Positions 1 to 64,000 of a DNA stretch of 64,000 nucleotides are shown piece by piece. The notes under the pieces are model-generated. The model did not search any database. It was given only the letters and a program-made list of their open reading frames with translations, and was not told the DNA's origin. A program made the translations under genes and the position numbers. Each line of letters begins with the position of its first letter. Positions within the stretch are counted from its first letter, which is position 1. Source of the DNA: Haladaptatus paucihalophilus DX253 (GTDB lineage: Archaea > Halobacteriota > Halobacteria > Halobacteriales > Haladaptataceae); the NCBI RefSeq assembly GCF_000376445.1, contig NZ_AQXI01000001.1, forward strand, positions 1,210,962 to 1,274,961, given 5' to 3'.

Positions 1-33
1 GTCGCGCACCAGCTTGTCGTACGTCCGAACCAT
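1..33 (-). CDS. NTP pyrophosphohydrolase, N-terminal fragment (cut by window edge)
   Basis: Only the first 11 codons lie in the window. They read MVRTYDKLVRD, which matches the start of the small MazG/PRA-PH-like nucleoside triphosphate pyrophosphohydrolases that begin with a YDKLVRDKIP motif. That family is thought to clean up damaged nucleotides. The rest of the gene lies left of position 1, so no catalytic residues can be checked. Confidence 0.55.
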   Translation of the reverse strand, partial: MVRTYDKLVRD

Positions 34-148
34 ACCAGTCGTGACAGAAACGATACTGAAAAGGACACCGTTCGAGGAATTTCGGCCCATCGTCTGTCCA
101 CGCACGTTACATCGCCGTCAACCCACCGTCGTTCGCTCCCGCCGCTCG

Positions 149-571
149 TCACGTTTTTCGTCCCGTCACCGATTCCATGCGGAGTTCGTACAGTTCGGGT
201 TCCACGTCCGAAATCGACTCGTCGAAGATCCTGAGCGGGATGAACCGTTCGTTTATCGCCGTGTCGTCGAGCGAATCCGACGCCGGGACGAGGCGTCCCG
301 TCACGAGGATGCTCCACGAGTCGTCGTCCGCGAACTCGTAGACGACGAAACTGGCGGTGTCGGTTCCCTCCACGAACGACAGCTTTTCGCCCCCCTCCTC
401 GACGCCGAACCGGAGCAGGATGCGCTCGCCGTCGTAGTGGAACGCGACGGGGATGGAGTAGGCGTCGTCGCCGCGGGCGAGCGAGAGGACACCGGTTTCG
501 GCCTCGCGTAGCTTCCGTTCGATCTCCGTTTTGTCCATGCCGAAGGTGTAGACGAACTCGACGTGTTCCAT
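149..571 (-). CDS. Pyridoxamine 5'-phosphate oxidase-like, FMN-binding split-barrel protein
   Basis: A 140-residue acidic protein with the layout of small haloarchaeal PNPOx-like flavin-binding proteins: an N-terminal helix (MDKTEIERKLREAETGVL), the beta strand AYSIPVAFHYDGERI, and a strand with SILVTGRLVP. The family binds FMN or F420; substrates are mostly unknown. Starts at residue 1 (571) and residue 12 (538) are both possible; the first is preferred because the MEHVEFVYTFGM lead-in looks like family members as I remember them. It is convergent with nothing and stands alone. Confidence 0.75.
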   Translation of the reverse strand: MEHVEFVYTFGMDKTEIERKLREAETGVLSLARGDDAYSIPVAFHYDGERILLRFGVEEGGEKLSFVEGTDTASFVVYEFADDDSWSILVTGRLVPASDSLDDTAINERFIPLRIFDESISDVEPELYELRMESVTGRKT

Positions 572-684
572 ACGGGTAGTACGACGGGGGACCTAATAGG
601 TCGGCCGCATCGGACGGTCGTCGCGTGACGAAAACCGGAACCGGATGCGAGCGTCTTTTCCCGCGTCCGGGCGGACCGTCCACC

Positions 685-1269
685 ATGAGTGAAGACACGC
701 GATTCCGCGTCCTCGCCGCGCCGGAGGAGGGACCGCTCCGCCTGCTGAACCGGGAGACGTACGAACCCGTCGTCACCGCCACCGACGGCCACGGCGCGTC
801 GGTCGCCGAACTGCACCCCGGCTACTGCATCGACGCCGACCTCGATTGGACGACGAGCGAACCGACGATTCGGTCGTTCTCGGTGGTTCGACGAACGCTG
901 TACGCCTTCGCCGACGGAATCGAACCCGTCTTCGAGGCCGCCCAGCAAACGTGGACGGAGGCACAGATGGCTGGCGATTCGATGAACAGTCGCGTGACGC
1001 GCAACACGGACAACGAGGTCAACGGCGTCCTCTACGTGTTCGCCGAGGACGACAGGGGGAGCGTCTTCGAGGCGTTCCGCGAGGGCACCCGCCCGGTCGA
1101 ACCGCTGGTGGAGAGAGTAAACGAGGAGGAAGGGGACGCGCCGCGGGAGGTGTTCGTCCTCCGACCCGCTGACGGGGCGTACGTCATCGTCACCATCGCG
1201 CTCCGGAAGGGCGGCCAGTTCGCGGGGACGCTCCGGGATACCTACGATTGTCCGTCGCCGGTGGAGTGA
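685..1269 (+). CDS. Conserved haloarchaeal protein of unknown function
   Basis: A 194-residue soluble acidic protein. I chose the ATG at 685 (MSEDTRFRVLAAPEEGP) rather than the upstream in-frame ATG at 625, because the extension is Arg/Gly-rich and lies in the promoter zone. There is no signal peptide, membrane segment or metal motif. It resembles a conserved haloarchaeal domain-of-unknown-function family (possibly DUF6663), but I assign no function. The composition is normal for the neighbourhood, so it is likely native. Confidence 0.7.
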   Translation: MSEDTRFRVLAAPEEGPLRLLNRETYEPVVTATDGHGASVAELHPGYCIDADLDWTTSEPTIRSFSVVRRTLYAFADGIEPVFEAAQQTWTEAQMAGDSMNSRVTRNTDNEVNGVLYVFAEDDRGSVFEAFREGTRPVEPLVERVNEEEGDAPREVFVLRPADGAYVIVTIALRKGGQFAGTLRDTYDCPSPVE

Positions 1270-1457
1270 ACTGGGACGATTCTACCCGTTCGGAAACGCA
1301 AATTTTCCACATCCTACCGTCCACAGCGTCCCGTCGAGGTAGTCGGTAGAATGTGAGTTAATTGATGAATGAGTGAAGCGGTTGCGGCGGCGCGAGAGGG
1401 CGGTGAAAATTCAAAAACGAACCGACCTAAAACGCGTTGAAACGACTAGTTCGCCGG

Positions 1458-3038
1458 TCAGTCGTCCATCGGTTCGGCGGCACCCTCGCCCATCGAGACG
1501 TGCGCCTCTTCGCTGAGTTCCGTGTTGGGGAGCGTGAGCGCCACGACGAACGCGAGCGCGAGCACGCCGGTTCCGGCGAGGAACACCGTGTCGATGCTGT
1601 TGGCCAGCGCCGTGACGACGACATTGTGTATCCCCGCCGGGAGCGCGCTGATGGTCTTCGGGTCGATGCTGCCGCCGGACGCCGCGAGGGTTCCCGAACC
1701 GGCCTTCGCGCCGAAGGCGTCGGAGAGGCGGTGGGTGAGCTGGTTCGTCAGGAGCGCACCGAAGACGGCGACCCCGATGGAGCTACCGAGGCTCCGACTG
1801 AACGTGACGGAGGTCGTCGCAACGCCGAGGTCCTCGCGCTCGACGGCGTTCTGCACCGCGACGGTGAGGACGGGCATGACGAACCCGAGACCCATCCCGG
1901 TGACGAACATGAACGCGGTCGATTCCGTGGAGGTCGTCGCCGGGGACATGGTGTGAAGCAACCAGTAGCCGACGGTGCCGACCACGGTGCCGACGACGGC
2001 GAACAGCTTGTAGTGTCCGAGGCGGGTCATGAGTTGCCCCGTGACCGCGCTCGTGACGAGCATTCCGCCGACGAGCGGGAAGAGGAGCAACCCGGAGTTC
2101 GTCGCGCTCGCGCCCAAGACGGTCTGGAGGAAGACGGGGAGGTAGATGGTCGCCCCGAACATTCCGATACCGAGACAGAAGCTGAGCGTCATGACGCCGA
2201 CGACGGTGTGCCTGTCGAGCAGGTGGATGGGGAACACGGGTTCGTCCACCCGAAGTTCCTGCAGGGCGAACAGGACGCCGAAAACGACCGTCGCGGCGGC
2301 GAGCGAGAAGATTTCCACGGAGTCCCACGCGTACCTGTCGCCGCCCCACGTCGTGACGAGCATGAGGGCACCGACCGAGAAGACGAGGAGCGCGGCTCCG
2401 AGGTAGTCGATGTCGTGGTCGGCCTCCGGCGTCGGGAGGTCGAGTTTGAAGTGCGTGATGGTGATGGCCGCCAACCCGATGGGGACGTTGATGTAGAAGA
2501 TCCAGCGCCAGCTGTAGTGGTCGGTGAGGTAGCCGCCGAGGAGCGGTCCACCGATGGTCGCCGCGCCGAAGATGAGCATCATGTAGCTCATGTACTTCCC
2601 GCGTTCGCGGGGCGAGAAGATGTCGCCGAGGATGGTCGTCGCCATGGCGATGAGACCGCCCGCGCCGATACCTTGCAGCGCGCGGAACAGCGCGAGTTGA
2701 GTCATCGGGCCAACGGCGTCGTTGATGGCGGCGAACTCCCCGGCGAGGCCGGAGAGGATGGACCCGAGCAGGAAGATGGAGATGGACGTCTCGAAGATAA
2801 TGGAGCGTCCGTACAGGTCGCTTAGCTTTCCGTAGAGCGGCGTCGTCACCGTGACGGTCACGAGGTAGGCCGTGACGATCCACGACATCTTGCTCGCGTC
2901 GCCCAAGTCGCCGACGATGGTCGGAAGCGCCGTCGAGACGATGGACTGGTCGATGGAGCCGAGGAGCATCCCCAGCATCAGTCCGCCGAGGATAACGAGG
3001 CGTTCACGGCCGATACCGTCGCTCGTTTCAGTGCTCAT
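1458..3038 (-). CDS. MFS multidrug efflux transporter, DHA2 (14-TM, EmrB/QacA) family
   Basis: A 526-residue polytopic membrane protein, the usual size for 14-TM drug:H+ antiporters. TM1 carries the family signature SIDQSIVSTALPTI near residues 28-41. A basic loop (YGKLSDLYGRS, about 70-80) is the conserved MFS motif A between TM2 and TM3, and the motif-C-like region GGPLLGGYLTDHYSWRWIF follows. It probably exports hydrophobic or cationic compounds at the cytoplasmic membrane. It is divergent from a TetR gene (3385), and its promoter holds two copies of an 18-bp palindromic operator, so repression by TetR is expected. Confidence 0.92.
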   Translation of the reverse strand: MSTETSDGIGRERLVILGGLMLGMLLGSIDQSIVSTALPTIVGDLGDASKMSWIVTAYLVTVTVTTPLYGKLSDLYGRSIIFETSISIFLLGSILSGLAGEFAAINDAVGPMTQLALFRALQGIGAGGLIAMATTILGDIFSPRERGKYMSYMMLIFGAATIGGPLLGGYLTDHYSWRWIFYINVPIGLAAITITHFKLDLPTPEADHDIDYLGAALLVFSVGALMLVTTWGGDRYAWDSVEIFSLAAATVVFGVLFALQELRVDEPVFPIHLLDRHTVVGVMTLSFCLGIGMFGATIYLPVFLQTVLGASATNSGLLLFPLVGGMLVTSAVTGQLMTRLGHYKLFAVVGTVVGTVGYWLLHTMSPATTSTESTAFMFVTGMGLGFVMPVLTVAVQNAVEREDLGVATTSVTFSRSLGSSIGVAVFGALLTNQLTHRLSDAFGAKAGSGTLAASGGSIDPKTISALPAGIHNVVVTALANSIDTVFLAGTGVLALAFVVALTLPNTELSEEAHVSMGEGAAEPMDD

Positions 3039-3074
3039 GCCCGCACCCTCCGTGCGCGCGATGAAGCTCGAAGT

Positions 3075-3092
3075 TGAATGAACATTCAGTCA
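3075..3092. promoter_or_regulatory. TetR-type operator, copy 1 (MFS promoter)
   Basis: TGAATGAACATTCAGTCA lies 37 bases upstream of the MFS start. It fits the palindromic consensus TGACTGAATATTCAGTCA, with the core TGAATG-AA-CATTCA a perfect 6-2-6 inverted repeat. Related copies occur at 3101, 3218, 6704 and 9561. Confidence 0.7.
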
Positions 3093-3100
3093 CCTATGGC

Positions 3101-3118
3101 TTACTGAACAGTTAGTTA
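3101..3118. promoter_or_regulatory. TetR-type operator, copy 2 (MFS/TetR intergenic region)
   Basis: TTACTGAACAGTTAGTTA matches the site at 6704 (TGACTGAATAGTTAGTCA) at 15 of 18 positions. It lies 8 bases from copy 1, suggesting cooperative binding in the MFS promoter. Confidence 0.6.
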
Positions 3119-3217
3119 GTGATAAACCTTCCGAGAAGAGTATTGCCACGAGCGGATGATCCGACCGCATCGACTGGACTCGCTCCGGTTCACCCTCCCC
3201 CCGGAGTACGACGGTCG

Positions 3218-3235
3218 CTACTGAATGTTCATTCA
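3218..3235. promoter_or_regulatory. TetR-type operator, copy 3 (TetR promoter)
   Basis: CTACTGAATGTTCATTCA includes the perfect 6-2-6 repeat TGAATG-TT-CATTCA at 3222-3235. It abuts the TATA element at 3237, so a bound repressor would block pre-initiation complex assembly on the rightward transcript. This suggests autoregulation of the TetR gene at 3385. Confidence 0.7.
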
Positions 3236-3236
3236 A

Positions 3237-3245
3237 TTTTTATAT
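3237..3245 (+). promoter_or_regulatory. TATA element of the leader-ORF/TetR transcript
   Basis: TTTTTATAT lies 21-29 bases before the ATG at 3266, the spacing expected for a leaderless haloarchaeal mRNA beginning at that ATG. The real TetR start at 3385 is about 120 bases further on. Confidence 0.6.
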
Positions 3246-3265
3246 GTCGAATTCGTAGGGACAGT

Positions 3266-3388
3266 ATGCACAGATTCGACGGGACGGCCCTCGTGTTCGG
3301 AGAACGACGCACGAAACGGGGTGCCCCCGCCGTATCGTTCCGACCGATGGCACGAACGACCACGAACGACGGGGTCGACCAACGATGA
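3266..3388 (+). CDS. Putative 40-residue leader peptide coupled to TetR
   Basis: An open frame MHRFDGTALVFGERRTKRG... of 40 codons begins at the position where a leaderless transcript from the TATA box at 3237 should start. Its stop overlaps the TetR start codon in an ATGA arrangement (3385-3388). The peptide is basic (Arg-rich) and unlike the surrounding acidic proteins, so its product may not matter; translation through it could set TetR expression. It could instead be untranslated leader. Confidence 0.35.
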   Translation: MHRFDGTALVFGERRTKRGAPAVSFRPMARTTTNDGVDQR

Positions 3389-4014
3389 CGGAGACGCCGA
3401 CGTTCCTCGAAGACCCGACCGACACGCGGGACACCATCATGCGGGCGACGTATCTGGCCCTCTGCAAGCACGGCTACGCCGACCTCACGATTCAGCGTAT
3501 CGCCGACGAGTTCCCGAAGAGCAAGTCGTTGCTCTACCACCACTACGACGGGAAGGACGACCTCCTGCTCGACTTTCTGGAGTTCATGCTCGAACACCAG
3601 CGGGAGCGGATCCCCGCCGAACCGACGAGCAGCGCGGACGACCACCTGAACGCCATCTTCGACCGCGTGTTTCGCACGCCGATGACCGACGATTACCGCG
3701 ATTTCTGGCGGGCGATGGTCGAACTGCGCGCACAGGCCGCCCACGACGAGAAGTATCGGGACCACTTCACGCGAAGCGACGAGTTCTTCCGAGAACTGTT
3801 CGCCAACGTCGTCCGGTCCGGTATCGACGACGGCGTCTTCCGCGAGGTGAACCCCGAACGAACGGCGGCGTACCTCCAGACGACCATCACGGGCGTGATG
3901 ACGCGGCGCGTGACGACGAACGGGGACATCATCGAGGACGTCCGTGAGGAACTCGACGAGTACGTTCGTCTTCGCCTGCTCGCGGGCGAAACGGGCGATT
4001 CGACTGAGCGATAA
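3385..4014 (+). CDS. TetR/AcrR-family transcriptional repressor (first of three)
   Basis: A 209-residue regulator. The N-terminal TetR helix-turn-helix spans about residues 15-60, with HGYADLTIQRIADEF and recognition helix KSKSLLYHHY (45-54) followed by the typical DGKDDLL. The C-terminal helices form the ligand/dimer domain. It is divergent from the MFS efflux gene, with three operators between, so it most likely represses both itself and the pump until a drug binds. The recognition helix is nearly identical to that of the TetR at 6091, implying overlapping targets. The stop codon lies inside a 23-bp tandem repeat. Confidence 0.9.
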   Translation: MTETPTFLEDPTDTRDTIMRATYLALCKHGYADLTIQRIADEFPKSKSLLYHHYDGKDDLLLDFLEFMLEHQRERIPAEPTSSADDHLNAIFDRVFRTPMTDDYRDFWRAMVELRAQAAHDEKYRDHFTRSDEFFRELFANVVRSGIDDGVFREVNPERTAAYLQTTITGVMTRRVTTNGDIIEDVREELDEYVRLRLLAGETGDSTER

Positions 4015-4078
4015 TGGGCGACTCAGGCGAGTAATAATGGACGATTCGGACGAGGGATAACGGGAGATTCGGGCGTAC
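3995..4078 (+). repeat. 23-bp degenerate tandem repeat across the TetR stop codon
   Basis: Three 23-bp units (3995-4017, 4018-4040, 4041-4063) and a partial fourth share the pattern gCGAtTCgg-cGAG-gATAAtGG. The TetR stop TAA at 4012-4014 is in unit 1, and units 2 and 3 repeat the same stop-containing block. This looks like slippage duplication of the gene's 3' end. Confidence 0.7.
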
Positions 4079-4107
4079 GACGAAGGTCGCGGAACTGCCG
4101 TCCCACC

Positions 4108-4542
4108 TCAGTGAACGACGGTGACGGGAACCGGAGACCGTCGCGTCACCGTTTCCGCCACGCTTCCGAGGAGAATTCTGTTGAGGCCGGTTCGCCCGTG
4201 GCTACCCATGACGATGGCGTCGATGTCGTTGTCCTCGTCGGCCGCATAGTCGATTATCGTGTGTGCCGGACGACCGATCAACCGGACGGTCTCCGCCGTG
4301 GTACCAGATTCGACGGCCGTCTCCTGCATATCCGAGAGCAACTCGTCCGCGGCCGCTTTCTCCGCCTTTTCGACGGAATCGTCGTAGAGGATGTCCCCGA
4401 ACTCGTCCGAGGAAATCCACCCACTGGGGTCGACAACGTGGAGCAGAACGATGGTCGAGTCGGGATAGACTTCGATGGCGTGTTCGAGCGCCGTGTCCGA
4501 TTGCGGTGCGTTGTCAACGGGAACGAGAATTCGACGGGACAT
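4108..4542 (-). CDS. Universal stress protein (UspA family), ATP-binding type
   Basis: A 144-residue single-domain USP starting MSRRILVPVDNAPQSDTALE. The ATP-binding signature G-2x-G-9x-G-S is intact near the C terminus (GSHGRTGLNRILLGSVAE), followed by the VPVTVV strand. Such proteins bind ATP and modulate stress responses as dimers. It lies between a TetR gene and a MATE operon but has its own spacing on both sides, so it is probably monocistronic. Confidence 0.9.
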   Translation of the reverse strand: MSRRILVPVDNAPQSDTALEHAIEVYPDSTIVLLHVVDPSGWISSDEFGDILYDDSVEKAEKAAADELLSDMQETAVESGTTAETVRLIGRPAHTIIDYAADEDNDIDAIVMGSHGRTGLNRILLGSVAETVTRRSPVPVTVVH

Positions 4543-4618
4543 ACGTCGTGTATCGATGCCGAACAGTAACAGTTGTTTCGATGGCGACGAGCGAAAACGT
4601 TCGAGCCGTCGGTCGGTC

Positions 4619-6094
4619 TCAGTCCGCCGGAGACGGCTGTTTCACGTCGTCGAGTTCGTTCGACTTCCACGCTCCGCGGCGGAACCAGACGAACGCGAGG
4701 ATGGCGGTCACGGTGTTCGAGAAGGCGATGGCGTACCAGACGCCCGTCGCGCCCATCGCGGTGTACGTCAACAGGCCGTACGCCACGGGGATGCGGAACA
4801 CCCAGAGCGAGAGGATGGTAAACGCCATCGCGGTGGTCGTATCACCTGCCCCGCGGAACGCCGAGGTGACGACTCGGAAGATGCCGAGGAACAGGAACGT
4901 TGGACCAATAGTGCGGAGGTACTGCGCGCCGATATGGATGACTTTCGCACGACTGTAGTTGTCGCTGGATCCGACGAATATCCCGACGACGGGTTCCGCG
5001 AAGTACCATGCGAGGATGCTCACGACGGCAAGTACAACCGCCAATGTGGCGGACGCGTAGTACACCGCTCGCTCCGAGCGCTCGGGTTTGTTCGCGCCGA
5101 GGTTCTGCCCGACCACTGTCGTCGTCCCCTGTGCGAGTCCGATGCTCGGGAGGAAAACGAGCGAGTTCAGCCGGTTACCGATACCGAAAGCGGCGACCGC
5201 TGGGTCGCCTGCCATCGAGACGATGGCGGTCAGGAACGTGACGCCGAGTGCCCGCGTCGACATGTCGATGCTGGACGGACCGCCGATGCGGATGATCTTC
5301 TTCACCGTCTTCGGTTCCGGGATGATGTCGTCTATCGACAGGTGAATGCCGACGCGGCCGCTGAACAGGATGGAGAGTCCGATGACCGCGCCGATGCCGC
5401 GCGAGAGAACAGTGGCAATCGCCGCGCCCTGTACCCCGAACCCGGTGAATCCGGTAAGGTTGAACAGTGTCGTCTGGAGTCCGCCGAGACCGAGGAACTC
5501 CAACAGCAGGTTGTCGGTGAACCCGTAGACGAAGAACGGGTCGAGGAGGATGTTGAGCGAGACGCCGAACGCCATCAGATACATCGGCGTCCTCGTATCT
5601 CCCCAGCCGCGGAGGAGCGCCTGAAACATGAAGAAGCCGAACATGAAGAACACGCCGAGGAACGTCGTTCGCGTGAACTCGACGGTCCAGCGATATATCT
5701 GCGTACCCGGCGTCGTTCCGATAAGCGAAACGAGGGTCGGCACGGCGAAGTAGCCGACGACCGCGAAAACCAACGATGCGAGCAGCGTGAACGAGATGGT
5801 CTGCCCGGCGACGTGGTTAACGCGGTCGTGGTTGCCCGCTCCTTTGTTCTGCGAGACGAGCGCCGTCCCGGCGATGGAAAAGCCGGTTCCGAGGCTGATG
5901 AGGAGGAAGACGAGCGGGAACGCGTACGAGACGGCGCTCACGGCACCGGGGCCGATCTGGCCGACCCAGAACGTGTCCGCGAGATTGTACACGACCTGCA
6001 TCAACTGGCTGGCGACGATGGGTGCCGACAGCAATAATAGCGGTTTGAACAAGTCTCCGTCGGTGAGGTTCACGTCACGATTTCCGGCGCTCAT
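4619..6094 (-). CDS. MATE-family multidrug/sodium antiporter
   Basis: A 491-residue, 12-TM exporter beginning MSAGNRDVNLTDGDLFKPLL. The N-terminal half has the MATE pattern SAPIVASQLMQVVYNLADTFWVGQIG, and the pseudo-repeat RIGGPSSIDMSTRALGV starts the second half. Length is typical. It exports cationic drugs at the membrane using Na+ or H+. Its start overlaps the stop of the upstream TetR gene by 4 bases (6091-6094), so the two are co-transcribed from the promoter at about 6700-6730, which carries an 18-bp operator. Confidence 0.92.
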   Translation of the reverse strand: MSAGNRDVNLTDGDLFKPLLLLSAPIVASQLMQVVYNLADTFWVGQIGPGAVSAVSYAFPLVFLLISLGTGFSIAGTALVSQNKGAGNHDRVNHVAGQTISFTLLASLVFAVVGYFAVPTLVSLIGTTPGTQIYRWTVEFTRTTFLGVFFMFGFFMFQALLRGWGDTRTPMYLMAFGVSLNILLDPFFVYGFTDNLLLEFLGLGGLQTTLFNLTGFTGFGVQGAAIATVLSRGIGAVIGLSILFSGRVGIHLSIDDIIPEPKTVKKIIRIGGPSSIDMSTRALGVTFLTAIVSMAGDPAVAAFGIGNRLNSLVFLPSIGLAQGTTTVVGQNLGANKPERSERAVYYASATLAVVLAVVSILAWYFAEPVVGIFVGSSDNYSRAKVIHIGAQYLRTIGPTFLFLGIFRVVTSAFRGAGDTTTAMAFTILSLWVFRIPVAYGLLTYTAMGATGVWYAIAFSNTVTAILAFVWFRRGAWKSNELDDVKQPSPAD

Positions 6095-6699
6095 TGGGCT
6101 TCATCTCCGACGGTGATGGCTTGGATGAATTCGCGGATGGCGTCGCGGCCTACTTCGTTCGGCTCGTCGGAGCCGAGGACGACGCTCCGTCCTCGAACGC
6201 CGTCGAGCAGAATCAGTACGTGTTCGGCCGCTCGCTCGGGGTCGATGTCCTCGAACTCGCCGCGTTCGATACCGTCCTCGAAGATGCGCGTGAACAGGTC
6301 CTTGAGCCGGGCGTTGTTCTCCTGTAGCTGTTCCCGGAAGGCGTCGTTGTAGGGCGCTTGCATCCCCATCTCCAACATCGTGACCTCGAAATCGTTCGAA
6401 TCGTCCGGGTCGGGAAAGAGCGCATCGACGGTGAACGCGAGCGCGTCGGCCGCGCTGTCGTACTCGTCCAGCGAAAGCCTCGTGGCGAACTCGTCGAGGT
6501 GGTACTCGAGAAACGAGACGAGCAACTCCTCTTTGCTGTCGTAGTGGTAGTGGAGGAGCGACTTGCTCTTGTCGAGCTCGTCGCTGATGCGTTGCATCGT
6601 GAGATTCGCGTAGCCGTGCTCACAGAGCGCCCGACACGTGGCGTCCATGATGGCTTCGTGTGTCTCGGGCGGGGGCCCGTTCGACCGCTGTGTTTCCAT
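6091..6699 (-). CDS. TetR/AcrR-family repressor (second of three), first gene of the MATE operon
   Basis: A 202-residue regulator with TetR N terminus HGYANLTMQRISDEL and recognition helix KSKSLLHYHY (44-53), followed by DSKEELL. The recognition helix is almost the same as in the TetR at 3385. A near-perfect operator (6704-6721) lies 4 bases upstream of its start, so the operon is expected to be autorepressed. The downstream MATE gene is the likely physiological target. Confidence 0.9.
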   Translation of the reverse strand: METQRSNGPPPETHEAIMDATCRALCEHGYANLTMQRISDELDKSKSLLHYHYDSKEELLVSFLEYHLDEFATRLSLDEYDSAADALAFTVDALFPDPDDSNDFEVTMLEMGMQAPYNDAFREQLQENNARLKDLFTRIFEDGIERGEFEDIDPERAAEHVLILLDGVRGRSVVLGSDEPNEVGRDAIREFIQAITVGDEAQ

Positions 6700-6703
6700 G
6701 TAC

Positions 6704-6721
6704 TGACTGAATAGTTAGTCA
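6704..6721. promoter_or_regulatory. TetR-type operator, copy 4 (TetR-MATE operon)
   Basis: TGACTGAATAGTTAGTCA is immediately upstream of the TetR start at 6699. It differs from the perfect palindrome TGACTGAATATTCAGTCA at only two positions. Confidence 0.75.
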
Positions 6722-6844
6722 CCCGTGTTAAGCGTTGTGTTGTCCGACGAGAATGACGGGAGGAGAGACAGAATACCACGAAACGGAGCGGCAGACGGGG
6801 CGATAGCTCGATTGCGCGCGACGACCACAAGCGTTTTGGGGAGA

Positions 6845-6862
6845 TAACTAGTTGTTTAGTTA
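6845..6862. promoter_or_regulatory. TetR-type operator, divergent copy (third TetR)
   Basis: TAACTAGTTGTTTAGTTA has perfect 6-base arms (TAACTA and TAGTTA) and directly precedes the ATG at 6863. It keeps the AACTA...TAGTT arms but lacks the GAATATTC core. This fits the different recognition helix of the TetR encoded here. Confidence 0.55.
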
Positions 6863-7462
6863 ATGGCAGAGCCTTCCGATGGTGACGAGCGTTCCGAAGC
6901 CGAACTGAAGATAATGGGGGCCACCTATCGGGCACTCTGTGAGCACGGCTACGCGAACCTGACGATGCAGGCGATAGCGGAGGAGTACGGCAAATCGACC
7001 GCCGCGATTCACTACTACTACGACACGAAAGACGACCTCCTCGCGGCGTTTCTGAGCTACCTGTTGGACAAGTTCATCGACCGGGTTCACGAAGTCGAGA
7101 CGACCGCCCCGAAAGAGCGACTCGACCTTCTGTTGGACCGACTGCTGACTCACCGCGAGGGCTCCCGAGATTTCATGATCGCCATGCTGGAGATGCGCGC
7201 CCAAGCGCCCTACAACGAGGCGGTGCGGGAGCAGTTCCAGCGCAACGACGAGTACACCCGCTATCTGCTCAAAACGGTCATCGCCGACGGGACGGATTCG
7301 GGCGTGTTCAGCGCCGAGGACCCGGAACACGCGTCTAACTCGCTCATGCTCATCGTCGATGGTGCTCGGACGCGGTACGGCTCCATCGGGGACGAGAACG
7401 CGCTCGAAGAGGCGCGACGGACCGCCCGGGAGTACGTCGAATCGGTCCTGATGGCCGAGTAA
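6863..7462 (+). CDS. TetR/AcrR-family repressor (third of three), next to the ABC exporter
   Basis: A 199-residue regulator with HGYANLTMQAIAEEY followed by KSTAAIHYYYDTKDDLL. The framework is close to the other two TetR proteins here, so they are probably old duplicates, but the recognition helix differs (STAAI instead of SKSLL). It is convergent with the ABC exporter operon (7472-9459), 9 bases from the permease stop. An operator abutting the start codon implies autorepression; the ABC exporter is the likely second target. Confidence 0.88.
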   Translation: MAEPSDGDERSEAELKIMGATYRALCEHGYANLTMQAIAEEYGKSTAAIHYYYDTKDDLLAAFLSYLLDKFIDRVHEVETTAPKERLDLLLDRLLTHREGSRDFMIAMLEMRAQAPYNEAVREQFQRNDEYTRYLLKTVIADGTDSGVFSAEDPEHASNSLMLIVDGARTRYGSIGDENALEEARRTAREYVESVLMAE

Positions 7463-7471
7463 AAAGCGCCG

Positions 7472-8719
7472 CTATTCGTGTCGGAGCGCGTCGATGGGGT
7501 CGATGCGTGCGGCGTTCCACGCCGGGTAGAGACCCGAGACGAGACCGACGCCGATACCGACGACGATGGCGACGCCGAACCATTTCGGCGCGAACGCGAG
7601 GTCGAAGCCGATAGCCTGCGCGGCGACGTACCCGCCCGCGATGCCGACGACGGTGCCGACGATGGACCCGATGACGCCGAGGATTATCGCCTCGACGATG
7701 AACAGTTGAATGATGTCGCGTTTCTGCCCGCCGACGGCTTTCATGATGCCGATTTCGCGGGTCCGTTCGGTCACGCTCACCAGCATGATGTTGGCGATGC
7801 CGATGGCCCCGACGATGAGCGAGATGACGGCGATACCGGTGATGAAACTCGTGAACGTCCCGATGACCTCCTGAATCTGCTCGACCAGTTGCTGGTTCGT
7901 CTGGAGGGACACCTCGTAGGACGCGGGTTTGAGTTGGCTCGCGTCGGATTCGTTGGTCAGATACGATTCGACCGCGGGTTGGACGCTATCCACGTGGTCG
8001 TAATCGACGGCCCGAACCGTGACTTGCGGGTAGGCGCGTTGCTGTGTGCCCGTCGTCGGACTCCGGACCGTCGTGCCGTAGAACGGGTCGGTCGGGACGT
8101 AGATTTGGGGCCGCGAGGTACCGAACGCGCTCGCCGTTGCCGAGGCGTTGAGGATGCCGACGACCGTCACCGTCCGCGTGCCGTTTGCGAACTGGAGCGT
8201 GAGGCTGTCGCCGGTCGTGACGTTCGTCGAGAACAGCGTCGCGGCGGGTTCGTTGAGGACGACCTCCTCCGAACCGGACGAGAACGTCCGTCCCGACTCG
8301 AACGAATCCGACGAGAAGGCCCCCGGCGTCGTCGCGGTTACGCTCTCCCAGCCGATGGTTTGGCCGTCGTGACCCAGCGAGGACACTTGCACGCTACCCT
8401 GTGGGACGACGGAATCGACGTCCGAGAGACCCCGCAACTGTTCGATGTCGTGTTCGGTGAACACCGGCACCGAGCCGCCCTGACTCGACGGTCCACCCGG
8501 TCCGTCGTTGGCACTCGGCGGGCCGACGCTCGCCACGATGGAGGGGTTGGAATCGGCCGAGACTTGCCCGACGATGGCGGCTTGAAGGCTCGCGCCGAGC
8601 GTGACGAAGGTGATGACCGACCCGACGCCGATGATGATGCCGAGCGTCGTCAGCACCGACCGGAGTTTGTGGTCGCGGATGGACCGCCAACTCATCTGGA
8701 AACTCTGGCGGAAGTTCAT
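7472..8719 (-). CDS. ABC transporter permease, MacB/FtsX type
   Basis: A 415-residue protein with one N-terminal TM (HKLRSVLTTLGIIIGVGSVITFVTLGASLQ), a large extracytoplasmic MacB-like core, and three C-terminal TMs of the FtsX domain (NIMLVSVTERTREIGIMKAVG is the family hallmark). It works as a dimer with the adjacent ATPase to export or release substrates such as lipids, peptides or drugs. Its start overlaps the ATPase stop by 4 bases, so translation is coupled. Confidence 0.9.
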   Translation of the reverse strand: MNFRQSFQMSWRSIRDHKLRSVLTTLGIIIGVGSVITFVTLGASLQAAIVGQVSADSNPSIVASVGPPSANDGPGGPSSQGGSVPVFTEHDIEQLRGLSDVDSVVPQGSVQVSSLGHDGQTIGWESVTATTPGAFSSDSFESGRTFSSGSEEVVLNEPAATLFSTNVTTGDSLTLQFANGTRTVTVVGILNASATASAFGTSRPQIYVPTDPFYGTTVRSPTTGTQQRAYPQVTVRAVDYDHVDSVQPAVESYLTNESDASQLKPASYEVSLQTNQQLVEQIQEVIGTFTSFITGIAVISLIVGAIGIANIMLVSVTERTREIGIMKAVGGQKRDIIQLFIVEAIILGVIGSIVGTVVGIAGGYVAAQAIGFDLAFAPKWFGVAIVVGIGVGLVSGLYPAWNAARIDPIDALRHE

Positions 8720-9459
8720 GGCCTCGCCTCCACGCGTCGCGGCGACTCGACGGGTTCGATGCGCTCCACTTCGCCGTCCAGCAGGTGGACGATTCGGTCC
8801 GCGTGTTCCGCGACCGTGCGCTCGTGGGTGACGAGGAAGATGGTGTTGCCCTCGTCGTTGAGTTCCTCGAACAGGGCCAAAATCCGGCGTTCCGTCTCGC
8901 TGTCGAGGTTGCCGGTCGGTTCGTCGGCGAGGATGATGGCGGGGTCGTTCGCCAGCGCGCGGGCGATGGCCACGCGCTGGCGTTGCCCGCCCGAGAGTTC
9001 GTTCGGCCGGTGGTCGCGTCGCTCGCCCAAGCCGACCCGTTCGAGGAGGTCGCTCGCCCGCTCGGTCCGTCGCTTCGTTCCGGCTCCCTGGAACAGCATC
9101 GGCAGAGCGACGTTCTCCGCGGCGGTGAGTTTCGGCATCAGGTTGAACGTCTGGAAGACGAAGCCGATTTCGTCACCCCGAAGCCTCGTCCGCTCGGCGT
9201 CGGAAAGCGTCGTGACTTCGGTTCCGTTCACGGTTATCGTCCCCTCGGTCGGCGTGTCGAGACAACCGACGACGTTCATCAGGGTGCTCTTTCCCGACCC
9301 GCTCGGCCCCATGACGGCGGTGTACGACCCGGTTTCGATGGACAGGTCGATGCCGTCGAGGGCGTGGACGGGTTCGCCGCGATGGTAGGTCTTGCGGACG
9401 TCGGTCAGGGTCACCGCGGCGGTCGATTTCGGTTGGGTTCGTGGGCGTGAATCAGGCAT
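8716..9459 (-). CDS. ABC transporter ATP-binding protein, MacB/LolD type
   Basis: A 247-residue ATPase with Walker A GPSGSGKST (51-59), signature LSGGQ (155-159) and Walker B ILADEPTGNLD. The Q-loop reads VFQTFNLMP. This is the first gene of the exporter operon. The promoter region contains an 18-bp operator at 9561-9578, about 100 bases upstream, so it probably belongs to the same TetR regulon as the MFS and MATE genes. Confidence 0.93.
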   Translation of the reverse strand: MPDSRPRTQPKSTAAVTLTDVRKTYHRGEPVHALDGIDLSIETGSYTAVMGPSGSGKSTLMNVVGCLDTPTEGTITVNGTEVTTLSDAERTRLRGDEIGFVFQTFNLMPKLTAAENVALPMLFQGAGTKRRTERASDLLERVGLGERRDHRPNELSGGQRQRVAIARALANDPAIILADEPTGNLDSETERRILALFEELNDEGNTIFLVTHERTVAEHADRIVHLLDGEVERIEPVESPRRVEARP

Positions 9460-9560
9460 GAGGTCGTGATAGCGTGTTCGATAGCTCGTCCGGTCCGTGT
9501 TCGCGGTCGGTCACGATTCCGTCGAGTCGCCGACGGGTTCGGCATCGCTCGGCACCGTAC

Positions 9561-9578
9561 TGACCGAATATTCAGTCA
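9561..9578. promoter_or_regulatory. TetR-type operator, copy 5 (ABC exporter promoter)
   Basis: TGACCGAATATTCAGTCA differs from the perfect palindrome by one base. It is 102 bases upstream of the ABC ATPase start. It could also influence the rightward zinc-finger gene at 9687. Confidence 0.7.
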
Positions 9579-9686
9579 AACGGGGATACGCGTTCCTCGG
9601 TATTTAGTACCACTCGCTCGTTCGAAACGGCGCTAACGCTGTGAGGAGGCACGGGTTTGACATTCACGGGCGTCGACGGCTTCAGT

Positions 9687-9830
9687 ATGGGGGTTTGTGA
9701 CATCTGCGAACAGCGCAAGTCGAACGGGACGCATCTCGTCGGACGGACCGGCGAGTTGTGGGTGTGCCGGGGGTGCATGATGCGGGCCGTCACCGGAAAG
9801 AAGGAGGAACTGTCGTTCATGAACCCGTGA
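9687..9830 (+). CDS. Zinc-finger micro-protein, 47 residues
   Basis: A short frame MGVCDICEQRKSNGTHLVGR... has two CxxC pairs (C4/C7 and C27/C30) spaced as in one rubredoxin-like zinc knuckle. Haloarchaea encode many such zinc-finger micro-proteins, and a few affect swarming or biofilm formation. The ATG at 9687 gives a compact protein ending in SFMNP. It is not overlapped by a better gene. The role of this one is unknown. Confidence 0.7.
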   Translation: MGVCDICEQRKSNGTHLVGRTGELWVCRGCMMRAVTGKKEELSFMNP

Positions 9831-9868
9831 GACGACTTTTATGTTCCCCGTCGTCCTCGTAACGGATA

Positions 9869-10786
9869 ATGACGAAGACACGGGCACGCGAGCTATCGCG
9901 GTTGCGGTACGCGAAGAACGACGCCGATTTCGAGAGCGAGGGAACGCGCTGTGCGGGATGGCTGTACACCCCGGAAGGCGTCGCGGACCCGCCCGTGGTG
10001 ATGATGGCTCACGGATTGGGGGGCGAACGAACCTTCGGATTGCCGAAAATCGCGAAGGAGTTCGTCGCCCGCGGGTTCGCCGTTTTCCTCTTCGACTACC
10101 GGAATTTCGGCGACAGCGACGGCGAACCGCGCAATCTCGTGAGCGCGAGTCGGCACGTCGAAGACTGGGAGGCCGCCATCGACCACGTTCGCGGGTTGGA
10201 CGCCATCGACCGCCGGAAAATAGCGCTCTGGGGAACGTCCTACAGCGGCGGGCACGTCATCGAAGCGGCGGCGGACGACCATCGAATCGCCGCCGTGATC
10301 GCCCAAGTCCCGTTCGTCGACGGACGGACGGTTGCCCGCGCGTCCGGCGCGAAGAAGGTGTTGAAGGGGACGTTCGCGGGCGTCCGCGACCTCGTACGAA
10401 AGTACACGTTCCGCGGTCCACACACGGTTCCCGTCGCCGGGTATCCCGACGAGTTCGCGGTGCTCAACGCGCCGGGAGCGATGGAAGGGATGGAAACCAT
10501 CGTGCCCGACCCGCCGGTCTGGGAGAACGAAGTTCCGGCCCGCGTCTTCCTCGAAATTCCGTTCTACCGCCCGATTTCGGTCGTGGAGGACGTTCCGTGT
10601 CCGTTGCTCCTGATCGGCGGCCGGGACGACGACATCGTTCCGGTCTCGTCGATTCGGTCCGCGGCGGAACGGGCCGACGCGACGTACATCGAACTCCCAA
10701 TCGGCCACTTCGACGTGTACGACGACGCGTTCGACGCGGTGGTCGGATACGAAGCGGCGTTCCTCGACCGAGAAGTGCGGGAGTGA
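9869..10786 (+). CDS. Alpha/beta hydrolase (dienelactone hydrolase/X-Pro-like)
   Basis: A 305-residue cytosolic hydrolase. The nucleophile elbow is GTSYSGG with Ser124, the oxyanion region is AHGLGGERT, the acid is in GGRDDDIVP, and the catalytic His is in GHFDVYDD near the C terminus. The full family fold is present. These enzymes cleave esters or acyl bonds; the substrate cannot be inferred. The start follows a TATA-like patch after the zinc-finger gene. Confidence 0.88.
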   Translation: MTKTRARELSRLRYAKNDADFESEGTRCAGWLYTPEGVADPPVVMMAHGLGGERTFGLPKIAKEFVARGFAVFLFDYRNFGDSDGEPRNLVSASRHVEDWEAAIDHVRGLDAIDRRKIALWGTSYSGGHVIEAAADDHRIAAVIAQVPFVDGRTVARASGAKKVLKGTFAGVRDLVRKYTFRGPHTVPVAGYPDEFAVLNAPGAMEGMETIVPDPPVWENEVPARVFLEIPFYRPISVVEDVPCPLLLIGGRDDDIVPVSSIRSAAERADATYIELPIGHFDVYDDAFDAVVGYEAAFLDREVRE

Positions 10787-10862
10787 TGTACTCCGCACCG
10801 GTGGTGTCCGCGAGGATGTAGCTAGTTTTATTCATCTACACCTAATGTAACAAAATAGAATA

Positions 10863-11309
10863 ATGGTGAAACCATCCGAGACACCGCCTGTCTCCCTCTC
10901 GCTCGACGAAATCTTCGAAGTACTGGTCGCTCCGCGTCGGAGAGCGGTGTTGTACGAACTCCACGGACGGTCGGAACCGATGACGCTGACCGACCTCGCC
11001 GCATCCGTCGATGCGGTTGAAACGGTGGTGACGAACGAGACGAACGAAGCGGAGGTGACGAACGAGACGAACGAAGCGGAGGTGACGAACGAGACGAACG
11101 AAGCGGAGGTGACGGCGGCGAACCGGAGGACGGTTGCCATCGCGTTGGACCACATCCACCTCCCCAAGCTCCAGCAGGCCGGACTCGTCACCTACGACCG
11201 AGCGGAGAAAACCGTCGAGTTGGGGCAGATTCCGCGGCAGTTCGAGCGGTACCTCCGATTCGCGGCCGAGGACGACCACCGCACGCGGGCCATCGACGCG
11301 ACCGTTTAA
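10863..11309 (+). CDS. Winged-helix regulator (DUF7344-like) with a 3x9-residue repeat
   Basis: A 148-residue protein. Residues 12-50 (LSLDEIFEVLVAPRRRAVLYEL) form the winged-helix start typical of the haloarchaeal family often called DUF7344, and HIHLPKLQQAGLVTYD is the expected recognition/wing segment. In between, VTNETNEAE is repeated three times without change (residues 56-82), extending a loop that is normally short. The target genes are unknown. An AT-rich TATA-like stretch lies at about 10825-10832. Confidence 0.8.
   Translation: MVKPSETPPVSLSLDEIFEVLVAPRRRAVLYELHGRSEPMTLTDLAASVDAVETVVTNETNEAEVTNETNEAEVTNETNEAEVTAANRRTVAIALDHIHLPKLQQAGLVTYDRAEKTVELGQIPRQFERYLRFAAEDDHRTRAIDATV
11028..11108 (+). 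repeat. 27-bp in-frame tandem repeat, three copies
   Basis: Three identical 27-bp units at 11028-11054, 11055-11081 and 11082-11108 encode VTNETNEAE three times. The identity at DNA level implies a recent expansion, and the length could vary between strains. Confidence 0.9.
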
Positions 11310-11785
11310 CGGAGCAGGTGGCCGAGCGTCCACGCGCCACCCGCGGCCGAGACGCCGAGGACGAACAGCAGGACGTTCGCACGAAAGTCGCTCGCGGGGA
11401 CGATATCGAGGGTGAACGTCCGCTCCGAGAGGGGCCAGAACGGACGGACCCCCATCGGCGTGATGACGTCGGCGAGGAGGTGGGAGACGATAGAGAGCGT
11501 ACCGACCAGCAGGCCGAACTCGGCGACCGTCGTCCCCCCGAAAATCCCGCCGACGAGGGCGGAGAGGACGCCGACGGCACCGGCGAAGGCGACGGTGTGT
11601 GTCGCTCCCCGATGGCGGAGTCGGTTCGTCCGCGTGTCGAGGTCGGGAATCATGGTCAACGCGACGGTGACACCGCCGCCGAGAAGCGCGAACGTCGGAG
11701 ACCCGGCCGCGACGAGGACGCAACAGATGGGTGCATAGAGCGCGAGCGCCACGCCGCAGTGACCCGGCTGATACATGTTTCTCAC
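11306..11785 (-). CDS. YdjM/DUF457-like inner-membrane metal-dependent hydrolase family protein
   Basis: A 159-residue membrane protein with four or five hydrophobic segments. The conserved polar motifs are GHCGVALALYAP, PDLDTRTNRLRHRGATHT and SHLLADVITPMGVRPFWPL, which are hallmarks of the YdjM (LexA-binding) family. The His/Asp residues probably bind metal at the membrane face. A start at residue 4 (MYQPGHCG) is also possible. It overlaps the convergent regulator gene by 4 bases. Confidence 0.82.
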   Translation of the reverse strand: MRNMYQPGHCGVALALYAPICCVLVAAGSPTFALLGGGVTVALTMIPDLDTRTNRLRHRGATHTVAFAGAVGVLSALVGGIFGGTTVAEFGLLVGTLSIVSHLLADVITPMGVRPFWPLSERTFTLDIVPASDFRANVLLFVLGVSAAGGAWTLGHLLR

Positions 11786-11866
11786 TTACACCGCAGGCGG
11801 TTAACTGCAACGGGGGGTACGGGCGACGACGAAAACCGATTTCACGCTCCCGTCCGACGTTCTCCC

Positions 11867-12559
11867 ATGGACGGATTGACGGCGGTCATCACCGGCGGGA
11901 CGCGAGGAATCGGGCGACGGGTCGCGGAGTCGTTCGCGGACGAGGGCGCGACCGTCGCCCTCTGCGGACGCGATGCTGGAGAAGTCGATGCGACCGTCGA
12001 GACCATCGAAGACGCGGGAGGTAACGCGGTCGGCGTGCGCGCCGACGTGCGCGACGAGTTCGACGTGGAGCGGTTGGTGGAAACCGCCGCCAGAGAGGGC
12101 GAGGACGGCATCGACGTGGTGGTGGCGAACGCCGGGGTCTACCACGGGACGCCGGGGGAAACGCCCCTGACGACCGAATCCTACGCCGCCTTCGACGACA
12201 CCCTCCGAACGAACTGCCGGGGGGTGTACACGGCGATTCGGGAATCGCTTCCGCACCTCGCCGAGGACGGTCGAATCCTCGTTTCGACTGGTTCTATCGG
12301 CCACGAAACGCACGCCGGATACGGCTCCTACGCCGTCTCGAAAGCCGCCGCGGAAGGACTGGTTCGCGGGTTTTCGACCGAACTCGACGGGACGGTGGTC
12401 GGCATCGACCCCGGCGTCGTCGGAACGGAGATGATGGGCGAGCAGGGACGCGACCCGGAGGACGTGGCCGGTCTGTTCGTCTGGGCCGCCACGGACGCCG
12501 AGGACGTGAACGGCGAAATCGTCGGGCTGAAGCGGTGGCGGCAGGCGACGCGGGAGTGA
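11867..12559 (+). CDS. Short-chain dehydrogenase/reductase (SDR)
   Basis: A 230-residue classical SDR. The nucleotide-binding motif TGGTRGIG is at residues 9-16, NAG at 88-90, catalytic Ser in STGSIG (about 140-145), and YAVSK with Tyr155 and Lys159. It oxidises or reduces a small hydroxyl/carbonyl compound with NAD(P). I chose the ATG at 11867 because the motif then sits at the usual distance; upstream in-frame sequence overlaps the divergent gene. It is convergent with the DUF2071-like gene, one base apart. Confidence 0.9.
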   Translation: MDGLTAVITGGTRGIGRRVAESFADEGATVALCGRDAGEVDATVETIEDAGGNAVGVRADVRDEFDVERLVETAAREGEDGIDVVVANAGVYHGTPGETPLTTESYAAFDDTLRTNCRGVYTAIRESLPHLAEDGRILVSTGSIGHETHAGYGSYAVSKAAAEGLVRGFSTELDGTVVGIDPGVVGTEMMGEQGRDPEDVAGLFVWAATDAEDVNGEIVGLKRWRQATRE

Positions 12560-12560
12560 G

Positions 12561-13244
12561 TCAGTCGAGTCGTTTCGGCGCGTGGACGTGGAACACCATC
12601 GCCGGGCAGTACCGGACCCGAGGTTCCGCGTCGGGGAGAGGCAGTCCGACGGCATCGAACAGCGAGTCGACCCACACGTCGGCCTCGACGGAGTGAAGCG
12701 GCCACGGGTCGTGCTCGACGCGGGCGGTCATTCCGGCTTGCGGGACGAACAGTCGATAGCGCTCCGAGAGGAAGTAAGAGAGCGAGCCGGTCTCGGGAAC
12801 GGTCGCGCCGTTTTTCGGACGGTACGTCGCCTCGAACTCGACGGGAAGCGTTTCGGGACGGCGTCGGTGGGCGTGAATCCGGTGTATTCCGTCCGTTTCG
12901 ACGGTTATGTCGGCATCGTAGTACGGCAGACGATAGAGCCGCCGCGCGACACGCGCCGCGAGCCGACTGCCGGTGTCGAGGCTGAGAAAGTAGACGCCGA
13001 CGGCATCGCCGAGGCGGACGTAGGTTCGGACGTTGACCTGTGGGAACGTCGCACCGAGGAGGTGCGGCGTTCCCGGCGGGCGGGCGTTTTCGACGGTCGA
13101 AGCGAGGACGCTGACCCACGCCCGCCCGTCGAACGTATCGAGCGCCAGCGAATCGGGAATCGCGGTTTCGAGCGCGGCGGTATCGACCGACCAGTGGGCG
13201 AACAGACAATCGCGCCACGTGAATCGGAGTACGCGCACGGTCAC
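12561..13244 (-). CDS. DUF2071/YqjF-like protein
   Basis: A 227-residue protein with the YqjF/DUF2071 hallmarks: WRDCLFAHWSVD near the N terminus, FDGRAWVSVLASTVENARPPG, and YFLSLDTGSRLAARVARRLYRLPYYDA. The fold is acetoacetate decarboxylase-like, but no enzyme activity is established for the family. It overlaps the upstream small membrane-protein gene by 4 bases and is likely co-transcribed. Confidence 0.85.
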   Translation of the reverse strand: MTVRVLRFTWRDCLFAHWSVDTAALETAIPDSLALDTFDGRAWVSVLASTVENARPPGTPHLLGATFPQVNVRTYVRLGDAVGVYFLSLDTGSRLAARVARRLYRLPYYDADITVETDGIHRIHAHRRRPETLPVEFEATYRPKNGATVPETGSLSYFLSERYRLFVPQAGMTARVEHDPWPLHSVEADVWVDSLFDAVGLPLPDAEPRVRYCPAMVFHVHAPKRLD

Positions 13245-13486
13245 GACCGCCGGTAGTACCAGCAGGCGAAACAGCAGAACGGGACGCCGAAGGAGATGAC
13301 GAGGACGGGAAGTATCGGCAGGAATCGGAGCGACCCGGTGACGAAGACGTCCAGTCCGAGAGCGGAGAGCGTTCCGTACACCGCGTCACCCGCAAACGGG
13401 GCGGTGAGCCGGAACAGGACGTACGCGACCAGCGTTTGCGCCGCCCGAACGAGCAATCCCGCGCCGCGAACCGTCTTCGTCTCCAT
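13241..13486 (-). CDS. Small two-TM membrane protein
   Basis: An 81-residue protein starting METKTVRGAGLLVRAAQTLV, with two hydrophobic stretches (about 18-30 and 52-76) and the C-terminal CCFACWYYRRS. A much longer in-frame extension exists upstream, but it overlaps the divergent ZIP gene and lacks protein-like composition, so the ATG at 13486 is chosen. The ATGA overlap with the DUF2071-like gene supports it being real. Function unknown. Confidence 0.65.
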   Translation of the reverse strand: METKTVRGAGLLVRAAQTLVAYVLFRLTAPFAGDAVYGTLSALGLDVFVTGSLRFLPILPVLVISFGVPFCCFACWYYRRS

Positions 13487-13550
13487 GGTCACTCTACGTG
13501 TCGCCGCTCGGCAATAGCTTTGTGGTGGTTCGCGACGACCAACCGACGGG

Positions 13551-13580
13551 TTAATAACTTCTGATTGAGGATTAATAACC
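13551..13580 (+). promoter_or_regulatory. Duplicated TTAATAAC boxes before the ZIP gene
   Basis: TTAATAAC occurs at 13551-13558 and 13572-13579, 21 bases apart, and the second abuts the ATG at 13581. One could be the TATA element and the other part of an operator, perhaps for a metal-responsive regulator. Confidence 0.4.
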
Positions 13581-14414
13581 ATGCCACGACTGTCACGGCT
13601 CGGCCTCGCCGGGTTCGTCGCCCTCGTCGTCCTCACCGGGGTGGGGGTGACGGCGGGGCTGTCCAAAGTCCTCGTCATCGCGTGGGTCGCGTTCGCGGCC
13701 ATGGCCGCGGGTGCCGTGCTCGGGGGTCGGTCGAACGACTCCATGCACGCGAAAAAGCTCGTCTGGGCCTTCGGGTTGGCGAGCGGCGCGATGATAACCA
13801 GCGCCGCCGTCTTCCTCGTCCCGAGCGCGATATCCCACCACCCGGAGTACGGCGGCTTCGGTATCGCCGCCGGAATTCTGGTCGGCTTCAGCGCCCACAC
13901 CATCGGTCACCGGGCGACCCACCTCGAAACGGCGCTCGACCACACGTCGGTCGAACTGACCGCCCACTCGTTCGCCGCGGGTGCCATCATCGGTCTCGTC
14001 TACGGCAACATGCCGGAACTCGGGTTGCTCCTCGGCCTCGCCATCGTCTCGCACAAGGGACCCGCGGGGTACGTCGCGGCCCACCGACTCCGAGAGGGCG
14101 GCAGTACACCGTCCGTCCTGCTCCTCCCCGCCGCGGGCATCGGCATCACGGCTATCATTTCCGCGCTGCTCCAGTTGCCCTCCAGCGCCGCGGTCAACGG
14201 CCTCGTCTTCGGGTTCGCCGCGGGCGTCTTCCTCCACGTCGCCATGGACTTCCTCCCGCGCTGTGAACTCGGCGGCGAGGTGTACGAGGTGGCACAGTTG
14301 AGCGACAACGCCCACCACCTCCTCGACGAACTCCGCACGCACGCCGTCGCGAGCACCGCCCTCGGCGGGCTGGTTGTGTTCGCGCTCTGGGCGGTCATCA
14401 GCCGCCCGATGTGA
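13581..14414 (+). CDS. ZIP-family divalent metal transporter
   Basis: A 277-residue protein with about eight TMs. Conserved ZIP metal-site elements are visible: ELTAHSFAAGAIIGLVYG in the middle, SHKGPAGYVAAHRL in the next helix, and HVAMDFLPRC late in the protein. A His-containing loop, HTIGHRATHLE, precedes the core. It probably imports Zn2+ or Fe2+ into the cytoplasm. No metal regulator is adjacent, but paired TTAATAAC boxes sit at the start. Confidence 0.8.
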   Translation: MPRLSRLGLAGFVALVVLTGVGVTAGLSKVLVIAWVAFAAMAAGAVLGGRSNDSMHAKKLVWAFGLASGAMITSAAVFLVPSAISHHPEYGGFGIAAGILVGFSAHTIGHRATHLETALDHTSVELTAHSFAAGAIIGLVYGNMPELGLLLGLAIVSHKGPAGYVAAHRLREGGSTPSVLLLPAAGIGITAIISALLQLPSSAAVNGLVFGFAAGVFLHVAMDFLPRCELGGEVYEVAQLSDNAHHLLDELRTHAVASTALGGLVVFALWAVISRPM

Positions 14415-14480
14415 CCGTCGGCGTGCCATCACACAGGCAACCACACAACGACTATTCGCCCGCTTGCAGTAGCCACGCGC

Positions 14481-14727
14481 ATGCCGACGTTGATGGACAC
14501 CTACATCGAAAACCGCGAACGCGTGCAACCGAAGCACGCCAACAACTACGAGACCGCCCACGGGGGAATCGTGATGAAGTGGATGGACGAAATCGGGGGC
14601 GATGTCGGCGATGCGACTCGCGGGGGAGACGTGCGTCACCGCCAACGTGGACCAGATGGACTTCCAACGACCGATTCCCGTCGAGGATACCACGGTCATC
14701 CAATCGTACGTCTACGACACGGGACGA
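14481..14727 (+). pseudogene. Acyl-CoA thioesterase (hotdog fold), frameshifted and truncated
   Basis: Frame 1 reads MPTLMDTYIENRERVQ..., then ETAHGGIVMKWMDEIGG (the family's substrate-channel motif). Homology continues in a shifted frame as AMSAMRLAGETCVTANVD... and IPVEDTTVIQSYVYDTGR. One extra G in the five-G run at about 14595-14599 explains the shift. After about 14725 the similarity stops completely and unrelated lower-GC sequence begins. Roughly the first half of a 150-residue enzyme remains, so the gene is dead. Confidence 0.85.
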
Positions 14728-14740
14728 GGCACGCTTCTCC

Positions 14741-16033
14741 CTACCGAACGATATACGGCCCGTTTCGCGTCCCGAAAACCAACGATTGTGGGCTGTTTTC
14801 GGTCGAATTACTGCCGGTCGACCTTGACCTCGAAGTTACACGACCGACCCGCAACCGGTAGTATTGTTTATTCTGCGACGGTTTCTTACGCGACCACTGT
14901 ATGATGGCATCCCCCTCCAGCGTGAACCCTTCTTCGAGCGAAACGTTCGACACACGAATCGCGGAACCGCCGTTCGTGACTTGAATGTCCTGTCCCACCG
15001 AATCGCCGTTGAGGCGCATGTTGCTCAACCGTGTGGTTGCCGCGGACTGTGCGCGAGCATAGATCAGTAAGTCGGTATACGGCCCGGTATCGAGCGGTGA
15101 GTAGGTCAAGTCGTTTGTGCCCTGATTGCTGTAAGTGACGATTTGGGACCGTGGATCGTACGTAAGCGTGAACGGACGGGTCTCGTTGTTTTGCCAGTCC
15201 TTGTTCGCTCGGTTTTTCGGGTTGTTGATCGTTGGACCCAGTCGGTGCTCTTTCACGCCGGACCCGTGTCCCCCGATACGCCCCTGCGCGATGAACGACT
15301 GCTGCATCCGAATCGAGTTGTACTCCTGTTGTGTGAGCGTCGTTATCGTGGGGTCGGACGTCTGTCCAGCCCCGGCCTGTAGCGATACCCGTGTCGTATC
15401 CACGTCGCTCCACCCGGCCGGGGAAACGCGCGAATTCAACGTGAGATCGAGGTCGAAGGCGAGGCGGTCGCCGTATGCGGCGGTCGAACCCGTCGGATAC
15501 TCCAACTCGAACACGAAATCGACCGGAGCCGACCCGAGTGGTGGAGAAAGCTGTATCGTCTGGTCGGGTTGTGTGGCGACCGTGCTGTACGACGCGAGCG
15601 AAGTGCTACTGCCGAAGAAGTAGCCGAGTAACGTCCCGTCCCGTTCGAGAGACGCCCTGAACTGTAGTTCGTCGTCGAGTTCGCCCCCGTCGGCGGGGGA
15701 CGTGTTCGACTCGTCGGGTTCCGTCGTCCCCTCGCCAGTCGTCACCGTCGATACGCCGAGGCTGATCGACTCGCCACCGATGCTCCCGTCGTTCGTGAGT
15801 TGTGTTTGGTGTGTGTACGAACCGCCGGAAGCGAGAACGAAGTCTCCCGCGGCAGGGATTCGGTCGGCATCGCCACCCTGGAGTTTAAGATCGAGATCAT
15901 CCTCGTCGGTCGATCCACCCGTCGAATCGGAGACGTCATATGTCGCGGTGCCCGTTCTCGTCATCGACCACGAATTGGCACCGACCGCGAATAGTTGGAG
16001 AGCGCGCCGTCTCGATAGCTTCCTCATCGTCAC
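14741..16033 (-). CDS. Secreted SipW-system surface protein (TasA-like start, choice-of-anchor-like C-terminal domain)
   Basis: A 430-residue exported protein starting MTMRKLSRRRALQLFAVGAN, a Tat/SipW-type signal with RRR. The region TATYDVSDSTGGSTDEDDLDLKL resembles the mature start of TasA/camelysin proteins. A second domain (about 240-375: SIRMQQSFIAQGRIGGHGSG, WQNNETRPFTLTYD, FTLEGDAII) looks like the secreted choice-of-anchor domains. The last ~50 residues are basic and Ser-rich and may be read-through past a broken end near the pseudogene. It is the last gene of the sipW operon. Confidence 0.7.
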   Translation of the reverse strand: MTMRKLSRRRALQLFAVGANSWSMTRTGTATYDVSDSTGGSTDEDDLDLKLQGGDADRIPAAGDFVLASGGSYTHQTQLTNDGSIGGESISLGVSTVTTGEGTTEPDESNTSPADGGELDDELQFRASLERDGTLLGYFFGSSTSLASYSTVATQPDQTIQLSPPLGSAPVDFVFELEYPTGSTAAYGDRLAFDLDLTLNSRVSPAGWSDVDTTRVSLQAGAGQTSDPTITTLTQQEYNSIRMQQSFIAQGRIGGHGSGVKEHRLGPTINNPKNRANKDWQNNETRPFTLTYDPRSQIVTYSNQGTNDLTYSPLDTGPYTDLLIYARAQSAATTRLSNMRLNGDSVGQDIQVTNGGSAIRVSNVSLEEGFTLEGDAIIQWSRKKPSQNKQYYRLRVGRVTSRSRSTGSNSTENSPQSLVFGTRNGPYIVR

Positions 16034-16085
16034 CCTGAGCGACTATGGAACCCAGATATTTGTTCCTTTCCCACTAAAATAGAAT

Positions 16086-16553
16086 CTACTCCATTTGGAT
16101 GAAAAAATACCCTGCACTACCGATGAGCACGCCACCAAGGACGATAGCGTAGAGATACGCACTACGCGAGAAAACCGGGTGAACCAGATAGCCGTATAGC
16201 GGAACCGATAGGACGACTTCGCCACGAATTTGGTCCCGATGGACGACGAAGGAATCCGGATACGTTCGAGCATCGCCTTTCGTCACGAATCCATCGGTCG
16301 TCTTCCGAACGATTCGATGAGTGATGAGTTCACCGTTCTGTACGAAGGTGATCGCATCCCCGGATTCGTAGTGGCTCGAGTCGTGTGTGTAAACCACGCT
16401 CCCGGGCTTGAGCGATGGCGTCATACTGCCGCTCAGGACGACATAGCTTCCCACGCCGGGCAACAGCGTGAACAGGATCTGTCCGACTATCGGGAGTAGG
16501 AGGATTCCGATAACGATCCAACCGAGTCGGGAGGGACGGAAGAACCTCATCAA
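16086..16553 (-). CDS. Signal peptidase I, SipW/ER type
   Basis: A 155-residue S26 peptidase with an N-terminal TM, the catalytic Ser43 in VLSGSMTPSLKPG, and His79 in ELITHRIV, the Ser/His arrangement of ER-type and SipW enzymes (no Lys). GFVTKGDA is box E. A C-terminal TM (YLYAIVLGGVLIGSAGYFF) follows. It sits between two genes for SipW-type exported proteins, so it is likely their dedicated processing enzyme. Confidence 0.88.
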   Translation of the reverse strand: MMRFFRPSRLGWIVIGILLLPIVGQILFTLLPGVGSYVVLSGSMTPSLKPGSVVYTHDSSHYESGDAITFVQNGELITHRIVRKTTDGFVTKGDARTYPDSFVVHRDQIRGEVVLSVPLYGYLVHPVFSRSAYLYAIVLGGVLIGSAGYFFIQME

Positions 16554-16600
16554 ACAGAATACGACTGCAACATATTTAAAATAAGTATGAGACTTTTCGA

Positions 16601-17296
16601 TTATTGGCTACTGTCCTGATTGAGCGTGAAGTTGACCGCGATGTCCACGCCGTCGGCCATCACGTCCTCGTCGGCTCCGGTCAGATTACCGGTCGTATCG
16701 GCACCGGTCCAGTACGCAGCGTTGTCGTTTGCGACTTCGAGGTCGAGAGTGAAGTACGTCGTACTCGAACCGTTCGGAGCGGGTGCTTGCAGATTGTCGA
16801 GCACGTTCGTCTGTTCGTTCACCTCTTGAAGGTCGACGTACCCGTTACCATTCGTGTCCGTCACGTTGGTCGTGATGTCGTTGAGGACGGTCCCCTGCGG
16901 GTTCTCGTACTGCATCGCCTGAACGCGAATGAGGCTCCCCGTCTCGGACGCGTTCAACTCGTTGGCGAGCTCGGAGTCGTTCGGTTCGGCGCGAAGGTCG
17001 TTTTCCGTATAGTTGAAGCCGATTTCGAGATGATCCGCCTCCGTCGAGCCTTCGTTCGTCAGCGCGTACGTGTGATTCACCTGGTCACCTGGTTGTGCAT
17101 TGATCAGGTTGAAATCCTCCGTTGTGCCATTCGCGCTGCCGTTAATTGCGAGATCCATCGTTCCTGCTTCGACCGTGTTCCCCGTGCTTGAGTCCGTGTC
17201 GCTCCAGAACGCCCATGTACCGACACCAGCGAGAATACCACCGACGATGACTACCAACGCGAGCGCAATTTTGGTTCTTCTGTTGTTTATTTCCAT
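16601..17296 (-). CDS. TasA/camelysin-like protein with SipW-dependent signal peptide
   Basis: A 231-residue exported protein. The N terminus has basic residues, a hydrophobic segment (IALALVVIVGGILAGVG) and then TWAFWSDTDSSTGNTVEAGTMDL, the hallmark of SipW substrates such as TasA (biofilm fibre) and CalY. The mature part is Asn/Thr/Asp-rich with several N-x-S/T sites. It is the first gene of the operon with sipW and a second secreted protein, suggesting an extracellular fibre or surface structure. Confidence 0.85.
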   Translation of the reverse strand: MEINNRRTKIALALVVIVGGILAGVGTWAFWSDTDSSTGNTVEAGTMDLAINGSANGTTEDFNLINAQPGDQVNHTYALTNEGSTEADHLEIGFNYTENDLRAEPNDSELANELNASETGSLIRVQAMQYENPQGTVLNDITTNVTDTNGNGYVDLQEVNEQTNVLDNLQAPAPNGSSTTYFTLDLEVANDNAAYWTGADTTGNLTGADEDVMADGVDIAVNFTLNQDSSQ

Positions 17297-17438
17297 CTCT
17301 GTAGTATATTACACAATGAACAGAGGGTTAAATCTTTTCTAGCTCAAATCATATTAATTATAATTATTCAAAAATATGCGAATATATATAGGAACGGAAC
17401 TGTGGTACGATGCGGGTCGAAGAGCGAAATTCCTCAGG
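17297..17438. promoter_or_regulatory. AT-rich promoter region and right margin of the sipW island
   Basis: This 142-base stretch is very AT-rich, particularly 17341-17395, and contains several TATA-like elements that could drive the leftward sipW operon. GC content rises sharply again from 17400 on, marking the right edge of the island. Confidence 0.5.
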
Positions 17439-17948
17439 TCAGAGTTCCCGCGCCGAATCCGGGTTCTCCACGTCCCACAGATATTCCGGTAAAAAGGCGT
17501 CCAAGTGGTCGATGATTTTGCGGTCGCTGGCGTTCATTCCCTCGCAGTGGTCCCACGCCGACTCGCGGATATCGACGTGCATCTCGCCGTTTTCCGTGCG
17601 AATCGAGACGGGGTAGACGAAACAGCGGGCGGGCTTCCAGCCGTTTTCGGCCTGCAACTCACAGAGGCCGTCCCCGCGGAGGAAGTGACAGGCACAGCCG
17701 TCTTCTGCGGTTTCGTCGTGGTCTTTCTCCTCGCGGCGCACGAAATCCTCGCAGCGGAACTCGGTAGTCGCATCGTTCAGGTCTGCGTGTTCTCCCAACT
17801 CGAAGAACTCGCGGTCGTACAGCATGACGCCGTGGTGGCAACACCACGTACAGCTATCGACGCACTCGAAGGTGAGGTCGGGGTCGAACTCCACGACCGC
17901 CTCGCGGCCCGGATGCACTTCGACGCGAACCGGAGTGTCTGCGCTCAC
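17439..17948 (-). CDS. YkgJ-family cysteine-cluster protein
   Basis: A 169-residue protein with the family's cysteine pattern: CVDSCTWCCHHGVMLYD, FRCEDFVRRE, GCACHFLRGDGLCEL and ARCFVYPVSI. These cysteines are expected to bind a metal or Fe-S cluster (CxxxCxxCC core). The function of the family is unclear. It ends just right of the sipW island, and a tiny gene overlaps its start by 4 bases. Confidence 0.85.
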   Translation of the reverse strand: MSADTPVRVEVHPGREAVVEFDPDLTFECVDSCTWCCHHGVMLYDREFFELGEHADLNDATTEFRCEDFVRREEKDHDETAEDGCACHFLRGDGLCELQAENGWKPARCFVYPVSIRTENGEMHVDIRESAWDHCEGMNASDRKIIDHLDAFLPEYLWDVENPDSAREL

Positions 17949-18064
17949 GTCCGCGCTTCGGTCGCGCTCGCGGAAAGGTCATCCGATTTCGGCCGCCACG
18001 CCGTCAGCGTCTCCTCGTACGCCACGTCGGTTCGTTCGAAGCGCCGCTCGACGTACTCGTCCAT
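17945..18064 (-). CDS. Small 39-residue protein upstream of the YkgJ gene
   Basis: The frame MDEYVERRFERTDVAYEETL... is charged and overlaps the YkgJ start with ATGA (17945-17948), suggesting translational coupling. The in-frame extension further upstream is basic and low-quality, so the start at 18064 is chosen. There is no homology I recognise. It could also be a chance frame. Confidence 0.4.
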   Translation of the reverse strand: MDEYVERRFERTDVAYEETLTAWRPKSDDLSASATEART

Positions 18065-18236
18065 CGTTTCGATGATTTGGTCGTCGGAACGAAAGTCCTT
18101 TTGGAGGGACAGACACCGAATCCGAGAGATGAGCGTTATTTGATAATCCGTCTCCCCCCTCCGTTTAGATACACACCATACGACCGCCGTGGTGCTGTGT
18201 TTGGGGCCGTTTCCCGGACGCCGATAACGGTAATAA

Positions 18237-18244
18237 TTTAAATA
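18237..18244 (+). promoter_or_regulatory. TATA element of hemAT
   Basis: TTTAAATA lies 20-27 bases before the ATG at 18264, the distance expected for a leaderless haloarchaeal transcript. Confidence 0.6.
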
Positions 18245-18263
18245 CTTGACCACAGTACACGCC

Positions 18264-19832
18264 ATGAACAGCACAGGCGACGTGTTCGGGAACTCCGAAC
18301 TCGGGAAACGGGTCGATATCGACGCGCAACTCGACGAGATGGGTCTCGATATGGAAGAGATAGAGCGACGGAAGTCGTTTCTCGGCCTCGACGCGGAGGA
18401 CGTCAGCCGACTGTCCGCCCTCCGCCCGACGTTCGAAGCCAACCGCGGGACGGTGGCCGACCAATTTTACGAGAATTTGCAGGAACACGAGGAGACACAC
18501 GAAATACTCGCGAACTCCACGCGCGGTATCGAATCGCTAAAATCGACACAGGGGGAGTACCTCGTCACCCTCGCCGACGCGACCTACGACGAGGAGTACG
18601 TCCGAAACCGGGCGCGAATCGGAAAGCTCCACGACATGCTGGACATGCCGTTGAACCACTACATCGGTCAGTACAGCATCTACTACGACCTCATCGGGTG
18701 TCTGTTGAAAGAGCGACTGGAGGATGACCTCGAAGCGACGATTCGAGAGCACGTCTCGCCCGCGGCGACCGACGGCGGGCAACTCGCCGGGACCACGACC
18801 GACGTGGACGAACTCGTCTCCGAGGTCCGGGAGTCGGCACACGAGCGCTTCGAGGACATGCTCTCGGTGCTCCGCGTGCTCAACCTCGACATGCAGATAG
18901 CGGCGGACACCTACGTCCACTCGCACAGCCAGCAGATGAAAGAGGAGATAGAGCGCTCGCGCACCCTTCGGGAGTCGACCGAAGAGCACGTTCTCGACGC
19001 ACACGAGTCCGCCGCCGACGTCGCCGAGAGCTCCGTCGAAATCAACCAACTCACCGAGGAGCAGTCGGAGAACATGGAGCGAATCGCCAGCGAAGTGTCC
19101 ACCCAGAGCGCCACGGTCGAGGAGATCGCCGCCAGCGCGAACGAAGTGGAACAGAAGAGCCGCGAATCCCAGGAACTCGCCGAGGAGGGGAAGAAACTCG
19201 GCCAGCGCGCGATCAGCGCGACCGAATCCACCGAGGACGCCCGCGAGAGCATGGTGGACGACGCGGAGGAACTCCAGAACGCGGTCAGCGAAATCGGCGA
19301 CGCGGTGCGGATGATAAACGACGTCGCGGACCAGACGAACCTCCTCGCGTTGAACGCCTCCATCGAGGCGGCGCGCGCCGGAGAGGCTGGCGACGGGTTC
19401 GCCGTCGTCGCCGAGGAAGTCAAATCGCTCGCCGAGGAGTCGAAGGCTCGGGCCGCCGAAATCGAGGCGATGGGCGAACGCATCGAGAACCGAACCGAGA
19501 GCACGCTCGACAGCCTCGGCGAGAGCGAAGCCTCCATCTCCGAAACGGTCACCGCCGTCCAGCGGACCAGTGAAAAGCTCGAACGAATCGTGGACTCGGC
19601 CACGGAAACCGCGGTCGGCATGGAGCAGATTACCGCCGCGACGGACGAGCAGGCGTCGAGCACCCAGGAGGTTGCGACCATGATCGACGAGGCGGCGGAG
19701 ACGTCCGCCCGTATCTCGACCGAGGTGTCGTCCATCGCGGAGACGAACGAGCAACAGGCACGGACCATCGAGGAATTGGACGAAATCGTCGCCAATCTCG
19801 GGAAAGAAGAGAGCGATATCGGACGAATCTGA
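18264..19832 (+). CDS. hemAT: HemAT-type globin-coupled aerotaxis transducer
   Basis: A 522-residue soluble transducer. Residues 30-185 form a globin-coupled sensor: [11 protein letters not shown] contains the proximal heme ligand His123, followed by [15 protein letters not shown]. The C-terminal half is a methyl-accepting coiled coil with the conserved signalling tip [37 protein letters not shown] (split here over two heptads). It senses oxygen and signals to CheA. I prefer the ATG at 18264 over the TTG at 18246 because of the TATA spacing. No che genes are adjacent. Confidence 0.94.
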
Positions 19833-19878
19833 GGACGGACGACCCCGAACGACGGGTGAGAAGAAACGAACCGACCGA

Positions 19879-22554
19879 CTAGCCTGTGTTTTTCATTCCG
19901 GCCGCGACACCCGTGACGGTCAGCCGGAGGGTCCGGCGCTCCGTCTCGGTGAGGTGTGACTGGCGAAGCAGACGCACTTGGAGGAGGTTGAGCGGGTCCA
20001 CGTAGGGGTTCCGTCGGTCGAGGCTCTCTCGAAGCCACTCGCGCGAGAGGAGGTCGTCGCGTCCGGTGATGTCCAAGACGAGTTCGGCGGAACGCTCGTA
20101 CTCCGCTTCCAGTTCGGGGAAGAACTGCTCGCGCAACTTGGGCGACGCGAGGTCGGCGTACTCAGCCGTGATTTCGAGGTCGGTTCGGGCGAGCGCCATC
20201 GCGGCGTTGTCGATGGTCGTGCGGAAGAACGGCCACTCCTCGTACATCTCCCGGAGGGTTTCGACGTCGCCGTAGGCATCCAATCCCTTGGCGAGCGAGT
20301 ACCACCCGGGGAGGATACACCGGCTCTGGGTCCACGAGAACACCCACGGAATCGCGCGGAGGTCCTCCACGGTTCGCTCGCCGGAGCGGGAGGCGGGCCG
20401 AGACCCGAGGTTCAGGTCCTCGATGACGGTTATCGGCGTCGTCTCCTCGAAGTACGAGACGAAGCCGTCCGATTCGAGCAGGTCGCGGTAGGCGTCGCGG
20501 GCGGCGTCGGCGGCGACGTCCATCGCCTCGACCCACTCGTCGGGAATCGTCTCCTCGTCGTCCTCCAAGGCGGCGTACCGGGCACGAATCTGAGCGTCCA
20601 GCATCTGTTCGACGTTCCGCTCCGCGATGACGGGGTTGGCGTACTTCTCCGCGATGGCCTCGCCCTGTTCGGTGAACTTGACCTGTCCCGAGACGGTTTC
20701 GCGGGGGAGCGCCAGCAGCGCCTCGTTCATCGGGCCGCCGCCGCGGGAAATCGACCCGCCGCGGCCGTGGAACAGGCGGAGGGTGACGTCGTACTCCTCG
20801 GTGATTTCGGCGAGTCGTTTCTGATTCCGATAGAGGCTCCAGTTGGCGGCCAAAAAGCCGTTCTCCTTGTTCGAATCGGAGTACCCGAGCATGATTTCCT
20901 GCGTCCCGCCGCGCGCTTCGAGCGCCGCGGCGTAGGCCTCGTTCTCGAACAGGGTGCCGACGATGCGCCGTGCGCCCGAGAGCGCGTACTCGGTTTCGAG
21001 CAGTGGAACCACGTCGAGGCCGGAGTAGCCCGGCAGGTCAACGATTCCGGCTTGATCCGCGAGGAACAGCACTTCGAGGACGTGGCTCGCCTCCTCGGTC
21101 ATGCTGATGCAGTACGTGTCGATGGTCTCCGCGCCGTACTCGCGTTGCCAGTCGGCCGTCTCCGAAAAGAGGGTCAGAACCCGACTCGCGGTCTCGGAGA
21201 GGCCTTCGGTGTCGAGGTCGATGATGGGTTCGTCCTGCAGGATGGCGTCGGTCAACAGTTCGACCCGTTCGTCCTCGCTCATCGAATCGTAGTCGAAGCC
21301 CTCGCGGGCCAGCGCCTCCGCGATTGCCGTTGTGTGGTTTTCCTGGTGGTCGCGCAAATCGAGCGCGGCGAGCGAAAATCCGAAGGTTTCGACGCGGCGG
21401 CGAAGGGGTTCGACTTCCGTTTCGACGACGCTCTCCGCGCCGTCCTTCCGAAGGCTGTCCGCGATGGCGTCCACGTCCGCGAGGAGTTCCTCGGCGTCGT
21501 GGTATCCGCCGGGTCGAACGTCGCCAACGCGGTCGATCCGCTCGCGCATCAACGCGAGTTTCTGGCGGTACGGTTCCTCCGGGTAGCGGTCCGTCACGCG
21601 CTCCGCGATGGTGGGGAGTTGTTCGCGGTCCGTGTCGAGGCTCGAATCGAACAGAGCGCTCGTCTCGATTCGGTCGCCGTCCTGACTGAGGACGCCGGAC
21701 AGTCGCTTCAGTTCGTCGCGGTAGCGCTCCAACACGACGTCGCGCTGGCGGTCGAGGGTTTCGGCGGTCACCTCCGGCGTGACGTGGGGGTTGCCGTCGC
21801 GGTCGCTCCCGGCCCACGACCGGAAGCCGAACAGCTTCGGCACGTCCACGTCGAACTCCTCGCCGACGGTGTGGTCGAGTTCGTCGTACACGTCGCCCAC
21901 GATGTCGAAGAGAACGTTTTCGAGGTACCAGAGGACGTTTCGCGCCTCGTCCGCCACCTCCGGGCGGCGCTTTCTGACCTGCCGCGTCTCCCAGAGGCCG
22001 GTCACTTCGCTCTCCAATCGGCGTTCGAGTTGATTCCGCTCGCGGTCGGTGAGCCTTCGTTCGTCGAGTTCCGAGAGCAGGGTTTCGACGGAGCGGAGTT
22101 TCGCCTTGACCGTCTTCCTGCGCGCCTCGGTCGGGTGTGCGGTGAAGGTCGGAACGACGTTGACGTCCTCCAACACTCGTTCGACGGTTTCGGGGTCCGC
22201 GTCGGCCTCGGCGAGGGTTTCGGCGGTCGCGCGGAGGCTGTCTTCGAGCGTTCCCTCCTGCGTCCCCTCGCGGATGGCGCGCACACGCTGTCGCTCCTCG
22301 GCGAGGTTGATGAGTTCGAAGTAGGTGGCGAACGCTCGTGCGACGTGACCAGCCAGTTCGGGCGATAAGTCGGCCACTTCGTCGCGGAGGACGGCGCGGG
22401 ACTCCGCGTCCCCGCGTCGGTAGTCGATGGAACCGGTTCGAACCGTCTCGACGGACTCGAACGCCTCTCGAGAGGCCAGCCGCGACAGTACGTCGCCGAG
22501 CAACCCGCCGAGTTCGCGGACGTCCTGTCGAACGTCCCGGGTATGCAATCGCAT
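19879..22554 (-). CDS. ppc: Phosphoenolpyruvate carboxylase
   Basis: An 891-residue bacterial-type PEPC, full length. The catalytic His140 is in FTAHPTEARRKTVK. The later motifs LGYSDSNKENGFLAANW and FHGRGGSISRGGGP and the C-terminal TVTGVAAGMKNTG are intact. It carboxylates PEP to oxaloacetate to refill the TCA cycle. It is convergent with hemAT and monocistronic. Confidence 0.96.
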   Translation of the reverse strand: MRLHTRDVRQDVRELGGLLGDVLSRLASREAFESVETVRTGSIDYRRGDAESRAVLRDEVADLSPELAGHVARAFATYFELINLAEERQRVRAIREGTQEGTLEDSLRATAETLAEADADPETVERVLEDVNVVPTFTAHPTEARRKTVKAKLRSVETLLSELDERRLTDRERNQLERRLESEVTGLWETRQVRKRRPEVADEARNVLWYLENVLFDIVGDVYDELDHTVGEEFDVDVPKLFGFRSWAGSDRDGNPHVTPEVTAETLDRQRDVVLERYRDELKRLSGVLSQDGDRIETSALFDSSLDTDREQLPTIAERVTDRYPEEPYRQKLALMRERIDRVGDVRPGGYHDAEELLADVDAIADSLRKDGAESVVETEVEPLRRRVETFGFSLAALDLRDHQENHTTAIAEALAREGFDYDSMSEDERVELLTDAILQDEPIIDLDTEGLSETASRVLTLFSETADWQREYGAETIDTYCISMTEEASHVLEVLFLADQAGIVDLPGYSGLDVVPLLETEYALSGARRIVGTLFENEAYAAALEARGGTQEIMLGYSDSNKENGFLAANWSLYRNQKRLAEITEEYDVTLRLFHGRGGSISRGGGPMNEALLALPRETVSGQVKFTEQGEAIAEKYANPVIAERNVEQMLDAQIRARYAALEDDEETIPDEWVEAMDVAADAARDAYRDLLESDGFVSYFEETTPITVIEDLNLGSRPASRSGERTVEDLRAIPWVFSWTQSRCILPGWYSLAKGLDAYGDVETLREMYEEWPFFRTTIDNAAMALARTDLEITAEYADLASPKLREQFFPELEAEYERSAELVLDITGRDDLLSREWLRESLDRRNPYVDPLNLLQVRLLRQSHLTETERRTLRLTVTGVAAGMKNTG

Positions 22555-22627
22555 ACCAGAGGGTCGGGGTCACGCCACGTAAAACGTCGGTCTGCGGGTA
22601 AAATATGCGAAGTGTTTTGAACGATAA

Positions 22628-22957
22628 TTAATTGTATTCGCGCCAGCGATAGCCGCACTCCTTACATTTGAAAAATCGCGTCGGCGGTTCGTCTGCGGAG
22701 CCGGTCTGTTTGATGGTGTACCACGCGACGCCGTGGCCGCACTCCTCACAGGTGACGTCGTTCGCCGTCGGTTTCCCCTCGAAATTCGCGCCCTCCTCGG
22801 TTTCGATGACGTCGGAATCGTCCTGCGCTTCGGTGGAGACGAACTCGGCGGCGCGCTCCTCGTCCTTCGCCACCGTCGCCTGACAGTCGTCGTTCGTACA
22901 GACCATCTTCGACCCCATCGACCGCATCATGGAACCGCATTCGTCGCAAAATTGCAT
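22628..22957 (-). CDS. tfs: Transcription factor S (TFS), RNA polymerase cleavage factor
   Basis: A 109-residue protein with two zinc ribbons. The N-terminal ribbon uses C4, C7, C20 and C25 (MQFCDECGSMM). The C-terminal TFIIS-like ribbon uses C70, C73, C98 and C101, with the catalytic acidic pair in SADEP (D89/E90) that reaches the polymerase active site. It rescues backtracked transcription complexes. The ATG at 22957 is chosen because MQFCDECG is the conserved start. Confidence 0.93.
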   Translation of the reverse strand: MQFCDECGSMMRSMGSKMVCTNDDCQATVAKDEERAAEFVSTEAQDDSDVIETEEGANFEGKPTANDVTCEECGHGVAWYTIKQTGSADEPPTRFFKCKECGYRWREYN

Positions 22958-23010
22958 ACCCCGGCTTGGATGCGGAGCGTGAAAAGCGCCACGTACCGAT
23001 TCGGGAAGCG

Positions 23011-23017
23011 TTATTTT
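23011..23017 (+). promoter_or_regulatory. TATA element of the Tat lipoprotein gene
   Basis: TTATTTT is 25-31 bases upstream of the ATG at 23042, consistent with a leaderless transcript. Confidence 0.45.
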
Positions 23018-23041
23018 CGTGGGATACATCAACCCAGTGAG

Positions 23042-23497
23042 ATGACCTCTGACCTATCGAGACGAACGCTGCTCGCCGCGGGAGCGGGTTTGGCGGTCAC
23101 CGGACTCGCGGGGTGTTCCGGTGCGAACAGTTCGTCGAGCGCCGACTGTGAAACGACCGCCGTCGCACACGGCGATGGAAAAATCCTGCAATCGGTGTCC
23201 GCCGTCCCCGAAGACGGGCGCGTGCTCCTCTCCGTTTCGTTTTCGAACGGCAAGCAAGCGTCCACCGACCGGCTTCGGGTGTACGATTCGTCGGGCGACC
23301 TCGAATACGAGATTCCGACCGGGAAGCGGCGGAACTATCTCCAAACCATCGGCCCGCGGCCACAGCACGGGCGGCTTCGAGTCGTCTCGATGAAAAACGG
23401 CGAAGAAACCGACGAGCTCGTCGTGGACTTCAACTGCTGGGTAGACGAGGACTCCGCCTTCGCACCGGAAACTACGGGCGACGCGACGGAATCGTAG
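23042..23497 (+). CDS. Tat-exported lipoprotein of unknown function
   Basis: A 151-residue protein. The signal MTSDLSRRTLLAAGAGLAV carries the twin-arginine motif SRRTLL, followed by the lipobox LAGC (Cys at about 27), so it should be exported folded and lipid-anchored on the cell surface. The mature domain is a small beta-rich module (RVLLSVSFSNGKQ, DSSGDLEYEIPTGKRRNYLQ) of unknown role. Two further Cys (in ADCETT and FNCWVD) may form a disulfide. Confidence 0.8.
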   Translation: MTSDLSRRTLLAAGAGLAVTGLAGCSGANSSSSADCETTAVAHGDGKILQSVSAVPEDGRVLLSVSFSNGKQASTDRLRVYDSSGDLEYEIPTGKRRNYLQTIGPRPQHGRLRVVSMKNGEETDELVVDFNCWVDEDSAFAPETTGDATES

Positions 23498-23509
23498 CGA
23501 CTCTCGCGG

Positions 23510-23911
23510 TCATCCGCTCCCCGTGTCGAGGTTGTCCTCGTCGGCGACCATGGGACAGTCGGCCACCCGGAAGTGGTCGGTGTCGGGCATCGACAGGATG
23601 TCCGTTCCCTCGTGGGTACAGTGGAGGGACGGCGGGTCGCCGACGTGCGGACAACCGTGGCAGGTCGCTTTCGGAATCGTGCGAACGTCGCGGTCGTCCC
23701 GACCCGCCTCTCGGGGGGCGCTCACGACGAGTTCGCCGCTGTCCTCGCGCAGCAGGTCCGCCCAGAGTTCGTCGGTATCGATGTCGCCGACGTTCTCCTC
23801 TCGAAAGGCATCATCGACCGACGTGGACTTTCGCTTCCTGCGCTCCTCGATGTCGGCGGCGAGGTCGGCGAGGGGTTCGTCCCGGTCGTCCTCGGGCGGT
23901 CGGTCGCTCAC
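23510..23911 (-). CDS. Conserved haloarchaeal Cys-containing protein
   Basis: A 133-residue acidic protein. The N-terminal third is charged and probably disordered (DEPLADLAADIEERRKRKS); the C-terminal part has four Cys in CHGCPHVGDPPSLHCTHEG and VADCPMV, which could bind zinc or a cluster. It overlaps the upstream coiled-coil/zinc-ribbon gene by 4 bases, so the two products probably act together. No function is known to me. Confidence 0.75.
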   Translation of the reverse strand: MSDRPPEDDRDEPLADLAADIEERRKRKSTSVDDAFREENVGDIDTDELWADLLREDSGELVVSAPREAGRDDRDVRTIPKATCHGCPHVGDPPSLHCTHEGTDILSMPDTDHFRVADCPMVADEDNLDTGSG

Positions 23912-24816
23912 TCGCCCATCACCTCGTTCAAGAGGTCGTCAACGTCGAGGTCGGAGTCGGGGTCGAGGGCGCCGTCGAAGTTGAGGTCGTGGTCGAGGTC
24001 AACGCCGGACTTCGACCGCGATTCGAAGTCCGGGTCGGTGGTGTCGCCTTCCAGCGCGGGCGGACGCCCCACGACGAGCCAGTTCGACCCGAAAAAGCCC
24101 CGCTTGGGGTCGATGTCCTCGAACGTCGCGCCACAGTGCGGGCAGGCGGGTTCGGTCAGCAGCGCGATGGTCACGCTCGTCTCGCACTCGGAGCACTTGG
24201 CGCTCGTGACGCCGTGACGGTTGGCGGTCCGGGCGAGTTCGGCGGTGGCCGCCCGCGTCGCGTTTTGTGCGGCGAGCGTGCGCGCTTGGTCGCGGACGGA
24301 AACGAGCGCACGCGCGAGGACGTCGAGTCGCTCGTCCAGTTCGTCGGTCGTCTCGGTGAGGTAGTCGAGCACCTCCTCGTAGTTCTCGAATCCGGAGTCC
24401 AGTCGTTTCCGGTTCTCGGCCACTCGTTCACGGAGGGCGTCGAGTTCCGGTTCGAGGTCGTCGCCGTCCCCGTCGTCCACCGTCCGACGGAGGTCGGCGA
24501 GTTCGTCGTGAAGACCGGCGAGCTCGTCGCGGAGTTCGGGGTGTTCGTGGTCTTCCGGGGCCTTATCGTCGGCTTCGCGCTTTATCTGGACGACGCGCTC
24601 GCGCACGTCGGTCAACTTCTGCATAAAATCGTCGCGGAGTTCGTCGAGCCTTTCGTCGGAACCGTTCCTCTCGTGGAGCGTCCCGTGCCCCGCGACCAGT
24701 TCGGAGAGGAGGCGCTGGCGGGAGACGCCGAGTTCGTCGGCCGTGTTGGTTAGCCACTGGTCGACCGCTGCCGGAACCTCTTCCGCTGGGACGTGACCCG
24801 CGTCTTCGCTCTCCAT
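23908..24816 (-). CDS. Coiled-coil protein with C-terminal zinc ribbon
   Basis: A 302-residue protein. Residues 15-50 resemble a short helix-turn-helix-like unit (DELGVSRQRLLSELV). Residues 60-205 are predicted coiled coil (LRDELAGLHDELADLRRTVDD). A zinc ribbon follows at about 212-240 (AKCSECETSV and PACPHCGATF), and the tail is very acidic and Asp-rich. It is coupled to the gene at 23510. The mix suggests a DNA- or nucleoid-associated scaffold, but that is inference. Confidence 0.75.
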   Translation of the reverse strand: MESEDAGHVPAEEVPAAVDQWLTNTADELGVSRQRLLSELVAGHGTLHERNGSDERLDELRDDFMQKLTDVRERVVQIKREADDKAPEDHEHPELRDELAGLHDELADLRRTVDDGDGDDLEPELDALRERVAENRKRLDSGFENYEEVLDYLTETTDELDERLDVLARALVSVRDQARTLAAQNATRAATAELARTANRHGVTSAKCSECETSVTIALLTEPACPHCGATFEDIDPKRGFFGSNWLVVGRPPALEGDTTDPDFESRSKSGVDLDHDLNFDGALDPDSDLDVDDLLNEVMGE

Positions 24817-24930
24817 TCGGGTGAATATCCATTTCTCACAGCGCTGACTTAACGTTTCGCCTCGACGGGGGCCGGATTCCGGAAAAGAGGAACGAATTTT
24901 GAAACGACGGTCGAGGCGAGCGTATGGACG

Positions 24931-25782
24931 CTATCGAATTTTACGAACGTTGCTGATGTCCAACCCGTCGCTCTGTATCTCCGTTTCGAAGCGAATGATG
25001 CTCTCTTCCTCGATGCGCGAGAGGACGCCGCGGTACTCGCGGACGAACATGGTCCGAGCGCGCTCGTTGCCGCCGCTCTCCCACTCGAAGGTGATGGTGC
25101 CGTCTGTCGCGCTCATCAGGGCACCCATCTGGCGCTCCGTCAGACTCTCCTGTGCGACGAGGACGAGTATCAGGCCGCCCCACGCCTTGGCCGCCTTCTT
25201 CATGCCCTTGAGGAGCATGACCATCTGGTTCCAATCCACCTGCTCGTCCGGAAGCGACGAGAGGTCGGTCAGCGAATCGACGACGACGAGGTTTCGGGGC
25301 GCGTTCTCGGAGAGGTATTCGCCGAGCGCTTCGAGGACGCCGCGGCGGTCGTGACTGCTCCCGAGGTCGGTGATGGTGCGACGCTTCTCGACGTACCAGT
25401 CGTTCGGAATCGGACTCAGTTGGAAGTACTCGGCCGAGAGATCCTCGAACGAGATGGCGTCCGCCGCCGGACCGACGAGCGTCTCGTCGATGGTGTGCGT
25501 GAGTTCGTCGAATATTTCGGGTTCGTTGGCGGTAAACGAGACGTAGTGAACTTCGTCGGGGAGGTCCGAGTGCGAGTCTATCGGCCCGTAGTGAAGTTCG
25601 AACAGGTCCGAATCGACGTGACCGAGGGCGTTGATGGTCGCGCTCGTGTACGCGAACTCGCGTGCGCCTGCCCCGGCGTCGCCAGCCAACAAGACGACGC
25701 TCCCCGGCGGGGACCCCCCGCCGATGAGCGAGTCGAACTGCGAGACGCCGAACGGGATGCGGTCCATGCGTTCCCCTCTCAT
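24931..25782 (-). CDS. KaiC/RAD55-like ATPase (HTR-like protein) with degenerate Walker A
   Basis: A 283-residue RecA-superfamily protein. The start IPFGVSQFDSLIGGGSPPGSVVLLAG is classic KaiC/RAD55. However, the P-loop reads GDAGAGAREF (34-43), with Ala-Arg in place of Lys-Thr/Ser. A Walker B-like strand NLVVVDSLTDLSS and the terminal REYRGVLSRIEEESIIRFE are kept. Haloarchaeal members are often labelled HTR-like, from gene context with sensory transducers. Probably a regulatory ATP-sensing or non-hydrolysing protein. ATGA overlap with the upstream beta-RFAP synthase gene. Confidence 0.82.
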   Translation of the reverse strand: MRGERMDRIPFGVSQFDSLIGGGSPPGSVVLLAGDAGAGAREFAYTSATINALGHVDSDLFELHYGPIDSHSDLPDEVHYVSFTANEPEIFDELTHTIDETLVGPAADAISFEDLSAEYFQLSPIPNDWYVEKRRTITDLGSSHDRRGVLEALGEYLSENAPRNLVVVDSLTDLSSLPDEQVDWNQMVMLLKGMKKAAKAWGGLILVLVAQESLTERQMGALMSATDGTITFEWESGGNERARTMFVREYRGVLSRIEEESIIRFETEIQSDGLDISNVRKIR

Positions 25783-26756
25783 TCCTGACGCTTACCGTTT
25801 ACGCTCGCTCCGGCGTTTCGGGGCGAAGTGAGCAACACGTCTCCGGCGACGCCCGCGGAATCGAGCGCGTTTCGAGCCGCCTCGACGGCTCCGTCGGCCA
25901 ACGTCCGCGTGGTCACGCCGTACACCGCGGGTCCCCACGACGACTGCCCGGCACCGAACACCGACGGGGAGGATTCCATGGCGGTGACGAGTTCGCCGAC
26001 GGGTGGCCGATAGACGCCTCCCTGTTCGTCGGCGTACCACGCGCCGTTTCGGCGACCGATCTCCGCGACCGCACTGCCGAACCGGTCCGGGTCCCCGTCC
26101 GCAATCGCCGGAAGCAACCGACGGAGGAGTATCGAGGAGACGTCCTCGGCGATTGTCGGGTCCGCGCGTTCGACGACCGAGCGCATGCTCGCGTCCTCGT
26201 CGTCGCCGCTCCGACCGGGTTCGGCGTCCGGGAGGACGAGCACGAACCGCCAGTCGTCGGGAACGTCGTGTCGCGCGACGACGGGGGGGACCGACCAGTC
26301 GCCGCGTGCGGGACGAGCCGTGGTAAAGCGTTCCGTGGGATGTCCGGCGTCAACGACGAAACCACCGCGCTCGAACGTCGAGACGCCGATTCCGCTCCTC
26401 CCCGCCCTGTCGAGGGCGGGCGCGTGCTCGCGGACCGCCGGGTCGTCGCCGTAGGCGTGGGCGACGGTGGCGAAGACGGCCAGCGCGAGTTGCGTCCCGC
26501 TCCCGAGTCCGACGTGTCTCGGCAGCGTCCGGTGAACTCGAACGTCCGCGCCGGGGACGGAGAGCAAGTCCGTAGCCCTGCTCGCGTACTCGCGTGCACA
26601 CGGGTCGTCACAGCGCACCTCGTCTGCCGGTGTCGCCTCGACGGAGACGGTCGGCGAGGAGAGAGCGACCCCCAACCCGCCGTACAATCGCTCGTGGGCG
26701 AGTGAGAGGTTCTGAAAGCCGAAATGGAGTCGCCCCCCGACCGTCACCTGTGCCAT
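25779..26756 (-). CDS. Beta-ribofuranosylaminobenzene 5'-phosphate synthase-like (GHMP fold)
   Basis: A 325-residue GHMP-superfamily protein. It starts with GRLHFGFQNLS, has the glycine-rich ATP/PRPP-binding loop LPRHVGLGSGTQLALAV at about 78-95, and the late motif FGAGQSSWGPAVYG. In methanogens this enzyme condenses PRPP with 4-hydroxybenzoate in the first committed step of methanopterin synthesis. Haloarchaea use folate-type cofactors, so the product here may differ. It is coupled to the KaiC-like gene. Confidence 0.8.
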   Translation of the reverse strand: MAQVTVGGRLHFGFQNLSLAHERLYGGLGVALSSPTVSVEATPADEVRCDDPCAREYASRATDLLSVPGADVRVHRTLPRHVGLGSGTQLALAVFATVAHAYGDDPAVREHAPALDRAGRSGIGVSTFERGGFVVDAGHPTERFTTARPARGDWSVPPVVARHDVPDDWRFVLVLPDAEPGRSGDDEDASMRSVVERADPTIAEDVSSILLRRLLPAIADGDPDRFGSAVAEIGRRNGAWYADEQGGVYRPPVGELVTAMESSPSVFGAGQSSWGPAVYGVTTRTLADGAVEAARNALDSAGVAGDVLLTSPRNAGASVNGKRQE

Positions 26757-26839
26757 ACCTAGCGGTCAGTCGAGAGCAGGATGGCGATTTCGGCAGTGGC
26801 AAATTACCGCGCTATCTCCCGGTGCGCGTGAAAGAAGCG

Positions 26840-27796
26840 CTACTCCATGTGGTCCAAAACGTACTCCGCCGCGCGGTCCGCGCCGTTTTCGTACTCGGGT
26901 GATTCGGGGGGATGGCGCACCGCGCGGGTGACGTGCGGAATCGAGTGTTCGATTTGGAACCCGCGAAGGCCGCGGCGTTCGATGACCCGCGAGACGCCGT
27001 GTTGCTCGTCGGTGAACGGGTAGATGATACAGGGCGTCCCGGCGACGGCGGCCTCCATCACGGTGGAGTAGCCCGAGCAGACGACGACGTTCGCGGCCTG
27101 AATCCACGGAAGGAGCGACGGCACCGACTCCCAGCCGTCGTGACCGACGAGGGTCACGTCGTTGCCGTCGTCTTCGAGGGCGCGGGCGAGTTCCGCGAAG
27201 TTGGTCGTGTAGGTGCTCGGAACGAGGAGCACGTCGATGTCGTCGGGAGGCTCCTCGCCGTTGGGTTCGAGGGCGATGGGAGGGATGTGGACGACGCCCG
27301 GCGGGTCGCCGCGGTCCGGCGGCCACACGGCGGGATAGAAGAACGCGTGCGACACCGAAATCTGGTAGCGGTTGAGAATCCACGTGAACACCTCTTCGAT
27401 GGCGGCGTCGTAGTAGGATGCGGCGTTGTGGGTGAGAACGTACAGCGGCGTATCGGTGCAGTGGGCCGCCATCGCGGCGAACATGTCGTCCGTCACGAGG
27501 GCGGCAGGGTCTTCGCGGCGGAGCCATCGAACGAAGTCGAACACCCGCCGACCGCTGTTCGGAACGCTTCGAGTCACCACGTCGAGAATCGACCCGCCCT
27601 GATAGTCACCAATGTAATCGACCGTCGCCGGACGGTAGACCTCGTAGCCGTTGTGCTCGATGAACTGGGACCCCGGACCACCGCCTGCGAGGACGACATC
27701 CGTCTCCGGCCCTTCCAATGCTTGTGCCACCGCAAGCATCCGGGTCGCGTGCCCCGCGCCTTCCGGATAATGTGCGACAGCAACGGTCCGGCTCAT
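26840..27796 (-). CDS. MJ1255/VC2487-family glycosyltransferase
   Basis: A 318-residue GT-B-type transferase. The N terminus is MSRTVAVAHYPEGAGHATRMLAVAQAL with the substrate loop EGAGHATR, and the C-terminal donor site is CSGYSTVMEAAVAGTPCIIYPFTDEQHG. Similar UDP-sugar-using proteins of the MJ1255/VC2487 type have undefined substrates. The ATG at 27796 fits the family start. It lies between a GHMP enzyme and a methyltransferase on the same strand but with gaps over 50 bases. Confidence 0.82.
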   Translation of the reverse strand: MSRTVAVAHYPEGAGHATRMLAVAQALEGPETDVVLAGGGPGSQFIEHNGYEVYRPATVDYIGDYQGGSILDVVTRSVPNSGRRVFDFVRWLRREDPAALVTDDMFAAMAAHCTDTPLYVLTHNAASYYDAAIEEVFTWILNRYQISVSHAFFYPAVWPPDRGDPPGVVHIPPIALEPNGEEPPDDIDVLLVPSTYTTNFAELARALEDDGNDVTLVGHDGWESVPSLLPWIQAANVVVCSGYSTVMEAAVAGTPCIIYPFTDEQHGVSRVIERRGLRGFQIEHSIPHVTRAVRHPPESPEYENGADRAAEYVLDHME

Positions 27797-27854
27797 GGCC
27801 AACTGTCCTCCCTGCCGTGGGAAGTATATTTGGATTTCCTGTTTTGGAAGAAAA

Positions 27855-28586
27855 TCAGTCGCAGTCGATGGCGAGGATTTCCGTCGCACCGCGTTGGAAC
27901 TCGAACGGAACGGAGCGAATCTCGACGCCGTACCCGTCCGACCGAAGGGAATCGAGGAGGTCGTCCAGCCGCGGGTACGGCGTTCCCTCGAAGTCCGCGA
28001 GAGGGTAGACGCGAACTTCATCGGCGGTGACGCGAGCGAGTTCGCGGAGCGACTCAACGTGGAATTCGTGGCTCAGTCGGTCGGCGTACAGGAAGAGCAA
28101 ATGCGCCGAGAGCGTGTGCGTGAACGCGTCGTCCTCGAACGGGAGGTCGGGAAGTTTGGCGGGAACGTACCGACCGGAGGCGAGTCCGGCGGGGTAGTCC
28201 TTCAGGAACGTCTCGTAGGCCTCGGTCCAGTGGTCTCGAAGGCCGTCAACGTCGCCGTAGTAGTCCCACTCGAACAACTCCTCCGCGTCGTCGAACCCCT
28301 CGAGTGCCATCTCGATGTCGAGCTCGCCGCGCGTATCGAGCTCGCCGTAGTCACCCCGATACATGACGTCCGCGCCGACCGCAGAGAGTCCCCGTTGGGT
28401 CGCCTCCGCGACGAACGCACACGCGCCGGAGGGACAGTCGAGTATCCGCCCCCCGTCGAGTCGGTGGAGGTCGAGATCGAACATTCGAACGTACTCCTCG
28501 AACGTTCGCCCGATGAACGCCACATCCTCGATTTCGTACGTTTCATCGTCCGACGAGGATTCAAACGATTCGTCATCGGTGATCAT
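27855..28586 (-). CDS. Class I SAM-dependent methyltransferase
   Basis: A 243-residue protein with SAM-binding motif I in RILDCPSGACAFVAEA (about 48-63), acidic loop VGADVMYRG, and the late block LPFEDDAFTHTLSAHLLFLY that is typical of class I enzymes. The first 30 residues are acidic and Ser-rich. The substrate is unknown. The gene starts at the left edge of an AT-rich intergenic region. Confidence 0.83.
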   Translation of the reverse strand: MITDDESFESSSDDETYEIEDVAFIGRTFEEYVRMFDLDLHRLDGGRILDCPSGACAFVAEATQRGLSAVGADVMYRGDYGELDTRGELDIEMALEGFDDAEELFEWDYYGDVDGLRDHWTEAYETFLKDYPAGLASGRYVPAKLPDLPFEDDAFTHTLSAHLLFLYADRLSHEFHVESLRELARVTADEVRVYPLADFEGTPYPRLDDLLDSLRSDGYGVEIRSVPFEFQRGATEILAIDCD

Positions 28587-28791
28587 ATTAAGAATTTGAA
28601 TATTGTAAATAATAAACCTAGGGGTTCACACATATATGATATCAAAGAACAAGAGCAGGAATCATATATTGTATGAGTAAGGAGTTCTCTCCGCTTGCTT
28701 GCCAATCCAGTGGTTACAAAATATTTACTATTTCTAGTTATTTAATCTGATAATAGTAAGTTATTTAATATACGTTTCTGAAATAATTTTC
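28587..28791. promoter_or_regulatory. AT-rich divergent promoter with an inverted repeat
   Basis: These 205 bases separate divergent genes. CATATATGAT at 28631-28640 pairs with ATCATATATT at 28661-28670 (9 of 10), a possible operator. A TATA element (TTTAATATA, 28764-28772) precedes the ATG at 28792 by 20-28 bases. No coding potential is seen. Confidence 0.55.
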
Positions 28792-29316
28792 ATGCCTCAA
28801 ATGGCAGCGGCAAACACGCAAGTAAAAGGAGACTCTCTCACATCCGTCGTACAAGCTGTCTCTCGGCTATCGGAAGCGTACCGGAAGCGCGTTCTCGACG
28901 TGTTGGACAAAAACGGCGTTCCTGAACCACAGGTGGGTGAATGGTACTCGCTCCCGGCAGCGATAGATTCGCTCGACGAACTCGTCGACGGTATCGGCCC
29001 GCGAACCGTCAAGACCATCGGGAAGGAGATCCCCGAAACCGTAGAGTGGCCACCACAAATCGACTCCGTAGAGGCCGGATTGACCGGGCTCGACGACGTG
29101 TATCAGATGTATCACCGCGGTGGAGACGTCGGCTACTACGAGTTCGAGAAGACCGGCGAAACGGAGGGACGAATGATCTGTGAAACTCCGTACCCGTCCC
29201 CGATGGATCAAGGAATCGTCGAAGGTATCGTCAAGAAGTTCAACGACAGCGGCGCATTCGTCGAAGTCGAGCGGGACGAAACGGCGAGCAAACGAACGTT
29301 CGACGTTTCGTGGTAA
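28792..29316 (+). CDS. Unknown protein A of a tandem pair (possible heme-NO-binding/V4R-like sensor)
   Basis: A 174-residue soluble protein. The N-terminal half is helical (VVQAVSRLSEAYRKRVLDVL, VGEWYSLPAAIDSLDEL, IGPRTVKTIGKEIPE), and the C-terminal half has HRGGDVGYYEFEKTGETEGR and ends with FDVSW. The layout, a helical bundle followed by an alpha/beta segment ending in a V-x-W strand, recalls HNOB/V4R-related ligand-binding modules (such as DUF2378), but this is weak. It has a close paralogue 87 bases downstream. Confidence 0.65.
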   Translation: MPQMAAANTQVKGDSLTSVVQAVSRLSEAYRKRVLDVLDKNGVPEPQVGEWYSLPAAIDSLDELVDGIGPRTVKTIGKEIPETVEWPPQIDSVEAGLTGLDDVYQMYHRGGDVGYYEFEKTGETEGRMICETPYPSPMDQGIVEGIVKKFNDSGAFVEVERDETASKRTFDVSW

Positions 29317-29402
29317 TCGAGCGCACGCCAATTACCAACCGAATTCTATTGTATATTTTCTTATAATAAAACAAATATTCTACAGATGAAAACTATCCTC
29401 GT

Positions 29403-29954
29403 GTGCATATTTCGGAACGACGCGGAACGGACATCAGTAGCATCGAAGTAGAAGGGCGAGCGGTTTCTTCCATCGTCAGGGGAGTCGGGTCCTTCTCCGA
29501 TGCGTACGAGCGGCGGGCGCTTTCCATCCTCGAAGAGAACGGAATCCCGAAACCACAACCCGGCGAGTGGTATCCGATGGAGTCGTATCTCGACGCATTC
29601 GACAAACTGGCCGAGACGGTCGGACCGAGGACGGTGACGAAGATAGGGACGAAAATACCCGACGTCGTGGAGTGGCCGTCGGCGGTCGATTCGGTGGAGA
29701 GTGCCCTCTCGAGCGTGGACGACGTGTACCAGATGAACCACCGCGGCGGGGAGGTCGGCTACTACGAGTTCGAGAAGACGGGCGAAACCGAGGGACGAAT
29801 GGTGTGCGTGAATCCGTATCCACCGGAGTTGAACAGGGGTCTCATCACCGGCGTCGTCGAGACGTGGGGTGACGAGGACGCCGACGTCGAGGCGGTATTT
29901 CGGGGGTCGAGAGACGGGATGCAGCTGGTGACGTACGTGGTTTCGTGGCAGTAG
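29403..29954 (+). CDS. Unknown protein B of the tandem pair (paralogue of the gene at 28792)
   Basis: A 183-residue paralogue sharing GEWYPMESYLDAFDKL, GPRTVTKIGTKIPD, VYQMNHRGGEVGYYEFEKTGETEGRM and the terminal VVSW with protein A. The first in-frame start is GTG at 29403; an ATG at 29386 is out of frame, so an early frameshift or GTG usage must be assumed. AT-rich DNA with a TATA-like ATAATAAAA lies at about 29362-29372. The unequal N termini suggest divergence after tandem duplication. Confidence 0.62.
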   Translation: MHISERRGTDISSIEVEGRAVSSIVRGVGSFSDAYERRALSILEENGIPKPQPGEWYPMESYLDAFDKLAETVGPRTVTKIGTKIPDVVEWPSAVDSVESALSSVDDVYQMNHRGGEVGYYEFEKTGETEGRMVCVNPYPPELNRGLITGVVETWGDEDADVEAVFRGSRDGMQLVTYVVSWQ

Positions 29955-29967
29955 CCGACACCCGACA

Positions 29968-31032
29968 TCAGCGTGGCGAGGTGTACTCCATGCCGAGAAA
30001 GTCGCGGGCCTGGTCGGGGTCCGTGATGACCTCTCGGCCGAGCAACTCGGCGAACTGCACGGCGAGTTCGATGATTTCGGTGTTGTCCTGAATCACCTCG
30101 TTCCGGTGCGGGTATCGCCAGTAGGTGTCCTCGATACCGACGCGGACAACGTTCGCACCCGCGAGCAGTCCGAGGACGAGCGTCGGAAGCCAGTTTCGCC
30201 CGCCGGGGTTGACGCCGACGATGGCGTCGTCGATGGTCTCGCGGGCGTTGTAGATGGAGGAGATGACGTTGAGATACGACCACGGGTCGTTGTTCGTCGT
30301 CTGGGAGTGGTGTGCGCCCAGATAGAGGTTCAACATGTGCGAATCCTCCTCCACCTCGCCCTTCTCGAACAGTCGATGTTTCAAGTCGTAGAGGACGTGC
30401 GTGTCGTACAACTGGAACACCGGTTTGACCCCGTTTTCTTGGAAGAACCGAACGCCCTCCGTGATGGCCGACGGAGAGTGATAGGTACCAGCGCCGAACA
30501 ACCCCATCGGAAGGACGACCGAACCCTGGCAGTACTTGTTCCCGTCGCCCATGCGGAGCAGTTTCTCCGTCGCCGTCACGTAATCGGCGTGCGGGCCGGT
30601 CATCCACGTCTGACTCGTCGTAATCACCTCACCGCACGCCTCGAACACGGGGTCCAGCACCTCGGCGAGCAGTTCCGGACTCTCCCACTGGGGCCGCCGC
30701 TCCTCGTTTCGCGGGTGGACGTGCACCGCGGCGGCACCCGCCTCGATACCCTCGATGAGTCCCAGACTCTGTTCTTCGAGCGTGTCCGGGACGGCGGGGT
30801 AGTGCTCGCCACCGGCCTGCCATCCGGGGTAGGCGCATTCGATGACGACCGGCCCGCCCATCGTGTCGATCGGCTCCTCGCGGTGGACCGGGAAGAACTC
30901 CTTCGCCATCTCGGGAGTGAACGTCGGCGACGATTCGAGTTCGTCGAACGACAAATCGTCGTAGAGATTTCGATGGAGGGCGTCGCGTCTGCCATCCCTA
31001 CCGGCCGCTCCGGTTGGTTCTTTTTTCGACAT
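29968..31032 (-). CDS. BKACE family (3-keto-5-aminohexanoate cleavage enzyme, DUF849)
   Basis: A 354-residue TIM-barrel enzyme. The Zn-binding motif AAAVHVHPRNEE and upstream IECAYPGWQAGG are intact, as are HLMNLYLGAHH-like and GVNPGGRNWLPT segments. The family condenses beta-keto acids with acetyl-CoA to give a CoA ester and acetoacetate. It is longer than the usual 270-310 residues because of an N-terminal extension of about 40 residues. No lysine-degradation partners are nearby, so the substrate is open. Confidence 0.85.
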   Translation of the reverse strand: MSKKEPTGAAGRDGRRDALHRNLYDDLSFDELESSPTFTPEMAKEFFPVHREEPIDTMGGPVVIECAYPGWQAGGEHYPAVPDTLEEQSLGLIEGIEAGAAAVHVHPRNEERRPQWESPELLAEVLDPVFEACGEVITTSQTWMTGPHADYVTATEKLLRMGDGNKYCQGSVVLPMGLFGAGTYHSPSAITEGVRFFQENGVKPVFQLYDTHVLYDLKHRLFEKGEVEEDSHMLNLYLGAHHSQTTNNDPWSYLNVISSIYNARETIDDAIVGVNPGGRNWLPTLVLGLLAGANVVRVGIEDTYWRYPHRNEVIQDNTEIIELAVQFAELLGREVITDPDQARDFLGMEYTSPR

Positions 31033-31168
31033 ATCTAACTGGTTGTACCACCGTTATTTCAATCTTCTCTTAATATTATAAACTATGGAAACAAATATGT
31101 CCAATGGTGGTAATACCCAGACATACTCGACACTCACGGAACAACACGGTACATCGAACTCCGAAGTA

Positions 31169-31199
31169 ATCCGTCAGCGTACGAGCATCGTTGACGGAT
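31169..31199 (+). repeat. Inverted repeat ATCCGTCA/TGACGGAT
   Basis: ATCCGTCA (31169-31176) and TGACGGAT (31192-31199) form a perfect 8-bp stem with a 15-base loop. It lies between tRNA-Pro and the leftward BKACE gene and may be a terminator or operator. Confidence 0.45.
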
Positions 31200-31261
31200 G
31201 AGCGACCACCGAACGACTCGCTCCGCTCGCCGTTCGTAGTCCAATCAAAGAATGGGACCAC

Positions 31262-31289
31262 GGAAAAGACTCGCTTCGCTCGTCTTTCC
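31262..31289 (-). terminator. Hairpin 3' of tRNA-Pro
   Basis: On the minus strand GGAAAGAC pairs with GTCTTTTCC around the loop GAGCGAAGCGA. It starts 18 bases past the tRNA 3' end. It could end or protect the tRNA precursor. A related sequence (31211-31235) with a similar loop follows. Confidence 0.4.
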
Positions 31290-31306
31290 TGCTCCCAACA
31301 GAAGTA

Positions 31307-31377
31307 TGGGACCGCCGAGAGTCGAACTCGAGTCCTACGGACCCCATCCGCAGAGGATACCACTACCCCACGGTCCC
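31307..31377 (-). tRNA. tRNA-Pro (anticodon GGG)
   Basis: The minus strand folds as a complete cloverleaf of 71 bases. The acceptor stem is GGGACCG/CGGTCCC with discriminator A. The T loop TTCGACT is closed by TCGAG/CTCGG, and the anticodon stem TGCGG/CCGTA holds the loop ATGGGGT, giving anticodon GGG (proline codons CCC/CCU). There is no intron and no encoded CCA. Part of its 3' end is echoed at 31253. Confidence 0.88.
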
Positions 31378-31421
31378 GCTACATTCTGCAAAAGGAGAGT
31401 GCCTATGTTAAGCCCTTCGTT

Positions 31422-32480
31422 TCACTCCTGCGAGCGTGGGACTACCACGTCGCCGTCGTCCCGCACCGCCAGACTCGTGAGCGGGTCGTTCTCGTAGGCT
31501 GCGACGCCGTGATAGCGCCCGACGACGTAGCCGTCGTGGTCCGTTTCGACCGTCGCCTTCGGCTCGCCGTGCGGCGTCACGATGTCCGCGATGACGTCCC
31601 CCTCTTCGAAGGCGTCCCCCGCCTCGACGCGGTGGCGAACGATTCCGGCCGTCTCGGTGTGCGGATGGACCGCGCGCTTGACCGGGAAGTCGACGGGCGC
31701 GGCGAGTCCCGTCGGTTCCGCGTCGCCGGGTAGCATATCGAGTTCGCGCATGACGTTCAACAGGCCGACGACGCCCTTCTCGCGGGTGTCCTCCTCGACG
31801 ACCTCGAAGCCGCCGAGTTCGACCGTGAACGCGGGAATTCCGGCGTTGTTCAGCGCCGCGCCCGCCGTCGAGCGCTGGAGGTTCTGCTCGACGTACTCCT
31901 CCGCGACGTACTCGTTGATGACCGGGAAGTCGTAGGCGTCCACGAGGCGTTCGAGTTCGTCGGCGAGGTCGCGGGCTTCGTCCTCGTCTCGCTGAGTTCC
32001 GTAAAGCACCCTGTCCCGAATCACGAACGGAATCGACCCGACCTGCGCGGTGTGGAGGTCCACGAGCGCATCCGCCGAGTCGGCGAAAGCGTCGAACACC
32101 CGTTCGTCGATGAGTTCCTGCACGCGCGGGGGACGCGACCCGTCCGCGTCCGGGTCGGGGAAATAACGGTTCGGGTCGTCACCGTGGTAGTAGGAGGTGC
32201 GGGTCGTCCGGCGGAGTCCGGCGGGATTCAAATTTGGGAGACAGACGACCGTCCCGCGAATCTTCGACGCCAACTCCTCATGCATAACGTCCTGCGCGGT
32301 GGCGAGGGCGGTCACCTCGTTGCCGTGAATCGACGCCGTAATCCAAAGCGTCGGGCCGTCCTCCTCCCCCTCCGCGATGAGGACTGGGAGGCGTTCGGGC
32401 GTTCCTGTCGGAAGGTCGGTGACGTCCAACCATCCGGTGACGAGTTCGCCGGGCGCAGATTCCGCGGTGCCGACTTGCAT
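31422..32480 (-). CDS. Succinylglutamate desuccinylase/aspartoacylase-family zinc hydrolase (copy 1)
   Basis: A 352-residue M14-like amidohydrolase. Zn ligands are expected in IHGNE (His52, Glu55) and VDLHT; the catalytic Glu is in FTVELGG. A C-terminal beta domain (EEGDVIADIVTPHGEP) resembles a biotinyl-like sandwich. Such enzymes cleave N-acyl amino acids. A paralogue at 47225 is 322 residues. It lies between tRNA-Pro and the cbf5 gene on the same strand but well spaced from both. Confidence 0.85.
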   Translation of the reverse strand: MQVGTAESAPGELVTGWLDVTDLPTGTPERLPVLIAEGEEDGPTLWITASIHGNEVTALATAQDVMHEELASKIRGTVVCLPNLNPAGLRRTTRTSYYHGDDPNRYFPDPDADGSRPPRVQELIDERVFDAFADSADALVDLHTAQVGSIPFVIRDRVLYGTQRDEDEARDLADELERLVDAYDFPVINEYVAEEYVEQNLQRSTAGAALNNAGIPAFTVELGGFEVVEEDTREKGVVGLLNVMRELDMLPGDAEPTGLAAPVDFPVKRAVHPHTETAGIVRHRVEAGDAFEEGDVIADIVTPHGEPKATVETDHDGYVVGRYHGVAAYENDPLTSLAVRDDGDVVVPRSQE

Positions 32481-32549
32481 ACCGGGAGGTGATTCGCACG
32501 CGACAAAAAGCAGCGTGAACCGGCAGACAGGGAAAACGGGATGTGAGTC

Positions 32550-33422
32550 CTAAACCAACACGCGTTCCAGTTCGACCACGGTTCCCTCGTCGGCGTCCGC
32601 GTCGCCGACCATTCGGCCGAGACAGACCGCCGCGCCGTTCGGCGTGTGACAGGCGACGAGTTGGTCCCGTTCGGCCTCCTCCGCCTCGATGACGCCCGGC
32701 GCGTACACCTGCGCGCCGTGTGCGACCTGCTCGGCGGCGCTCGGGGCGATGGTCACGCTCGGGAGGTGGGTCAGGGCGTCCTCCGCGGGGCGGACGATTT
32801 TCCGAAGCCAATCGTCCTCGTCCTCCTCCCGCCAGCGCGCCAGCGCGTCCGAGAGGTCGTGGAGGGCCACGAGGTCGGTGTCGTCGAACGGGTCGGTCGC
32901 CGTCCGGCGGAGGTGGCCCATGTGCGCCCCGGTTCCGAGCGCGAGGCCGATGTCGTGACAGAGCTTTCGGATGTAGGTTCCGCTCTCGCACCGAATCCCG
33001 AGGAGCGCCTTTCTGTCCTGTACTTCCAGCACGTCCAACTCGTAAATCTCGCGCACGCGAAGCTTCCGCGAGACGGCGCTCTTCCGCGGCGGCTTCTGAT
33101 ACAGCGGTGCCTCGAACTCGGAGACGATGGCCTCGATGTCGGCCGGGGCCGTCTCGTGCAGTTCGAGGACCGACACGTACTCCTTCGAACCTTCGAGGAA
33201 GACCTGCGAGAGGCGGGTAGCCGAGCCGGTCAGCGTCGGCAGACACCCGGTGACCTTGGGGTCGAGGGTGCCCGCGTGGGCCGCCTGTTCGACCTCGCAG
33301 AGGTCCCGAACCCACGCCGCGACCTGATGGGCTGACGGGCCGGGCGGTTTGTCGAGGTTGATGACCCCGAATTCGAGGAGTTCCGCGGGCGAACGCTCGG
33401 ATGGTGGGCCGCGAAGCGTCAT
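32550..33422 (-). CDS. cbf5: tRNA/rRNA pseudouridine synthase, Cbf5/TruB family
   Basis: A 290-residue enzyme. The catalytic Asp54 is in HAGTLDPKVTG. The TruB domain continues through YQKPPRKSAVSRKLRVREIY and RCESGTYIRKLCHD; the C-terminal third is a PUA domain (VAHGAQVYAPGV). In archaea Cbf5 acts in H/ACA ribonucleoproteins with Nop10, Gar1 and L7Ae and also modifies tRNA U55. The start is adjacent to the cmk stop, with one base shared, so they are co-transcribed. Confidence 0.93.
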   Translation of the reverse strand: MTLRGPPSERSPAELLEFGVINLDKPPGPSAHQVAAWVRDLCEVEQAAHAGTLDPKVTGCLPTLTGSATRLSQVFLEGSKEYVSVLELHETAPADIEAIVSEFEAPLYQKPPRKSAVSRKLRVREIYELDVLEVQDRKALLGIRCESGTYIRKLCHDIGLALGTGAHMGHLRRTATDPFDDTDLVALHDLSDALARWREEDEDDWLRKIVRPAEDALTHLPSVTIAPSAAEQVAHGAQVYAPGVIEAEEAERDQLVACHTPNGAAVCLGRMVGDADADEGTVVELERVLV

Positions 33423-34000
33423 CAGAAGTCGTAGGTAACGCCGGTAATCGGATACTTACCCTCGTCGGAGTCCGGTTCGTAGTTCTCGACGGCCGTCGTC
33501 AGCATGGCGAGAACGTCGTCGGGATTCCAACGCGCGGTGTTGATGCTCAAGTCGTAGATGGTGAGGTCGGTGATGTCGATGCCGTAGTACTCCTCGTAGC
33601 GTTGGGCCTCACTGCCCGCGCGGGCGCGCGTCTCGGTCGCGGCCTGCTTTTCCGATTTGTCCTCTCGGTCCGCGATGCGGGCCGCGCGCACGTCGAGCGG
33701 CGCGTCGAGCCAGATTCTAAAGTCGGCGTGTTCACCGGCGAGCCACCCGGCGAGTCGGGATTCGAGCACGATGTCGTCCTCCTCGGTGGCGATTTCCCGG
33801 AGGCGTCGGTCCAAATCAAGGTCTATCTCCTCGTCCTCTTCGGCCAGCTTGTTGAATTCGAGCGGGGTCAGGTCGAGCTCGGCGGCGAGTTCCCGGAAGA
33901 TGTCGCCGCCGCTCACGTGATCCAATCCGAACGCGTCCGCGAGTCCGTGCGCAGTCGTGCTCTTCCCACTCCCCGGTGGGCCTGAGACGGTCAATAACAT
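33422..34000 (-). CDS. cmk: Cytidylate kinase
   Basis: A 192-residue NMP kinase starting [20 protein letters not shown], with P-loop GPPGSGKS at 7-14. [12 protein letters not shown] and [17 protein letters not shown] follow the archaeal CMP-kinase pattern. It phosphorylates CMP/dCMP. It sits between DUF106 and cbf5, the usual haloarchaeal order. Confidence 0.93.
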
Positions 34001-34039
34001 ATGTACTCTCGAACGGGCACCAAGAAAGAGGTTTTGAAC

Positions 34040-34951
34040 TTACGTCGGCGTCGTCTGGATGTTCAACGCCTTGCGGATGAGTTGCGTGAACGCCATCGAG
34101 CACAGGAAGTACCAGACGATCCACGCCATCATCGGCCCGATAACGCCCTCGGACCATCCTGTCGCGCCGACCATCGGAAGGACCAATTTATTGGGAACGA
34201 CCGCCGGCGTATTGCTGCCGATGCGCCAGTACATCCAGAGGAAGGCAGGGATGGTGATGAACATCGTCCAGACCATCGGGCGGAACTGCTCTTTGAACAT
34301 GCCCGTCTGGTCGCCCATGGCTTCCATCTGCTCCTGTCGGATGCGCTCCATCGCCTGCTCGTCGCCCTTCTCCTTCGCTTCCTTCTGGCGCTTCTGGATG
34401 TCCTTCATGCGCTCCTGATACATGCTCATCTTCTCCATGTCCATCAGGTTGTCCTGCAGGAGCGTGGTGTACAGGCCAGTCAGCATGGCGACGATCATGA
34501 TGACGACGTAGAACGGGAGCGCGGCGTCGATGGGACCGAGCACCACGTCGACGACCTGCCCGACGGCGGCGCGGATGCCGTTCTGGGAGTAGCCCAAGAA
34601 CAGACCGATGCTCGCCACCGCCGCGAGTTTGTCCCACTTCGACCACGTAGTGGTCTCGATGTCGTCCACATCGCTGGACGAGGAAGTCGTGCTGGTCGTC
34701 GCCGACCCGGAGTCGTCGAGGGCGTCCGCGACTTCATCGGGGTCCGCGAGTTCGAACCCGTGGATACCGTCCACGAGGATACCCTTCTCTATCAGGCGAC
34801 CCCACTGACCGCTGGTGAGGTCGTCGCTCACGTCCTGCCATTGGACTTCATCCGACCCTTCGTCGGTCCGTTCGTAGATGACCGAGAGGGCGTCGGCCAT
34901 CGCCGGGTCCTCGGCGATGAGCGATTCTACCTTCTGCGCTGTCCGTGCCAT
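34040..34951 (-). CDS. DUF106 membrane protein (EMC3/YidC-like insertase)
   Basis: A 303-residue protein. The N-terminal soluble part (1-110) is acidic with a winged-helix-like LTSGQWGRLIEKGILVDG. Three TM segments follow (around 150-180, 230-250, 270-290) with a cytoplasmic coiled coil rich in Met (MDMEKMSMYQERMKDIQKRQ), the hallmark of DUF106. The archaeal homologue is a YidC/Get1/EMC3-type membrane insertase that acts near SecY. In many archaea its gene is close to secY; here secY is about 21 kb away. Confidence 0.88.
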   Translation of the reverse strand: MARTAQKVESLIAEDPAMADALSVIYERTDEGSDEVQWQDVSDDLTSGQWGRLIEKGILVDGIHGFELADPDEVADALDDSGSATTSTTSSSSDVDDIETTTWSKWDKLAAVASIGLFLGYSQNGIRAAVGQVVDVVLGPIDAALPFYVVIMIVAMLTGLYTTLLQDNLMDMEKMSMYQERMKDIQKRQKEAKEKGDEQAMERIRQEQMEAMGDQTGMFKEQFRPMVWTMFITIPAFLWMYWRIGSNTPAVVPNKLVLPMVGATGWSEGVIGPMMAWIVWYFLCSMAFTQLIRKALNIQTTPT

Positions 34952-35098
34952 TGTAGCACGTTTGGAATTCGGCGTTAATCAACCTTCGCCATCGGCACGG
35001 ACGGACGCGAAGCGTCCCGACGACGAACACGCGAAAAACGACCGGCGCGGCGGCATGACTGAAGATAAATTTTTTACAGCTGTCACGTAATACGGGGT

Positions 35099-35443
35099 AT
35101 GAGCGAACTGAGTGAAATCCTCCCGGAGCACGATTTTTGGCGTGCGGTCGTATTGGGAGGGTTCGCCATCTTTCTGACGGGAATCATCACGGTTGTCGCT
35201 ACGCAAGCACCCTACCTCCTCGGAATCATCGCCGTTCTCGGATTCCTCGTGTGGTACCTGCGCGACGGCGACGAAACGGCCGTCGAGGACGACGAGGACG
35301 AAGCGGAACTCGACGCCGTGGAGATGCTCAGGGCGCGGTACGCCAACGGCGACATCGACGAGGCGGAGTTCGAACGGCGACTCGACACGCTCCTCGAAGC
35401 GGAACCGAGCGAACCGCGGGAAAAAGAACTGTCGTTCGAGTAG
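35099..35443 (+). CDS. SHOCT-domain membrane protein
   Basis: A 114-residue protein with two close TM segments (about 18-37 and 40-58), an acidic linker (DETAVEDDEDEAELD) and a C-terminal SHOCT motif, MLRARYANGDIDEAEFERRLDTLLE. SHOCT modules are oligomerisation or tethering units. It is oriented against adk and DUF106 and interrupts that gene row. Function unknown. Confidence 0.85.
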   Translation: MSELSEILPEHDFWRAVVLGGFAIFLTGIITVVATQAPYLLGIIAVLGFLVWYLRDGDETAVEDDEDEAELDAVEMLRARYANGDIDEAEFERRLDTLLEAEPSEPREKELSFE

Positions 35444-35449
35444 CCGCGT

Positions 35450-36067
35450 TCAGGCCTCTTCTTCGACTGTTTCCTTGATGTCGTCCCACACCTCGTCGGG
35501 CGTCTGCTCGCCGTCGATGCGGACGAGTTCGCCCGTCTCCTCGTAGTGCTCGATGACGGGTTCCGTGTTCTCGCGGTAGACGCGGAGGCGCTCGCGCACC
35601 GTCTCCTCGGTGTCGTCGTCGCGCTGGACGAGTCGCTCTTTTACCGCTTCGTCCTCGGCGGGATTGTACTCGATGTGGTAGATGTCGCCCGTCTCGGGGT
35701 CGAGACGGCGGCCGGTGAGACGGCCGACGAGTTCGTCCTCGTCCACGTCGAGGTACAGAACGACGTCGAGGTCGGTGATGTCGTCCAGGTACTCCGCCTG
35801 CGAGAGGTTCCGCGGGTAGCCGTCGAGGACGTAGCCGTCAGCCTCGGACAGGGCGGCGTTCACGATTTCGTTCACCACTGGGTCGGGAACGAGCTCGCCC
35901 GCGTCCATGAAGCTCGCGGGGGTACCGTGTTCCGTCTCCATGTGCTTGTTCGCGCGGAGCGCGTCGCCGGTCGTGACGTGTTCCACGTCGAATTCCTCGG
36001 CGATTCGTGCGCTCTGTGTCCCTTTCCCAGCACCGGGAGCACCCAAAATCAGGATGTTCGGGTTCAT
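35450..36067 (-). CDS. adk: Adenylate kinase
   Basis: A 205-residue enzyme starting [21 protein letters not shown] with P-loop GAPGAGKGT at 9-17. The NMP-binding segment [12 protein letters not shown], the LID region [14 protein letters not shown] and the substrate loop VLDGYPRN are intact. It interconverts ATP, AMP and ADP. No zinc-Cys LID is present. Confidence 0.95.
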
Positions 36068-36153
36068 GCACTCACCTGCGCCGTCCTCGCATAAAGGCTT
36101 ACGGAAACCGAGCGGAGCACCCGGTTTTTGTCGTCCGAAGACGAACGTCCGAT

Positions 36154-36621
36154 ATGACCAGATTCAGTGCTTCGACGCCGACTGAGCGGCGGAAACTCGT
36201 CGTGGACGCCATCACCGCACACCGCGAGCGCGGGAGCGCCTTCTGCACGCTGGTGGCCGACCTCGAACCGGAACCCGAACCCGACCTCGGTTCCGAAGCG
36301 GAACCGACGGCCGCGGTGGAGGACGGGACGAGCGACGAGACGGACGACGAGGAAACCGAACTCCCGCCGTGGATACAGTTCGGCGACCGGACGCTCAACG
36401 TGGACTGCACGGACGAGGAACTGGACGCGCTCACGGAGTTGGTCCGGGAGTTCCCGGCGTTCAAAATCGAGCAGTTGGAGAGCCCGGAAAACGCGGAGGG
36501 GACGAACGTGCGCATCAGCGCGAAAGCCGACGCGAACCGCATCGCACAGTTCGTAGAGCGGGCGTTCCGCGACGTGTACGGCTGCTCCGAGTCGGTGACG
36601 GTCTGGGCGGTGGAGGTGTGA
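36154..36621 (+). CDS. Conserved haloarchaeal protein of unknown function
   Basis: A 155-residue acidic protein. The N terminus ([20 protein letters not shown]) is helical; a Glu/Asp-rich linker (about 45-72) separates it from a compact alpha/beta domain ([51 protein letters not shown]). The ATG at 36154 gives the natural start; longer frames run into the divergent adk gene. No catalytic motif is seen. Confidence 0.72.
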
Positions 36622-36675
36622 GTCCGTGGCTGGTTTCGTAGTCGTTATCACCTTGCTCGGAGATTACGGGGACGC

Positions 36676-36783
36676 ATGACACACCGACACGCCATTCGAG
36701 ATACGTCCGATATCGAACACTGGACCGACCCGACGCGACGGTACACCCGACAGGTAATCGACACCGGGTGGTACGTCACATGA
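36676..36783 (+). CDS. 35-residue small protein coupled to UspA
   Basis: The frame MTHRHAIRDTSDIEHWTDPT... ends at a TGA overlapping the UspA start (ATGA, 36780-36783). The tight coupling and a sensible composition argue that it is translated. It has no homology I recognise. It would be the first gene of the UspA-APC operon. Confidence 0.4.
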   Translation: MTHRHAIRDTSDIEHWTDPTRRYTRQVIDTGWYVT

Positions 36784-37214
36784 CGGGGCTGTTCGAACGC
36801 ATCGTCCTCCCGGTCGTGACCGAAGAGGACGCGGAGACGACGTGCGACGCGGCGCTCGACCGCGTTGCCGACGCCGACGGCCGCGTGGTCGCAGTGCACG
36901 TCGTCGAGAAGGGCGGCGGAATTCCCGACAAGGCGTCGGTCGAACAGCGCGAAGAACGTGCGGACGAGATATTTTCCGTCGTCACGGACCGCTGTGACGC
37001 CGCCGGGGTTCCGGTCGAGACGAAACTCACCTACGGCACGGACATCGCTGACGCCATCTTCGACGTGGCCGAGGACGTGGACGCGACGGCGATCGTGTTC
37101 TCGCCGCGGCACGGCAGCCGATGGATACAACTGCTCACGGGGGACGTGGCTCACTCGCTCGTCACGAAGTCGGACAGGCCGATAGTCGTCCTCCCCGACA
37201 CGGAGGCGAACTGA
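36780..37214 (+). CDS. Universal stress protein, non-canonical nucleotide loop
   Basis: A 144-residue USP starting MTGLFERIVLPVVTEEDAE. The Rossmann-like USP fold is clear, but the loop that should read G-2x-G-9x-G-S is SPRHGSRWIQLLTGD, so ATP binding is doubtful. It overlaps the small gene before it and the APC transporter after it, so it is likely a dedicated partner of that transporter. Confidence 0.85.
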   Translation: MTGLFERIVLPVVTEEDAETTCDAALDRVADADGRVVAVHVVEKGGGIPDKASVEQREERADEIFSVVTDRCDAAGVPVETKLTYGTDIADAIFDVAEDVDATAIVFSPRHGSRWIQLLTGDVAHSLVTKSDRPIVVLPDTEAN

Positions 37215-39439
37215 TGGCGGACGAGGAACTCGCAAAGGACCTCGGACCGCTCGCCGCGCTCACCATCGGCGTCGGGACGATGATCGGCGCGGGCATCTTC
37301 GTGCTTCCCGGCGTCGCCGCCGCGGAAGCCGGGCCGCTCGTCATCCTCTCGTTCATCGTCGGTGGCGGCGTCGCGGTGCTAACGGCCTTCTCGGCGAGCG
37401 AACTCGGCACCGCGATGCCGAAAGCGGGCGGCGCGTACTACTACATCAACCACGCGCTCGGGCCGCTGTTCGGCTCCATCGCGGGGTGGGGTAACTGGAT
37501 GGGACTGGCGTTCGCCTCGGCGTTCTACATGCTGGGCTTCGGCCAGTACGTCACCGAGTTCCTGTCGGTCCCGTCGGTCGGCTTCCTCTCGCCGTCACAG
37601 CTCGGCGCGCTGGTGGCCGGGTCGCTGTTCGTCCTCGTCAACTACGTCGGCGCGAAGGAGACGGGGCGACTGCAGAACATCATCGTCGTGACGCTCGTCG
37701 GGATTCTGACGGTGTTCTCCGTCGTCGGCGCGTTCCACGCCGACCTCTCGACGCTTCGACCGTTCGCGCCCAACGGCATCACGCCGCTGTTGCCGACGAC
37801 GGGACTCATCTTCGTCTCGTACCTCGGCTTCGTCCAAATCACGTCCGTCGGGGAGGAGATTCAGAACCCCGGAAAGAACCTTCCCCGCGCCGTCATCGGG
37901 AGCGTCGTCATCGTGACGATCATCTACGCGCTGGTGTTGCTGGTCCTCCTCTCGGTGGTCGAACTCAACGTCGTGGCGAACAACGACACCGCGGTGGTCG
38001 AAGTGGCGAGCATGCTGATGGGTCCGGCCGGGGCGGTCGCCCTCACGTTCGGCGGCCTACTCGCAACGGCCTCCAGCGCGAACGCCTCGATTCTCGCGTC
38101 CTCGCGCATCAACTTCGCCATGGGCCGGGACAAACTGGTGAGCAACTGGCTCAACGACATCCACGACCGGTTCACCACCCCGTACCGCTCCATCGGCGTC
38201 ACGGGCGGCCTCATCCTCCTGTTCGTCGTCATCGGCGACGTGGAGGTGCTCGCCACGGCCGGGAGCGTCCTCCACCTCGTCATCTACGGCCTGCTCAACG
38301 TCGCGCTCATCGTGATGCGGGAGGCCGACACGGATGATTACCATCCCGACTATCGTGTGCCGCTGTACCCGTACACCCCGATTCTCGGAGCGCTCACCTC
38401 GTTCGGCCTCATCGGCTTCATGGCGTCCGCCGACATCGTCGCGCCGACGCTCGCCGTCGCCTTCGTCGTCGGCGCGGTCGGGTGGTACTTCCTCTACGCC
38501 CGCAGAAAGACCGAAAAACAGGGCGTCCTCACGGATCACGTCCTTAGCCAACCGGAGGCGATGCCCGAATCGGCCGTCTCCGCCGTGTCGTCGGTGAAAC
38601 CGGACGGCGGCGACTACCGCGTGATGGTGCCGTTGGCCAACCCCGAACACGAGACGGACCTCATCTCGCTCGCCAGCGCCGTGGCGAGCCAACGCGGCGG
38701 AACGGTCGTCGCGACGCACATCGTGCAGGTGCCTGACCAGACGCCGCTGGCGAGCGGCGCGGCGCACGTCGAGGAACTCGACGCCGAATCGGCCGAACTC
38801 CTCGAACGAGCGCGCGCGGATGCCGAGACGTTCGGCGTCCCCGTCGAAACGCACACCATCCTCTCGCACCGCTCGTTCGAGGAGATTTTCGACGCGGCCC
38901 GAACCCACGCCGCGGACCTCGTGGTCATGGGGTGGGGCGAGGACAGCCACGGCTCCCCCGGCCGGGCCGAGAGCGCCATCGACGAACTGACGAACGGGCT
39001 TCCGTGCGACGTGGTGGTTCTCCGAGATAGGGGATTCGACCCCGGTCGCGTGCTCGTTCCCACCGCTGGCGGGCCGGACTCCGAGCTCAGCGCGGCCATC
39101 GCGCAGATGCTGCAGGCGGAGTACGACTCCGAACTCTCGCTCCTCCACGTCACCGACGAATCGCGTGACGCGGGCGAGGAGTTCCTCGCCGACTGGGCCA
39201 CGGAACACGGCATCGAGGACGCGAATCTCGTCGTGGTGGACGACGAGGACGTCGAAGCGGCCATCGAACGTGCGGCGGGCGACTGCTCGCTGCTCGTCAT
39301 CGGCGCGACCGAGGAAGGCCTCCTTTCCCGTCTCGTCCGGGGGTCGCTCGCGCTCGACATCGTTGACGACGTGGACTGTTCCGTCCTGCTCGCGGAAAAG
39401 CAGCGAAAGCGGTCGATGCGAGAGCGACTCATCGGGTAA
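37214..39439 (+). CDS. APC-superfamily transporter with two C-terminal UspA domains (copy 1)
   Basis: A 741-residue protein. Residues 1-450 are a 12-TM APC transporter (TIGVGTMIGAGIFVLPG is the conserved TM1, FVSYLGFVQITSVGEEIQNPGKNLP near TM6). Two UspA domains follow (about 470-600 and 610-735), the second keeping the G-x-x-E-x9-GS-like ATEEGLLSRLVRGS. It may carry amino acids, or K+ like KimA, an APC protein with a USP-like tail. It overlaps the upstream uspA stop by one base (TGATG). Confidence 0.85.
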   Translation: MADEELAKDLGPLAALTIGVGTMIGAGIFVLPGVAAAEAGPLVILSFIVGGGVAVLTAFSASELGTAMPKAGGAYYYINHALGPLFGSIAGWGNWMGLAFASAFYMLGFGQYVTEFLSVPSVGFLSPSQLGALVAGSLFVLVNYVGAKETGRLQNIIVVTLVGILTVFSVVGAFHADLSTLRPFAPNGITPLLPTTGLIFVSYLGFVQITSVGEEIQNPGKNLPRAVIGSVVIVTIIYALVLLVLLSVVELNVVANNDTAVVEVASMLMGPAGAVALTFGGLLATASSANASILASSRINFAMGRDKLVSNWLNDIHDRFTTPYRSIGVTGGLILLFVVIGDVEVLATAGSVLHLVIYGLLNVALIVMREADTDDYHPDYRVPLYPYTPILGALTSFGLIGFMASADIVAPTLAVAFVVGAVGWYFLYARRKTEKQGVLTDHVLSQPEAMPESAVSAVSSVKPDGGDYRVMVPLANPEHETDLISLASAVASQRGGTVVATHIVQVPDQTPLASGAAHVEELDAESAELLERARADAETFGVPVETHTILSHRSFEEIFDAARTHAADLVVMGWGEDSHGSPGRAESAIDELTNGLPCDVVVLRDRGFDPGRVLVPTAGGPDSELSAAIAQMLQAEYDSELSLLHVTDESRDAGEEFLADWATEHGIEDANLVVVDDEDVEAAIERAAGDCSLLVIGATEEGLLSRLVRGSLALDIVDDVDCSVLLAEKQRKRSMRERLIG

Positions 39440-39473
39440 TCCTCCCGAATTCGACGTTGGTTTCTCGGAATCC

Positions 39474-41072
39474 CTACGACCGCCAGTACGCGCTCGTCAG
39501 TAGGACGAACACCGGGAAGATTTCGAGTCGTCCGACCCACATCAGGACGACCATGAGGAGTTTCGCGCTGTTCGAGAAGGGGAGATAGTTGTTCATCGGG
39601 CCGACGAGTTGGAATCCCGGCCCCACGTTCCCGAGCGTCGAAGCGATGGCGCTCATGGCTTCGAGCGTGTTGATGTTCGGGCCGGTCCGCTCGATGTCGA
39701 GGAAGAGGAGGAGCGTGGCGACGAGGAAGATGACCACGTAGAGCAGCGTGAACGCGTAGATACCGCGAACCGCGCGCTCGTCGAGTGCGCGGCCGCCGAG
39801 TCGAACCGGACGAACCGCTTCGGGGTGGACGTTCGTGAACAGTTCCCGGCGGAAGGATTTCAGGATGACGAGCCAGCGCACGATTTTGATGGCACCGCCG
39901 GTCGAACCCGCACAGCCACCGATGAGCATCGCGCCCAGCATGAGGTATTGGGCGGAGCTATTCCACGTGTTGAAGTCCATGCTGGCGTACCCCGTCGTCG
40001 TGACGATGGAGACGAGTTGGAAGGTGGCGTGACGAATCGACGATTCGATGTTCCCGGCGACAGCCGGGCCGTTCGGGACGAACACCAACCCCTGATGGGT
40101 GTACAGCAGGACGGACAAAATCGCGGAGAGGACGGCCAAGATGCCGATGTAAAAGCGGAACTCGACGTCCTCGAACAGTCGTCGCGGATTCCCGTTCAGG
40201 ACGTGCCAGAACAACGCGAAGTTCGTCCCCGCCGCGATCATGAACGGAACGATGACCCACTGAACGACCGCCGAGAAGGCCTCGACGCTCCGCGCCTCGG
40301 GGGAGAACCCCCCGGTCGCCATCGTCGTGAAACCGTGCGCGACGGCGTTGTAGAACGTCATCTGCGGCGCGAGCGGCGTCCCGAGCACGTTCCCCAGAAC
40401 GTGGAGGCCGAACAGCAGGAGGATTTCGAGCGCGGTGATGCCGAGGTACGCCTTCCAGAGCGCCCGCGCCGTCTCCGCGATTCGCGGGGTGAGCTTCTGG
40501 ATGCCGGGGCCGGGCGCTTCCGCGTCCATCAACTGCGCACCACCGACCGACAGTTCCGGCAGAATCGCCACCGCGAGGACGACGATTCCCATCCCACCGA
40601 GCCACTGGGTCAACTGCCGCCACATCAACAGCGCGCGCGAGTGCGTCTCGAAGGAGATGTCGCCCATCACGGTCGCGCCGGTCGTCGTGAACCCGCTCAT
40701 GCTCTCGAACAGCGCGTTGACGGGGTGCGCGAGCGTGGACGGCCCCGACTGGACGGCGAGGTAGGGATAGGCGCTCAGCAACGAGATGTCGTTTCCGGCG
40801 ATGACGTAGGGGAGGCCGCCGACGATGGACACCGCGAACCACGTCAGCGCGACCATCAGGAACCCCTCGCGCGCACCCATCTCGGGGTCGGGTTCGACGC
40901 GTTCGAGCGACCACCCGACGACGACGGCGACGACCATCGTCGTGACGAACGTGCTGATACCTTCCCCGTAGTAGAGTCCGACGAGCAGCGGGAACACCAG
41001 CGGGACGGAGAGCCACTTGACGACCGTTCCGACGAGACTCACGCTCGCCCGCCAATCGACGCGGAGGGTCAT
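39474..41072 (-). CDS. trkH: Trk-type potassium transporter membrane subunit TrkH
   Basis: A 532-residue channel-like protein with four M1-P-M2 repeats. The K+ filter-like segments can be seen as SMSGFTTTGATVM, FTTMATGGFSPEA, TTTGYASMD and ASTLGNVGPGF. It imports K+ and needs the cytosolic TrkA ring. Its start overlaps the TrkA stop by 4 bases, so TrkA is translated first. Confidence 0.93.
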   Translation of the reverse strand: MTLRVDWRASVSLVGTVVKWLSVPLVFPLLVGLYYGEGISTFVTTMVVAVVVGWSLERVEPDPEMGAREGFLMVALTWFAVSIVGGLPYVIAGNDISLLSAYPYLAVQSGPSTLAHPVNALFESMSGFTTTGATVMGDISFETHSRALLMWRQLTQWLGGMGIVVLAVAILPELSVGGAQLMDAEAPGPGIQKLTPRIAETARALWKAYLGITALEILLLFGLHVLGNVLGTPLAPQMTFYNAVAHGFTTMATGGFSPEARSVEAFSAVVQWVIVPFMIAAGTNFALFWHVLNGNPRRLFEDVEFRFYIGILAVLSAILSVLLYTHQGLVFVPNGPAVAGNIESSIRHATFQLVSIVTTTGYASMDFNTWNSSAQYLMLGAMLIGGCAGSTGGAIKIVRWLVILKSFRRELFTNVHPEAVRPVRLGGRALDERAVRGIYAFTLLYVVIFLVATLLLFLDIERTGPNINTLEAMSAIASTLGNVGPGFQLVGPMNNYLPFSNSAKLLMVVLMWVGRLEIFPVFVLLTSAYWRS

Positions 41073-42409
41073 AGTGCGCCACTCACTTCCGAAACCACGT
41101 TTCGATGGGCGAACACCACGATGTGGTCTCCCTGTTTCACGACCGTATCGCCGCGCGGAACGATGAATTCGCCGTTGCGGGTTATCGCACCGATAACCAC
41201 GCCGTCGGGGAGATTAGCGACGCCCTCGCTGATCGGTCTATCGACGAGCACGCTGTTAGCGTCGATTTCGATTTCGAGCACTTCCGCGCGGTCGTTCTCG
41301 ATGAGCGCGATGTTCTCGGCGCGCTCCTCGCGGGTGAACCGCGTTATCTCTTCGGCCGTGACCTCGCGCGGATTGATCACCACGTCGATGCCGACCGTTT
41401 CGAACAGCGAGACGTACTCCGTGTTCTCGACGATGGCGATGGCTCGTTCGGCACCGAGTTGGCGAACCAGCAGGGAGACGAGGAGGTTCTTCTCGTCGTT
41501 TTCCAGCGCCGCGACGACGACATCGGCCTCATCGACGTGTTCGCGCATCAGGAAGTCCGTGTCCGTGGCGTCGCTCGCCATGACGACGGTTCCCGGCAGC
41601 GCTTCGGCCAGCGAGCGGGCGCGGGTGGAGTTCTGTTCGACGAGTCTGGGCTTGAGGTTACGATTTTCGAGCAGTCGAGCGGTGTGGAAGCCGATTTCGC
41701 TGCCGCCGATTACCACGACGTCCTTCTCCGTGCTCGGCGTCTCGTCGGGAGCGACTTCCTTGGCGAACTGCTGGACGCTCTCGGGACTGCCGATGACGAC
41801 GACCTTATCGTCGGCCTGAATGACCGTTTCTCCGCGCGGGATATCGACGTCCCTGTCGCGGATGACGGCGGCGAACGTGAGCGAATCGAAGCGGTCGGCC
41901 TGCCGAATCGTCTGTTCCGCCAGCGGACTGTCCCCTCGCACTTCGAACTCCGCCATCTGGACCTTCCCACCCGCGAAGGGGTCCACGTCGCGCGCCGCGG
42001 GGAGGCCGATGACGCGAACGATGTCCGTCGCCGTGAGCAGGTTCGTACACACCAGGAAATCCACGCCGAACGCGCCGGGGTCCGCGTTTTCCCACGTCTG
42101 AAGGTAATCGACCTTCTTCACTCGCGCGATGGTAAACGGGTCGTCCACGGTCTTCGCCGTCCCGCACACGACGAGGTTCGTCTCGTCGTCGTCGGTGCTG
42201 GCGATAACCATGTCGGCGCGTTCGATGCCCGCGTCACGCAACGTGTCGAGCGAGGTTCCGTCCCCCTGTATCGGAAGCACGTCGAGCGAGTACGTGAGCG
42301 ATTCCACTCGTTCACCGTCCCGGTCCACGACCACGACTTCGTGCGTATCGGAGAGGCTGGCCGCGATGGACGAGCCGACTTCACCCGCGCCGACGATGAC
42401 GATTCGCAT
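41069..42409 (-). CDS. trkA: Trk potassium uptake regulator TrkA (two RCK domains)
   Basis: A 446-residue cytosolic protein with two tandem RCK halves. Each begins with a Rossmann motif (MRIVIVGAGEVGSSIA at 1-16 and DVVVIGGSEIGFHTA at about 228-242) and ends with an RCK_C domain. It senses NAD(H)/ATP and gates TrkH. The ATG at 42409 gives the conserved start. RCK_C domains are also known cyclic-di-AMP receptors in other Trk/Ktr proteins. Confidence 0.94.
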   Translation of the reverse strand: MRIVIVGAGEVGSSIAASLSDTHEVVVVDRDGERVESLTYSLDVLPIQGDGTSLDTLRDAGIERADMVIASTDDDETNLVVCGTAKTVDDPFTIARVKKVDYLQTWENADPGAFGVDFLVCTNLLTATDIVRVIGLPAARDVDPFAGGKVQMAEFEVRGDSPLAEQTIRQADRFDSLTFAAVIRDRDVDIPRGETVIQADDKVVVIGSPESVQQFAKEVAPDETPSTEKDVVVIGGSEIGFHTARLLENRNLKPRLVEQNSTRARSLAEALPGTVVMASDATDTDFLMREHVDEADVVVAALENDEKNLLVSLLVRQLGAERAIAIVENTEYVSLFETVGIDVVINPREVTAEEITRFTREERAENIALIENDRAEVLEIEIDANSVLVDRPISEGVANLPDGVVIGAITRNGEFIVPRGDTVVKQGDHIVVFAHRNVVSEVSGAL

Positions 42410-42696
42410 GAGTTCGTTCGTTCCTCGCGTTCCTCTCCACCGAGAAGCTATCGTTCTTCGTCGCACGGTTCGATGCGAAACGAGAATGGCAAAAACAGCC
42501 AGTAAACGGCTCGTGTCGGGAGATATCCCGAAATACCTCCGTCAGAAGGGGAGCGCTACCCGTTCGTCGGCGCGTGGTAGGCCGATGCTGAATCCGCCGG
42601 TGTCAATAATATAATCAATAACAACTACAAGACTCGTCGTCGATAGCGTCGGTCACGTTCTCGACCGCGGTGAAACGGTCGGGACACCGATGAACG
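42410..42696. promoter_or_regulatory. Divergent promoter region between trkA and the DHH gene
   Basis: These 287 bases hold the leftward trkA promoter and a rightward TATA-like TAATATAATC at about 42607-42616, leaving a leader of roughly 55-60 bases before the DHH start. A 42-codon frame (42486-42614) exists but has no support. Confidence 0.4.
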
Positions 42697-43725
42697 ATGT
42701 CCCTCGATACGCCCCGCCATCGACCGACCGACCGATGCGATTCGCTCCTCGCCGTGCTCGGCGGTGCCGACTCGCTCGCGGTCGTCTGTCACGACAACCC
42801 GGACCCGGACAGCATCAGCAGCGCGCTCGCACTCGCCGCCATCGCCGAGTCCGCGGACGTCGCCGAAACCGACCTCTACTACGGCGGCGAGATAACACAC
42901 CAGCAAAACCGGGCGATGGTCAACCTGTTGGACGTGGAGTTACACCCGTTCGCCGAGGAGTGTCTCGATTCGACGGATATCGTCGGATTCGTGGACCACG
43001 CGATTCCGGGACAGAACAACCGCGTCCCCGCGGAATACGTCCCCGATATCGTCATCGACCACCATCCGAACGAGAACGTCGAAGGCGTGCACGTGGACCA
43101 CCGGGAAGACGTCGGCGCGACGGCCTCCATGCTGACGGAGTATCTGGTGGAACTCGACGTCGAACTCGACACTCGACTGGCGACCGCCCTGCTGTTCGGA
43201 ATCCGTCGTGAAACGCTCGAATTCACGCGGGATGCGACCGAGGCGGAGTACACGAACGCCCGGCACCTCCACCCGCACGCGGACGTGGACCTCCTCCGTC
43301 GGCTCTCGGACTCGCTGTTCACTCACGAGACGCTCGACTCCATCGCCGACACGATTCAAAATCGCGTCGTTCGAGGCTCGCACCTCGTCTCGCACGCGGG
43401 GCGAACCACCGAGCGGGACACGCTCCCACAAGCGGCCGACTACCTGCTCAACCTCGAAGGGGTTTCGACCACCCTCGTCTTCGGCATCATCGACGACACG
43501 GTGCACCTGAGCGCGCGGACCCGCAACCCTCGGGTTCACGCTGGCGACCTTCTGGTGGGTGCCTTCGACGACATGGGTAGCGTCGGCGGCCACCGAGCAA
43601 TGGCGGGCGGGGCGATTTCTCTCGGCCTGTTCGGCGCGCTCGACGACCGCGACGACGCGCTCGTCGAACTCGTGAGCGAGGTGCTGACGGGACGGTTCTT
43701 CGAGCAGATAGCCGGAAACCCGTAA
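42697..43725 (+). CDS. DHH-family phosphoesterase (NrnA/GdpP-like)
   Basis: A 342-residue enzyme with DHH motifs CHDNPDPDSISSALAL, VDHAIPG and VIDHHPNEN, and the C-terminal DHHA1 motif SVGGHRAMAGG. It is a Mn2+-dependent phosphodiesterase of the NrnA/GdpP/PgpH type, which degrade nanoRNA, pAp or cyclic dinucleotides. It has no TMs or sensor domain. It lies between TrkAH and the second APC-USP gene, which makes a role in cyclic-di-AMP turnover attractive but unproven. Confidence 0.85.
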   Translation: MSLDTPRHRPTDRCDSLLAVLGGADSLAVVCHDNPDPDSISSALALAAIAESADVAETDLYYGGEITHQQNRAMVNLLDVELHPFAEECLDSTDIVGFVDHAIPGQNNRVPAEYVPDIVIDHHPNENVEGVHVDHREDVGATASMLTEYLVELDVELDTRLATALLFGIRRETLEFTRDATEAEYTNARHLHPHADVDLLRRLSDSLFTHETLDSIADTIQNRVVRGSHLVSHAGRTTERDTLPQAADYLLNLEGVSTTLVFGIIDDTVHLSARTRNPRVHAGDLLVGAFDDMGSVGGHRAMAGGAISLGLFGALDDRDDALVELVSEVLTGRFFEQIAGNP

Positions 43726-43746
43726 CGACGAAAAACCGACGATTGT

Positions 43747-46161
43747 CTATCGCAGCCAGCGCGAGAGGCGAGAGGTGATACCGAGGTTGCGCTTCGCCAT
43801 GATGATGGTGCTCTTCGAGCGCCATCCGACCTGTTCGGGGAGTGCGCCGAAGACGAACTGCTGGAGCAGTCCCTCGCGGGTCGCGCCGATGATGGTCAGG
43901 TCGTGCTCGCCGGTGCGTTCGACGATGGTGTCGATAACGTCGTCGCCGGTCAGCAGTTCGGTCGTGACGGTCGTCCCCTCGCTGAAGTCGTCTTTCGCCT
44001 CGTCGAGCACGGTCTGTGCGTTCGCGCGCTCGCTCTCGCTCGCGTCGGGACCGACGACGTGGATGACTTCCACGGTCGCGCCGTTCGAGCGGGCGATGTT
44101 GTCCGCCACTTCGGCGGCGAGTTCGGCGTGCGGACCGCCCGCCGTCGGGACGAGGATGGATTCGGCCGCACCCTCGTCCGGTCCGATGCGCTCGACCAAC
44201 ACGTCACAGTCGGCGTTCTGAACCACTTCGTCCACGTTGCTTCCGAGGACGATATCCCGCCGTTGGCTCTTGTGCTGTCCCTTCCAGCCCATCAATACCG
44301 CGTCGCTGTCGTACTGTTCGACGGTGTTGAGGATGGCCTTCGACACGTCGTGACCGATACGAATCGTCCCGCTGACGGGGACGTCCTCGTCCTCCGCGAT
44401 GGCCATCGCCTCGTCCAACACGTTACGCTGGTCGTCGATGAACTTCCGACCCTCGGACAGCGGCGTCTGTTGTGGCACCGTGACGATGCTCATGACGAGG
44501 ATTTCGCCGTTCCGGTCGCGCGCGATGTCGGTCGCGGTCCGCATCAACTGCGGCGCGCTCTCCGGGTTGGCGATGGGGACGACGATCTGGTTGTCGGCTT
44601 CCGAGGGGACGCGCTCGGTGACGACGGTCGGCGTCTCCTCCTCCATCTGCTCGGCTTCCTTCTGCTTGGAGTAACCGTAGTAGACGCCCAGCCCGATGAT
44701 CATCCAGACCGCGGTCGTGATGAGCGCCACGAACCCTTCGGACCCCGGGCCGATACCCGGTTTCAGGCCGAGTTCGTAGACGAGGAACGGCGTGAGTAGG
44801 AACTGCAACCCGATGCCGATGAGCGGCGGCCACGGCATGTACGGAACCTTGTACGTGCGCGGCAGGTCGGGGTGCGTCTGGCGCATCCGGATGACCGTCC
44901 AGTTCACCTGCACGAACAGCAGGATGAACATCAGGTCGGCGGAGGCGGCGACGCTCTCTATCGGCAAGGAAATCGCCATCAGGATGATGAGGATACCCGA
45001 GAGCAAAATCGCCCAGTGGGGCGTTCGCTTGTCGGGGTGGATCCGGTCGAAGAACGCGGGAAGCGCCCGGTCGCGGCCCATCGCAAAGGAGACACGACTG
45101 GAGGAGTACACCGTGGCGTTCAGCGCGCTCATGGTCGCCGCGAGTCCGGCGAACAGCAGGAGGAACGCGCCGTACGGCACGAACTGCCCCGCCGCCTCGA
45201 TGATGCCGAGTTCGCCGAGCCCGCCGAGCAGTTCCCACGTCGGGACGCTCGCGGCCGAGCCACTGACACCGGCCGCCTTGCTGATGAGGTCGGCGGTCGG
45301 CGTGATGCCGCCGATGGCCGCGAACGCGACCAGCACGTAAATCGGGACGACGATGGCCATCGAGTAGAAGACGGCCTTGGGGACGTTCTTCCCGGGGTTG
45401 ACGACCTCTTCACCGGACTGGACGATGATTTCGTACCCCTCGAAGGCGATGTAGGTGAATCCCATCGCGCCGACGATGCCGATGAAGCCGTTCGGTGCGA
45501 AACTCGGACTGTCGAGGAACTTCGCCGTCCAGTTCGGGTTGTTGAACGTCGTCGTCAATCCGAAGGCGACGAAGATGCCGAGGATGACGACCTTGATACC
45601 GGTCACGATGACTCCGGCCTTTCCCGTCTCTTCGGCCCCGCGGAAGTTGATGTACGCGAACGCGACGACGACCAACGCCGCCAGCCCCTTTTCGGCCATA
45701 ATGGGCGTGATGAAGCCCAACAGAGCGAACTCGGTCGGGAGGCCGAATCCGATGCGCAGGAATTCGACGAAGAACGTCCCGAACGTCACGGCGTACAGCG
45801 CACACGCGACCGCGTGGGCGAACCAGCTCATCCACCCGGCGTAGAAGCCGTTCGGGTCGACAAGTGCCTCTTTCACCCAGAGGTAACCGCCACCGGCCTC
45901 GGGGAACGCTGCGCCGAGTTCCGCATACGAAACGGCGGTGAACATCGCGACGAATCCGTTGATAATGAACGCGATGGTCAGGGCCGGACCGGCGATACCC
46001 GCCGCGAACCCGGTGAGGGCGAACACGCCCGCCCCTATCATCGCGCCGACACCGATAAACGTGATGTCGAACAGACTCATGTCGCGGGAGAGTTCGGTCT
46101 CGACGGAGCCGTCCCCCGTCGAACCGCCACCCGCTTCTGCCTCTGTCGAACTATGGTCCAT
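43747..46161 (-). CDS. APC-superfamily transporter with two C-terminal UspA domains (copy 2)
   Basis: An 804-residue protein. TM1 reads FIGVGAMIGAGVFALTGFAAG, and AFEGYEIIVQSGEEVVNPGKNVP sits in TM6. Two UspA domains occupy about 540-800 (VVPIANPESAPQLMRTATD and SILVPTAGGPHAELAAEV). The second keeps TIIGATREGLLQQFVFG. I chose the ATG at 46161 (MDHSSTEAE) over one 17 codons upstream. It resembles copy 1 in architecture. It ends 21 bases from the convergent DHH gene. Confidence 0.85.
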   Translation of the reverse strand: MDHSSTEAEAGGGSTGDGSVETELSRDMSLFDITFIGVGAMIGAGVFALTGFAAGIAGPALTIAFIINGFVAMFTAVSYAELGAAFPEAGGGYLWVKEALVDPNGFYAGWMSWFAHAVACALYAVTFGTFFVEFLRIGFGLPTEFALLGFITPIMAEKGLAALVVVAFAYINFRGAEETGKAGVIVTGIKVVILGIFVAFGLTTTFNNPNWTAKFLDSPSFAPNGFIGIVGAMGFTYIAFEGYEIIVQSGEEVVNPGKNVPKAVFYSMAIVVPIYVLVAFAAIGGITPTADLISKAAGVSGSAASVPTWELLGGLGELGIIEAAGQFVPYGAFLLLFAGLAATMSALNATVYSSSRVSFAMGRDRALPAFFDRIHPDKRTPHWAILLSGILIILMAISLPIESVAASADLMFILLFVQVNWTVIRMRQTHPDLPRTYKVPYMPWPPLIGIGLQFLLTPFLVYELGLKPGIGPGSEGFVALITTAVWMIIGLGVYYGYSKQKEAEQMEEETPTVVTERVPSEADNQIVVPIANPESAPQLMRTATDIARDRNGEILVMSIVTVPQQTPLSEGRKFIDDQRNVLDEAMAIAEDEDVPVSGTIRIGHDVSKAILNTVEQYDSDAVLMGWKGQHKSQRRDIVLGSNVDEVVQNADCDVLVERIGPDEGAAESILVPTAGGPHAELAAEVADNIARSNGATVEVIHVVGPDASESERANAQTVLDEAKDDFSEGTTVTTELLTGDDVIDTIVERTGEHDLTIIGATREGLLQQFVFGALPEQVGWRSKSTIIMAKRNLGITSRLSRWLR

Positions 46162-46317
46162 CGCTCTCACATCGTATTCCAGTAAGGAAAGTTCTACCGT
46201 AATCGTTAGCAAACATTGTCATGAATGATTATTGTAAGGGTCGGTCCCGTCGGAGGAACCGTACGAAGGCGTTTCGAGCGCTGAGACGACACGCTTCAGC
46301 GCCCTGTCAGTACGTCG

Positions 46318-46524
46318 TCAGAGTTCCTCGTGAATCCAGTAGTGAGCGATTTTAGACGCATCGACCCAGTGAACCTGGTCGTCCGCGTCGATGCGGATGT
46401 ACGGCTCCTCCTCGAACTCGACGTTGTGCGTGTGGAGTTCGAGTTCCTCGCCGCCAGCGAGCTTCACCATTATCTCTCCCTTTTCTTCCAAACCGTCTTC
46501 CAATCGCTGGTACGTGGATGTCAT
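46318..46524 (-). CDS. Small conserved beta-rich protein, 68 residues
   Basis: The start at 46524 (MTSTYQRLEDGLEEKGEIMV) is chosen over an earlier ATG because of the extension's poor composition. The sequence KLAGGEELELHTHNVEFEEE and IRIDADDQVHWVDASKIAHYWIH looks like a small beta-barrel (Sm- or KOW-like), but no family is certain. Likely cytosolic. Confidence 0.6.
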   Translation of the reverse strand: MTSTYQRLEDGLEEKGEIMVKLAGGEELELHTHNVEFEEEPYIRIDADDQVHWVDASKIAHYWIHEEL

Positions 46525-46646
46525 CGTCGATCTCTCCATCACAGGCAACATCGGGAGCGTTCAAAAGATTTGTTGCCAAAGCTGTAGAAATATTCGTGGA
46601 GAACGGTCGTTTCATCCCCTTTTCGCGGCGAAAACATCCGGAAGGA

Positions 46647-47060
46647 TTACGCAACTCCGTTGTCCCGGAGGAGGTCCGCGAGGACGTGACAGTAGAGCAC
46701 GACCGCGGTGAAAACCGCGACGGGCGGCCACAGGAGGACCAAGGCACCGACGAGGACGCCTCCGATTGCGACGTGCGAGAGGATGCGCATGTGTTCCAGT
46801 TCCGCGCTGTCCACGTCCTCGAACACCCAGTCTTGATCACCGAAGGCATCGGTGGGGTTCGCCAGACACGCCCGGAGGTGTCGCCAACTCCCGGTTTCGA
46901 CGCGCGTAAGGACGAAGTGGTCCAAGTCGATGAAGACGCTCAACAGCACGCCGTAGACGAACAGGGCGGCGAGCAGCGGCGTCCCGAACCGACTCGAAAG
47001 CGGAACGAGGAGGAGCGCGGACGCGACCGCGCCGATGAGGAAGTGTTCCCGCGAGTACAT
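46647..47060 (-). CDS. Haloarchaeal integral membrane protein (YdjM-like motif)
   Basis: A 137-residue protein with four hydrophobic segments. The motif SVFIDLDHFVLTRVETGSW, plus HFLIGAVAS at the start and CHVLADLLRD at the end, has His/Asp residues spaced as in the membrane-bound hydrolase (YdjM/DUF457) group, of which it may be a distant member. Function unknown. Confidence 0.7.
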   Translation of the reverse strand: MYSREHFLIGAVASALLLVPLSSRFGTPLLAALFVYGVLLSVFIDLDHFVLTRVETGSWRHLRACLANPTDAFGDQDWVFEDVDSAELEHMRILSHVAIGGVLVGALVLLWPPVAVFTAVVLYCHVLADLLRDNGVA

Positions 47061-47126
47061 CGCTCGAATCCGACACGGCGGGAGGGCTAAAAGATGGCGT
47101 CCACCACTTTCACCATTTGGCGTAGG

Positions 47127-47137
47127 TATTTATATAA
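47127..47137 (+). promoter_or_regulatory. TATA element before the second aspartoacylase gene
   Basis: TATTTATATAA lies 88-98 bases upstream of the ATG at 47225, leaving a transcribed leader of about 65 bases that contains a hairpin. This differs from the leaderless rule of most genes here. Confidence 0.5.
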
Positions 47138-47167
47138 CTACGAGATTCCGTGTGAAATGGTCTCGTA

Positions 47168-47204
47168 AGACACGCTATCGAGGTTCGCTAGATTGATAGT
47201 GTCT
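47168..47204 (+). promoter_or_regulatory. Hairpin in the leader of the second aspartoacylase gene
   Basis: AGACACGCTAT (47168-47178) pairs with ATAGTGTCT (47196-47204) with one bulged G. It ends 20 bases before the start codon and could modulate translation or mRNA stability. Confidence 0.4.
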
Positions 47205-47224
47205 CCCATACAGTCCTGCACCCG

Positions 47225-48193
47225 ATGGAAGGTCACACCGCGGAACGCATCACGCTCGCTCGACTGCCGTCGGGCGTCGAACTCGAAACGACCGTTCACA
47301 CGTACGACGGCGCGGACGACGGCCCGACGCTCTACGTGCAGGCCGCACAGCACGGCCGCGAAATCAACGGAAGCGAAGTGCTCCGACGGTTCCACGAGGA
47401 ACTCGACACCGAGCACCTCGCCGGGCGAATCGTCGCGGTGCCCGTCGCCGACCCGCTCACGTTCGACCGCGTGTCCTACACCACGCCCGAACAGCTAGAC
47501 AGCATCAATCCGAATATGAACCGGGTTTGGCCCGGCGACGAGGACGGAACGCTCCACGAGCGCATGGCGGCCGCGCTCTGGGAGTACGCGAGCGAAGCGG
47601 ACGCCATCGTGGACCTCCACACCGGCAGCCGCGACATGCTGACCCACGTCGTGTTCATGGAAGGCGACCGGGAATCCCGCGCGCTGGCCGAGGCGTTCGG
47701 TACCGACCTCCTGCTCTCCGAGCAAGCGGGCGACGACGCCGACGTCGAGTGGGAGGAACGGGACTTCGGCGGCAAGTTCCGCGTCGCGGCCACGCGCGAA
47801 GGAATTCCGTCCATCACGCCGGAACTCGCGCACAACAAGGAAATCGTCGAAAGCGCGGTCGAAACCGGGCTGACGGGCGTCGTCAACGTCTGTCGCCACC
47901 TCGACATGCTCCCGTCGGCACCCGTCGAGAACGGCGACCCGGTGCTCGCGCGAAACCACCTCGGCCGCGTCGATGCCGCCGATTCCGGGCTGTTCGTCGT
48001 CGAATCGGGTCACGAAATCGGCGATTCCGTCGAAGCGGGAGAGCGCGTCGGAACCCTGTACGACCCGGCGACCTACGAGATTCGACAGGAAGTCGAAACC
48101 GACCGCGACGGCATCCTGTACTCGTTGACCCGCGAATCGACCGTTTGCGGAGGCGGGAAGTTGCTGAGCGTCGCGCTACTCCGCGAGGAGTGA
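47225..48193 (+). CDS. Succinylglutamate desuccinylase/aspartoacylase-family zinc hydrolase (copy 2)
   Basis: A 322-residue enzyme of the same family as that at 31422. Zn motifs are AAQHGREINGS (His43, Glu46) and VDLHTGSRD, and the catalytic Glu is in SITPELAHN. It keeps the C-terminal beta domain (GDSVEAGERVGTLYDP). The two copies are diverged paralogues and not a recent duplication. The 3' end overlaps the convergent signal peptidase frame by 121 bases. Confidence 0.85.
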   Translation: MEGHTAERITLARLPSGVELETTVHTYDGADDGPTLYVQAAQHGREINGSEVLRRFHEELDTEHLAGRIVAVPVADPLTFDRVSYTTPEQLDSINPNMNRVWPGDEDGTLHERMAAALWEYASEADAIVDLHTGSRDMLTHVVFMEGDRESRALAEAFGTDLLLSEQAGDDADVEWEERDFGGKFRVAATREGIPSITPELAHNKEIVESAVETGLTGVVNVCRHLDMLPSAPVENGDPVLARNHLGRVDAADSGLFVVESGHEIGDSVEAGERVGTLYDPATYEIRQEVETDRDGILYSLTRESTVCGGGKLLSVALLREE

Positions 48194-48753
48194 GCCATCG
48201 ACGGAGAGAGTTTTCCGAGTTCCGGGACGCGGGCGACCGCCACCCCGAGAATCCAGCTCTGGCGAACCGGCGAGGAGATACCGACCGCTTGGTCGTAGTA
48301 ACCGTTCGCGTCCCCCTTCGTGATGAATCCGGCGTGCGGTGCCGGACAGTTCCGGAGTTCGGCGCAGTTGTCGGCACCCGCGAGATACGCAGGGTCCCCC
48401 TCGTCGTACCAGTTCTCTCCCGACGAAACCCAAAATCGCGCCCGATGAAGGACCGGAATCGCCGACTCGTTTCCGTAGGGTCGATAGACGAGGACGTTGC
48501 CGGGACCGCCGAGCGTCTGGAACCCGTCCCGTTTACCGTTTCGTGCGGAGACGACCCCATCGCGGCTGTCCGGCGGCGTGACGCGGTGTTTGTCCATTAC
48601 CACGACCACGTCGGACGTGTTGATGTGCGGCGACATGCTTCCGCTGATGACGGTGTACGCGGGCGGCCAGACGCCCAGCGTTGCGACGAAGAGCACGCTC
48701 AGGACGAGAAGGAGTGCGACCACGCTAGCGAGCAATCGTCGGAGGCTGAACAC
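48073..48753 (-). CDS. S26 signal peptidase I with aberrant C terminus
   Basis: A 226-residue peptidase with one N-terminal TM, catalytic Ser39 in VISGSMSPHI, His103 in IPVLHRARFWV, and KGDANGYYDQ box E. Similarity ends near residue 185 (ILGVAVARVPELGKL); the last ~40 residues are antisense to the convergent aspartoacylase and are basic and Ser-rich, unlike any family end. The natural stop seems lost. Catalytic residues remain, so it may still be active. Confidence 0.75.
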   Translation of the reverse strand: MFSLRRLLASVVALLLVLSVLFVATLGVWPPAYTVISGSMSPHINTSDVVVVMDKHRVTPPDSRDGVVSARNGKRDGFQTLGGPGNVLVYRPYGNESAIPVLHRARFWVSSGENWYDEGDPAYLAGADNCAELRNCPAPHAGFITKGDANGYYDQAVGISSPVRQSWILGVAVARVPELGKLSPSMAHSSRSSATLSNFPPPQTVDSRVNEYRMPSRSVSTSCRIS

Positions 48754-48996
48754 GACACGGCGAGACGCGAGGGACGGGCTTTGTTATCTCCTCCCTGCGC
48801 ACGGGAACGGATAGCTTGCGGACGAGCGACCGCACGGAAGTGACGGCGATACCGTCAATAAGTACACTGGGTGACAAGAGTAGGCCGACGGAACGGGACG
48901 TCAAATCGTCGTTACCGCGTCGTAGTCGGTCGCTTTCCCGTATCTACCACCGAGAGTTGGTTCGAAGCCGAACGCCTCCGAGCCGCTCACCATCGC

Positions 48997-49004
48997 TTTT
49001 TATA
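48997..49004 (+). promoter_or_regulatory. TATA element of the 5-formyl-THF cyclo-ligase gene
   Basis: TTTTTATA lies 22-29 bases upstream of the ATG at 49026, indicating a leaderless transcript. Confidence 0.6.
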
Positions 49005-49025
49005 TCGTGACACACCAGTCCCGCT

Positions 49026-49730
49026 ATGGACAAAGCCGACCTCCGCGACCGCATCTGGTCGCGGTTGGAGGACGAGGGCATCGCTCGGTTCCCGTTCCCG
49101 CCGCACGGACGGATCCCGAACTTCGCGAGCGCCGGGAAGGCGGCCGACCGCCTCGCGGAACTCCCCGAATGGAAGGATGCGTCGGTGATAAAGGCCAACC
49201 CCGACGCCCCCCAGTTGCCGGTTCGGCGGCGGGCGCTCCGCGAGGGGAAGGTCGTCTACATGGCTCAGCCGCGGCTGCGGGACGAAAAACCGTTCATGAA
49301 GCTCGACCCGACCGAAATCGAGGATACGGACGCCGCCGCAACGGTGTCGAAGATGGACCGCTACGCCGAACCGGTCGCACCGGACGAGATGCCGGACGTG
49401 GATTTCGTCGTCTCGGGGAGCGTCGCGGTGACGGAGGACGGTGCCCGCGTCGGGAAAGGAGAGGGATACAGCGACCTCGAATTCGCCGTTCTCCGGGCGC
49501 TGGGTGCGGTGGACGACGAGACGACGATTGCCACGACGGTACACGAAGTGCAGGTCGTCGAGGAGGCTCCGGCGGTCGAAGCACACGACGTGCCGATGGA
49601 CGTGGTGGTGACGCCCGAACGCGTCGTCAGGACGGAATCCCCCTACGAGCGCCCGACGGGTATCGACTGGGACGCGCTACCCGACGAGAAAATCGAGGAG
49701 ATTCCGCTCCTCCAGCGATTACGACCGTGA
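49026..49730 (+). CDS. 5-formyltetrahydrofolate cyclo-ligase
   Basis: A 234-residue enzyme of the MTHFS family. The ATP/folate-binding motif GARVGKGEGYSDLEFAVL is near residues 140-157, and FPFPPHGRIPNF and the KANPDAPQLPVR block are conserved in haloarchaeal members. It converts 5-formyl-THF to 5,10-methenyl-THF with ATP. This supports folate-type C1 metabolism in the host. Confidence 0.88.
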   Translation: MDKADLRDRIWSRLEDEGIARFPFPPHGRIPNFASAGKAADRLAELPEWKDASVIKANPDAPQLPVRRRALREGKVVYMAQPRLRDEKPFMKLDPTEIEDTDAAATVSKMDRYAEPVAPDEMPDVDFVVSGSVAVTEDGARVGKGEGYSDLEFAVLRALGAVDDETTIATTVHEVQVVEEAPAVEAHDVPMDVVVTPERVVRTESPYERPTGIDWDALPDEKIEEIPLLQRLRP

Positions 49731-49805
49731 TTCGAGTATCGGAACCGAATTCGAGCGCCGGAACAGTGATTCGAATATTGGAATCGCGATTCGAGCATCG
49801 GTTGT
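49729..49805 (+). repeat. Degenerate ~20-bp tandem repeat
   Basis: Four imperfect units start at 49729, 49747, 49768 and 49788, each beginning GAtTCGA and continuing -ATCGGAA-like. The first overlaps the stop of the cyclo-ligase gene. Likely slippage. Confidence 0.5.
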
Positions 49806-49884
49806 CGCTACAACCCGAACGCAACGGACGATTGCTGTAGAGTGACGGGTAAATAACGAACTATGAGCGAAACGAGGTGCGGGC

Positions 49885-50949
49885 ATGCGCGTCGAACGTC
49901 CGACACGGACCGCGGTCTCGCTTGCGACCGTAGTGGTCGTCGGATTGCTCGTCGTTTCGGCGGTCGGCGGGGCGCTCTCGATGACCCTCCACGACCCGAC
50001 CATCGGCGTTGCGGCGGGACAGTCCCAACCGGCGAACGGAACCGAAATCGACTCCTGTCGGACGATTTCGTCGTCCGGTCGGTACGTCCTCACCGAGGAC
50101 GTTCGAAACGCGACGGTCGATACGTGCCTTCGCATCACGGCAAGCGACGTAACCCTCGACGGGCGGGGCAATCTCGTCGATGGCATCGGCGATTTCGGTA
50201 CCACCGGCGTCCGCGTGGAGGGTGGGTCGAACGTGACGGTACGGAACGTGGAAGCGACCGATTGGGACGACGGGGTACGATTCGTGGGCACGCGCCGCGC
50301 CGTCGCCGCGAACACGACGACCGCACGGAACCGCGTCGGGTTGTCCCTCGTGTCGCTCCGGGATAGCAGAGCGGTGAACAACGTCGCCCGCTCGAACGCG
50401 GTCGCTGGCGTCTTCCTCGTCGGGAGCAGTTCGAACAACACGCTCCGGAACACGACCGCGAGCGAGAACGCGTTGGTCGGCGTACAACTCGTCGAAGCAA
50501 CGGGAACGACCGTCGTCGGAACGGAGGTCCGCGGTAACGAATTCGGCGTCGCCCTGTTGGGCGCGAACGGAAACGTCGTCCGCGACAGCGTGGCGAGCGG
50601 AAACCACATCGCCGGACTCTGGCTGTCCGCGGCCAGCGACAACCGAATCCGGGAGAATCGCGTTTCGAACCGGTTTTACGGCGTGTACCTCGCGGACGGC
50701 GCGGAGAACAACACGGTCGAATCTAACGACGCCGTGAACAACTCGGTCGGGGTTCGGTTGCGGGCGAGCGACCGCAACGCGATTCTCCGTAACCGCGTCA
50801 CGGACAGCAGCGACACGGGTATCCTCCTCATTTCGAGCGACGACAACCGCGTCGTCGGCAATCGCGGAGCGGAAAACAGACGGGGAATCGTCGTCTCGAA
50901 ATCCTCGTCGGGGAACGTCCGCTCGAACAACTCGGTGGGAGAAGCGTGA
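49885..50949 (+). CDS. Secreted right-handed beta-helix protein (NosD/CASH-like)
   Basis: A 354-residue protein. A signal/anchor segment (AVSLATVVVVGLLVVSAVGG) is at 10-30. About twelve beta-helix rungs follow with the repeat pattern NxxxxN-x-G-V/I-x-L (for example GNEFGVALLGANGNVVRDS and NRVTDSSDTGILLISSDDN). Many N-x-T/S sites fit surface glycosylation. The fold binds polysaccharides or acts in copper-site assembly (NosD), but no nos genes are near, so a surface role is more likely. Confidence 0.82.
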   Translation: MRVERPTRTAVSLATVVVVGLLVVSAVGGALSMTLHDPTIGVAAGQSQPANGTEIDSCRTISSSGRYVLTEDVRNATVDTCLRITASDVTLDGRGNLVDGIGDFGTTGVRVEGGSNVTVRNVEATDWDDGVRFVGTRRAVAANTTTARNRVGLSLVSLRDSRAVNNVARSNAVAGVFLVGSSSNNTLRNTTASENALVGVQLVEATGTTVVGTEVRGNEFGVALLGANGNVVRDSVASGNHIAGLWLSAASDNRIRENRVSNRFYGVYLADGAENNTVESNDAVNNSVGVRLRASDRNAILRNRVTDSSDTGILLISSDDNRVVGNRGAENRRGIVVSKSSSGNVRSNNSVGEA

Positions 50950-50977
50950 CGGCGAAGTCGCGTCGGTGAAATCGGTA

Positions 50978-51973
50978 CTACTCGGCGTACTCGCGGGCGA
51001 AGACGGTGAGGAGCGACCGGAAGATGCCGAGGACGATGGGGCCGAAGAACAGCCCCATGAAGCCGAACACGTAGACGCCGCCGAAGATGCCGACGACGAG
51101 GATGCCGGGGTTGAGTTTCGCCTCGTGTCCGCTGACCAGCGGCCGGAGATAGTTGTCCGAGAGGCTGACGACGAGGGTACCGTAGACGAACAGAAACGCC
51201 GCCGCAATCGGGCGGTCGACGAGGAAGAGGTAGAGCGAGGCGGGAAGCCAGACGACGGAGGCACCGATGAGCGGGAGCAACGAGAGCACCGTCGTCACGA
51301 CGGTCCAGAACACGACGCCCGGAACGCCAGCGATGACGAAGCCGATACCGGTCAGAATCCCCTGAACGATGCCGACGAGGAGGTTGCCGACCAACACGCC
51401 CCACATCACCCGGTCCATCTCGGAGTAGAGTTCGTCCTGCACGTCGTCGGGCAGCGGCGTACAGCGGCGAATCCACGCCACGAACTCCTCGCCGTCCGTG
51501 AGGAGGTAGTAGAGGATGAACACCATCACCGTGAGACCGATGAGCGCGTCCGAGAGGCCGCCGAAGATGCCGAGCGCGTTTTCGATCAGACGCGAGGAAC
51601 TCCCCGCGGGTAGCAGTTCCTGTAACGTGCGTCCGTGGATTGTGACGCCGGTGTACCGTTCGACGAGGGCTATCAGTTCGGCGAACCGTGGGTCCCCTTG
51701 AACGATGGCTCTAACGAGCGTGAACGCCTGTTGCGCCGCGATAACCGCGATTGCTCCGACCGGAACGATAACGACGAGCGTGGTGAGGCTGATGAGCGAG
51801 AGCGCGGAAACCCGGGCGCTGACGCGAGATTCGAATCGCGTTTGGACCGGGTGAAGGATGTACCCCAACAGAATCGCGGCCAACACGTACTGGAGAAACG
51901 GTTTGACGAGGAGGGTTGCGAGGACGCCGAAAACGGCGATGAGAAACAGTAGAAATCCGCGTTGCCGATTCAT
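50978..51973 (-). CDS. AI-2E family transporter (PerM-like)
   Basis: A 331-residue protein with seven or eight TMs. The conserved late segments are GNLLVGIVQGILTGIGFVIAGVPGVVFW, LLPLIGASVVWLP and DNYLRPLVSGHEAKLNPGILVVGIFGGVYVFGFMGLFFGPI. The family includes putative AI-2 exporters, Na+/H+ antiporters and unknown exporters. The ATG at 51973 (MNRQRGF) is preferred over an upstream one. Confidence 0.88.
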   Translation of the reverse strand: MNRQRGFLLFLIAVFGVLATLLVKPFLQYVLAAILLGYILHPVQTRFESRVSARVSALSLISLTTLVVIVPVGAIAVIAAQQAFTLVRAIVQGDPRFAELIALVERYTGVTIHGRTLQELLPAGSSSRLIENALGIFGGLSDALIGLTVMVFILYYLLTDGEEFVAWIRRCTPLPDDVQDELYSEMDRVMWGVLVGNLLVGIVQGILTGIGFVIAGVPGVVFWTVVTTVLSLLPLIGASVVWLPASLYLFLVDRPIAAAFLFVYGTLVVSLSDNYLRPLVSGHEAKLNPGILVVGIFGGVYVFGFMGLFFGPIVLGIFRSLLTVFAREYAE

Positions 51974-52027
51974 GTCGGAAAATGGAACCCGAGGCGTATA
52001 AATCAGCACGACTGAATCCGAAAGCAG

Positions 52028-54790
52028 TCACTCTCCCAGACCCATCTCGATGCGGTCCTCCAGCGCGTCCAGTTTCCGAACGGGCGACTCGACCTCGCGT
52101 CCCTTCGTCCGGCGGATTCGCTTCAGCGTCCGGGCGACCTCCTGCAGTTCATCCACACCGAGGTCGAGGTCGAGGTCGAGGACGTCGATGACCGCGCCGT
52201 CGATGGCGTTTTGCCCGTCTCCGTCGCCCGCGACCAACGATTCGAATCCGTCCCGAACCGCCGTCCGCTGTTCGTCCGTCAGCGACGACGGGTCCACGAC
52301 GCGCAGGGTCCGAAGGTCGGAACTGGAGAGGTTGACCGCGCCGCCGCCGGTGACCCTGCCGTGGCTCTCGACGACGATTTTCGTGAGGCTGGCGTTCAAC
52401 AGGCCGAGCAGGAGCGTCGAATCGACGGTCCGCGGCCGGACGAGCAGAAACCGATTACTGGCGACGACCTCCCCGTCTGTACGGGCGAAAAACCGGCGCG
52501 TATCCATCGCTTGCGGGCAGACGATGGGTGCGGTTTTCGAGTCCAGCGAACCCATGTCGAACCACGGGTCGTTGCTGGCGAGCGACGCGTTCGTCCGAGA
52601 GGGGTGGGTTTCCGCCCACCGGAGGTACGACGAAATGCCGCTGTAACCGTCCCGTTCGAGCGCCGACGTGACGAAGGCTGCGCGGTCGTCCGCGTCCGTG
52701 TCCGAATCCACGTCCCCGCCCGCGTCCGACAGGACACGCTCCACGTAGTCGGCCACGTCGAGCATCCATTTCTCCGCGTCGTCCGTCGTGTATTCGTAGC
52801 CGTCTATCTCCCGTACGCTCTTGATGGCCGGGCGGAGAAACCGCTCCTCGACGTCTCGGGAGCGAACGTCGTCCGCATCGAGGACGAAAATCGGGTTCGC
52901 GCCGGTCTTCTTCCCGCGCGTTATCGTTGCGACCTCGGATAGCGGGACGGTCGCGTCGTGTTCCACGACGGCGGTGTGAAGCGCGGGAGCGGTGATGTAC
53001 CGGTGGAGTTTCTCGCCGAGGTGGTCCGCCAGATGCGACTGGCGCACGGCGACCACCCGATGGCTCGATTCCCCCCGAATCGTCAGGTGATCGCCGTCAT
53101 CGATGTCGTACGTTCGGTCGATGACGTCGAGGATGTCGTCCGAGTCCATCCGCTCGTTGATGCGGACGAAGTTCGTCTCCGTCGCCCGTCGCACCGCCTC
53201 GTCGTCCGTCCGCTCCAACAGCAACAACACCGTATCGACGAGCGCGTCGTCGAACAGACGGTTTCGAAAGCCGACCACGGCTTCGACCGTGTAGTGGTCG
53301 TAGAGGAACCGCTGCAGCGAGGGACCGTAATCCGCGACCATCCATTTCGTCGGGACCACCCACGCCAGTCGAGCGCCCTCGCGGAGGAACCCCGTGGCGT
53401 GTGTCAGGAAGTAACAGTACAGGTCGCTTCGCCCGTCGATTTCCTTCTCGCCGTCGGCGTAGATGCCGTCCGACCCCGGACCGAAATCCGCGAGGTGTTC
53501 GCGGAAGTGCTCGCGGTCAGCGGCGAGGCACTCCTGTCGAACGTAGGGCGGGTTCGCAACCGTCGCGTCGAATCTTCCGACGGTATCCGGGTCGAGATCG
53601 AAGAAATCGCGGTGGTACGCGAAACGGTCGGCCGCGAAGGGGCCGTTCGCCGGGTCGTGACCGCCCCGGGACGCGAGGTTCAACGCCAGCAGTCGGAGCG
53701 AGAATCCGTCCACGTCTACCGCGGTCAAACGTTCGAGCGGGTCCCAGTGCGAACGCGTCCCCAACTCGTCCAACCGGTCGTAGGCGTGGACGGTAAGTGA
53801 CCCGGTACCGCTCGCCGGGTCGAGAACGCGGTCGTCGGGGGAGCGAATGGCCCACCGGGAGAGCAGGCGGCCGATTTCGTCCGGCGTGTAGAACTGGCCG
53901 AGTCGCGTCCGTTCGTCGTCCGGGATGAGTCGCTCGTACACCCACCCGGCGATGTCGATATCGACCTCCGAAAGCGGTTCCCGCTCGATGCTGTCCGCGA
54001 ACGCACGCAACCGCTCGTTCGTCTCCGCGTCGGTCGGAACCGCGTCGAAGAGTTCGGTACCGTCCAGTCCGACGTCCGTTCGTCCCGCGAACAGCGCGCC
54101 GATTGCTCCCGGTTCGTCGGAATCGCCCTCCCGGCGGCGTTCGGCGAACACGAGCCGAGCCATCGCCAGATACGCGGACAGTCGAGCGGCGATACGAACC
54201 GTCCGCTCCACGTCCGGCTCCGCGACCGGATAACCGTTCTCGCGCGCCCACGAGACCAACGAATCGCGAAATCGATCGTCCTCCGCGAACGCGTCGCGGA
54301 TGGACGACTCGTACCGCGGGTAAAGACTGGCGTGAAAACTCCGGAGGCGACCGACGACGAACTCCTCGTATCGGGTCGGCGACTCGTCGTCGTCCCGTAG
54401 CGCAACCGCGTCGTCGAGGACCCGCTCGCCGAACTCCGCAAGCGTCGAGGACCGCAAATCGTACCACCGTCGGTCGAAGTTCGGAGCGGGGGTGTCAGCG
54501 TCGGTTTCGGCACCGCGGAACAGGAACGCGTCGGTTTCATTGGCAGTCACGAACGCGAACGTGCCGTGTTCCCGAGCGCGCCGCTTTCCGCGCCGGATGG
54601 CGGCCGGTGAATGCGGATCCACGTCCGCCGCGGTGGTTTCGAGGACGATACCGTCGCGTTCCGAAGCGGGAACGAGGAGTCCGCCGTCGGGCAACTCCTC
54701 ACACGGCGTTTCGAACCGCGTTTCGTGCGACGAGACGACGCCCGCTATCGCGGCGCGAAGACGTGTGCGAAACGCGGCCTCCGAATCCAT
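52028..54790 (-). CDS. Eco57I-type N6-adenine DNA methyltransferase (orphan, possible type IIG)
   Basis: A 920-residue protein. Residues 295-430 are the methyltransferase core: GQFYTPDEIG (299-308), SAM motif DPASGTG (324-330) and catalytic NPPY (413-416). Residues 640-900 look like a target-recognition domain (EVATITRGKKTGANPIFVLD, GGGAVNLSSSDLRTLRV). The first 100 residues resemble a PD-(D/E)XK-like strand set (DGIVLETTAAD), but the Lys is missing. No separate restriction gene is adjacent, so it may be a lone methylase or a nuclease-dead type IIG enzyme. Confidence 0.82.
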   Translation of the reverse strand: MDSEAAFRTRLRAAIAGVVSSHETRFETPCEELPDGGLLVPASERDGIVLETTAADVDPHSPAAIRRGKRRAREHGTFAFVTANETDAFLFRGAETDADTPAPNFDRRWYDLRSSTLAEFGERVLDDAVALRDDDESPTRYEEFVVGRLRSFHASLYPRYESSIRDAFAEDDRFRDSLVSWARENGYPVAEPDVERTVRIAARLSAYLAMARLVFAERRREGDSDEPGAIGALFAGRTDVGLDGTELFDAVPTDAETNERLRAFADSIEREPLSEVDIDIAGWVYERLIPDDERTRLGQFYTPDEIGRLLSRWAIRSPDDRVLDPASGTGSLTVHAYDRLDELGTRSHWDPLERLTAVDVDGFSLRLLALNLASRGGHDPANGPFAADRFAYHRDFFDLDPDTVGRFDATVANPPYVRQECLAADREHFREHLADFGPGSDGIYADGEKEIDGRSDLYCYFLTHATGFLREGARLAWVVPTKWMVADYGPSLQRFLYDHYTVEAVVGFRNRLFDDALVDTVLLLLERTDDEAVRRATETNFVRINERMDSDDILDVIDRTYDIDDGDHLTIRGESSHRVVAVRQSHLADHLGEKLHRYITAPALHTAVVEHDATVPLSEVATITRGKKTGANPIFVLDADDVRSRDVEERFLRPAIKSVREIDGYEYTTDDAEKWMLDVADYVERVLSDAGGDVDSDTDADDRAAFVTSALERDGYSGISSYLRWAETHPSRTNASLASNDPWFDMGSLDSKTAPIVCPQAMDTRRFFARTDGEVVASNRFLLVRPRTVDSTLLLGLLNASLTKIVVESHGRVTGGGAVNLSSSDLRTLRVVDPSSLTDEQRTAVRDGFESLVAGDGDGQNAIDGAVIDVLDLDLDLGVDELQEVARTLKRIRRTKGREVESPVRKLDALEDRIEMGLGE

Positions 54791-54849
54791 GTTTCATGCA
54801 TTTCGGCCACGAATGAAGAAGCTTCCGCGATTTCCAACACCGGTGAGGG

Positions 54850-54869
54850 TTCCACCTCCGAAGACGAGA
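54850..54869. repeat. 20-bp direct repeat, left copy
   Basis: TTCCACCTCCGAAGACGAGA at 54850-54869 recurs exactly at 55933-55952, bracketing the membrane-protein gene and its small neighbour. Confidence 0.7.
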
Positions 54870-54946
54870 CTATGGAATCGGAAATCGAGTATCGAACCAC
54901 AAATTCGACTTCTTTTTTATGATTCACTCTGAGTCTCGAACGAAGG

Positions 54947-55633
54947 ATGGCGGAAGAATCCGTTGAAACGGCACCGACGACAGGCTCCCCCGATTCGAAG
55001 GGGGCACGCGACGCCGACGAAGAGACGCTCGTCGGGTTCGTCTATACCGAGAACATGAATATTCTCGGACGCCGCAAACGGGAGAGCCAACAACAGAACG
55101 AGAAAGCGGCCAATCTCATCCGATTACTCGGCGTCATCTTCACGCTCTACTCGGGTGCGATCCTCGTCGTCGCGCGGATCAGCGCAAAACCATCGAATAG
55201 CGGGCTAAAGCTCGGCCTCTTCGTAAACGAGTACACGGTTCTCTGTCTCGCGTTTCTGGCGGCTGCATTTCTCTACGCGGTTCTCGCGTACCACCGAACG
55301 AGTATCGCGAGCGGTCCGAGCGCCGAGTACCTCAGAAACGAGATTAGCGAAGAGACGTCCGTAGAGGACGCGAAGCGTGAAATAAACAAGAAAGTTCCCG
55401 GGTGGGTTCGGAACAACGACAACGAAATCGAGTTGGACCACACGCGACTGTTCAACTGTAAGATGTGCATATTTTTCAGCCTCCTCTATTTCGTCGTCGG
55501 CTCCGTCTTAGCGAGTGAGATATCGACCCTCGATACGATGGACCATCTACTGATGGGGGGCGTGATGGTCGCCATCACGTACGTCGTCTACGACCACGTT
55601 CGAGATCGTGCATCCAACGGGGCGAACGACTGA
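54947..55633 (+). CDS. Unknown membrane protein with four TMs
   Basis: A 228-residue protein. Soluble N terminus (about 55 residues, acidic), then TM pairs at about 60-80 and 92-112, a cytoplasmic loop (YLRNEISEETSVEDAKREIN), and another pair at 170-190 and 200-217. The layout is like small SLATT or holin-like membrane modules found in defence operons, but no signature proves that. Its AT content is above that of the flanks. It is bracketed by a 20-bp direct repeat. Confidence 0.68.
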   Translation: MAEESVETAPTTGSPDSKGARDADEETLVGFVYTENMNILGRRKRESQQQNEKAANLIRLLGVIFTLYSGAILVVARISAKPSNSGLKLGLFVNEYTVLCLAFLAAAFLYAVLAYHRTSIASGPSAEYLRNEISEETSVEDAKREINKKVPGWVRNNDNEIELDHTRLFNCKMCIFFSLLYFVVGSVLASEISTLDTMDHLLMGGVMVAITYVVYDHVRDRASNGAND

Positions 55634-55670
55634 CGCGGCGTTCGTCCCGAATGGCTGAACGATTGAAAGC

Positions 55671-55678
55671 TTTATATT
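55671..55678 (+). promoter_or_regulatory. TATA element of the 47-residue gene
   Basis: TTTATATT is 24-31 bases upstream of the ATG at 55702, matching a leaderless start. Confidence 0.5.
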
Positions 55679-55701
55679 GGTGGCAGCGGAAACCTGTTAT
55701 A

Positions 55702-55845
55702 ATGGCGGCCACTCAACAATCGACTTCGACGGCCGAGGTGACGACTACCGAGGCAAGCACGAAGGATGCCGATGTTCAGTCGAACACCGTCAGAGAGTGG
55801 GTTGCACCGTCGCTCTCCCGTTTCATTCGACGTCTTCGCCGCTAA
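55702..55845 (+). CDS. Small Thr/Ser-rich protein, 47 residues
   Basis: MAATQQSTSTAEVTTTEAST... then VAPSLSRFIRRLRR. The N-terminal half is a Ser/Thr/Glu-rich linker; the end is a basic amphipathic helix (possible membrane or nucleic-acid contact). TATA spacing supports a leaderless start. It has no recognised homology, so it could be a chance frame. Confidence 0.4.
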   Translation: MAATQQSTSTAEVTTTEASTKDADVQSNTVREWVAPSLSRFIRRLRR

Positions 55846-56150
55846 TCTCGTTCTCCGACGTTCGAAACAGATGTCGATGTACAGGAGCGGTGTCTCCGCA
55901 CCCAAATCAGAGAGACGACACTTATCGCCCATTTCCACCTCCGAAGACGAGAGCGGAGCGGAAACAAGTGACGCGAACCGAGAGAGCGGATGATTCCGCG
56001 GAGACGAACCGAAACCTCGGAAGACGTTCCGCAAGAATGTGACCGTTCTACAGCAGTGGCGTCGAGTGATTCGCATTCACTCGCCTAATCGCCGACGCGA
56101 CGTAAAATACCGCGTCACGGTCGCACAATACGTCGAGAAGGAGGTTCGTT
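55846..56150. other. Intergenic region, no gene seen
   Basis: These 305 bases separate the small gene from the secY stop. They contain the right copy of the 20-bp repeat but no convincing frame on either strand. The part nearest 56100-56150 may hold the terminator of the leftward ribosomal/secY transcript, but I see no clear hairpin with a T run. Confidence 0.5.
55933..55952. repeat. 20-bp direct repeat, right copy
   Basis: Exact copy of 54850-54869. The two are 1083 bases apart and bracket 54947-55845. Confidence 0.7.
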
Positions 56151-57620
56151 CTATCCGCCGAACATCTCGCGCATCATCGGGTGCATCTCCATCAGCTGCT
56201 CCTCTGCGATCTCCTCGTACAGCTTGTACGTGATGGAGACGGCGAGCAGCAGCGACGTCCCGGAGGTGCCACCGATGGTTCCGAGCATGTTCGCCATGAC
56301 GGCCAGCAGGCCGACCAGCGCGCCGCCGAGGACGGTGACTTGCGGGATGTACCGCTCCATCACCTTCTCGATGACGCCGGTGTTCTGGCGGAAGCCGGGA
56401 ATCTGCATCCCGGAGTTCTGAATCTGTTTCGCGGTCGATTCGGGACCCATGTCGGCCGTCTCCACCCAGAAGATGGCGAAGATGGCCCCGCCGACAACCA
56501 TGAAGCCGAGGTCGATGGCGACGCGGAGCAGGACCTCCCACGCCGCGTGACCGCCAGCGCCGCCCGCCCACCACATCCAATCCTGCGGTCTGTGGATGGG
56601 CGCGAAGTAGTAGAACAATCCACCGGTGGGACTGCCGTACTGGTTGTACGTGCCGAGCCACGCCGGTAGACCCCCGAGCTGGCTGTTCAGGATGCGCCCG
56701 AGGAACTGGATGTTCGCCTGCAGGGCGCGGACGAGGATCATCGGCAGGACGCTCGCGTAGATGAGCTTCACGGGGAAGCGACCACGGGCACCTTTCACCC
56801 GTGCGTGGCTCAGCGGAATCTCGACCCGCACGCTCTCCGCGTACACGACGATGACGAAGATGAGTATCGTCGTGGCGAGGGCAAGCAGTTGGCCGCCGCC
56901 GAACAGCATGTACTGAATCCCGCCCGACGTGAGCAGGGACGGGACGTTTTGTGCGCTTCCGGTGATGATGCTGATCCACTGCGGAATGACACCGACGGTA
57001 GAGCCGATGCCCTGCGGCGAGATGAGACCCCCGATGAGGCGCTGGCTGACACCGGCGACGATGAACAGCCCGATACCGCTCCCGACGCCCCACTTGCTGA
57101 CGATTTCGTCCATGAACAGGACGAGAATCGCACCGACGAAGATCTGGGCGAAGATGAGCCACTGGACGCCAAACGTACCGATACCGAGGTTCTGTGCGAC
57201 GGCTTCGTTGGCCGGAAGGAAGCCGCCGACGAAGACCATCGGGAGACCGGTGAGACAGATCATCACGACGACCAGCAGCTTCTGGAGGCCCTGATAGAGC
57301 ACCTGGTCGCGGGGGTCGCTGGTGTCCAGTCCCAACAGGTCGGCACCGCCGAGCAACTGCAAGACGATGCTCGCGGTGACTATCGGTCCGATACCGAGGT
57401 GTAGGACGGTTCCCTGTCCACCGGCGAGGAGCGACCGGAAGTTGCCGAAGATATCAGCACTTTGGTCCGCTCCGTAGAGGTAGACGTTCGTCAGGAAGAA
57501 ATACAGCAGCAACACGCCTCCCGTCCACATTAGCTTGCGCTTGAAGGGTATGTGACCCTCCGGGCGCTGGACGGCAGGCATCCGTGTGAGGACTGGTTCA
57601 GCAGTCTCTTTCCAACCCAT
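56151..57620 (-). CDS. secY: Protein translocase subunit SecY
   Basis: A 489-residue protein with ten TMs. It has the archaeal/eukaryotic Sec61alpha start MGWKETAEPVLTRMPAVQRP; TM2a plug region FGNFRSLLAG, and the cytosolic loops that bind the ribosome (RVEIPLSHARVKGARGRFPVKL and SGMQIPGFRQN-like) are intact. It forms the protein-conducting channel with SecE and SecG. It is the last gene of the ribosomal row, about 236 bases from uL15, and may have its own promoter too. Confidence 0.95.
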   Translation of the reverse strand: MGWKETAEPVLTRMPAVQRPEGHIPFKRKLMWTGGVLLLYFFLTNVYLYGADQSADIFGNFRSLLAGGQGTVLHLGIGPIVTASIVLQLLGGADLLGLDTSDPRDQVLYQGLQKLLVVVMICLTGLPMVFVGGFLPANEAVAQNLGIGTFGVQWLIFAQIFVGAILVLFMDEIVSKWGVGSGIGLFIVAGVSQRLIGGLISPQGIGSTVGVIPQWISIITGSAQNVPSLLTSGGIQYMLFGGGQLLALATTILIFVIVVYAESVRVEIPLSHARVKGARGRFPVKLIYASVLPMILVRALQANIQFLGRILNSQLGGLPAWLGTYNQYGSPTGGLFYYFAPIHRPQDWMWWAGGAGGHAAWEVLLRVAIDLGFMVVGGAIFAIFWVETADMGPESTAKQIQNSGMQIPGFRQNTGVIEKVMERYIPQVTVLGGALVGLLAVMANMLGTIGGTSGTSLLLAVSITYKLYEEIAEEQLMEMHPMMREMFGG

Positions 57621-57856
57621 GTTCAACATCAATTCGAAGCTCCCTACATGTATCTCCTTCGACTCGCGTCACCGACGAAGATGGATACCATAAAGTACGG
57701 AGACACCTACAGAATCCGGTCTCACGTTTTTGCTCGTCGGCGTGTCAGCGCCGTGGTTCGACATGTCGCCCACACCGAGATGAGCGAACGCGACACCGCA
57801 CGGAGCGTCGCCACTGACCGAAACGACGTCGCAAAAAATACGGCCGACGAACGGGA

Positions 57857-58345
57857 TTATTCCGCGTCGTCTTCGTCGTCGCTGCCGCCGAATTCCTCTT
57901 CTTCGGCTCGCTCGCTCAGCACGGCGTCGCCACCGGCTTCCTCGATGAGTTCGACCGCGCTCGCCGAGAAGGCGTCCGCGGTGATGTCGAGGCTGTTGCG
58001 AACCTGCCCGTCGCCGAGCACCTTCACGGCGTCGACGTCCCAGCCGTCGTCGACGACATCGCGTGCGTCGAGCTGGTAGCCGTCGTCGGTCTCCTCGGCG
58101 ACTCCCTCGGCCGCGTAGAGCGCGGCGTCTTCGTCGAGTTTCTGCACGGACACGGTGAGCACCGTCTCCTGTGCGTCTTCGGGTCGGGAGAACCCGTGCT
58201 TTCCGAGCGGTTCGTAGTTGTGGAACTCGTGTTTGGCGCGACCTGCGCGTCCGCGACCACCGCGGTGACCGGCACCGCGACGGTTCTTGTGGGTTCCGCC
58301 CCCGTGCGTCCGCGAGCCACGCTGTCGTCGTTTCTTGCTCGTCAT
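57857..58345 (-). CDS. rpl15: Ribosomal protein uL15
   Basis: A 162-residue large-subunit protein starting MTSKKRRQRGSRTHGGGTHKN. The glycine/arginine-rich N terminus (GAGHRGGRGRAGRAKHEFHNYEPLGKHGF) is the rRNA-binding tail; the C terminus is acidic as in haloarchaea. The ATG at 58345 is two bases from the uL30 stop. Longer upstream reading is antisense noise. Confidence 0.95.
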   Translation of the reverse strand: MTSKKRRQRGSRTHGGGTHKNRRGAGHRGGRGRAGRAKHEFHNYEPLGKHGFSRPEDAQETVLTVSVQKLDEDAALYAAEGVAEETDDGYQLDARDVVDDGWDVDAVKVLGDGQVRNSLDITADAFSASAVELIEEAGGDAVLSERAEEEEFGGSDDEDDAE

Positions 58346-58347
58346 GG

Positions 58348-58812
58348 TTATCGCATCGCCTCGAGGAGCGTGCTGATCTCCTCGGTCGTGTGTTTGCCGA
58401 GCTGGCCACCCTCTTTCGTGGGGTGTTTGATGCCCTCGTGTCCACCGCGCGGTGGGTGAAGTCGGAGGACCGGCGTCAGGCCCTGCTCGCGGAGCGTCGT
58501 CTCGTCGTCGAGGAGCGCGCCCGCGAGGTCGGCAATGTCGTCGTAGTCGGTGTTCTCTGCGATCCACTCGTCGTCCACGTCGTCGCTGCCTTCGAGCGGC
58601 TGTGCTCGCTTCGAGAGAACCGTCTCCAGAACGTCCTGGTCGGGTTCCCCGTGGGCAACGAAGTCGTTGACCTTGGTGATCATGCCGCGGTAGGTCTCGG
58701 ATTCCGGGACCAGCGCACAGTGGTTCACCTTGTGGATGTTGAGCATCGAGAGGGTGTCACGGACGTCCTGGTCCATGTTGACCTCGCCGCGAATCTGGAC
58801 GACTGCTTCCAT
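58348..58812 (-). CDS. rpl30: Ribosomal protein uL30
   Basis: A 154-residue archaeal uL30 (starts [37 protein letters not shown]). The C-terminal archaeal extension with LRLHPPRGGHEGIKHPTKEGGQLGKH is present. It shares one base with the uS5 stop. Confidence 0.95.
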   Translation of the reverse strand: MEAVVQIRGEVNMDQDVRDTLSMLNIHKVNHCALVPESETYRGMITKVNDFVAHGEPDQDVLETVLSKRAQPLEGSDDVDDEWIAENTDYDDIADLAGALLDDETTLREQGLTPVLRLHPPRGGHEGIKHPTKEGGQLGKHTTEEISTLLEAMR

Positions 58813-59453
58813 CAGTCAGCCACCTCCGGTTCCTCGTCGGGACGGGCCCGCGGGCCGCGCGCCTGGGAGGCGTTCTCCAGCGCGTTGTACGTCGCCTTGG
58901 CGAGGTTGAGAGTCGTTCGCGTGTTGCCGTGGCTCTTCGTCCACGCGTTCTCGACGCCCGCGAGTTCGAGGATTTTGCGGACGGTGTCGGTCGCCGCAAG
59001 TCCCAGTCCGGCGGGTGCCGGGATGAGTTCGACTTCCACACTGCCCGCCTTGCCGGTCGTCCGGTGGGTGAGCGAGTGCGGTCGGTCGCTTCGGTCCTCC
59101 CACGACCCTGCGCCGCGGGGAACGTCGATGATGTTCAGCTTTGCGATGTCGATAGCCTTCTGGATGGCACCACCGACCTGATCGTCTCGGCCTTCCGCGT
59201 AGCCGACGAAGCCGTCGCGGTTGCCGATAGCACAGACGCAGCGGAACTTCACCCGCCGACCGGAGTCGGTCATGCGCTGGACCATGTTGATGTCCAGCAC
59301 TTCGTCTTCGAGGCCGGGGAGGAGCTGGTCGACGAGCTCCGGTTCCTTGAGCGGAAGCCCGGAGTTCAGCGCTTCCTCCATCGTCTCGATGTCGCCCTCG
59401 GCGACCTTGCGGCCGAGACGGGTCTGGGGTTGCCAGCCGTTTCTGTTACTCAT
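58812..59453 (-). CDS. rps5: Ribosomal protein uS5
   Basis: A 213-residue uS5. The S5 RNA-binding motif ([31 protein letters not shown]) and the C-terminal block [25 protein letters not shown] are intact. It acts in the decoding region of the small subunit. The start is one base from the uL18 stop. Confidence 0.95.
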
Positions 59454-59454
59454 A

Positions 59455-60009
59455 TTATTCGTCCTCCTGCAGGTTCGAGAGCACTTCGTCGAAGTGCTCG
59501 GGTAGTTCTGTGGCGTCGAAATCCCCGCTGTACAGCGGCTCGTCCAGCTGTTCAGCGTAGTCGGCGATGTGCTCGCCGCGGTTGCGCGACCAGTCCGCCA
59601 TCACGCTTTCGTTGTGCGGGATGTCGAGGCCAGCGTCGATTGCACCTTCCTGTACTGCGAACGCCTTGCTGCCGGGCGTCGCCGTGTTCAGACCGATGTC
59701 GAGGACTGCCTCCTCGTAGTCAGCGTCGAGTGCGCGTTTGCCGAGCAGATATCCGGTGAGGTACGCGCTGGGGAGGTTGCCCGTGGGGGCTTCCCAGCCG
59801 TACTCCTCCAGATCGCCGGAGTACGCACTCGCAACTGTGTTGTCGCCGTCGGGACCCATCGTGACCAGCTGTGCCCTGACATGCTGATTGCTCTTCCGAG
59901 CGACCAGACGTGGCTTGCCCGATTTCAGCAGGCGCAACCTTTGATGGTAGTCAGTCCGGACCTCACGGCGGCGGCGCATCGGCACCTTGTATCGTGGTCC
60001 AGTTGCCAT
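59455..60009 (-). CDS. rpl18: Ribosomal protein uL18
   Basis: A 184-residue archaeal uL18 starting [25 protein letters not shown]. It binds 5S rRNA. The later [19 protein letters not shown] and [11 protein letters not shown] match the archaeal family. It is longer than the bacterial form, as usual. Confidence 0.95.
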
Positions 60010-60011
60010 TG

Positions 60012-60452
60012 TTAGTAGTTGTTCTCTATGTAGTTCAGCAGGTATTGCACGCTACGGAACTCCCCGCCTTTGGCCTTATCGTATAGGGCGCGGTACTGCG
60101 TCCGCGTGATTTCGCCCTCGGCACGGAGTTCGCGTAGTTTGCGTCGCTGTGCGCGAATTTGGTTCGTCCACTCCTCTTTCGAGTCCTTGCGGCCGCCCTT
60201 CTTCCCCTTGCGGGTGCCGGGGCCGGTTCGGTGACCGTAGGCGCGCTTCTCGTTGCGCTCACGGGCACGACCGCGGGAGTTGCTCTTTGCGTCCTTCGAC
60301 TGAATCGACCCGTCGTCGACGAGTTCGCGGATGTCCTCGCGGGTGATCGCGTCCGCGATGGCACCCTGCGCGTCGGGGTCGAACCAAACGCGGTTCTTTC
60401 CGACGTCGAGTACGTCTGCGGCGAGTCGCTTCTGTGCACTCAGGTCACTCAT
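60012..60452 (-). CDS. rpl19e: Ribosomal protein eL19
   Basis: A 146-residue archaeal/eukaryotic-specific protein starting [26 protein letters not shown]. The basic middle [16 protein letters not shown] and the C-terminal long helix ([19 protein letters not shown]) are typical. Its start overlaps the eL32 stop by 4 bases... the two frames share ATGA at 60449-60452. Confidence 0.95.
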
Positions 60453-61153
60453 TCTTCTACCTCCACTTCGACGTAGGTCGGATTGAGAACGCGAATGCCT
60501 TCTTCTTCAGCGACTTCCTCGATACGCTCGCGCTTGCGAGCGCCGACTTTCGAGGCGATTCGGACCGCTTCGACGTCGCCGTCCACGCCGTCGAGGTCGT
60601 CGACGTTGTGAACGCGAACTTCCTCGAAGCCGCTCGGGTGCTTGCCCCGAACGGACTTCGGCGTGCGGTAGCCAGCCTGAACCATGTCGCCCTTGCCCTT
60701 GATACCTCGGCGCTGCTTGCTGAGGTTTCCGCGGGGCTTGCGCCACGATTCCGGCGTGCGCTTTTTCTTGTGGTAGTCCTGTCGATTGAACTGCGGTTTG
60801 CCGACGCGTCGTCGCTGTTCGAGAAGTCGCGCTTCCTCGTCGTCGAGTTCGGGCGTCTTCTCGGTCAGCCCGCGCGGCTGCAGTTCGGTTTCGACGTCTT
60901 CGGCCGGTTCTTCCTCGGCCTCCGGTTCTTCCTCTTCGATCTCGGCTTCGGTCTCCTCTTCGACTTCGAGGCCACCGACGTCCGCCTTGATACGGGCAGC
61001 GAGCGCGTTGCCGATGCCGTCGACTTCCGAGAGGTCGTCCTGACTGGCCGCCTTGATGTCCTCGACGGACTCGTAGCCTGCCTCACGGAGCGACTCGGCC
61101 TTGCTCTCGCCGACACCGCTGATATCTTCGATTCCTTCTGGTTCGTCTGCCAT
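60449..61153 (-). CDS. rpl32e: Ribosomal protein eL32 with N-terminal helix-hairpin-helix extension
   Basis: A 234-residue protein. The last ~135 residues are the conserved eL32 core ([29 protein letters not shown]). The first ~60 residues form a helix-hairpin-helix pair ([37 protein letters not shown]), followed by a very acidic linker. Haloarchaeal eL32 proteins are known to carry such an extension, disordered in ribosome structures. It is one of the longer proteins of the cluster. Confidence 0.94.
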
Positions 61154-61156
61154 CTA

Positions 61157-61693
61157 TCAGGCACCTCCCGTGGACGGCTTTTCCGTAATGTAAACGCCGT
61201 CTTGGAATACGCGCGTGTCTTTGCCCGACACGCGGGTGAGTTGTTCGATGTCTGCGGCGGTCTGGCCGACATCCTCGATGCTCGGGCCGCGCAGGAACAG
61301 TTCCTCGTCGTTGACCTCGACGACGGTGTCCCCGTGGACACCCGTTCGTCGCGGCGCTTTCTCACCGAGGAAGTTCTCGATGACGACTTCGTCGCCCTCG
61401 GAACGTACCTGCATCGGGAAGTGAGAGTAGAAGACTTCCATCTTGTACTCCCACTCCTCGCTGACGCCGTGGATCATGTTTCGCACGTGGCTCTCGAACG
61501 TGCCCATCGTCGCCTTCGTTTTGGCGTCGGTGGCGTCGCTCTCTACGACCACTGCGTCGTCCTCGACAGTGACACTCACGTCCGGGTACCAGAGCCGTCG
61601 CGTGACGGACCCTTCCGGCCCTTCGATGGTCACGTCGAGGTGGTCCACATCGGCGGACACCTCGTCCGGGATTTCTATTTCTACTCGTGGCAT
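61157..61693 (-). CDS. rpl6: Ribosomal protein uL6
   Basis: A 178-residue protein starting MPRVEIEIPDEVSADVDHLDVTIEGPEGS. Both L6 domains are visible, with GVSEEWEYKMEVFYSHFPM and the second VIENFLGEKAPRRTGVHGD. I chose the ATG at 61693; the upstream extension is not family-like. Four bases separate it from the uS8 stop. Confidence 0.95.
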   Translation of the reverse strand: MPRVEIEIPDEVSADVDHLDVTIEGPEGSVTRRLWYPDVSVTVEDDAVVVESDATDAKTKATMGTFESHVRNMIHGVSEEWEYKMEVFYSHFPMQVRSEGDEVVIENFLGEKAPRRTGVHGDTVVEVNDEELFLRGPSIEDVGQTAADIEQLTRVSGKDTRVFQDGVYITEKPSTGGA

Positions 61694-61697
61694 GATT

Positions 61698-62090
61698 CTA
61701 GTAGACGTATGCGATGACTTGGCCACCGATTCCCTTCTCGCGGGCCTCGTAGTGGCTCATGACGCCGTGGCTGGTCGTGACGACGAGTGCCCCGTAGTCT
61801 CGGGCGGGGAGGAACCGCTTCTCCCACTTCTCGAAGTCGTCTTTGCCCACCGAATAGCGGGGCTTGACCGCGCCACATTCGTTGATAGCGCCTTTTAGTT
61901 CGATCTCGAAGCGACCGGCTTTACCGTCGTCGACGAAGTCGAAGCCGTCGATGTACCCGTGGTCGTAGAAGACCTCGAGCACGCTGCCGATCTCGTTCGA
62001 GGCGGGCTGTACCGTGTGGGACAGATGACCGACACCTTCGGCGTTGTCCACGCCGGAGAGTGCGTTGCTGAGGGGGTCGTTTCCTGCCAT
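61698..62090 (-). CDS. rps8: Ribosomal protein uS8
   Basis: A 130-residue uS8 starting [21 protein letters not shown]. The conserved C-terminal [26 protein letters not shown] is complete. It binds helix 21 of 16S rRNA. The ATG at 62090 is two bases from the uS14 stop. Confidence 0.95.
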
Positions 62091-62092
62091 AG

Positions 62093-62269
62093 TTATCGGT
62101 ACTTCCTGAATCCCATGTCGCGTGCGATTTCGCGGAAGCACTGGCGACACAGATTGATATCGTACTTTCCGACCAGTCCCTGCTTTCGACCACATCGTTG
62201 GCACGTTTCGAGTTGGCCAGTGCGCTTGGTCGAATGCTCGCCGGTCGAGTCGTTCTCACTTTCGCTCAT
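62093..62269 (-). CDS. rps14: Ribosomal protein uS14 (zinc-binding form)
   Basis: A 58-residue protein read from 62269: [20 protein letters not shown], then [20 protein letters not shown] and [18 protein letters not shown]. The four Cys (23, 26, 41, 44) form the C+ type zinc site. It begins four bases before the uL5 stop and fills the gap between uL5 and uS8 exactly as in other archaeal spc operons. Confidence 0.94.
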
Positions 62270-62784
62270 TCATCCACCTCAACGTCGAAGTTGGCCTGCA
62301 GGAACGCGAGCGCGTCCTCGGCCGTCAGACGGTGGTTCGACGGAATCTTGCGGGTGACCTTGTCGCGCTTGGCGACGCGGTAGCCCGGTCGAACGAGGTT
62401 GACGGTGACGTCAAGCCCGTAGATTCCGACGTTCGGGTCGTACTCCTGACTCGGGAACTCGGTGTGCTCGTCGATACCGAAGCTGAAGTTGCCAGTGTCG
62501 TCGAACTGGTTCGACGAGAGGCTGACGAGCGGGAGCGCCGTTTCGAGGAAGTCGTGTGCGTCCTCGCCACGGAGCGTCACCTTCGCACCGATGGGGTCAC
62601 CCTGACGGATGCCGAAGTCGGGGAGCGTGGACTTCGCCAACGTGCGGACGCTCTGTTGTTCCGTCACGTCTTCGAGGATCTCCTCGGCGTTGGCGAGTTC
62701 GCGACCACCTTCGCCGACGCCCATGTGGACGACGACCTTCTCCACTTTCGGCTCTCGCATCTCGTGGAATTCGGCTTCGCTCAT
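62266..62784 (-). CDS. rpl5: Ribosomal protein uL5
   Basis: A 172-residue protein with archaeal start [42 protein letters not shown] and [20 protein letters not shown] are the conserved blocks. It binds 5S rRNA at the central protuberance with uL18. ATGA overlap with eS4. Confidence 0.95.
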
Positions 62785-63482
62785 TCGTCATCACCCGTGA
62801 AGTTCTCGTCGATGACGACGAGGTACTCCTCGACGGTTTCGAACGCGGTGTCGTCGCCTTCGACGGCGACGGTGTTCGAACCGCTGCCGGGCGTCACCGT
62901 GATGTCGGTGACTTCGCCGATTTCGCCGGCGTGCTGCCCGCGAACGGCGGTGACGAGACAGCCTTCCTCGTACGGGAAGTGTGCGAGGATGTCCTTGTCC
63001 TCGTTCCCGAGGACGATGGAGTCTTTCGTGTTGTAGTCCGAATCGGACTCGACACGAAGGTTGCTGCCGTCGTGGAGATTGAGTTGCGTTTCGCCACCGG
63101 GGACGTTCGTCTTGTCCTCGATTTTCGCCAGTCGGCCGTCCGCCGCATCCTCGTCGATGGGGGTCAGCGCGAGGCGACCGCCCTCGTCGGGGAAGACGCG
63201 GTAGTACTCTTCGCGTTCGGTGAACGCGAGGATGTCGAACATACCGATGGGTCGCTGTTCGTCACTCACTGATTGTCCGTTCACGAGAACGGCATCCTGG
63301 TTGAGCGCGTAGCGGGCTTCCTTCTTCGATGCCGCGTAGCCCAGTACGTCCCGCATGATGATGAGGAGCGGAACGCCGTCACGACCGTGCGGACCGGCAC
63401 CGGCCTTCACGGTGAACGTGGCGGTCTTTCGCTCGACCGGCCAGGATTTCGGAACGGAGAGTCGTTTCTGATGGTTGCTCAT
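62781..63482 (-). CDS. rps4e: Ribosomal protein eS4
   Basis: A 233-residue archaeal/eukaryotic-type small-subunit protein: [20 protein letters not shown], with the S4-like RNA-binding region [29 protein letters not shown] and a KOW-like C-terminal part ([17 protein letters not shown]). ATGA overlap with uL24. Confidence 0.95.
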
Positions 63483-63835
63483 TCGGAATCACCTTCCAGA
63501 CGCGCCTCACGGCGGTCATCGGACAGGTCGAGGTCGGTCACGCGGACGTTGCTCGCTTCGAGCGGTCGCGGGACGTCCTCACCGTCGGCCTTTTCGAGGG
63601 TAACGTCCTCGACGAAGACGACTGCCTTCTTCAGGTCGACGGAGGTGACTTCGCCTTCTTCACCGGCGAAATCGCCGCGCATGACTTCGACCGTGTCGCC
63701 CGCGTTGACGCGGACGCTGCGCTGGTCGAACTCCTCGCGGAGGTCGTCCGACAACGTGGCTTTGACCTGCTTGTGCCGCTCGTGGAGCGGTGCGCGTTCG
63801 GTCTGGTTTCGCTGTTTGCGTGGTTGTCGAGTCAT
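63479..63835 (-). CDS. rpl24: Ribosomal protein uL24
   Basis: A 118-residue protein starting [24 protein letters not shown]. The KOW motif is [28 protein letters not shown]. It is an assembly initiator of the large subunit. ATGA overlap with uL14. Confidence 0.95.
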
Positions 63836-64000
63836 ACTATCATCGTAGCTGTGCTTGCGATACTTCCGAACCGCTCTGCGACTTCCTGCGCGATGGGACC
63901 CTTGATTTCGGTCCCTCGCGGCTCTTCCACGTCGTCGATGACGACGGCCGCGTTGTCTTCGAATTTGACACGCGTGCCGTCGGGGCGACGGATGGATTTG
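63832..64000 (-). CDS. rpl14: Ribosomal protein uL14, C-terminal part (cut by window edge)
   Basis: The last 56 codons, ending [10 protein letters not shown]. The preceding [20 protein letters not shown] and [19 protein letters not shown] are strongly conserved in uL14. The start lies beyond position 64000. uL14 contacts the small subunit at bridge B8. The order uL14-uL24-eS4-uL5 is the archaeal spc order. Confidence 0.95.

Follow-up and report, generated by a model that had tools for sequence, protein, structure and literature searches.

We found that Haladaptatus paucihalophilus DX253 (genome G000) carries a haloarchaeal operon of the tasA-sipW type that was probably gained cleanly between two convergent genes, and that the thioesterase gene beside it probably decayed in separate events. 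We put this explanation as a whole at about three chances in four. The locus occupies positions 14481 to 17438 of the window, by which we mean the entire 64,000-nucleotide stretch of contig NZ_AQXI01000001.1 that was analyzed. It starts with a broken hotdog thioesterase gene, which is followed, up to position 17296, by three minus-strand genes of lower GC content. From right to left, these genes encode a TasA-like protein, a SipW-type peptidase, and a choice-of-anchor W protein. An initial annotation had listed a TasA-like gene, a SipW-type gene, and a second secreted gene, and all three are present, with the TasA-like gene on the right and the second secreted gene on the left. The gaps inside the module are about 50 bp, so a single transcript is plausible. 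The locus corrects the tempting reading that an island split a gene. It is also a clean example of a putative fiber module dropped between convergent genes, with the decay of the neighbor as a separate matter.

Insertion site and decay of the thioesterase gene

The thioesterase, of the YciA/PaaI hotdog acyl-CoA type, is a pseudogene at positions 14481 to 14727 on the plus strand that retains roughly the first 82 of 145 codons. Two open reading frames remain, at 14481 to 14594 (frame 1) and 14600 to 14727 (frame 2). Pfam 4HBT matches both, the first weakly (E = 0.034), and similarity to the genes of relatives stops at about position 14726. We compared the remnant with the intact gene of a congener, G001 (L051:3463-3900, 145 amino acids), to which it is 95.5% identical over 245 nucleotides. 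The DNA alignment revealed a frameshift at 14595 to 14599 on the plus strand, where the window has GGGGG and G001 has GGGG; this lesion is additional to the truncation and was absent from the initial annotation. The truncation itself is a deletion of 230 bp relative to G001, with its junction at 14725 to 14726 and a 2-bp CG overlap (microhomology). The blastn diagonals pair window position 14726 with L051 position 3707 and window position 14725 with L051 position 3936, a shift of 230 bp. The deletion took the 3′ part of the thioesterase gene, its stop codon, and about 35 bp of spacer. Its end falls some 15 bp short of the choice-of-anchor W stop codon, which was spared, and therefore the module seems to start exactly where the thioesterase is truncated. 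Thus, the gene is indeed broken where the module starts, as had been noted, but it was broken by a separate deletion and a frameshift and not by the module.

It is very unlikely that both lesions are assembly errors in a gene that is really intact. The frameshift does fall in a run of G and the sequence comes from one assembly. However, the two lesions are independent, one of them is 230 bp long with a clean 2-bp overlap, and the completeness of the genome is rated at 99.95%. The genome retains a 46% identical thioesterase paralog and other 4HBT proteins, and only weaker paralogs are found in five of the nine Haladaptatus genomes examined (G003 to G006 and G008). Thus, the thioesterase is dispensable in Haladaptatus, and the label of housekeeping gene that it had been given does not strictly apply.

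In G001, the same module lies at the same site next to a full 145-amino-acid thioesterase that ends in TAG, and the last stop codon of the module is 51 bp past the thioesterase stop. The site is empty in G007 and G002, where the thioesterase and the convergent YkgJ-like gene have overlapping stop codons and nothing lies between them. In G010, which belongs to another genus, the thioesterase and YkgJ-like genes are also close convergent neighbors. Thus, the module sits between two old convergent neighbors. In the window, the right-hand one of the pair, the ancestral convergent neighbor of the thioesterase, is at 17439 to 17948 on the minus strand. We take its product to be a YkgJ-like cysteine-rich protein; none of the family models searched matched it above the cutoff, and it shares 92 to 95% amino acid identity with its counterparts in G001 and G004. 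The locus is adjoined by a gene for a methyl-accepting chemotaxis protein (window 18264 to 19832, plus strand), which is found at the same site in G001, G003, and G004 and is unmatched in G002 and G007.

The claim that the thioesterase gene was split by insertion of the module draws on the window, where thioesterase similarity ends some 15 bp short of the third module gene's stop codon. The intact G001 gene, with its stop codon and its 51-bp spacer before a module in the identical position, rules this claim out, and we assign it a negligible probability. In addition, the module-free relatives place the entry point after the thioesterase stop. Both halves of a split gene should flank the insert, yet the 3′ half was found neither beyond the module nor elsewhere in the genome. 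We also looked for marks of a mobile element. The edges share no 10-mers, the module has no integrase or transposase gene, positions 5 to 30 kb of the window contain no tRNA, and no Rfam RNA lies at the module edges. The sequence comparisons indicate that the module came to lie between two convergent genes without disrupting either and that the thioesterase decayed separately.

The right edge had been described as an AT-rich boundary of the island. The zone is AT-rich (GC, about 0.48 at 17.0 to 17.5 kb). It is the region upstream of tasA-sipW-anchW (17297 to 17438, minus strand), and it is conserved in G001, identical GCTAGAAAAGATTTAAC included. We therefore rejected the idea of an insertion scar. 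The region contains a candidate BRE/TATA-like GAAAAGATTTAACC at about 17326 to 17342 and would fit an archaeal promoter for the operon.

Origin and history of the operon

When composition was computed per gene, the module genes had a GC content of 0.55 to 0.59 and a GC3 of 0.65 to 0.72, compared with 0.62 to 0.69 and 0.79 to 0.89 for the named flanking genes. The lower-GC block of three genes is therefore present, and its GC and GC3 are not equal to those of the flanks. Values are likewise low in the G001 copy and in the homologous genes of G008 (Haladaptatus caseinilyticus), and thus the module has low GC and GC3 as a persistent feature. Among other haloarchaea, G001 and G008 have all three genes grouped, and a corresponding trio occurs in another genus (L122-L124, L128-L130). 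Lateral acquisition, as proposed in the initial annotation, is likely: it is supported by the low GC3, by the patchy distribution in the genus, with clean empty sites in G002 and G007, and by the presence of a homologous set of three genes on a plasmid of H. caseinilyticus.

The gain of the operon, between the thioesterase and YkgJ-like genes, would date to the common source from which the G000 and G001 arrangement derives, or to an earlier time. The 1-bp insertion and the 230-bp deletion would have arisen separately in the lineage of the window, most simply after the gain, an order that is based on one intact relative, G001. However, the closest relative in the tree counts against this order. 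In a tree of ZIP, DUF2071, and PPC, G000 groups with G004, then with G001, and then with G002 and G007. G004, the sister of G000 with full support, has neither the module nor the thioesterase at the site, where it has another membrane-protein open reading frame instead (L163:3820-4480, G004:C22). The ZIP matches in G003, G005, G006, and G008 also mark loci with neither. Thus, genes turn over frequently in the interval between the ZIP and YkgJ-like genes in Haladaptatus. A single gain in the ancestor of G000, G004, and G001 with a loss in G004 would fit.

A different history is a serious contender, if short of even odds: the thioesterase and the module may have been exchanged as a block by homologous recombination between the G001 and G000 lineages after G000 and G004 had split, and the thioesterase of the recipient may then have decayed. 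The identity of G000 and G001 at fourfold sites is 89% (33/37) in the thioesterase remnant, 84% in tasA, and 81% in sipW, compared with only 58 to 65% in SDR, DUF2071, ZIP, MCP, and PPC, and the lack of the block in G004 also favors an exchange. However, the choice-of-anchor W gene, which is in the middle of the block, has 66% fourfold identity, equal to that of the vertical flanks. Moreover, codon constraint in expressed genes could lift the similarity of tasA and sipW, and the absence of the block from G004 may reflect nothing more than a loss. Block transfer bears on the history alone, and the function that we propose for the operon is compatible with it. The similarity between G000 and G001 is patchy along the locus (window 14481 to 14727 and 16086 to 17296 against L051), being high in the remnant, sipW, and tasA and not in the choice-of-anchor W gene; recombination or codon constraint could produce this pattern.

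The three proteins and their proposed function

The right-hand gene (16601 to 17296, minus strand) encodes a TasA/camelysin-like secreted protein of 231 amino acids that is a candidate fiber subunit. It matches Peptidase_M73/camelysin (PF12389; 43.5 bits, cutoff 22.5, 4e-11), and its SipW-type signal matches cognate_SipW (TIGR04088; 32.5 bits, cutoff 19, 6.5e-8). Genome-wide, it is the only TIGR04088 protein, and it adjoins the only TIGR02228 peptidase above the cutoff. A profile of 19 homologs retrieved only Bacillus TasA among solved structures (5of1/8aur; 7.7e-12 and 1e-11). When the predicted fold was searched with Foldseek, ranks 1 to 3 were all TasA (probability, 1.00; TM, 0.40 to 0.48, which is below 0.5). 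The model, with a mean pLDDT of 72 and low confidence for the N-terminal strand (residues 1 to 41), predicts the TasA jelly-roll fold, and the Pro-Gly box is conserved. The protein scored 33.8 bits against the TasA equivalog NF046066, for which the cutoff is 450; it is a TasA-family relative and not an ortholog of Bacillus TasA.

The middle gene (16086 to 16553, minus strand; the ATG is probably at 16550) encodes a SipW-like ER-type signal peptidase of 155 amino acids. It matches sigpep_I_arch (TIGR02228) with 71 bits (cutoff, 51.85; 1e-19), the sole match above the cutoff in the genome. There is a weak second TIGR02228 match at window 48592 to 48726 (minus strand), in a 236-amino-acid frame. 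Among ten homologs, SxSMxP and THR (H79) are invariant and KGD is conserved. In keeping with the family, we take the serine of SxSMxP to be the nucleophile and the histidine of THR, not a lysine, to be its partner. The score against the Bacillus SipW equivalog NF046067 was 60.7 bits (cutoff, 190), and the peptidase is SipW-like and not an ortholog of Bacillus SipW.

The left-hand gene (14741 to 16033, minus strand) encodes a secreted accessory protein of 430 amino acids with a twin-arginine/SipW-type N terminus, a TasA-like first domain, and a C-terminal choice-of-anchor W domain (choice_anch_W NF041928; 95.3 bits, cutoff 45, 3.5e-27). It has homologs in G001 and G008, among other genomes, and homologs of the protein give TasA-profile matches. 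There is no TapA homolog in the module, and the third gene matches only choice_anch_W. A search of solved structures with its sequence returned no significant match. Its model (mean pLDDT, 70) has a C-terminal beta-sandwich, and the fold matches of this part are weak and lectin-like (CFA/I pilin fusions and concanavalin A; TM, about 0.25 to 0.5), which is only a hint of adhesion. We consider it a speculative and rather improbable idea that Haladaptatus builds TasA-type fibers with this protein at the tip or base as a subunit of two domains, a TasA-like pilin domain bearing a lectin-like jelly roll. If true, the choice-of-anchor W domain, which is little understood, would serve in adhesion in archaeal fibers.

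Choice-of-anchor W proteins are present in 42 of the 392 haloarchaeal genomes sampled (about 11%), and most have a SipW-type N terminus and lie among other SipW-type proteins. As descriptive counts, at least two SipW-type secreted proteins occur in 33 of 43 loci, and SipW is within the fetched stretch in 20 of 43; these loci include those of the window, G001, and G008, and contig ends cut some of the stretches. G001 has a second operon with a tasA-like gene and a SipW gene (L056:5095-6970, G001:C30); these two genes flank one for a second, diverged secreted protein of the SipW type. Choice-of-anchor W genes, or fragments of them, are also found next to SipW-like peptidases elsewhere in the genus, at L107:4844-5674 (G008:C5:544000-555000) and L095:4611-7401 (G004:C9). 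At the latter locus, three related proteins are encoded consecutively along with a SipW.

By analogy with Bacillus, the TasA-like and choice-of-anchor W proteins would be exported, and the coencoded ER-type (Ser/His) SipW peptidase would remove their SipW-type signal sequences. The TasA-like subunits would then polymerize outside the cell, with the freed N-terminal strand of one inserting into the next. The choice-of-anchor W protein may be a minor initiator, anchor, or tip subunit in place of Bacillus TapA or CapP. The basis of the analogy is the mechanism of TasA, TapA, SipW, and CapP (PMC9674648, PMC10151520, PMC13082335), including the chaperone role of CapP in Bacillus cereus (PMC13082335). 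The biofilm or surface-structure module of the initial annotation thus stands as a SipW/TasA-type module, and it would be expected to form fibers.

It is possible, but in our judgment unlikely, that the operon instead encodes a SipW-processed surface or secreted set that does not polymerize, for example, a soluble enzyme or S-layer-associated proteins. Donor-strand exchange is attributed to the TasA-like protein by analogy, its Pfam family is named for a camelysin metallo-endopeptidase, and many haloarchaeal choice-of-anchor W loci have several large SipW-type proteins. However, the nearest solved structures are the TasA fiber and monomer, and both the conserved Pro-Gly box and the SipW partner argue for a fiber subunit. 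We know of no fiber in Haladaptatus, and our literature search found no direct study of haloarchaeal TasA/SipW or of archaeal choice-of-anchor proteins. With its compact TasA/SipW set, present in a single copy, this haloarchaeon would be a simple system in which to ask whether haloarchaea make TasA-type fibers.

Comparison with known systems

The module probably belongs to the known class of SipW-processed TasA-type fiber operons. Pyrobaculum has archaeal bundling pili (AbpA), which PMC9674648 and PMC10151520 cite as an archaeal TasA-related donor-strand fiber. The Pyrobaculum system is from another phylum and gave no significant sequence match; the match of AbpX to the TasA-like profile (E = 0.32) was dropped as evidence. 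The B. cereus sipW-tasA, capP, and calY genes also provide two TasA-type proteins and SipW with a chaperone-like partner (PMC13082335), but CapP is a different protein and the B. cereus transcription units are separate. In the B. subtilis tapA-sipW-tasA operon, as here, there is a fiber subunit with a SipW signal, a dedicated ER-type SipW in the middle, and one more secreted accessory protein (PMC9674648, PMC10151520). However, the order here is tasA-sipW-accessory, the host is an archaeon, the accessory protein has a choice-of-anchor W domain and is not a TapA homolog, and the TasA-like protein is only about 13% identical to TasA in the fold alignment. The same trio is found on the plasmid of H. 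caseinilyticus (OOF89_RS18875-RS18885), where it is annotated as choice-of-anchor W, TasA family protein, and signal peptidase I. It differs from the operon described here in being plasmid-borne, in having its choice-of-anchor W gene divergent from tasA-sipW, and in its tasA, which is 62% identical.
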